A DNA stretch of 20,389 nucleotides from a virus. Location of the stretch: IMG/VR virus record IMGVR_UViG_3300042540_000694, positions 1 through 20,389 of that record; one strand, given 5' to 3'. Below are positions 1 to 20,389 of this stretch, in pieces. The notes beneath the pieces were generated by a model. That model was given only the letters and a program-made list of their open reading frames with translations. It did not search any database and was not told where the DNA came from. Position numbers and translations under genes: made by a program. Within the stretch, counting starts at the first letter, position 1. The number at the start of each line of letters is the position of its first letter.

Positions 1-843
1 AAATCTGTCTGCGACAAATCTCGGAGTAGTTGATCCTGTTGCCGTAATAGGGCCAATTGCAATTGCAGGCGTTGATTGCCATGATGGTGCAATACTAGAG
101 CCGGGTGAAACAAGCGTGACTTGTCCAACGGCGGAAGGAACTGGCGGCAATTGTTGGAATTGTTGCCATGTCGCAACCCCGTTAATAGTCGCGAGCGTAT
201 ATATTCCTGAAGGAGGAATTGTTGGAACTGTTAATTTTGTAGCAAGCTGTGCTATTAAGTATGCTAACCATTGTCCTACTGTTTGCGTTTGGCTGCTGTT
301 TGTAGGGGTAGCATCGCTTTGTGTTACATCAATTACATATGGTGGCGTATATCCAAGATTTAACACCGTGATTGCAACGCCATTAGCTGGAGGATTAGTA
401 AATACAATGTCAACAGGATTTGTGTTAGAAATTGAATATGCTGTCGGTGGCTGAACAACCCCGTTCAAGTAAACGAGGTAACTTGAACGTAGAGTGTTTG
501 TGCTTGGATTTAATGCAAACGTAGTTTGCGATCCAGTTCCAGTATAAGACCAATACTGAAACGGAGAATACTGGCCGACAGTATTCTGAAAAATCCGCAT
601 GAGATAGCACAGAAGTCCTTCTCCTTGCTCTCGCGGAATTGTAGGAACTTCAGCAGGGCTTTGTGTGGGATCACAGGGGATATCCCAAACAACCCTGCCG
701 CCTGAAACTGTCTTGGTGATTTCTCCATACAGCGCGTTCACCAAGTTATCGATCAAAGACGGAACGCTTTCATGCTGCACGTTAGGATAAGGCGTGTCGG
801 GGCAGCAGGAGTTTTTGTAAATGTTATTGTCGGAGCATGACAT
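1..843 (-). CDS. Tail fibre / tailspike protein, N-terminal part (cut by window edge)
   Basis: The open frame starts at the ATG at 843 with AAGGA about 8 bases upstream, and runs 281 codons to base 1 without a stop, so the C-terminus is missing. Residues about 22-85 form a compact N-terminal region likely to attach to the tail. Residues about 97-166 match the beta-sandwich seen in many phage fibres: aromatic-rich start, TGTGSQTTFAL, then YLVYLNGVVQPP and IVFTNPPANGV. Residues 240-268 are a beta-rich linker. The last visible residues, TGSTTPRFVADRF, resemble the segment that in many tailspikes directly precedes a pectate-lyase-like beta-helix. The fibre role rests on the domain pattern; the beta-helix beyond the edge is inference. 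Spot counts of 37 and 43 percent G+C in two 60-base lines are lower than in the terminase gene. It follows the phosphoesterase gene by about 70 bases. Confidence 0.8.
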   Translation of the reverse strand, partial: MSCSDNNIYKNSCCPDTPYPNVQHESVPSLIDNLVNALYGEITKTVSGGRVVWDIPCDPTQSPAEVPTIPREQGEGLLCYLMRIFQNTVGQYSPFQYWSYTGTGSQTTFALNPSTNTLRSSYLVYLNGVVQPPTAYSISNTNPVDIVFTNPPANGVAITVLNLGYTPPYVIDVTQSDATPTNSSQTQTVGQWLAYLIAQLATKLTVPTIPPSGIYTLATINGVATWQQFQQLPPVPSAVGQVTLVSPGSSIAPSWQSTPAIAIGPITATGSTTPRFVADRF

Positions 844-912
844 ATGTTTGATCCTTGTTAGGCGTTTTCTTCAAGCAAGTATGGTTGGGTTTTTTGTCCG
901 TGCAAACATTTT

Positions 913-1752
913 TCAATAGAACGGGAAAAATTCTGCTCGTTGGCGAGAGCATCCATCTCCTATTCCAATTTCTAGAATCCATCCTCCAACCATAGCCGAA
1001 AGACCTTTGGTCAGCATAAAGGGTGTCTGTCTTTGGAAGCAACCTACCTGTAATACAGATACGTTTCGATAGCTCGGAAGCCAATCGGACTTGTGATAGT
1101 TCCCAATGGCTAAAACGTCTGGTTTGGTTCCGCCCTCAATCTGCTCGACGATTTTCTGAGGACGATAAGAAAGCGCATACGAAGAACCTCCCCCGGGGTG
1201 CAATAGGCCGAATTTAATGCTTCTACCATTTTTCATGGAGAAGCTGATCTCTCCATGATCCTCGCCAAGGAAGATCCAATCTGACCGTAGTTGCGCTAGT
1301 CCTCCACCGACATTTATTCCAGCGGCCCGTTTCAGGCTGACATCATGGTTGCCAGTGATGAAGTGGACAGGGACGCCAAAGTCAGGCGCTACCTCGGCAA
1401 AGTGCTTGCTCTGAGCCTCCCATCCGTGCTTGTGAGTCTCGTACTCTTGACCGCGAAACAGCCTGTGGCCCTCCAAGACATCCCCTGCGTGTATCATGGC
1501 CTGAACCCCGCGCTTGCGGCAGGCGTCAGCATAGGCATTTAGCGCTTCCAAATCCTCATACAACGAGCCGAAATGCGTATCTCCAAAGATCCCAACCCTG
1601 ACGGTGTCATCAGGAATCTTGATCTCCGTTAACCTCTTTGTATTTTTGAGGTGCTCCAGAACGCGACTCATGCCGCTGATGCGCTCCTGACCAGCAGGAG
1701 AAGCGATGTATTCTCCCTCAAACTCTTGTATGGTTTTTGGTTTTTTTTTCAT
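913..1752 (-). CDS. Calcineurin-like metallophosphoesterase
   Basis: A 279-residue protein with the full metallophosphoesterase signature: GDTH at 57-60, GDVLEGH at 90-96, GNHD at 134-137, and later metal-ligand histidines in LLHPGG (H185) and GNYHKSDW (H220). These motifs bind two metal ions and hydrolyse phosphomono- or diesters. The substrate cannot be read from the sequence; phage members may act on nucleic-acid ends or nucleotides. The frame is open 18 codons further upstream, but that extension would overlap the preceding gene, whereas the ATG at 1752 lies 2 bases after that gene's stop. The start codon is followed directly by a run of nine A (MKKKPK). The preceding 144-residue gene is probably a functional partner. 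Family assignment is secure, exact role is not. Confidence 0.9.
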   Translation of the reverse strand: MKKKPKTIQEFEGEYIASPAGQERISGMSRVLEHLKNTKRLTEIKIPDDTVRVGIFGDTHFGSLYEDLEALNAYADACRKRGVQAMIHAGDVLEGHRLFRGQEYETHKHGWEAQSKHFAEVAPDFGVPVHFITGNHDVSLKRAAGINVGGGLAQLRSDWIFLGEDHGEISFSMKNGRSIKFGLLHPGGGSSYALSYRPQKIVEQIEGGTKPDVLAIGNYHKSDWLPSYRNVSVLQVGCFQRQTPFMLTKGLSAMVGGWILEIGIGDGCSRQRAEFFPFY

Positions 1753-1754
1753 GG

Positions 1755-2189
1755 TCAGATTCCAACTATTTCTTTCATCTGATTGATAGTTTCTTTGGAA
1801 GCCCAATAAGAAACATCACGCAGCTTAAAATGATTGTCCCGAAATTCAGGAAGATCGGCAAAGCGCCTGAAATAGTTCGGAGGAACCCCGCAAACTAACT
1901 TGAACTCGTTCTCGGTCAGGTATCCGTCTCCCAAGTCATCGATAGCTTTTTCAATCTTGAGGCTGAAGTCGTTTTCAACCCGAAAATGATCCAAGGAATG
2001 CTTTTTGATGCGTATCTTGGTTTTCGGTGTGTTCTGATGGCTTTTCTCTTCTGAGCCAGCGCCAAGAACGCCTCTAATAATAGACATTGGTATTGGCTGT
2101 TCGCTCTTGCTGAAGAACTTGCGGATGCGTTCAGGATCTTTGCAGCCTGTGCGTTTGATATATGCTAGGACTTTATTTTGTGGATTCAT
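1755..2189 (-). CDS. Hypothetical protein paired with the phosphoesterase
   Basis: A 144-residue protein that I do not recognise as a named family. The N-terminus (residues 1-45) is helical and charged, like a short winged-helix or HTH segment. A basic linker (KTKIRIKKHS) follows. The C-terminal part from about residue 85 (LGDGYLTENEFKLVCGVPPN, then a YFRRFADLPEF segment) looks like a small helical domain ending in YWASKETINQMKEIVGI. In my recollection similar segments occur next to or fused with phage metallophosphoesterases. Here the two are separate genes with only 2 bases between them, so co-translation is likely. A nucleic-acid-binding role is inference. The start at 2189 follows the lysin stop by one base. 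Confidence 0.75.
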   Translation of the reverse strand: MNPQNKVLAYIKRTGCKDPERIRKFFSKSEQPIPMSIIRGVLGAGSEEKSHQNTPKTKIRIKKHSLDHFRVENDFSLKIEKAIDDLGDGYLTENEFKLVCGVPPNYFRRFADLPEFRDNHFKLRDVSYWASKETINQMKEIVGI

Positions 2190-2190
2190 A

Positions 2191-2748
2191 TTAATATTCT
2201 GCTAAAAGATATGGAATGGTTTTTTGTCCGTAGCGATCCATTTCTTCGTAAGTCAGGTTAATAAATGCTGCCCATTGTGACGGATAAATCGTTTGGCACC
2301 CGGCGGATGACGTAGACGTATAAGATCCTTTATGGATGTTAATCGCGATTCCAACACCATCGTAGTACGTTTTGGTTTTGGCGTTGTAGCGCTCCACTGG
2401 CAAAGTTTCGCCCTGCGTAGCAGGGCGCAGGGCAGGATATCCAGACCCTCTGGATATTCCGTGCCTGCCCTTTTTATAACGGTGAACTCCCGCCTTCAGT
2501 GTCGCCACAGCGGGTTTCAACCGTGATGGGTCAGTATTGGCATTGAATGACGCATAGGCTTGTGGAGAAACCACAAAGATTCCGTCATCATATATACCAA
2601 TATCATTGGCGTTCTTTTTCCCCATCGAATTCTTATAATACCCCCTGATTCCGACAAGAGCGACCTTGTCGGTAACGCCAGCCTTACGCAGGAGCCTTTC
2701 GGTGTCCTTGCGGCTTTGCTGAGGCGTTTTTGGGGGTTTGATAGCCAT
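2191..2748 (-). CDS. Lysin-like protein with L,D-transpeptidase (YkuD-like) Cys-His motif
   Basis: A 185-residue protein at the end of the lysis cassette. Its catalytic-looking segment is INIHKGSYTSTSSAGCQTI: H139 then S148-A-G-C151. This resembles the H...[S/T]xGC pattern of YkuD-type L,D-transpeptidases, which use that cysteine on peptidoglycan stem peptides. Residues 91-118 (YKKGRHGISRGSGYPALRP...) form a conserved-looking substrate-side region. There is no signal peptide, as expected for a holin-dependent lysin. Its ATG overlaps the holin stop (TAATG). No lysozyme, amidase or transglycosylase motif is present, so by position this is the best endolysin candidate in the window, although the fold normally makes crosslinks rather than cutting. 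It could instead be an amidase or peptidase variant of that fold. The DNA of residues 91-118 also encodes unusual perfect stems, annotated separately. Confidence 0.75.
   Translation of the reverse strand: MAIKPPKTPQQSRKDTERLLRKAGVTDKVALVGIRGYYKNSMGKKNANDIGIYDDGIFVVSPQAYASFNANTDPSRLKPAVATLKAGVHRYKKGRHGISRGSGYPALRPATQGETLPVERYNAKTKTYYDGVGIAINIHKGSYTSTSSAGCQTIYPSQWAAFINLTYEEMDRYGQKTIPYLLAEY
2409..2475 (+). other. Double hairpin with T-run, terminator-like on the plus strand, inside the lysin gene
   Basis: Two adjacent structures can be paired by eye. The first is a perfect 8-bp stem, 2409-2416 with 2420-2427, around a 3-base loop. The second has an outer perfect 7-bp stem, 2430-2436 with 2464-2470, enclosing an inner perfect 8-bp stem, 2437-2444 with 2450-2457, around a 5-base loop; six unpaired bases sit on the 3' side. 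On the plus strand the second stem is followed at once by TTTTT (2471-2475), the layout of an intrinsic terminator for antisense transcription. On the minus strand the same stems form in lysin mRNA without a T-run. All of it is coding for lysin residues about 91-118, so function is unproven. Confidence 0.5.
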
Positions 2749-2927
2749 TACTTCTTACCGTTGCGGATCACGTTGATCAGGCCGACAAGCGCGAGGCCAC
2801 TGGCAATGATTTGGTTTTGCAGTTCAGGCTCCAAACGCAGGCCAGCGGCTGTGGCAAGAAGGATAAACCCTCTCCACGTAGAATTGTCGGTCAAGCGTTC
2901 AAGGATGGTATTGATGATTGTGCTCAT
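2748..2927 (-). CDS. Holin-like small membrane protein
   Basis: A 59-residue protein with two hydrophobic segments, residues about 18-30 (RGFILLATAAGL) and 36-54 (QIIASGLALVGLINVI), and a short basic tail (RNGKK). This two-helix layout with STWRG before the first helix is typical of small phage holins, which form membrane lesions that release or trigger the lysin. The frame is open to 2963, but the ATG at 2927 overlaps the stop of the preceding lipoprotein gene as ATGA, and the longer form would overlap that gene by 40 bases, so 2927 is preferred. Its stop overlaps the lysin start. Holin identity rests on size, topology and position, and is probable rather than proven. Confidence 0.78.
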   Translation of the reverse strand: MSTIINTILERLTDNSTWRGFILLATAAGLRLEPELQNQIIASGLALVGLINVIRNGKK

Positions 2928-3145
2928 TTTGATGATGTGGGTTTTTCTAGTTGTTTTTTCCAAAGATAATCGATTGTGCCAGAGACGTTTGGGACGAAAA
3001 CTAGCTTCATTTCAAGTCTTCCAAGTTTTCCAGAGTCTTCTCCTGCAGGGGGAATCGGGATGCTAACGCATGATGACAGCATAACCGCCGCAAATGCCGC
3101 GAAAACGGCAACCAAGACGAATGAAGCTGTCAATTTGGGCTTCAT
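2924..3145 (-). CDS. Small lipoprotein in lysis cassette (o-spanin-like)
   Basis: A 73-residue protein with a lipoprotein signal: positively charged start (MKPK), hydrophobic core to residue 23, and lipobox LSSC with the cysteine at 26. The mature part begins CVSIPIPPAGED, proline-rich near the anchor, like Rz1-type outer spanins. It lies between a one-pass coiled-coil membrane protein and the holin, and overlaps both neighbours by ATGA. In Gram-negative hosts an outer-membrane lipoprotein next to such an inner-membrane protein usually means a spanin pair that fuses the membranes in the last lysis step. The mature region (about 48 residues) is not otherwise recognisable. Lipoprotein is secure; spanin function is inferred from context. 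Confidence 0.75.
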   Translation of the reverse strand: MKPKLTASFVLVAVFAAFAAVMLSSCVSIPIPPAGEDSGKLGRLEMKLVFVPNVSGTIDYLWKKQLEKPTSSK

Positions 3146-3432
3146 GCCTGAGTTAAGCGCCTTTCTACTCGCTCCATCATGGCTGTGTTCAGGCTGATGG
3201 TTTTGTGTGCCGTGCTGATTACTTCCAGCATATCTTTGTTAGCAATTTTAAGATGATTGATAAACTCAATAGCTTGATCATCCATCCGTTTCTGCAAAAC
3301 ATCGATGCGGCCAGTGAAATATTTGAAAAGCCAAAATGCTGAAAAAAGACCGATTGCAATTAATGCAACAAACAACCACCGATCCGATTGTTGTGCTGCG
3401 TAATTCACTACTTCTGTTACTGACTCTTGCAT
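3142..3432 (-). CDS. One-pass membrane protein with long coiled coil (i-spanin- or holin-like)
   Basis: A 96-residue protein with one transmembrane helix at residues about 19-38 (RWLFVALIAIGLFSAFWLF) followed by a long helical stretch (42-95) with heptad-like spacing and many charged residues. This N-in/C-out layout with a periplasmic coiled coil matches inner-membrane spanins (Rz-type). The ATGA overlap with the downstream lipoprotein gene strengthens the pairing. It could also be a holin or antiholin, because phage proteins with one helix plus a coiled coil occur in both roles. No strong ribosome-binding site is near the ATG at 3432; GGAG lies about 16 bases away. Confidence 0.7.
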   Translation of the reverse strand: MQESVTEVVNYAAQQSDRWLFVALIAIGLFSAFWLFKYFTGRIDVLQKRMDDQAIEFINHLKIANKDMLEVISTAHKTISLNTAMMERVERRLTQA

Positions 3433-3436
3433 AAGT

Positions 3437-3898
3437 TTAAGTGAGTTGCTCCGCTGCCTCTTGGGTTGCCGCTTCGTAAGTCACGGGCGGCTGAGGCCAG
3501 CCACTTTTGGGGGTTGGATCGATTGAAGAGGCCAACAGAATGCCCTCAAGCCACTGTTTCATCGCCGTCATGGCGGGGCCAAGGGTCTGGCCGTTAGTCA
3601 CAAGAGCCATCTCAAGACGCTGAAGACCTATGATCTGAAGACTCGTAAGAAAGCGAGAAGTCCACTGTTCTGCGGTGTAGGTAAGATCGGTGACCGCCCA
3701 AGTGCGTGTCACAGTCTGCGCTTCCACATTGACGGAATCCGATTGAGTGAGCACTTGGGTTTCGGAGTTGTAAGCAGGCGGTTCGCTTTCCACCACAGTC
3801 ATCTCCAAAAGCTCTGGAGCAAGACCGACAATCGGCTCCTCATCAATGCGCGGCCACGGAAGGACTTGTTCTGTTTGGGTATTGTAGAGAAGTTTCAT
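3437..3898 (-). CDS. Tail-fibre-associated / assembly-like protein, hypothetical
   Basis: A 153-residue acidic protein. The N-terminus (MKLLYNTQTEQVLPWPRIDE) and the following segment, with a short beta-rich region and the sentence-like alternation of prolines and acidic residues, resemble small phage tail-fibre assembly proteins. A helical middle (about residues 80-118: WTSRFLTSLQIIGLQRLEMA and on) and a Pro-rich tail follow. I know no catalytic motif in it. It sits between a virion-type protein (171 residues) and the lysis genes; its ATG is 3 bases after the upstream stop. The chaperone role is inference from layout only. Confidence 0.65.
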   Translation of the reverse strand: MKLLYNTQTEQVLPWPRIDEEPIVGLAPELLEMTVVESEPPAYNSETQVLTQSDSVNVEAQTVTRTWAVTDLTYTAEQWTSRFLTSLQIIGLQRLEMALVTNGQTLGPAMTAMKQWLEGILLASSIDPTPKSGWPQPPVTYEAATQEAAEQLT

Positions 3899-3901
3899 AC
3901 C

Positions 3902-4417
3902 TTAGAATATTACGCTGACATTAGAAAGACCGGGAGTTTGAGCCGCTGCCCCTTTCCAAAAGTTGATGCGAACCACATGACCCGCAGGCACGTTGGACGC
4001 TGTAAGCGTGACGGTCTGTGGTGTGTTGATTGTAGTCCCAGCAATTTGCTGCATAAGAGTTCGATTAACGATATTTGCACCCATTGCCCATGCGTTTGCA
4101 TTAAATGGGTTTGAGGCGCTAAATGTGAGAACAAAATCAAGCGTTGCAGGCATTGTGAAATCTTGGAAAAGCGGCAATGTCCCCCCTGCTTCTGCTGGTG
4201 AACGTGTAAGGCCCTGAAGATTTGCGTAATAGACGCCATTCAGCAAACGCACCAAGAAATCGTTTGTAGCCACATTTACGAACGCGCCCCAGCCGAAAGG
4301 AACCGCCCTGCCCCACCAATTCGCAACATTGCTGGTCATGCCAGTGACATTTGAAAAGTCACCGTTTACGGCGCGTTCTTCAGCGAAGACATACGGATTG
4401 ATTACAAAAGCACTCAC
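3902..4417 (-). CDS. Virion accessory protein with carbohydrate-binding-like beta-sandwich
   Basis: A 171-residue, beta-rich protein. After MSAFVINPYVFA comes VNGDFSNVTGMTSN, resembling the N(G)xFS start of CBM_4_9-like jelly-roll modules, and the rest keeps alternating hydrophobic strands up to the C-terminal SNVSVIF strand typical of such domains. Such modules on phage tails or capsids bind surface glycans. The start codon is GTG at 4417 and overlaps the upstream stop as GTGA, indicating coupling; GGGGGGACAAGG lies just upstream. No enzyme motif is seen. Fold assignment is by eye, so binding function is tentative, but a virion location fits its place after the capsid gene. Confidence 0.7.
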   Translation of the reverse strand: MSAFVINPYVFAEERAVNGDFSNVTGMTSNVANWWGRAVPFGWGAFVNVATNDFLVRLLNGVYYANLQGLTRSPAEAGGTLPLFQDFTMPATLDFVLTFSASNPFNANAWAMGANIVNRTLMQQIAGTTINTPQTVTLTASNVPAGHVVRINFWKGAAAQTPGLSNVSVIF

Positions 4418-4968
4418 AGCCTTGTCCCCCCAAGAATAACTTTGAGTCCAGCGCCAGCTACCGTGGATCCGACTTGATCGATGTCGATGCTGATCTCAGC
4501 GTCATTTGCAATGGCCGAATCCGAAATGACAGGAGGAACTGCCGCTGTAAGCGATGTCGTCTCGTTGGCATCAATAGATAGCTTGGTTGAAAGCACGCTC
4601 GTTCCACCTTCGTTGATGTCAACCACAAGCGTCGATCCTGTTGGTGCGGTATTTACTGAAGCCCGAACCTCTGTGAGCGTGAAGGCGACAGGTGCGCGGA
4701 AAGTCACCTTGTTTGCACCCACAGTAAGATTCGATGTCTCATCGGAGCAAGCAATTACAAACTCAATAGGGCCAGTTGAAGATCCTCCGCCGCCGTTTTG
4801 GGCAATGTAGTTCAGCGCATATAGCACTAAATGCCGAAAATCGGACGTGCTTAGAATGGGCGGCTGGATGTCGAGCATCCCCGCTCCCCCGATATTGTTC
4901 AGCAATTCCAGCACAAGCTGCTGATACTGAGACGTGCTTAGATTAGGGGGTATTGGAGAAAATGGCAT
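4414..4968 (-). CDS. Virion structural / decoration-like protein with two N-terminal LST repeats
   Basis: A 184-residue protein directly downstream of the major capsid gene. It has two copies of a helical motif, residues 10-26 (LSTSQYQQLVLELLNNI) and 39-55 (LSTSDFRHLVLYALNYI), then a glycine linker (GGGGSS), then a beta-sandwich from about residue 68 with strands such as VTFRAPVAFTLTEVRASV and STLVVDINEGG. The beta domain resembles one common in phage fibres and decoration proteins. A related LST motif occurs at the same N-terminal offset in the 158-residue protein at 17.2-17.7 kb, so the motif may dock these proteins on the virion. Role is inferred from fold and position. Confidence 0.75.
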   Translation of the reverse strand: MPFSPIPPNLSTSQYQQLVLELLNNIGGAGMLDIQPPILSTSDFRHLVLYALNYIAQNGGGGSSTGPIEFVIACSDETSNLTVGANKVTFRAPVAFTLTEVRASVNTAPTGSTLVVDINEGGTSVLSTKLSIDANETTSLTAAVPPVISDSAIANDAEISIDIDQVGSTVAGAGLKVILGGTRL

Positions 4969-5000
4969 GGCCCTTGTATAAGTTGGATTTCACCTGATAG

Positions 5001-5029
5001 GGCGGGGGAGCGATTGCCCGTCCCCCGCC
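5001..5029 (-). terminator. Strong GC hairpin after the capsid gene (terminator or mRNA-stabiliser candidate)
   Basis: A perfect 9-bp stem, 5001-5009 with 5021-5029, surrounds an 11-base loop. Eight of the nine pairs are G-C. It begins about 20 bases after the major capsid stop codon and lies before the next gene. No T-run follows on either strand, so a classical intrinsic terminator is doubtful; it may cause partial termination or protect the 3' end of the abundant capsid message. Confidence 0.6.
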
Positions 5030-5049
5030 GTGATCAAATGACTTCCAGA

Positions 5050-6258
5050 TTAGAGGCCAGTGGTGCTGGTCGAGCAGGGAAGCGGCAGACCGTCAAACGG
5101 GCAGCGCTTGTACACGATAGCACAGACGTTCTGCGGACGAACGGGCTGAATCGCACGGCTGATTTGGTAGATGTGCTGACCGAAATCGCCATACAGGTTA
5201 CAGTCGTTGTCGCGGAAGTAAGTCCACTCCAGTTCACCCATCGCAAGTTGCGGGGCAAACTTGAAGGTTCCTTCGCCAGTGTAGCTCTCAGGGACGAGGC
5301 GTTTGAACGCATCACCAGCAACCACGAACATGACCTCGTACGGGGCGCTCACCCAAGCCGGGTTACGGCGCTGAGCGAATCCGTTGGTCACAGCAGTGCT
5401 GACGATGGGGTTAACAAGCACCAAGTTGCCAGAACCATCGAATCCAGTGGCGCGGAGCGGCTGTTGGTCGATACCAAAAGCGAACCCACGGTAGCCCATG
5501 AATTGATAGCCAGAGATGCTCTCTTCACCCAAGCGGAAGGAGCCAGCAGACAGATAGTTAAGGTCTTCCTTAACGTCCGCATCGTTGCGGAAGTTTTCGA
5601 TCTGGTCAGCGGACGCCATCACTTGGAAGAACTCGCCATCGCGGGTAGCAAAAGGCTCAGCAAGCATCTCCTCACGGAGGAACGTGCCGATCTTGTACAG
5701 CGACTTGAAGTTCATCGGGCCATCAGGCAGCGCTGGCGCAAACAGGGTATTAATCTGTTGCATATCGCCAGTAAGGTTCTGCGTGAAGGAGCGGGTGCTA
5801 TTAACGGTGAACTTGATGCCAGACTGAATCAGGTACTGATAGCGGATGTCGGCATTGATGATCTGCAGGATAGTCTTCTCAAGGGAGACTTGGGCCTGCA
5901 AATAGCTGCCTTTAAACGCAGTACGAGCCTGTTTCACGCAGACACGGGGGCCAGCGCCACGAAGAGTCTGAAGCTGGAATTGGTATTCCGTGCTTCCGAC
6001 CTGATCAGGGGTAGCACCAACGCCGCAAAGCGTAGTGTCGTTCACGAAGGTTGGCGCAGCCAAAGAGGATGCGGGAACCGCCATTTCTTCGACAACGGAA
6101 CGGACAACGTCAGAGACGTTAGGAAGCGTCCCACCATCGATGGAGTTAATATAGGGCGATTTGCGCGCAAGAACGCGACCAATCTGCCCAATGATACGAT
6201 TTACGTCCTTAGAAGCGAAATTTTGAATTGTCGCTGTAGGGATACATTCATTAGCCAT
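5050..6258 (-). CDS. Major capsid protein
   Basis: A 402-residue protein, the main shell subunit. It was identified from context and pattern: it follows the scaffold-like gene in a terminase-portal-scaffold-capsid order, has its own leader and a hairpin after the stop, and shows a capsid-like series: SPYINSIDGGTLPNVSDVVR near the N-terminus, a long helical segment around residues 115-145, a structured middle, and a C-terminal segment (GQHIYQISRAIQPVRPQNVC) like the last strand of HK97-fold capsids. It is cysteine-rich for a capsid (including CxxxxxxxxC near the C-terminus at YKRCPFDGLPLPC). There is no Shine-Dalgarno before the ATG; instead the leader ends in an A-rich octamer repeat. A 422-codon open frame on the opposite strand is a shadow. 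Confidence 0.87.
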   Translation of the reverse strand: MANECIPTATIQNFASKDVNRIIGQIGRVLARKSPYINSIDGGTLPNVSDVVRSVVEEMAVPASSLAAPTFVNDTTLCGVGATPDQVGSTEYQFQLQTLRGAGPRVCVKQARTAFKGSYLQAQVSLEKTILQIINADIRYQYLIQSGIKFTVNSTRSFTQNLTGDMQQINTLFAPALPDGPMNFKSLYKIGTFLREEMLAEPFATRDGEFFQVMASADQIENFRNDADVKEDLNYLSAGSFRLGEESISGYQFMGYRGFAFGIDQQPLRATGFDGSGNLVLVNPIVSTAVTNGFAQRRNPAWVSAPYEVMFVVAGDAFKRLVPESYTGEGTFKFAPQLAMGELEWTYFRDNDCNLYGDFGQHIYQISRAIQPVRPQNVCAIVYKRCPFDGLPLPCSTSTTGL

Positions 6259-6260
6259 AG

Positions 6261-6288
6261 TTTTAGGATTTTTAGGTTTTAAGGTTTT
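6261..6288 (-). repeat. Tandem octamer repeat in the capsid leader
   Basis: Three near-identical 8-base units, 6261-6268, 6269-6276 and 6277-6284, plus a half unit, read TTTTAGGA, TTTTTAGG, TTTTAAGG on the plus strand. In the mRNA this gives an A-rich stretch with spaced CCU right before the capsid ATG, where a Shine-Dalgarno would normally be. It may keep the start unstructured or bind a protein or S1-like factor. Confidence 0.6.
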
Positions 6289-6473
6289 GCCCCTAATACC
6301 GTCCCAAAACTCTTCGGGGCGACATTAGAAGCGGAAATTCCCACGGGTGCAGGAAGGTTGCTCTTTCAGTCGCACCCGGCACGTTGGTGCATTGTTTTCG
6401 GCCTGTCTTGCAGTGCTGGTGACCACTGCTGGTCGCTGCTATACGGAAGCAGTATCCCGATCTGACGCCATAA
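6289..6473 (-). promoter_or_regulatory. Structured untranslated leader upstream of the capsid gene
   Basis: This is the largest gap in the window, about 215 bases with the octamer repeat. Stems found by eye: 6436-6440 with 6448-6452 (5 bp); 6421-6425 with 6430-6434 (5 bp, 4-base loop); 6410-6415 with 6424-6429 (6 bp, 8-base loop); and 6344-6350 with 6372-6378 (7 bp, 21-base loop). The second and third stems share bases, so only one can form at a time. No clear -35/-10 pair is visible. The region may hold a processing site, a conserved RNA element or a late promoter of unknown consensus. Confidence 0.5.
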
Positions 6474-7214
6474 CTACGAAATCCTTATGTTTTTGTCAAG
6501 CGCCTTTTTTATAAGAAAATCGATTGGGGCAAAATCCCCGTCAATTGAATAGTGCGTGTCTTTATACGGCACAATGGAATCGGGAATATCAGGCGAAGTT
6601 TCCTGAATGGCTGGATGGTTCAGCGATGCAGCTATCCAGAACGGAGAAGATTGGTTTCCAATAAAAATGGCACTGCCTTCGATTAATTTTGCCAAGTCTA
6701 AAAGGTTATCCACCCACAGTGAAGCAACATGGCCGAATCGATCAATAAAGTCCCCTCGCTCATCGTAGAGGCCCACAAAAATGATGTCCTCTCGGTATTT
6801 CTCTACAATCTTGTGCCAAGGAAACCTGTCGTTTCTGTACTTGTGTGATCTGCAGCATACTATTTTGCCATTTGTCCGCTTATCTTCTTCAACGTCAATC
6901 CACCGATAAACGCTCGGCATCTCAATGCCAAGGGTGCGCGACTGCATTTCAATAATTCCGCACTGTCCCCAATACTTTCTGAACACAGACACGTCATGGT
7001 CAATATCTGTCGGATGCATCTCATAAGTGTGAGAATTTACATATGGAATGGTGTCCAGAAGAGGCTTCAAACAGTCATATTTGAAGCCCTGCATCCAGAA
7101 TCCAGCCTGCCGATCAAAATCTGTAATGACCAAATCCCCGCCACCAAGCGCTCTAAGAGACGGCAAAAAGGCAATAATGTCTCCGATATTCCCTGAATGG
7201 AGGAATCTGCTCAT
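6474..7214 (-). CDS. Glycosyltransferase family 9-like protein (GT-B type)
   Basis: A 246-residue protein with the GT9/heptosyltransferase-like start HSGNIGDIIAFLPSLRAL (residues 6-23), a Gly-rich loop plus helix that shapes the N-terminal Rossmann half. A second half has GKIVCCRSHKYRNDRFPW (donor-domain entry) and a C-terminal FIGNQSSPFWIAASLNHP, like the GT9 segment that contacts the nucleotide-sugar. Cellular GT9 enzymes transfer heptose to lipopolysaccharide. At 246 residues it is shorter than those (around 320-350), as is usual for phage homologues. Its acceptor is unknown. It is the last of three sugar-transfer genes before the capsid gene. A 60-base line in it counts 38 percent G+C, low for the window, suggesting later acquisition. 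Confidence 0.7.
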   Translation of the reverse strand: MSRFLHSGNIGDIIAFLPSLRALGGGDLVITDFDRQAGFWMQGFKYDCLKPLLDTIPYVNSHTYEMHPTDIDHDVSVFRKYWGQCGIIEMQSRTLGIEMPSVYRWIDVEEDKRTNGKIVCCRSHKYRNDRFPWHKIVEKYREDIIFVGLYDERGDFIDRFGHVASLWVDNLLDLAKLIEGSAIFIGNQSSPFWIAASLNHPAIQETSPDIPDSIVPYKDTHYSIDGDFAPIDFLIKKALDKNIRIS

Positions 7215-7227
7215 GTTCGTTCATAGG

Positions 7228-7812
7228 CTATTTCAGAAACTCCATCATTTCTGAAGATTTTGATCGTTCCTTTGTCTTTTTTGCATGGAATACAAGAGGC
7301 AGAATTTCATCTAGTGAAGATGACAGGTTCAAAACGTCTGCTTCGTTCCTCGCTAATCCATTTTCTTCTAGAGGTTCAGCAATGAATTTTGCCAGCGCTG
7401 CAGAACAGTGTTGCTGCGTTGCAAAAAACAAATATGCAGGCTCTTTAGCTACGCAAAGCAAGGTTCCAGAGCTTTCTTTGCTCTCTGCTTCTGATGCCGC
7501 GAACCTGACATTCACAACATCGTAATCTGACATCCATCCGCCGCCTGCAGCATGAAGCGCACACCACCTTCGGTATCTTGCGGCGACCTTGGAGTAATCG
7601 TATCCAGTATTAGATCCAAGAATATTTGCCAACTCGACCAACTTCTTCGTTAGCTTGAAGTAAAAGTTGCTGTTTTTCGCATGAGACGTGTTCAGCATCA
7701 CGGGTTCCCATCCCTGCTGTTTCCATGAAGACTTCCAAGCGTTTGCACAGGCAAACTGCTCTTCTTGCGGAAGCGCCTGCAATGACTCGTAGTAGCTGTA
7801 GATATTTTTCAT
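7228..7812 (-). CDS. Glycosyltransferase with DxD motif (GT32-like)
   Basis: A 194-residue protein with the hallmark of GT32-type enzymes: RYRRWCALHAAGGGWMSDYD (residues 79-98), i.e. an Arg-rich helix, a Gly-rich turn and the metal-binding DxD (D96, D98). These enzymes transfer a sugar from a nucleotide-sugar donor using a divalent metal. The N-terminus (YSYYESLQALPQEEQ...CANAWKSSWKQQGW) also fits, since family members open with a short strand and an Ala-Trp helix. Its ATG overlaps the stop of the preceding transferase as ATGA. Donor and acceptor are unknown. Confidence 0.78.
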   Translation of the reverse strand: MKNIYSYYESLQALPQEEQFACANAWKSSWKQQGWEPVMLNTSHAKNSNFYFKLTKKLVELANILGSNTGYDYSKVAARYRRWCALHAAGGGWMSDYDVVNVRFAASEAESKESSGTLLCVAKEPAYLFFATQQHCSAALAKFIAEPLEENGLARNEADVLNLSSSLDEILPLVFHAKKTKERSKSSEMMEFLK

Positions 7813-8936
7813 CCGTAAATCTTATAGCCAACGTGATAAACAGGCAGGCCAAGGTCGATATGCGCCTGCTCCCCTGCTTCTTTCGCCCTTAGACAGAACG
7901 AAACGTCTTCGCCCCGTTCGGCATCAAACTCCCTGAAATAATCGTAATCGTAATCAGGAGTTTTGACCCTGAGAGAGTCACCGAATTTCTCGCGGATGGC
8001 GGAGAATACTTTCCTGTGGATTAAAAGACATCCAGTGGCAACCCAATCGACGGCAACAACGGCATCTTCGCTGTTTTGTACGCGAGGAGCCAAATTACTG
8101 TCGGAACACATCAAAAGCCCGTTCTCCTGACGCCCGAAATAAGCGCCTCCCACAAGACTTTTGCCTGTTCCGATCAGCCTGTGCAAAACGTGTCGCTGTA
8201 GGGCCACTTCTGGCTTGTTGCGAGACGGCGGAACCCAATATTTCATCCAATTCGGCCTGCCGATACATGGGACGATATCGTCATCAATCATCAGCAGATA
8301 TTTAGCGTCCGTTTCCAAGAACTTCGCCGCCATTCGGTTCCTTGAATGCCCGATTTTGGCGTCCCCAAGGCACATTTCAAAGCGCAGCTTGTCTTTTCCG
8401 AAATCCAGCGCCATTGCCATACAAGCCTGCATTGTAAGGCCATTATGTGGCCCTTTGTGGAAGCAGCACCCAAGCATGATATCTCGGCCAGTGAACTCGC
8501 ACCGATAAGATGGCGCTCCTTCCGCTGAACGTGACTCTATAATGGGGTTTGCAGGAGCAGGCTCAGTTTTAGGTTCTGGCTCTGGAACGGGATCAATCTG
8601 CGTCAACAACTTGGCTTTTTTCGGCTTTTCTGGCTTTGCTGGTTTAGTGCTTTGTTTGATCTGTACCTGTCTCACTGGCGCTGCTGCAGGCGTTTCCTCA
8701 ACGGTTTTTGCGGCAGGCTCATCATAGCGTGAAAAATCACGATTTGACGGAGGGACTTCTGGTTGTTTTAGCGGAACAGAGGGTTGCCCGGGCCGTGCAA
8801 ATGGATCGAAAGAATCCAAAGCATTAAGGGTAACTTGTGTATCAGGGCTTATGCGTATGTTAGACATGATTGTATCTAGTTTATTCTGAAAGAACGCTTT
8901 CGCGTCCTTCAATTTATTTATGCTTATGCCGATCAT
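7809..8936 (-). CDS. GT-A glycosyltransferase (GT2-like) with proline-rich N-terminal extension
   Basis: A 375-residue protein. Residues 45-140 are low-complexity and rich in Pro, Glu, Lys and Ala (for example VPEPEPKTEPAPANP). The catalytic part starts at about 150: SRNRMAAKFLETDAKYLLMI followed by DDD (218-220), the metal and donor site; VDWVATGCLLIHRKVF; and RGEDVSFCLRAKEAG with ED at 343-344 as the likely base, ending in a late His (H368). This is a GT2-style order. The ATG at 8936 overlaps the scaffold stop as ATGA with GAGG upstream; an ATG at 8867 (MSNIRIS) is an alternative without a clear ribosome site. The disordered arm could tether the enzyme to a partner. Product sugar unknown. 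Confidence 0.83.
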   Translation of the reverse strand: MIGISINKLKDAKAFFQNKLDTIMSNIRISPDTQVTLNALDSFDPFARPGQPSVPLKQPEVPPSNRDFSRYDEPAAKTVEETPAAAPVRQVQIKQSTKPAKPEKPKKAKLLTQIDPVPEPEPKTEPAPANPIIESRSAEGAPSYRCEFTGRDIMLGCCFHKGPHNGLTMQACMAMALDFGKDKLRFEMCLGDAKIGHSRNRMAAKFLETDAKYLLMIDDDIVPCIGRPNWMKYWVPPSRNKPEVALQRHVLHRLIGTGKSLVGGAYFGRQENGLLMCSDSNLAPRVQNSEDAVVAVDWVATGCLLIHRKVFSAIREKFGDSLRVKTPDYDYDYFREFDAERGEDVSFCLRAKEAGEQAHIDLGLPVYHVGYKIYG

Positions 8937-10210
8937 GCTCCAGCCTCATCCAAACCAAGATCGATAGCATCACTTGCCGACATTTTTATCCTGTCGTTCA
9001 GGTTGCTTCCCTTGCTTGCGTTGGATCCAGTGACCGTGCTTCGGGGCATACGAGAAGCGCCCTTAATTTTGCTGTTTTCGTCACTGATTTTTTTCAATTG
9101 CGCCTGAAGCTGCTGTCTGGCCTGTTGCTCAATTTGAAGCTGTTCGACCAGAACGTGAGAGAAAACGGCTGCAGCAGCCACTTCTGCCCTTTCCTGAGAC
9201 GTTGTGGGCCACAGGGCAGACTCAAATTTCTCAGACAGGTCTGCAACCTTGGCGTTATGGCTTTCAATCGCCTGACGTTCCTCAGGAGTCGCATTCGGAT
9301 TAGGCTCATAGAACCGCGCCCAAGGGATTTCTTTGGTGACGGCATCAATGTGCTGATAAATCTGCGACTTTTCGTTTTCGTACCAGTGAAGATTGGCCTC
9401 GCCGCGCTTCACCATGAACTGCTCAATATTATTGGAAGCGTCTTCAATCTCCATTTGCTGAGCGTTTTGCAGCTTGTGTATTTCCTTTAGCCCATCTTTC
9501 AGGACTTCGGCGTCCAGCATCGGCAATTTGTCGATTGCATTGGACTTCCACCAATTCTGATCAATTTTGGAAGGGCCACCAGCTTTCTCAATAGATGCAA
9601 TTACGTCATCGGACGCTCCATGCTTACGCAAAAGTCCGTAAATAGTGTCTTTTGCCGTGGAGATCGGTTTTTCGTATCGCGCCTGAAACTCTGAGTCGTT
9701 CTTCAGGTCGAAAATCTGCCTGAACTTCTTCAGATCCTCATAGTCTTGTGGAACCTGTTGCTGACCAGATTCCATTTGCTGGACTCGCTGGCGCAATGCT
9801 TCAGCTTCTTGGGCCTGCTGCTTGTAAATCGATGCCGTTTCTTGGAGTTTTTTCCAATTGTTGCGGTTTGCCTCGGAAAGATTGCGAGGCGGCTCAATAG
9901 ACGCGATTTCTGGATCGATATCAGTGGCTGGAGACTGCTGAGGAGCGGCTTGAGGCGCTGCAGGCTGTTGTTCCAAGGCGGCTTTGACCTCTGAGGCGCT
10001 AACTGGCTCTGGTTCGGATTCAGGCTCGGATTCAGGCTCTCCGCCCGTTTCTTGAATGGCCTCGTCCAGCAGCGAATCAATCGCCGCATCGGTATCGTCG
10101 CTAATCTTGTCTGCATCCAGTGAAGGATTGCCGAAAGACGCTGCCGCTGTGGGTTCTGGAACGGAATTATCCTGATCCAATGTGGGTTCTGTATCGATGT
10201 CTGTTGTCAT
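8933..10210 (-). CDS. Scaffolding-like protein
   Basis: A 425-residue protein with an acidic, disordered N-terminus (residues 1-110, including an ESEPESEPEP run encoded by a 12-base tandem repeat), a long coiled coil at about 120-155 (EANRNNWKKLQETASIYKQQ onward), a helical core, a second Gln-rich coiled coil at about 355-385 (LEQ..QARQQLQAQLKKI), and a short C-terminus with KGSNLNDRIKMSASDAIDLG. Acidic, Gln-rich, coiled-coil proteins just upstream of the capsid gene are typical scaffolds that guide procapsid assembly and bind the shell through the C-terminus. Here three transferase genes separate it from the capsid gene, which is unusual. No protease domain is present. The start has an A-rich leader and no Shine-Dalgarno. 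Confidence 0.75.
   Translation of the reverse strand: MTTDIDTEPTLDQDNSVPEPTAAASFGNPSLDADKISDDTDAAIDSLLDEAIQETGGEPESEPESEPEPVSASEVKAALEQQPAAPQAAPQQSPATDIDPEIASIEPPRNLSEANRNNWKKLQETASIYKQQAQEAEALRQRVQQMESGQQQVPQDYEDLKKFRQIFDLKNDSEFQARYEKPISTAKDTIYGLLRKHGASDDVIASIEKAGGPSKIDQNWWKSNAIDKLPMLDAEVLKDGLKEIHKLQNAQQMEIEDASNNIEQFMVKRGEANLHWYENEKSQIYQHIDAVTKEIPWARFYEPNPNATPEERQAIESHNAKVADLSEKFESALWPTTSQERAEVAAAAVFSHVLVEQLQIEQQARQQLQAQLKKISDENSKIKGASRMPRSTVTGSNASKGSNLNDRIKMSASDAIDLGLDEAGA
10015..10038. repeat. 12-base tandem repeat, two copies
   Basis: Two perfect adjacent copies of CGGATTCAGGCT at 10015-10026 and 10027-10038. They encode the ESEP repeats in the acidic arm of the scaffold-like protein and are probably a slippage expansion. 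Confidence 0.85.
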
Positions 10211-10215
10211 AGATT

Positions 10216-10473
10216 TTATTTATTTTTCATGGACTTTGCTCCACGGCATTTCCATTTTTTCCTAGAAAGACTGTTGGGAGAATTAGGATCATTTTTCCAA
10301 TCGCCCTTGATCTTCAAAGAACGAGCACAGTAGGCATCACCCTTCTTGGTGCCGGGGCGGATGCGATCTTTTCCGTCCTTCGCTTTTCCCGCCTGACCGT
10401 ATTTGACCGTGCGCGTTCGGCCAGTTGCCTTATTTGTCACGATTTTTGTGAAGCGCTTTTTGATCGTTGCCAT
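10216..10473 (-). CDS. Small basic protein, hypothetical
   Basis: An 85-residue, strongly basic protein starting MATIKKRFTKIVTNKATGRT, with a Gly/Lys-rich middle (KYGQAGKAKDGKDRIRPG) and a C-terminal block DAYCARSLKIKGDWKNDPNS then SRKKWKCRG. The last block, with two cysteines and a W, looks like a conserved phage segment I have seen in small virion-region proteins, but I cannot name a family. The frame is open to 10572, but that extension would lie mostly inside the previous gene; the ATG at 10473 follows its stop by 10 bases. It is just upstream of the scaffold gene. DNA binding or head-assembly help is guesswork from charge and position. Confidence 0.72.
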   Translation of the reverse strand: MATIKKRFTKIVTNKATGRTRTVKYGQAGKAKDGKDRIRPGTKKGDAYCARSLKIKGDWKNDPNSPNSLSRKKWKCRGAKSMKNK

Positions 10474-10483
10474 AAACTTCGTG

Positions 10484-10723
10484 CTACATTTCCGCAAACT
10501 TCCCGCTCGACGGATCAATGTTTTGAGCAGGGTCTGCCAACATTTCTTGAATGTCTTTGACTGCTTTTTCATATCCCTCTTTGTATTTCGCTTCTAGTGC
10601 TACGGTTTCGATGGTCTTCCCATTGCAAAGAGGAATGCGCGAAAGCATCACCTGAAGGAGTCTTCCTCCAGATCGTTTATGATAGTCGCGAAATGTTGCT
10701 ACGTCAGATTCTTCCCAATTCAT
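10484..10723 (-). CDS. Small hypothetical protein
   Basis: A 79-residue protein, MNWEESDVATFRDYHKRSGG at the start, then LLQVMLSRIPLCNGKTIETV, and a helical middle (EAKYKEGYEKAVKDIQEML). Not recognised as a named family. The frame is open to 10804, but the ATG at 10723 overlaps the stop of the upstream transferase as ATGA, so the short form is chosen. The Tyr-rich helix suggests a small packing or assembly protein, but nothing catalytic is visible. It lies between a glycosyltransferase and a small basic protein in the pre-scaffold block. Confidence 0.7.
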   Translation of the reverse strand: MNWEESDVATFRDYHKRSGGRLLQVMLSRIPLCNGKTIETVALEAKYKEGYEKAVKDIQEMLADPAQNIDPSSGKFAEM

Positions 10724-11331
10724 TTTATGTATTCTTTTAGTATGTTGATCCTGTCTTCGTTTGGAAGGCTTGGCAGATGCAAGGCGAAATCGCCTTCCTG
10801 CCATGAGGCCAGCCTGCAGTTCGGATAATCGTATGCATCAGGATGATATGAGTTAAGTTCGCGCTGCGAGACATACTCCACGATTCCTGCGTATGGGTAT
10901 ACGGAAGAAAAATGTTGGATGGCCTGCTGTTCTCCATTCGGCCTGTCTCCGAATAGAGTTTTCCCATGATTGCTGCAGGCAAAGAAGAACGCTTTTGACC
11001 AAGGCGTGTTTCGGATCAAAATCGCCCCTGCATTTAGTCCATTTATGTCTGCCGTCAGAAATACGTCCGCCGCCCTGTTCTCGTCCAGAATCCACGTAAT
11101 TGGCTTCGGGTTTGTTATCAGGACATCCGCATCCAGCCACAGAACAGTTGAGTAATTTCCCATTAGGAAGTTGCTGATCATGTTCAGCTTTTCCCACAGG
11201 CAGTTCTCCTGCTCGACTTTGATTGCTTCCTGATGCCACCCGTATGATTCCGCGAATTTTATGTGTGATGGAATGGTAATGTCGGCAACAGCCTGCATCT
11301 TGTCTGTATACAAGCTGATGACTGCTTTCAT
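10720..11331 (-). CDS. GT34-like glycosyltransferase (galactosyl/mannosyl-transferase type)
   Basis: A 203-residue protein with GT34 features: WEKLNMISNFL (46-56), a strand then LWLDADVLITNP (64-75) holding DAD at 67-69 for metal and donor, TADINGLNAGAILIRNTPWS (93-112) with the NAG acceptor-side motif, EQQAIQH, and a late GDFALHLPSLPNEDR with His185. GT34 enzymes in eukaryotes and phages add galactose, xylose or mannose; the sugar is not predictable here. The ATG overlaps the stop of the preceding Lys/Met-rich gene (ATGA), and its stop overlaps the next start. The core is complete for a short phage version. Confidence in the family is high, in the acceptor nil. Confidence 0.85.
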   Translation of the reverse strand: MKAVISLYTDKMQAVADITIPSHIKFAESYGWHQEAIKVEQENCLWEKLNMISNFLMGNYSTVLWLDADVLITNPKPITWILDENRAADVFLTADINGLNAGAILIRNTPWSKAFFFACSNHGKTLFGDRPNGEQQAIQHFSSVYPYAGIVEYVSQRELNSYHPDAYDYPNCRLASWQEGDFALHLPSLPNEDRINILKEYIK

Positions 11332-11615
11332 TTTTTCATTCCCTTGGTCAAAACCGCACGGTCAGCCTTTTCTTGCCTGATGTCTTTGAAGTTCGGCTTT
11401 CCTTCGCTCATCTGCTTGACGGACTTCTTTTTGCTAGGCATCGATTCGTTCCACGCTTTTTCAAAATCACCCTCGTAGTCGATCTTTTTGATCGGCTCCA
11501 TTTTACGCATCTTCGGCATAGCCATGATTTCTTTTTTCTTCATTAGCATATATCCGCCTTTGCCAGTGCGCTTTGAAGGGGGCGCTCCCTTTGACGCTTT
11601 CATTTCGTTTTTCAT
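11328..11615 (-). CDS. Small Lys/Met-rich protein, hypothetical
   Basis: A 95-residue protein with many Lys and Met (for example KGGYMLMKKKEIMAMPKMRK). It has a hydrophilic, probably disordered N-terminus, a central IDYEGDFEKAWNESMPSKKK and a basic C-terminus. Not recognised. The frame is open to 11663, but the ATG at 11615 has AGGA about 8 bases upstream and begins 4 bases after the portal stop, so it is preferred. It lies between portal and a glycosyltransferase. It could be a head-assembly or DNA-associated protein; charge alone supports this. Confidence 0.72.
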   Translation of the reverse strand: MKNEMKASKGAPPSKRTGKGGYMLMKKKEIMAMPKMRKMEPIKKIDYEGDFEKAWNESMPSKKKSVKQMSEGKPNFKDIRQEKADRAVLTKGMKK

Positions 11616-11619
11616 ATTT

Positions 11620-14043
11620 TTATCCTGCTGTTGGAGGTTTAGGCGGGGTAGCAACTTGAGCAACCGCGCCCCATTGTGACGGCATATCTTCAGAAGCGAG
11701 TTGTCCTACTTCTTTGACTTGTGCCGCCGAAACTCGTCTAGGTGCAGGGCCACCACCTGTCGCCGCTGCCGCCGCTGGCTGCAATTCGGGCGGAGGAGGC
11801 ATATTCATGCCCTTCGTAAGGTGATCAAACGCCTGTTTGACTGCCTGTTTCATCTGCGCGATGACCTGAGGATTGCCCTTCTTCATCTCAGCCTGTTGCA
11901 AGTGCATCGTGAAGTGCTGCAGGGCGCTCATAAACGGCTGAACCATCTCAGGAGGCAAAGATCCTTGCGGAGCTTGCGCGATGACAGGGAAAAGTTTCTC
12001 CGCCATCGTCGTTAAGTGAATCATGTCGTTGTCGCGAGGCGAAACAGGCACTTCCTGACCAGCAATCATGCTTTGTAGCTCAATGATCTGCTGGCGAGTA
12101 GCCTCAATTGCCAAAGATTCAACCTGATCCTTCGGAAGAATGACCGAATTGGCGATAGATTCGCCAACTTTACGGCTCCAATCCAGTTTGATCAGTTCGT
12201 CCTGATTGATTGCGGGATTTCCCGTGTAACGCTGGATCAGAAGATCCAAAACAGCCTCTTCTTGGGCCAATGTATCGGGCAAAAGTTCCTCTGCAGACGA
12301 ATGAGCCATGAGGAGGATGTCGCTTGGAGGCAAATTGCGCTCCATCATGTTCAAACAGCAGGAAATTGCCTCTTCGTCCAAGTGTTCTGGCGTTTCAAAC
12401 GGCACAAGGAAGGACGGAAGTTCCATCGTTGACTTCTCAAACGCTGAAACAACGTCTTTTTTGGCCCAAACTGCATTCGCAGAGCCTTGCCTCGCCATGT
12501 CGAGAGCGGTTTTTAGCTCGGACGCCGCTTTGACGTGCTCAGGATGACAGATTCCGCGCTGCATACGCTGCACAGCCTTGGAATATTGCTTCACCCAACG
12601 CATCAGGATACCTTCGCGAATCTGACCTTCGATGGCAGCGATTCGGTTGACCTCGCTTGCGGTCTTTGCACGGGTGTCGCGGCCCAAAGCCTCGCCGGGC
12701 AAGAACGCTCCGATTTGAATTTCCGCCAATCCAGAGATGAATTGGTCGAGCCTGATGAAATCTTCGATATCAGACGGCAAATTTTGCGCTACTACGTCAT
12801 ACCCTTCGGCAACATAGGCGATAGGATGCATGACCGTGAGAGGAGGAACGCCTGCTTTGGCGTTCGGCCCCTTCTTCAGGAGCAACAACCCGCGCAAATA
12901 CGTGTTGTCCACCACCAAGTTCCGCGCCTTATCGACGGCAATGTGCGTATTATAAAGATCTCTGCCTGCTCCACGGGATGACATCAATGATCCTGAGCCA
13001 ATTTCAATGGCGAACAGCGCAATGCAGTCGCTCATCTTGTCATAGTGATCCAATTGTGTACAGATTTCGGAGCCTGACCTGTCGCTCATCAAGAATCTGG
13101 AGATTTTTCCAGTGGGTTCCTTGACCAAGACCTCGCCTAGCTCGACGTATTTCGCATCGCTCTCGTAGGAAGCACCGTAAGATCCTTCGCGAATCCAATC
13201 TTCATAGCGTCTGGCATCATCATCCGTATCCAGCGAGCGTCCAATCGGCACTGCGTTGTTGATGGCCTCGACAAGGTTGTCGATATGCCACCCTGCAAGC
13301 GCTGAAAGTTCGGGATCTTCCAAGAGCGGAAGCAATTCGGAGACTTGGTAACGGCGCTTTCTTGCCCAAATAGGCGTTGCATCCGCCTCCTGAGGGGTTT
13401 CTACGCTGAAAAACGTGAAGTCTTGGCGCAAAAACTCAGGCTTCCAATCGCGCAAGTCATCCCAACACATCGCCGTAAAGCCGAAAGTTGTGTTCTCATG
13501 CACGATCTGTGCAATCAAATCGTCATGCCCTTTCCATGCGCGAATGCATTTTGTGATCTCTTCGCGGAAAATTTTGGTCTTCTGCTCCGAATCAACGCCT
13601 TCTTTCGGGAATTTCGTATAAGTCAGGGTAGGAGTCTGTTCGATAACCTGACGGAATGGCGGCTGAATACGTCCAACCATTGTAGAAAGGAATCCTGTGG
13701 GCCTGTTGCTCCTCCAGTTTTGCCCCATGCTTTCCAGTTTTTTCTGCTGATAGGGCGGCTCGTTGTTGAGCTTCTTCTGAATCAATTGATTCTTACGATT
13801 GCGCTCTGCATTCTGCTGCTTCAGCCGCCTATAAGCGCTGTAAGCCTGCTCCGTATCTCGGAAAACCCTGCGAACCTTCAGGTTCTTCGGATTAACAATG
13901 TCACTAGACGAATTCGGGCCTGCATCAGTGATCTTTAGTCCAAGGATCTTAGGCTTGTCTGTCGCGTCCGCAATTCTTGCTGCCTCGTTTGCATACGTGT
14001 CCGTAATTTCGGGAGGAAGCGGTTTAGATGTTTTGATTGCCAT
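11620..14043 (-). CDS. Portal protein
   Basis: An 807-residue portal, the dodecameric ring at the packaging vertex. Identification is by length, position (two genes after TerL, before scaffold and capsid) and pattern: an N-terminal helical region with basic stretches (RRLKQQNAERNRKNQL), a central wing with beta-rich segments (YVELGEVLVKEPTGKISRF), a helical stem/crown region (VDKARNLVVDNTYLRGLLLL) and TKxxSEVN-like RAKTASEVNRIAAIEGQIRE, a motif common in portals. The C-terminal 60 residues are Pro/Ala/Gly-rich and probably disordered. The size favours a podovirus-type portal. No Shine-Dalgarno is seen before the ATG; the start follows the preceding stop by 1 base. Antisense open frames over it are shadows. 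Confidence 0.88.
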   Translation of the reverse strand: MAIKTSKPLPPEITDTYANEAARIADATDKPKILGLKITDAGPNSSSDIVNPKNLKVRRVFRDTEQAYSAYRRLKQQNAERNRKNQLIQKKLNNEPPYQQKKLESMGQNWRSNRPTGFLSTMVGRIQPPFRQVIEQTPTLTYTKFPKEGVDSEQKTKIFREEITKCIRAWKGHDDLIAQIVHENTTFGFTAMCWDDLRDWKPEFLRQDFTFFSVETPQEADATPIWARKRRYQVSELLPLLEDPELSALAGWHIDNLVEAINNAVPIGRSLDTDDDARRYEDWIREGSYGASYESDAKYVELGEVLVKEPTGKISRFLMSDRSGSEICTQLDHYDKMSDCIALFAIEIGSGSLMSSRGAGRDLYNTHIAVDKARNLVVDNTYLRGLLLLKKGPNAKAGVPPLTVMHPIAYVAEGYDVVAQNLPSDIEDFIRLDQFISGLAEIQIGAFLPGEALGRDTRAKTASEVNRIAAIEGQIREGILMRWVKQYSKAVQRMQRGICHPEHVKAASELKTALDMARQGSANAVWAKKDVVSAFEKSTMELPSFLVPFETPEHLDEEAISCCLNMMERNLPPSDILLMAHSSAEELLPDTLAQEEAVLDLLIQRYTGNPAINQDELIKLDWSRKVGESIANSVILPKDQVESLAIEATRQQIIELQSMIAGQEVPVSPRDNDMIHLTTMAEKLFPVIAQAPQGSLPPEMVQPFMSALQHFTMHLQQAEMKKGNPQVIAQMKQAVKQAFDHLTKGMNMPPPPELQPAAAAATGGGPAPRRVSAAQVKEVGQLASEDMPSQWGAVAQVATPPKPPTAG

Positions 14044-14044
14044 A

Positions 14045-14626
14045 TTAGTATTGGTTCAACCAGCAGTGAGGATGAAGATCCGCTGGCGCTGTGAAGTGGC
14101 TCCTGTCAAAGAATATCGCCGTCCTATTGTCATGCCGTAGCTGTCTACATCCTCCAAGAGTCTTGCTGGTTTTCGTGTCGCGAGCCTGTCTAAGGCTCGT
14201 TGAAAGTCTGTCCGCCGCAAAAATGCACGATTTGCATCCTGATTTCCATGCTATATTGTTTGGACAGGTCTTGCAAATCTTCGCACGTTGTTCGGCCAAG
14301 TCATCCGAAACAAGCAAGTGCTGGTTTTTAGATCCTGCCAAGTTCCGCGCCCAAACCGTGATATCCTGCAGCAGTTCTGCCGCTGGAGTTTGTGCAGCTA
14401 CGCTTGTAATTGCCACCATATCAACTCCGTGACAATGGTTTGGGTAATTACTGCAAAGGAAAGAGTTTACATCTCCCTCAACATCGCCAAGAGGCAAATG
14501 ATTTTCTGCCCTGTAGTTGGTCACCGTCTCGTAAAGACCATCCAATGTAATGGCATCAAGCCTGACATCACTTTCGTAGTAATGCCAGCCACCGGGCGGA
14601 GTAAATCCCCATATTGGTTTTGCCAT
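14045..14626 (-). CDS. Cysteine-rich zinc-ribbon-like phage protein
   Basis: A 193-residue protein starting MAKPIWGFTPPGGWHYYE. Residues 20-75 form a helical domain (LYETVTNYRAENHLPLGDVE and on, with SNYPNHCHG). Residues 113-193 contain CKTC (118-121), CKSC (131-134), C160 and HCW near the end, a spacing suited to zinc. The layout echoes the 96-residue protein at 18.4 kb. I know the front segment from other phages as an unassigned conserved domain; no function is established to my knowledge. The frame is open to 14770, but that form overlaps the methyltransferase by 110 bases; the ATG at 14626 marks the domain start although it lacks a Shine-Dalgarno. Confidence 0.75.
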   Translation of the reverse strand: MAKPIWGFTPPGGWHYYESDVRLDAITLDGLYETVTNYRAENHLPLGDVEGDVNSFLCSNYPNHCHGVDMVAITSVAAQTPAAELLQDITVWARNLAGSKNQHLLVSDDLAEQRAKICKTCPNNIAWKSGCKSCIFAADRLSTSLRQARDTKTSKTLGGCRQLRHDNRTAIFFDRSHFTAPADLHPHCWLNQY

Positions 14627-14660
14627 AATATTCGACGGGGGGTTATGTATTTCTTCGGGA

Positions 14661-15269
14661 CTACTTGCTGAAGAGGCTGGAGATTCCTCCACCCTTTTTC
14701 TGAATAACAAACTCAATAAACGCTTCAACACGATCCTCAAAGTTATAGGTCTGATCCACCCTTGTGCCAACCTTATAATCGTAATTGGTATCGACCAACC
14801 GACATAGGCAAACCGTATGCTCAGGGAAGTTGTCCGCCAGCCAATCAGGACACTTTACATGGTTCGGAGCGGGACTGTCCTTCTGCCACATACTAAACGT
14901 AATCTTATGGTCAGGGTTGTATCGGCTCGGCCATACCATTCCCTCATACAGTTCCCAACTAGGAACAGTCACCACAAGATACCCGCCCGGCTTCAGCACC
15001 TGTATCCAGTTCTCCAGCGCCACCTTCGGGTTGTGCATATGCTCCAAGCACTGGCTCGCATGGACATAATCGAACCAGTTCGATTCAAAATATAAATGCA
15101 GGCTATTGGCATCGCCGTCCCCCATGTCAAACCCTCGCACCCCTTCCACAGCAATCAAATCATCCCCTGATCCGACATCAATCCCGCTCCCGCTGAATAC
15201 TGTCTTCCAAAATTCTGACTCCTTCGGATCGGTAAATCTTCGGAGCATCGCTTTGCTGGATTCGCGCAT
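14661..15269 (-). CDS. Class I SAM-dependent methyltransferase
   Basis: A 202-residue Rossmann-fold methyltransferase. Motif I is GIDVGSGDD (29-37), an acidic residue at about 48 closes strand 2, FDYVHASQCLEHMHNP (66-81) is the motif IV/V region, and LKPGGYLVVTVP (92-103) is the strand-5 signature of Methyltransf_11/23-type enzymes. There is no NPPY or PCQ-type catalytic motif, so DNA methylation is unlikely; small-molecule, sugar or protein substrates are more typical for this class. It starts 13 bases after the TerL stop. Given the transferase genes downstream, methylation of a sugar or of a virion protein is a reasonable guess. Confidence 0.88.
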   Translation of the reverse strand: MRESSKAMLRRFTDPKESEFWKTVFSGSGIDVGSGDDLIAVEGVRGFDMGDGDANSLHLYFESNWFDYVHASQCLEHMHNPKVALENWIQVLKPGGYLVVTVPSWELYEGMVWPSRYNPDHKITFSMWQKDSPAPNHVKCPDWLADNFPEHTVCLCRLVDTNYDYKVGTRVDQTYNFEDRVEAFIEFVIQKKGGGISSLFSK

Positions 15270-15282
15270 AACCGTTTGTACC

Positions 15283-17154
15283 CTATTCGCTAAAGTCGAT
15301 AAACTCTAAATTGTCAACAATTGTTTCCATAGCTCTCTCTCTAGGCTCAGGCTTCGGTTCGGTCATTGTCGGCACTGCCCCCCCCCTTTGACGCATCAAA
15401 TACACCAATAAAGACAGGGAATCTAATGAGTCAGGGCTATGCTGCCTCGTCCTCTTTACATAATCCGCCTTGCTCTCCACCCGCACCAACCCCTTCCCCT
15501 GCTGCTTGTATCTCCGCGCTATCGCCTGCTTGACCACATCGTCGTTCCTAAAACTCGGCGCTATTTTTAGGAATTCAAACTCCACGTACTTCGCCAACCC
15601 AAAGATCAGTTCGGTCACCACTCCGCTGTATAACTCGTTTGCCTTCTGGCTATCGTCGCCAAGGATTCGGGTTTCCGTAGCTGCCCAACTGTAATTGACC
15701 CCCATCACTTCCGATCCAAAAAGGCTACATAAAGAATCGTGGATACCAGCGCCGTTGCCCGTCCTGTCCACACACAGCCAGTTCGGGCTGATCCGCATCT
15801 GCTTGCAGAACTTTATAATCGCCGCTGTCTGCTCAAGTGTCGCCCTCTTCGGAAAGCTGATCTGCCCGTCCAACTGAAGCACAATTTTCGGCTTCTTGAA
15901 TTCAATGAACTTCCCATCCCTAGGCGTCCAGCCATCGCACAGGCCAAACCGCCCATGAGAGCACAGCACCTGATCGTTACCCTCCAAGGCCAAGTCAAAT
16001 GCCGCCAACGGAACCACTGGCCCAATGAACCTCACATTCCCGATAGAATTGTCCATCATAGCAGGCGTTATAATCGCCATCGCTATGCCCTCTTGCGGGA
16101 AAAAGCCGCGAGCCATCGTGTAGTATTCCGCCGTCTTGCCCCTCGCCTCATAGGCCATGTAGCCCTCGTAGGTCTGGAACCCGGGGAACACGATCCGCTT
16201 CTCCGTCACGTTCTCGCACCTAGCCGCATCCAGCCTCAATACGTGCCACCCATCCCTGCTCTTCCACTCAAAGTCCTCCTCACAGTCAGCAGTGAGCCAT
16301 CCGCCCTCTGGCTCGCATCGCTTGCCAAACTCGCTCATCCGATCCTTCGGGTTCGACGCTCCAAAAATCTTAATACGTCCTTTTGCGCCTTCCGTATCCG
16401 CCGCCGACAAGATGTTCTGCAAACCTTCCCATACGCCTGCAGGAACTTCCTCCGCCTCATCCAGCACCACATGGGTTCGACTCATAAGCCCCCATTTCGG
16501 ATGCGGTTTCCCTGCTCTCGGCGCTGGATGGAATCCGCGCAGCGTTCCCGTCCCACTGTCACCCCTCGGCACTGCCACCAGATGAATCCCGTTCTTGTCA
16601 TCGTCATTCGCCTGAATCGACTTCACCAGTTCCTCGCCGCCCTCATACTCTGGCTTCACTAGCGCCGTTCTATAAAACGTCTTAATCGCTGCAAATACGT
16701 TTCGCTGTGCGTGAGCCTCAGTCAGCGAAACCACTTTAATACAGGTGTAATAAGGATCGCGCATCCAATCCAACAGGAACCATGCCGCCGCATTGAACGT
16801 CTTGCCCATCGCTCCCGCCCCCTGAATCAACAGCTTGTCATGCTCAAACAAACAGCGCCAAGTGTCCTTCGCTGATTGCGGACGCCAATCGTAAACCGTG
16901 CTGCCCCACAGGATCGTCGCCGCCGCTTCAAACTGATCCTTCTCCAACAAGTCCTGAACAAACTGCAGCACTATTGACTTCGCCATCGCCTCATCAATCG
17001 ACTTCGGCATATTGCCGCCAACCGTTGCATTCTTCAGGATATGCGCTGCCGCATATAATACGCCTTTTAATTCATCGCGCTCCGCCTCTGCACGAATCTC
17101 CTTCGCCAGCTTCAGCGCCATCCCAAGGCTCTTCCTGATCTTCGTTCCTTCCAT
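15283..17154 (-). CDS. terL: Terminase large subunit (TerL)
   Basis: A 623-residue DNA-packaging motor. ATPase: Walker A GAGAMGKT (112-119), Walker B VVLDEAEE (229-236) with catalytic Glu, and coupling motif FGASNP (264-269). Nuclease: AAFDLAL (D387), LCVDRTGNGAG (D463) and SPDSLDSL (D575/D578) provide the RNase H-like acidic triad. N-terminal 100 residues are helical. A homopolymer of nine G (plus-strand C-run at 15378-15386) encodes RGGA close to the C-terminus; a slip there would alter only about the last 35 residues. The preceding gene is about 50 bases upstream. TerS lies more than 2.7 kb upstream, separated by many small genes. It cuts and pumps DNA through the portal encoded downstream. 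Confidence 0.95.
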   Translation of the reverse strand: MEGTKIRKSLGMALKLAKEIRAEAERDELKGVLYAAAHILKNATVGGNMPKSIDEAMAKSIVLQFVQDLLEKDQFEAAATILWGSTVYDWRPQSAKDTWRCLFEHDKLLIQGAGAMGKTFNAAAWFLLDWMRDPYYTCIKVVSLTEAHAQRNVFAAIKTFYRTALVKPEYEGGEELVKSIQANDDDKNGIHLVAVPRGDSGTGTLRGFHPAPRAGKPHPKWGLMSRTHVVLDEAEEVPAGVWEGLQNILSAADTEGAKGRIKIFGASNPKDRMSEFGKRCEPEGGWLTADCEEDFEWKSRDGWHVLRLDAARCENVTEKRIVFPGFQTYEGYMAYEARGKTAEYYTMARGFFPQEGIAMAIITPAMMDNSIGNVRFIGPVVPLAAFDLALEGNDQVLCSHGRFGLCDGWTPRDGKFIEFKKPKIVLQLDGQISFPKRATLEQTAAIIKFCKQMRISPNWLCVDRTGNGAGIHDSLCSLFGSEVMGVNYSWAATETRILGDDSQKANELYSGVVTELIFGLAKYVEFEFLKIAPSFRNDDVVKQAIARRYKQQGKGLVRVESKADYVKRTRQHSPDSLDSLSLLVYLMRQRGGAVPTMTEPKPEPRERAMETIVDNLEFIDFSE

Positions 17155-17206
17155 GCAACAGCACTGTCTTTCAAACGTGATGCTGCAGTAACTCTTATCC
17201 TAGCTT

Positions 17207-17683
17207 CTAAGCGTAAGCTATATTAATCGCAAGCTCTCCTGCAGATATCGCTGTATTGTCTGAGTCTTCATAGTTTGCTGTCATGCGATATCCCAAGCCT
17301 TTATCCAAATAAAGAGGAATTGCAGGGACAACCACAACAGTATTACTCGGATGAACTACCATTGTTAAAATAGGAACATTTGACGATGTCGGTGCGCTTG
17401 CCTTGTTGTAAATCTTTAGAAACGTATTGCGATTCCCATTGCCAACGTGGAAAACAGTGATCAATCCAACTGATGTTGGCGTTGCCTTTACAAGCGTAGC
17501 ATTTGTAGACGCTGCAGATTGTGCGTGATGAAATAGCCCATATCCACTGGCATCAGATGCCTGCAAAATAACGGGAATCGGCGTTGTCAAACCGTTGATT
17601 GTAAGACCGTTCGCAAGACCTTCCAAAACGCGCTGCCTGAATTTCGCTGTAGAAAGATTACTCTGAATATCAATCGTTGCCAT
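17207..17683 (-). CDS. Beta-sandwich virion-type protein with N-terminal LST motif
   Basis: A 158-residue protein. Residues 10-26 (LSTAKFRQRVLEGLANG) repeat the motif of the post-capsid protein at 4.4 kb. From about residue 45 it has a well-known phage beta pattern: strand, ATLVKATPTSVGLITVFHV, then FLKIYNKASAPT, VVVVPAIPLYLDKGLGYRMT, and a DSDNTAISAGELAINIAY end. Proteins with that pattern (KLYN...APT, GLG, DNTA) are common next to head genes and are probably decoration or tail components. No enzyme motif is present. It lies between the conserved 108-residue gene and TerL, with no Shine-Dalgarno before the ATG. Confidence 0.75.
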   Translation of the reverse strand: MATIDIQSNLSTAKFRQRVLEGLANGLTINGLTTPIPVILQASDASGYGLFHHAQSAASTNATLVKATPTSVGLITVFHVGNGNRNTFLKIYNKASAPTSSNVPILTMVVHPSNTVVVVPAIPLYLDKGLGYRMTANYEDSDNTAISAGELAINIAYA

Positions 17684-17731
17684 AATTCAAAAACCTATCA
17701 ACCGATTCGCTTAGCGCAAGACCTATTAGAT

Positions 17732-18058
17732 TTAATTTTTTCCGTTGAGCAACACTGGTTCAAGTATCCAATCTAAATATGCAGGCGTTTGATCTCCTGA
17801 GTAACATCCTTCGATGTTGAAGCTGAAGAACTCCTCAGCCTCATCTTCACTCATGCCTTGTCGCATAAGCAGCTTTATGCACTTCTCGCGATGGTAGATT
17901 GCAATCGGCTTGTTAAACTGTCTCGCTATCCCAACGAAAGCCTCTTCAAATCCGTCAGCCAACAGAATCGGCTCGTCCACGTCCATCAGTTCCCTGAGCT
18001 TCTTCAGAAGCTGCTTCTTTGTCCTGCAAGTCATATTGACCTTTATTAAGGCTTTCAC
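17732..18058 (-). CDS. Conserved phage protein of unknown function
   Basis: A 108-residue protein with segments I have seen in many phages: ADGFEEAFVGIARQFNKPIA, HREKCIKLLMRQGMSEDEAE, FFSFNIEGCYSGDQTPAY. No function is assigned that I know of. The first 25 residues are beta plus Lys-rich. Two starts are possible: GTG at 18058, which overlaps the stop of the upstream broken lipoprotein frame as GTGA, and ATG at 18034 with AAAGG about 7 bases upstream. I give the long form because its N-terminal strand (KALIKVNMT) looks real. Downstream lies a virion-type protein. Confidence 0.78.
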   Translation of the reverse strand: MKALIKVNMTCRTKKQLLKKLRELMDVDEPILLADGFEEAFVGIARQFNKPIAIYHREKCIKLLMRQGMSEDEAEEFFSFNIEGCYSGDQTPAYLDWILEPVLLNGKN

Positions 18059-18251
18059 CTGTTAAAGTTTATCTCTACTTCGTTTAACATAAGTTCCGTT
18101 GCGTATACTAAATCGTCATTCAGTTTACACAACGCTAGTATTTGATCGTTTGCCCAAGCCAAAGCATTCTTGCTTCATGGTCATACGCGACTTCTGGCAG
18201 CGATGAACAGCCAGACATAATCAGCGCGATGATGGCACAGGTTGATCGCAT
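18055..18251 (-). pseudogene. Small lipoprotein gene, probably frameshifted
   Basis: An ATG at 18251 opens a frame with a lipoprotein signal: MRSTCAIIALIMSGCSSLPE, cysteine at residue 15. It stops at 18135 after 38 residues. In the -1 frame the same region continues (KNALAWANDQILALCKLNDD, then a helical LVYATELMLNEVEINFNR) to a TGA at 18055, which overlaps the next GTG as GTGA. A single extra base near 18166-18170 would join the two into a 66-residue lipoprotein with a helical body. There is no ATG for the second frame, and I see no classical slippery heptamer in the overlap, so a 1-base deletion or a sequence error is likelier than programmed shifting. It overlaps the membrane-protein gene by 31 bases. 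Confidence 0.5.
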
Positions 18252-18409
18252 AGCGGACAAAGCGAAAGGTTCGGCTCTGGCTTCTTGGCGCGATAACCAT
18301 CAACCGTTCTGGCTGCAATTGCCAAAAGCGCACAGCAGGCAACCATGCCAATCAGAAACATAATAGGCGTTATTGTCGGCCCTCTCATGTTAATTAACTT
18401 GCTTCTCAT
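18221..18409 (-). CDS. One-pass membrane protein with C-terminal CxxC
   Basis: A 62-residue protein: basic start (MRSKLINMRG), hydrophobic helix at about 12-33 (ITPIMFLIGMVACCALLAIA), then a short tail with CPLC (51-54). The start at 18409 has GGAAG about 7 bases upstream; a second ATG at 18388 lies just after the previous stop but lacks one. It overlaps the cysteine-rich gene upstream by 20 bases and the lipoprotein downstream by 31. The arrangement recalls spanin-type nesting but the tail is far too short for an inner spanin. Function unknown. Confidence 0.65.
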   Translation of the reverse strand: MRSKLINMRGPTITPIMFLIGMVACCALLAIAARTVDGYRAKKPEPNLSLCPLCDQPVPSSR

Positions 18410-18680
18410 TGCTATCTTCCTTGTTTGCGCTGACCTTCCACCATTTGCCTGCTGGACAGTACTCCGTTGCCATAGCGCTCTTTATTTCCATGTTGCAGCC
18501 ACAGACGTTGCACTTGCCCATGCCGCCGTAGCCTTTCTCATCGTAATGCTCACAGTAGCGGCAGAAGTCCAAGCGCTTCTCAATGTCAGCAACTGAGGCG
18601 CGAGGCATACCAGCAGCAACAAACACAGCAGCGCTCTTGAAGAAGTTCTTCGCCATCTGTGCTATGCTTGGTGCGCTCAT
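18390..18680 (-). CDS. Cysteine-rich zinc-ribbon-like protein, hypothetical
   Basis: A 96-residue protein. An Ala/Phe-rich helix (MAKNFFKSAAVFVAAGMP) precedes a cysteine block: CRYC (40-43), CNVCGC (57-62) and C75 in EYCPAGKWW. Paired CxxC motifs 14 residues apart suggest one zinc site. The line RLDFCRYCEHYDEKG and the final CPAGKW resemble small conserved proteins common in phages of many hosts. Function is unknown to me. It starts at an ATGA overlap with the preceding lipoprotein. See the similar block in the 193-residue protein at 14.0-14.6 kb. Confidence 0.8.
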   Translation of the reverse strand: MSAPSIAQMAKNFFKSAAVFVAAGMPRASVADIEKRLDFCRYCEHYDEKGYGGMGKCNVCGCNMEIKSAMATEYCPAGKWWKVSANKEDSNEKQVN

Positions 18681-19042
18681 TTGACGTAATATGCTGACGT
18701 TGGCGGGAAATAGATGTTGCGTGATCTCAGTGCCTGCTCAGCAACCTGTGTCGGATTGTTCGTGAACGCTCGCGTCCTGTAGCTTCCCCATTGATCGTAA
18801 GACCAAAGCTGGTTCTTCCCTGACGGATACAGATAGACGCAGAACGCATGACCTCGCGGTTTCGGATCGTTCCACGTTGTAATCAGCACTTCGCTCCAGA
18901 CGTTGTATTTCCTCAGCCCTTCTCGGAAGGCGATAGCTGTTGGCAGGCAAGCGTTGATCTCGCGTTCCATCCAAGCCTCAGGGTTCTTCGGTGTGCTGAC
19001 GCATGACGCGAGCAGCAATATAAGCAGCAGTATAGGTTTCAT
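18677..19042 (-). CDS. Lipoprotein with Cys-His-Asp triad (transglutaminase/papain-like fold candidate)
   Basis: A 121-residue protein with a short lipoprotein signal (MKPILLLILLLASC, lipobox LASC, Cys14). The mature part has C32 in INACLPTAIAFREGL, H65 in GHAFCVYLYPSG and D83 in LWSYDQWGS. Cys on a helix, His on a strand, then Asp with following W-G is the order of transglutaminase/papain-like cysteine enzymes. This size is close to the smallest of that group. Exported anchored phage proteins of this kind could act on envelope or peptidoglycan, or block superinfection. Activity and target are inference; the signal and triad order are visible. No Shine-Dalgarno; 8 bases after the preceding stop. 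Confidence 0.75.
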   Translation of the reverse strand: MKPILLLILLLASCVSTPKNPEAWMEREINACLPTAIAFREGLRKYNVWSEVLITTWNDPKPRGHAFCVYLYPSGKNQLWSYDQWGSYRTRAFTNNPTQVAEQALRSRNIYFPPTSAYYVK

Positions 19043-19050
19043 GCGGTTGT

Positions 19051-19305
19051 TTAATGAATGCCAGATTCTAGCAAAGCCTTCAACTCATTGCGCTCTGCCA
19101 GCGCGTTGGTCATGGAGTCCATTGCCATCTGAGTCTTGCGCTTGTGCCATTCCAGCAGGCGCTTGGCTTCTGCAAGATCACGAAATACGTCATTGCGCTG
19201 CTCTTCCATGCGCTCAGCGTGTTCGGTCAGGCGGATGATCTGTCGGCCTACAGGCGAGCCTACAAGGTTCTTCCGCATCGCATCCGTTTCAGGCGTCATG
19301 CTCAT
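19051..19305 (-). CDS. Small coiled-coil protein with TPETDA start
   Basis: An 84-residue helical protein. MSMTPETDAMRKN matches a start found in many phage hypothetical proteins (TPETDA followed by a long coiled coil). Residues 22-80 are heptad-like (LTEHAERMEEQRNDVFRDLA and so on). It overlaps the preceding gene as ATGA and has GGAGGA 6 bases before the ATG, one of the best ribosome sites in the window. Function unknown; no other motif. Confidence 0.75.
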   Translation of the reverse strand: MSMTPETDAMRKNLVGSPVGRQIIRLTEHAERMEEQRNDVFRDLAEAKRLLEWHKRKTQMAMDSMTNALAERNELKALLESGIH

Positions 19306-19610
19306 GGCCGATCCTCCTTCTTGCGAAGCCTCTGGTACATATTGGCTGCTTTTTCAAATTGCGCCCAACTCTCTTCGGCGCGTTTGCCAGCGACATGGAA
19401 GAACGTCTTGCAGCAGGCCATCGCATCCTTGAGCCTGAGCTTCAGGTCATAGACTTCCAGCGTTAGGGCCAGTTCTCTGTCGGCACAGCGCTCCAAAGCA
19501 GTCTGCAGCTTGGTTGTACTCAGGGGTGAGCCAGTGTTGGGGCGCAAACCTTCCCCAAGGTTTTTGTTATGTTGATTTCCAACACTGGCTCGTTTCTTCT
19601 TGGTATTCAT
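19302..19610 (-). CDS. Small coiled-coil protein, hypothetical
   Basis: A 102-residue protein with a basic disordered N-terminus (MNTKKKRASVGNQHNKNLGE) and a helical C-terminal part (about 45-98) carrying several charged heptads (LTLEVYDLKLRLKDAMACCK). Not recognised. An ATG four codons upstream, at 19622, is possible, but the ATG at 19610 has GGA 7 bases ahead and is preferred. It overlaps the next gene as ATGA, suggesting co-translation of two coiled-coil partners. About 80 bases before it, back to the preceding gene, show no clear signal. Confidence 0.68.
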   Translation of the reverse strand: MNTKKKRASVGNQHNKNLGEGLRPNTGSPLSTTKLQTALERCADRELALTLEVYDLKLRLKDAMACCKTFFHVAGKRAEESWAQFEKAANMYQRLRKKEDRP

Positions 19611-19692
19611 AGATTTATCCATATGGGGTATTAATTGATAGATGAGTCTTTTCGCCTATACATTACTAGTCTTGTATTGGGTTATAAGCAGG

Positions 19693-19905
19693 TTACCTCC
19701 GCAAGCCCTTGGTTTTGTGCTTGTTGCAAGCCTCCATGTACGTTTTCAGGTTTATCAAATCGCGCTCAGCCTGCTCCCTGCCCTCAGGGGTATCGGGGTA
19801 GGTGCTCTCATAGCGCGGCATGGGTAGCCCCCTAGATAGCCTAGCCCCCACGGGGCCATATGGGGTGCATATCGTCAGGCGGATGGTTAACTCAGGGCTG
19901 CTCAT
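19693..19905 (-). CDS. Small hypothetical protein overlapping terS
   Basis: A 70-residue protein. The C-terminal 42 residues (MPRYESTYPDTPEGREQAER and on) are charged and helical and look real. The first 28 (LTICTPYGPVGARLSRG) are less protein-like and their DNA holds a compact hairpin (19844-19848 with 19852-19856). Two starts compete: ATG at 19905, overlapping the terS stop by 14 bases with GAGGA upstream, and ATG at 19821 with AGGGGG 6 bases upstream. Either way the same frame is used. No family is recognised. Confidence 0.6.
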   Translation of the reverse strand: MSSPELTIRLTICTPYGPVGARLSRGLPMPRYESTYPDTPEGREQAERDLINLKTYMEACNKHKTKGLRR

Positions 19906-20374
19906 GTTCTTTTTCCTCTATCCTGACAAAGTCGCCATCGATGACTTCTGCCTCGACTAGCTCAGGGTGCTCGTCACGGCTTGGCGTGTTGAAGGTCAGC
20001 GTCAGCTTCTGCTCGCCTGTGTGCTCATGCTCAATCCGATCTCCGTAGCGTTTCGGGGCCAGTTTGCTGGATACCCATTTTAGAGCATCTACGCGAAGGC
20101 GTCCGATCTGTGCATCATGCGAGTTGAAGGCTTCATCGATGATCATGTCGAAGTACGTGTCTGCCTGCTCGTCTCGCGCCTGCGTGTATTGGGTGCGAAA
20201 CTCAGGGTGCTTTTGGAGCCAGCGGAGGACGGTAACTTTGTCAGGGAAGTCATCGTCACGGCAGATAGAGCGGAGAGATTCACCGAGGGAGATGCGCTCA
20301 CAGATAGTGTTGGCGATGTATTCGGAGTACGTGGAAGGTCTTCCGATAGGTCTTGCCAATTCTTTCTTCTTCAT
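19892..20374 (-). CDS. terS: Terminase small subunit (TerS)
   Basis: A 160-residue DNA-recognition subunit of the packaging motor. Residues 10-60 hold the HTH-like segment: GRPSTYSEYIANTICERI, GESLRSICRDDDFPDKVTVL, RWLQKHPEFRTQY. A helical oligomerisation core follows, and then the family hallmark RLRVDALKWVSSKLAPKRYG (about 92-111) with a variable acidic C-terminus. It binds the pac/cos site and hands DNA to TerL. The ATG at 20374 lies 15 bases from the right edge and its upstream control region is outside the window. It is separated from terL by about nine small genes, which is unusual. Confidence 0.9.
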   Translation of the reverse strand: MKKKELARPIGRPSTYSEYIANTICERISLGESLRSICRDDDFPDKVTVLRWLQKHPEFRTQYTQARDEQADTYFDMIIDEAFNSHDAQIGRLRVDALKWVSSKLAPKRYGDRIEHEHTGEQKLTLTFNTPSRDEHPELVEAEVIDGDFVRIEEKEHEQP

Positions 20375-20389
20375 GGGGTTATGACTACA

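Follow-up and report, generated by a model that had tools for sequence, protein, structure and literature searches.

Comparison of related genomes suggests that glycosyltransferases of a phage head operon decorate the C-terminal end of the putative major capsid protein

The virus record IMGVR_UViG_3300042540_000694 carries four glycosyltransferase-like genes among its head genes, which raises the question of what their products glycosylate. The whole stretch of 20,389 nucleotides that was analysed is referred to here as the window. On its minus strand the genes follow the order portal, small ORF, GT34-like, two small ORFs, scaffold-like, GT-A (hereafter GTA), GT32-like, GT9-like and major capsid protein (MCP), as listed in Table 1. 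The four transferase-like ORFs that a first-pass annotation placed between portal and MCP are present and intact. Among the ATGA overlaps it described, those at the ORF/GT34, GT34/ORF, scaffold/GT-A and GT-A/GT32 junctions were found, but GT32 and GT9 are separated by a gap of 13 nt. The start of GTA is uncertain, being either 8936 or about 8867; most relatives start near Met24 of the window protein, so that the overlap of scaffold with GT-A could stem from an extension upstream. The portal and the MCP are putative identifications from gene order and conservation, the mean pairwise identity of the MCP (0.86) being the highest among head proteins; neither protein matched Pfam or GenBank phages, nor did the MCP profile match PDB sequences.

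Table 1. Features of the head locus, with positions in the window
Feature	Position	Strand	Length	Basis or remark
Portal (putative)	14043-11620	-		Gene order and conservation
Class I SAM methyltransferase	14661..15269	-	202 aa	Pfam Methyltransf_11/23, E 1.8e-9
Accessory GT34-like glycosyltransferase	10720..11331	-	203 aa	Pfam GT34
Scaffold-like protein	8933..10210	-	425 aa	Assigned by position and composition
Core GT-A-fold glycosyltransferase GTA	7809..8936	-	375 aa	In 108/108 relatives; AlphaFold model
GTA D218-D219-D220, DxD-like motif	8277..8285	-		Conservation
GTA E343-D344, probable catalytic pair	7905..7910	-		Conservation
Core GT32-like glycosyltransferase	7228..7812	-	194 aa	In 108/108 relatives; AF2 pLDDT 95.2
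Accessory GT9-like protein (heptosyltransferase-type)	6474..7214	-	246 aa	Weak Pfam GT9 match and motif
Major capsid protein, MCP (putative)	5050..6258	-	402 aa	Placed after scaffold; most conserved head protein
MCP tail S396-T-S-T-T-G-L402, proposed glycan acceptor	5053..5073	-		Column association
MCP fourth-last residue T399	5062-5064			Position -4 of tail

The phage belongs to an uncultured lineage with genomes of about 60 kb, present in many metagenomes, for which 50,697 GenBank phages yielded almost no relatives. Searches of these phages with MCP, TerL, portal, GT32 and GT9 sequences gave no match, and GTA gave one partial match (28%), located outside any head operon. No meaningful match was obtained in PDB sequence searches with the GTA, GT32, GT9 and MCP profiles, and a search of genome contigs with the MCP profile, directed at the host, found no relative. 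Synteny was counted in 108 distinct relatives, and co-variation with the MCP tail was analysed in 91 genomes, comprising 45 with and 46 without accessory sugar genes.

All 108 relatives have GTA and the GT32-like gene between scaffold and MCP. The scaffold-like gene is directly upstream of GTA in each of the 116 GTA genes with upstream sequence, and MCP is found within 6 kb downstream in 112 of 113. The other two genes are variable, with the GT9-like gene in 53 and the GT34-like gene in 10 of the 108 relatives. Co-occurrence with this capsid type, a check proposed for all four genes, thus holds for the core pair only, and the idea that the four form one sequential set was abandoned, since GT9-like and GT34-like genes are absent from many relatives. 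Sequence distances of GTA and GT32 follow those of portal and scaffold (Mantel r 0.67-0.83), while those of GT9 do so less (0.39-0.60).

The GT9-like, GT34-like and methyltransferase genes are swappable cargo, their place being taken in relatives by other transferases, several methyltransferase families or a protein with an FGE-sulfatase domain. The window GT9-like protein scored below the curated cut-off of Pfam GT9 (PF01075; E 0.048, 13.4 bits against 22); this profile matched 8 of 28 family members (best E 0.0013), and the family conserves G8/G11-D12 near the N-terminus and G186-N-Q-S189. The GT34-like protein exceeded the cut-off of Pfam GT34 (PF05637; E 1.5e-16, 61.3 bits against 23), and the metal-binding D67 and D69 of its DAD motif (67-69) are conserved at 90% or more in the 8 sequences compared. 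Its window position is seen only in close relatives, the gene otherwise lying between GT9 and MCP. The methyltransferase gene, outside the range covered by the first-pass annotation, probably belongs to the same cargo; relatives carry a gene, mostly 60-71% identical, between GT9 and MCP.

Regarding the core enzymes, neither window protein had a Pfam match; among 44 members of the GTA family, 14 gave weak, sub-threshold matches to Anp1 and 13 to GT2. AlphaFold (AF2) models built from family alignments show glycosyltransferase folds for both. GTA consists of a conserved N-terminal motif (SPxExxTxxALDSxDPF), a variable linker of low model confidence and a GT-A domain from about residue 148, across which pLDDT is mostly above 90. 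The model resembles many GT-A enzymes (Z 12-17), among them human LH3 through its GT-like domain (Z 17.1), and combines this fold with the DxD and acidic catalytic residues expected of GT-A transferases (D218xD220 and E343-D344), which long-tail genomes conserve. LH3, COLGALT1 and Mnn9-type proteins, whose GT-A domains match that of GTA in fold (Z 15-17) at 13-15% identity, are cellular enzymes of the secretory pathway. A close viral match in fold is A197 of the archaeal virus STIV (2c0n), a small virus-encoded GT-A enzyme that aligns with GTA at Z 16.7 and 17% identity, with an rmsd of 2.4 over 166 residues; its chain of 191 residues has nothing equivalent to the N-terminal motif and linker of GTA.

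The GT32-like protein carries the motif R79..R82..GGGW-SDYD (DYD 96-98), and its model has a glycogenin-type GT-A fold (glycogenin Z 10.7), consistent with a retaining enzyme of the GT8/GT32/GT44 kind with a DxD motif. None of the 56 members had a glycosyltransferase Pfam match, that of GT32 included, and the label GT32-like is by motif only. PBCV-1, a chlorovirus, is an algal virus with an unrelated capsid; its virus-encoded transferase (2p73/2p6w), involved in glycosylation of the major capsid protein, gave the best Foldseek match of the GT32-like model, a weak one (2p73, E 0.02), and no sequence relationship was detected.

Acceptor candidates emerged from the MCP, which ends in a short tail across the 91 genomes (CSTSTTGL in the window). 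Ser or Thr occupies position -4 in 39 of 45 accessory-positive genomes, the other six having Ala, versus none of 46 accessory-negative genomes (phi 0.88, Pagel p 7e-6). When 2,069 column traits were tested against the accessory genes, the top five all fell within the last five MCP residues, and among the head proteins scanned (MCP, scaffold, portal) phi exceeded 0.7 only in the tail columns. TerL columns were also high (phi 0.89), but TerL was available in only 22 genomes, too few to judge. The Ser/Thr fractions of the MCP body, scaffold and portal barely differ (r 0.11-0.25), speaking against a general enrichment. Hitchhiking of the tail with neighbouring cargo is disfavoured: the association sits at the 3' end of the MCP gene, away from the cargo, and columns near the N-terminus, on the side adjacent to the cargo, reach phi of 0.39 at most, so that physical linkage is no explanation.

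Such an association with C-terminal MCP residues is not predicted if the enzymes act, at a late stage of infection, on a polymer of the host surface, for receptor masking or superinfection exclusion. Phage-borne serotype conversion of hosts is a known precedent, and GT9- and GT34-type enzymes elsewhere act on LPS or polysaccharides. The core pair, however, always stays within the head block, and the genes examined include no lipid-linked initiating transferase or flippase. Of the two acceptors initially suggested, a virion protein is favoured by the comparative evidence, in the form of the MCP C-terminus, whereas nothing in favour of the host surface was found, and this alternative is highly unlikely. 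The tail association would also be left unexplained if the enzymes made sugars on phage DNA, as hypermodified bases of TET/TAGT phages. TAGT genes do occur in 7 and Tet_JBP in 3 of 29 relatives, but this is a minority compared with GTA (29/29); they are located outside this locus, at a distance from GTA of about 12 kb in the close relatives, and a relative of thymidylate synthase was found in none of the 29 genomes. Across this set a TET/JBP or base-modifying partner does not generally accompany the transferases, and the chance that these enzymes serve DNA hypermodification appears remote.

The state of GTA itself follows the tail. The 91 genomes were divided into 67 long-tail and 24 short-tail genomes, with the cut-offs for tail length and Ser/Thr chosen after the tails had been inspected, and the active-site set R199, N200, D218, D220, E343, D344 and H368 was scored. 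All 67 long-tail genomes keep it intact, whereas 22 of the 24 short-tail genomes, which fall in four separate lineages, carry substitutions in it (Pagel p 1.7e-5). D218, D220 and E343 are each present in 67/67 long-tail genomes, while short-tail ones show D220N (12/24), D218A/G (3/24) and replacement of E343 by D, G or Q (21/24); D344 is found in 91/91. Counted over all distinct tail/GTA pairs, the site is intact in 70/70 long-tail versus 2/28 short-tail cases. Two further scans for additional genomes yielded mainly contigs that were already included, and the four pairs from outside the tree set agree with this pattern. As a control, positions invariant in long-tail genomes are altered in short-tail genomes at 8.9% in GTA versus 0.5-1.9% in GT32, scaffold, portal and MCP. 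When independent pairs were compared on the tree, no test pointed in the opposite direction, with only about 4-5 events (p 0.06-0.125); the strictest paired test gave 4:0, too few events. Some of the short-tail changes are mild (E343D, R199K), which may mean a change of activity instead of its loss. The motifs described as intact at the outset (DAD 67-69, DDD 218-220, DYD 96-98) are thus present and conserved in most relatives, but the GTA site is substituted where the MCP has lost its Ser/Thr tail, an exception that is informative rather than refuting.

Retention of GTA with a substituted site in tail-less lineages, and its conserved N-terminal motif before a variable linker, could also be expected if the main role of GTA, a protein with a glycosyltransferase fold, lay in structure or assembly, the active-site pattern reflecting clade history only. 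This is distinctly unlikely given the invariance of the active site in long-tail genomes and the concentration of changes in that site in separate lineages.

The GT32-like protein behaves differently, its active-site residues being intact even in genomes without the MCP tail (D98 in 90/91 and D96 in 88/91 genomes). At least one core enzyme must therefore have another role, and some acceptor besides the tail probably exists. The main acceptor might accordingly be another virion protein, such as a tail, fibre or other head protein, with the MCP tail co-varying for structural or host-related reasons; passages of PMC12619734 describe mycobacteriophage glycans on tail tubes too. The restriction of high phi values to the MCP tail among the scanned head proteins, and GTA changes that follow tail loss in several lineages, make this unlikely.

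Glycosylation of the virion by phage-borne enzymes, with the MCP tail as acceptor of GTA, is probably the best explanation of the operon, in which transferase genes are tied to both structural genes and acceptor features. GTA would be made together with scaffold and capsid and would place the first, O-linked sugar on Ser/Thr of the tail; the GT9-like and GT34-like proteins and the methyltransferase, or other sets in relatives, would then lengthen or cap the glycan, giving each phage with its own cargo set its own coat. The GT32-like protein would be a second core transferase, which may use another acceptor because it is intact where the tail was lost. If exposed on the virion, the decorated tail might provide shielding or adhesion. 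A more specific version, held tentatively, is that glycosylation is built into head assembly: a dedicated O-glycosyltransferase encoded between the scaffold and capsid genes, perhaps docked via its N-terminal motif, would prime the MCP C-terminus, and a swappable slot beside the capsid gene would set the glycan type. If true, related phages could switch coat by swapping cargo with the capsid unchanged. Relatives with a lost tail and a changed GTA active site represent natural controls.

Only a small number of phages have been shown to glycosylate their virions, and the acceptor sites are seldom known. For the present lineage, a candidate acceptor (the last MCP residues), a candidate enzyme for the priming step and a slot for swappable cargo are indicated by comparative genomics alone. 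In mycobacteriophages (Che8, Rita), phage-encoded glycosyltransferases were shown by experiment to decorate virion proteins, according to passages citing Freeman et al. 2023 in PMC11256854, PMC12619734 and PMC13313380; in the first two, such passages place the glycans on the C-terminal ends of capsid and tail tube proteins. The likeness lies in virion-protein glycosylation at the capsid C-terminus, which for the present lineage is proposed from genes alone. In a Rhodococcus phage (PMC13313380) a glycosyltransferase together with a methyltransferase was read as a sign of virion glycosylation. The glycosylation genes of Maravista are located towards the 3' end of its genome (PMC11256854), whereas every relative in the window lineage has two transferases between scaffold and MCP.

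All four transferase-like genes that the first-pass annotation had placed in the head operon were found intact in the 20,389-base IMG/VR record, where every head gene lies on the minus strand. Only the GT34-like protein has a clear Pfam match (E 1.5e-16); that of the GT9-like protein is weak, and the GT-A-fold (GTA) and GT32-like (GT32) proteins of the window have none. Sub-threshold Pfam signals among 44 GTA relatives were to Anp1 in 14 and GT2 in 13. AlphaFold models were built on family alignments. The GT32 model (pLDDT 95) aligns with retaining GT-A enzymes of the glycogenin type (Z 10.7), its top Foldseek match being a weak one to a PBCV-1 capsid glycosyltransferase entry (E 0.02). The GTA model, whose pLDDT is low in the linker, 80-90 from residue 148 and mostly >90 beyond about residue 200, has a catalytic domain resembling the GT-A enzymes LH3 (glycosyltransferase-like domain, Z 17.1), STIV A197 (Z 16.7) and Mnn9 (Z 15.0). 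These folds tell the enzyme class only, and transferase activity is putative.

Features of the window and of related loci
Feature	Location	Remarks
Putative major capsid protein (MCP)	window 5050-6258 (-)	402 aa; tail STSTTGL
GT9-like	window 6474-7214 (-)	accessory
GT32	window 7228-7812 (-)	core
GTA	window 7809-8936 (-)	core
GTA residue 345	window 7902-7904	tracks accessory-gene presence, phi 0.86
GTA residue 188	window 8373-8375	tracks accessory-gene presence, phi 0.82
GTA N-terminus	window about 8795-8870	conserved SPxExxTxxALDSxDPF, then variable low-confidence linker, then GT domain
Scaffold-like	window 8933-10210 (-)	
GT34-like	window 10720-11331 (-)	accessory
Cys-rich-segment protein	window 14045-14770	conserved, between TerL and portal; no Pfam match
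FGE-sulfatase (SUMF1-like) domain protein	L035:8171-9250	GT32-MCP slot; Pfam E 6.1e-21; hydrophobic N-terminal stretch
TET-associated glycosyltransferase (TAGT)	L337:15153-16025	close relative, near terminase end; E 1.9e-37
PAPS-reductase-domain gene	L336:2994-3842	in a relative, amid putative tail genes; Pfam E 1.1e-6
4,269-aa ORF	G002 contig 48597-61406 (L338/L339)	no Pfam match over the 3,800-aa part searched
Two GTA copies	IMGVR_UViG_3300046002_001774 (L058, G013), 61035-62156 and 550-1542	the 71-kb record; may be a mixed assembly, as it also has a GT32 duplicate (L279)

MCP and TerL searches led to a lineage of phages of ~60 kb, known from metagenomic assemblies. MCP, TerL and portal had no match among 50,697 GenBank phage records, and an MCP profile run against bacterial and archaeal genomes gave no relatives. 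The putative MCP was identified by its position behind the scaffold gene and by how strongly it is conserved (mean pairwise identity 0.86).

For 108 distinct MCPs the upstream sequence was long enough to score neighbouring genes: scaffold, GTA and GT32 occurred with all 108, GT9 with 53, a methyltransferase upstream of MCP with 27 and GT34 with 10. MCP lies ≤6 kb downstream of GTA in 112 of 113 testable GTA genes, and all 29 long records contain GTA, 28 as a single copy and one, of 71 kb, as two. Portal and scaffold distances are tracked more closely by GTA and GT32 distances than by GT9. The GT32-MCP slot is also occupied by a Stealth/DUF6492-type protein, further GT-like proteins, methyltransferases (Pfam families 21, 23, 24) or the FGE-sulfatase-domain protein; the last is found in about 17/108 relatives, and many genomes that lack accessory transferases carry it in their place. 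The core is two transferases and the rest is swappable cargo, in place of the four-gene set proposed earlier. Glycosylation of phage DNA by these transferases is disfavoured, since TAGT (7/29 genomes) and Tet_JBP (3/29) lie away from the head operon and do not track GTA.

A short C-terminal tail, STSTTGL in the window, follows the last cysteine of the MCP. On a tree of 91 distinct genomes, based on scaffold, portal and MCP minus the tail, a seven-residue tail occurs in 45/45 genomes with accessory sugar genes, and Ser/Thr at the fourth-last position in 39/45 of these versus 0/46 accessory-negative genomes. When 2,069 column traits of MCP, scaffold and portal were scanned, the five strongest associations with accessory genes were the last five MCP residues (best phi 0.88; next elsewhere 0.66; MCP columns adjoining cargo, ≤0.39). 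With cut-offs set after tails were seen and with few clades, Pagel's test gave p 7e-6; strictly independent pairs numbered about 4 in agreement and 0 against, short of the number needed for significance.

Ten candidate GTA catalytic positions were listed before the tail was examined, and seven were used to call the site intact or substituted. R199, N200, D218, D220, E343, D344 and H368 are invariant in 67/67 long-tail genomes; at least one is substituted (D220N, E343D/G/Q, H368N, D218A/G, R199K) in 22/24 short-tail genomes, in four of five short-tail lineages. The least-changed GTAs among the latter belong to genomes keeping a terminal TGL (DTGL, ETGL, VTGL), with ATGL in locus L329 as the exception. 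The seven positions are changed in 57/168 short-tail cells (34%), against 20/696 (2.9%) for the other 29 GTA long-tail invariants and 0.5-1.9% for those of GT32, scaffold, portal and MCP. For tail length against the state of the active site, under the same cut-offs and few clades, Pagel's test gave p 1.7e-5 and independent pairs 4:0. When every distinct tail/GTA pair is counted, the site is intact in 70/70 long-tail and substituted in 26/28 short-tail cases. Such invariance in long-tail genomes is not predicted if GTA were purely structural, nor is the link with MCP residues if the transferases modified the host surface.

On the simplest reading, the MCP tail would be the substrate of GTA, and its glycan would be lengthened or capped by accessory enzymes; loss of the tail in some phages would have changed selection on the GTA active site while the gene was kept. 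The MCP C-terminus is the best-supported candidate acceptor, and the interpretation of the first-pass annotation gains partial support and a more specific form. Precedent comes from mycobacteriophages, with glycans at capsid and tail tube C-termini (Freeman et al. 2023, via PMC11256854, PMC12619734 and PMC13313380). GT32 remains intact in short-tail genomes and therefore probably has another acceptor or role.

GTA residues 345 and 188 are possible specificity positions, and the N-terminal motif of GTA could be a docking peptide. Most relatives also have the Cys-rich-segment protein, usually at a length of about 190 aa. The 4,269-aa ORF may encode a virion protein of the ejected or polyvalent kind.
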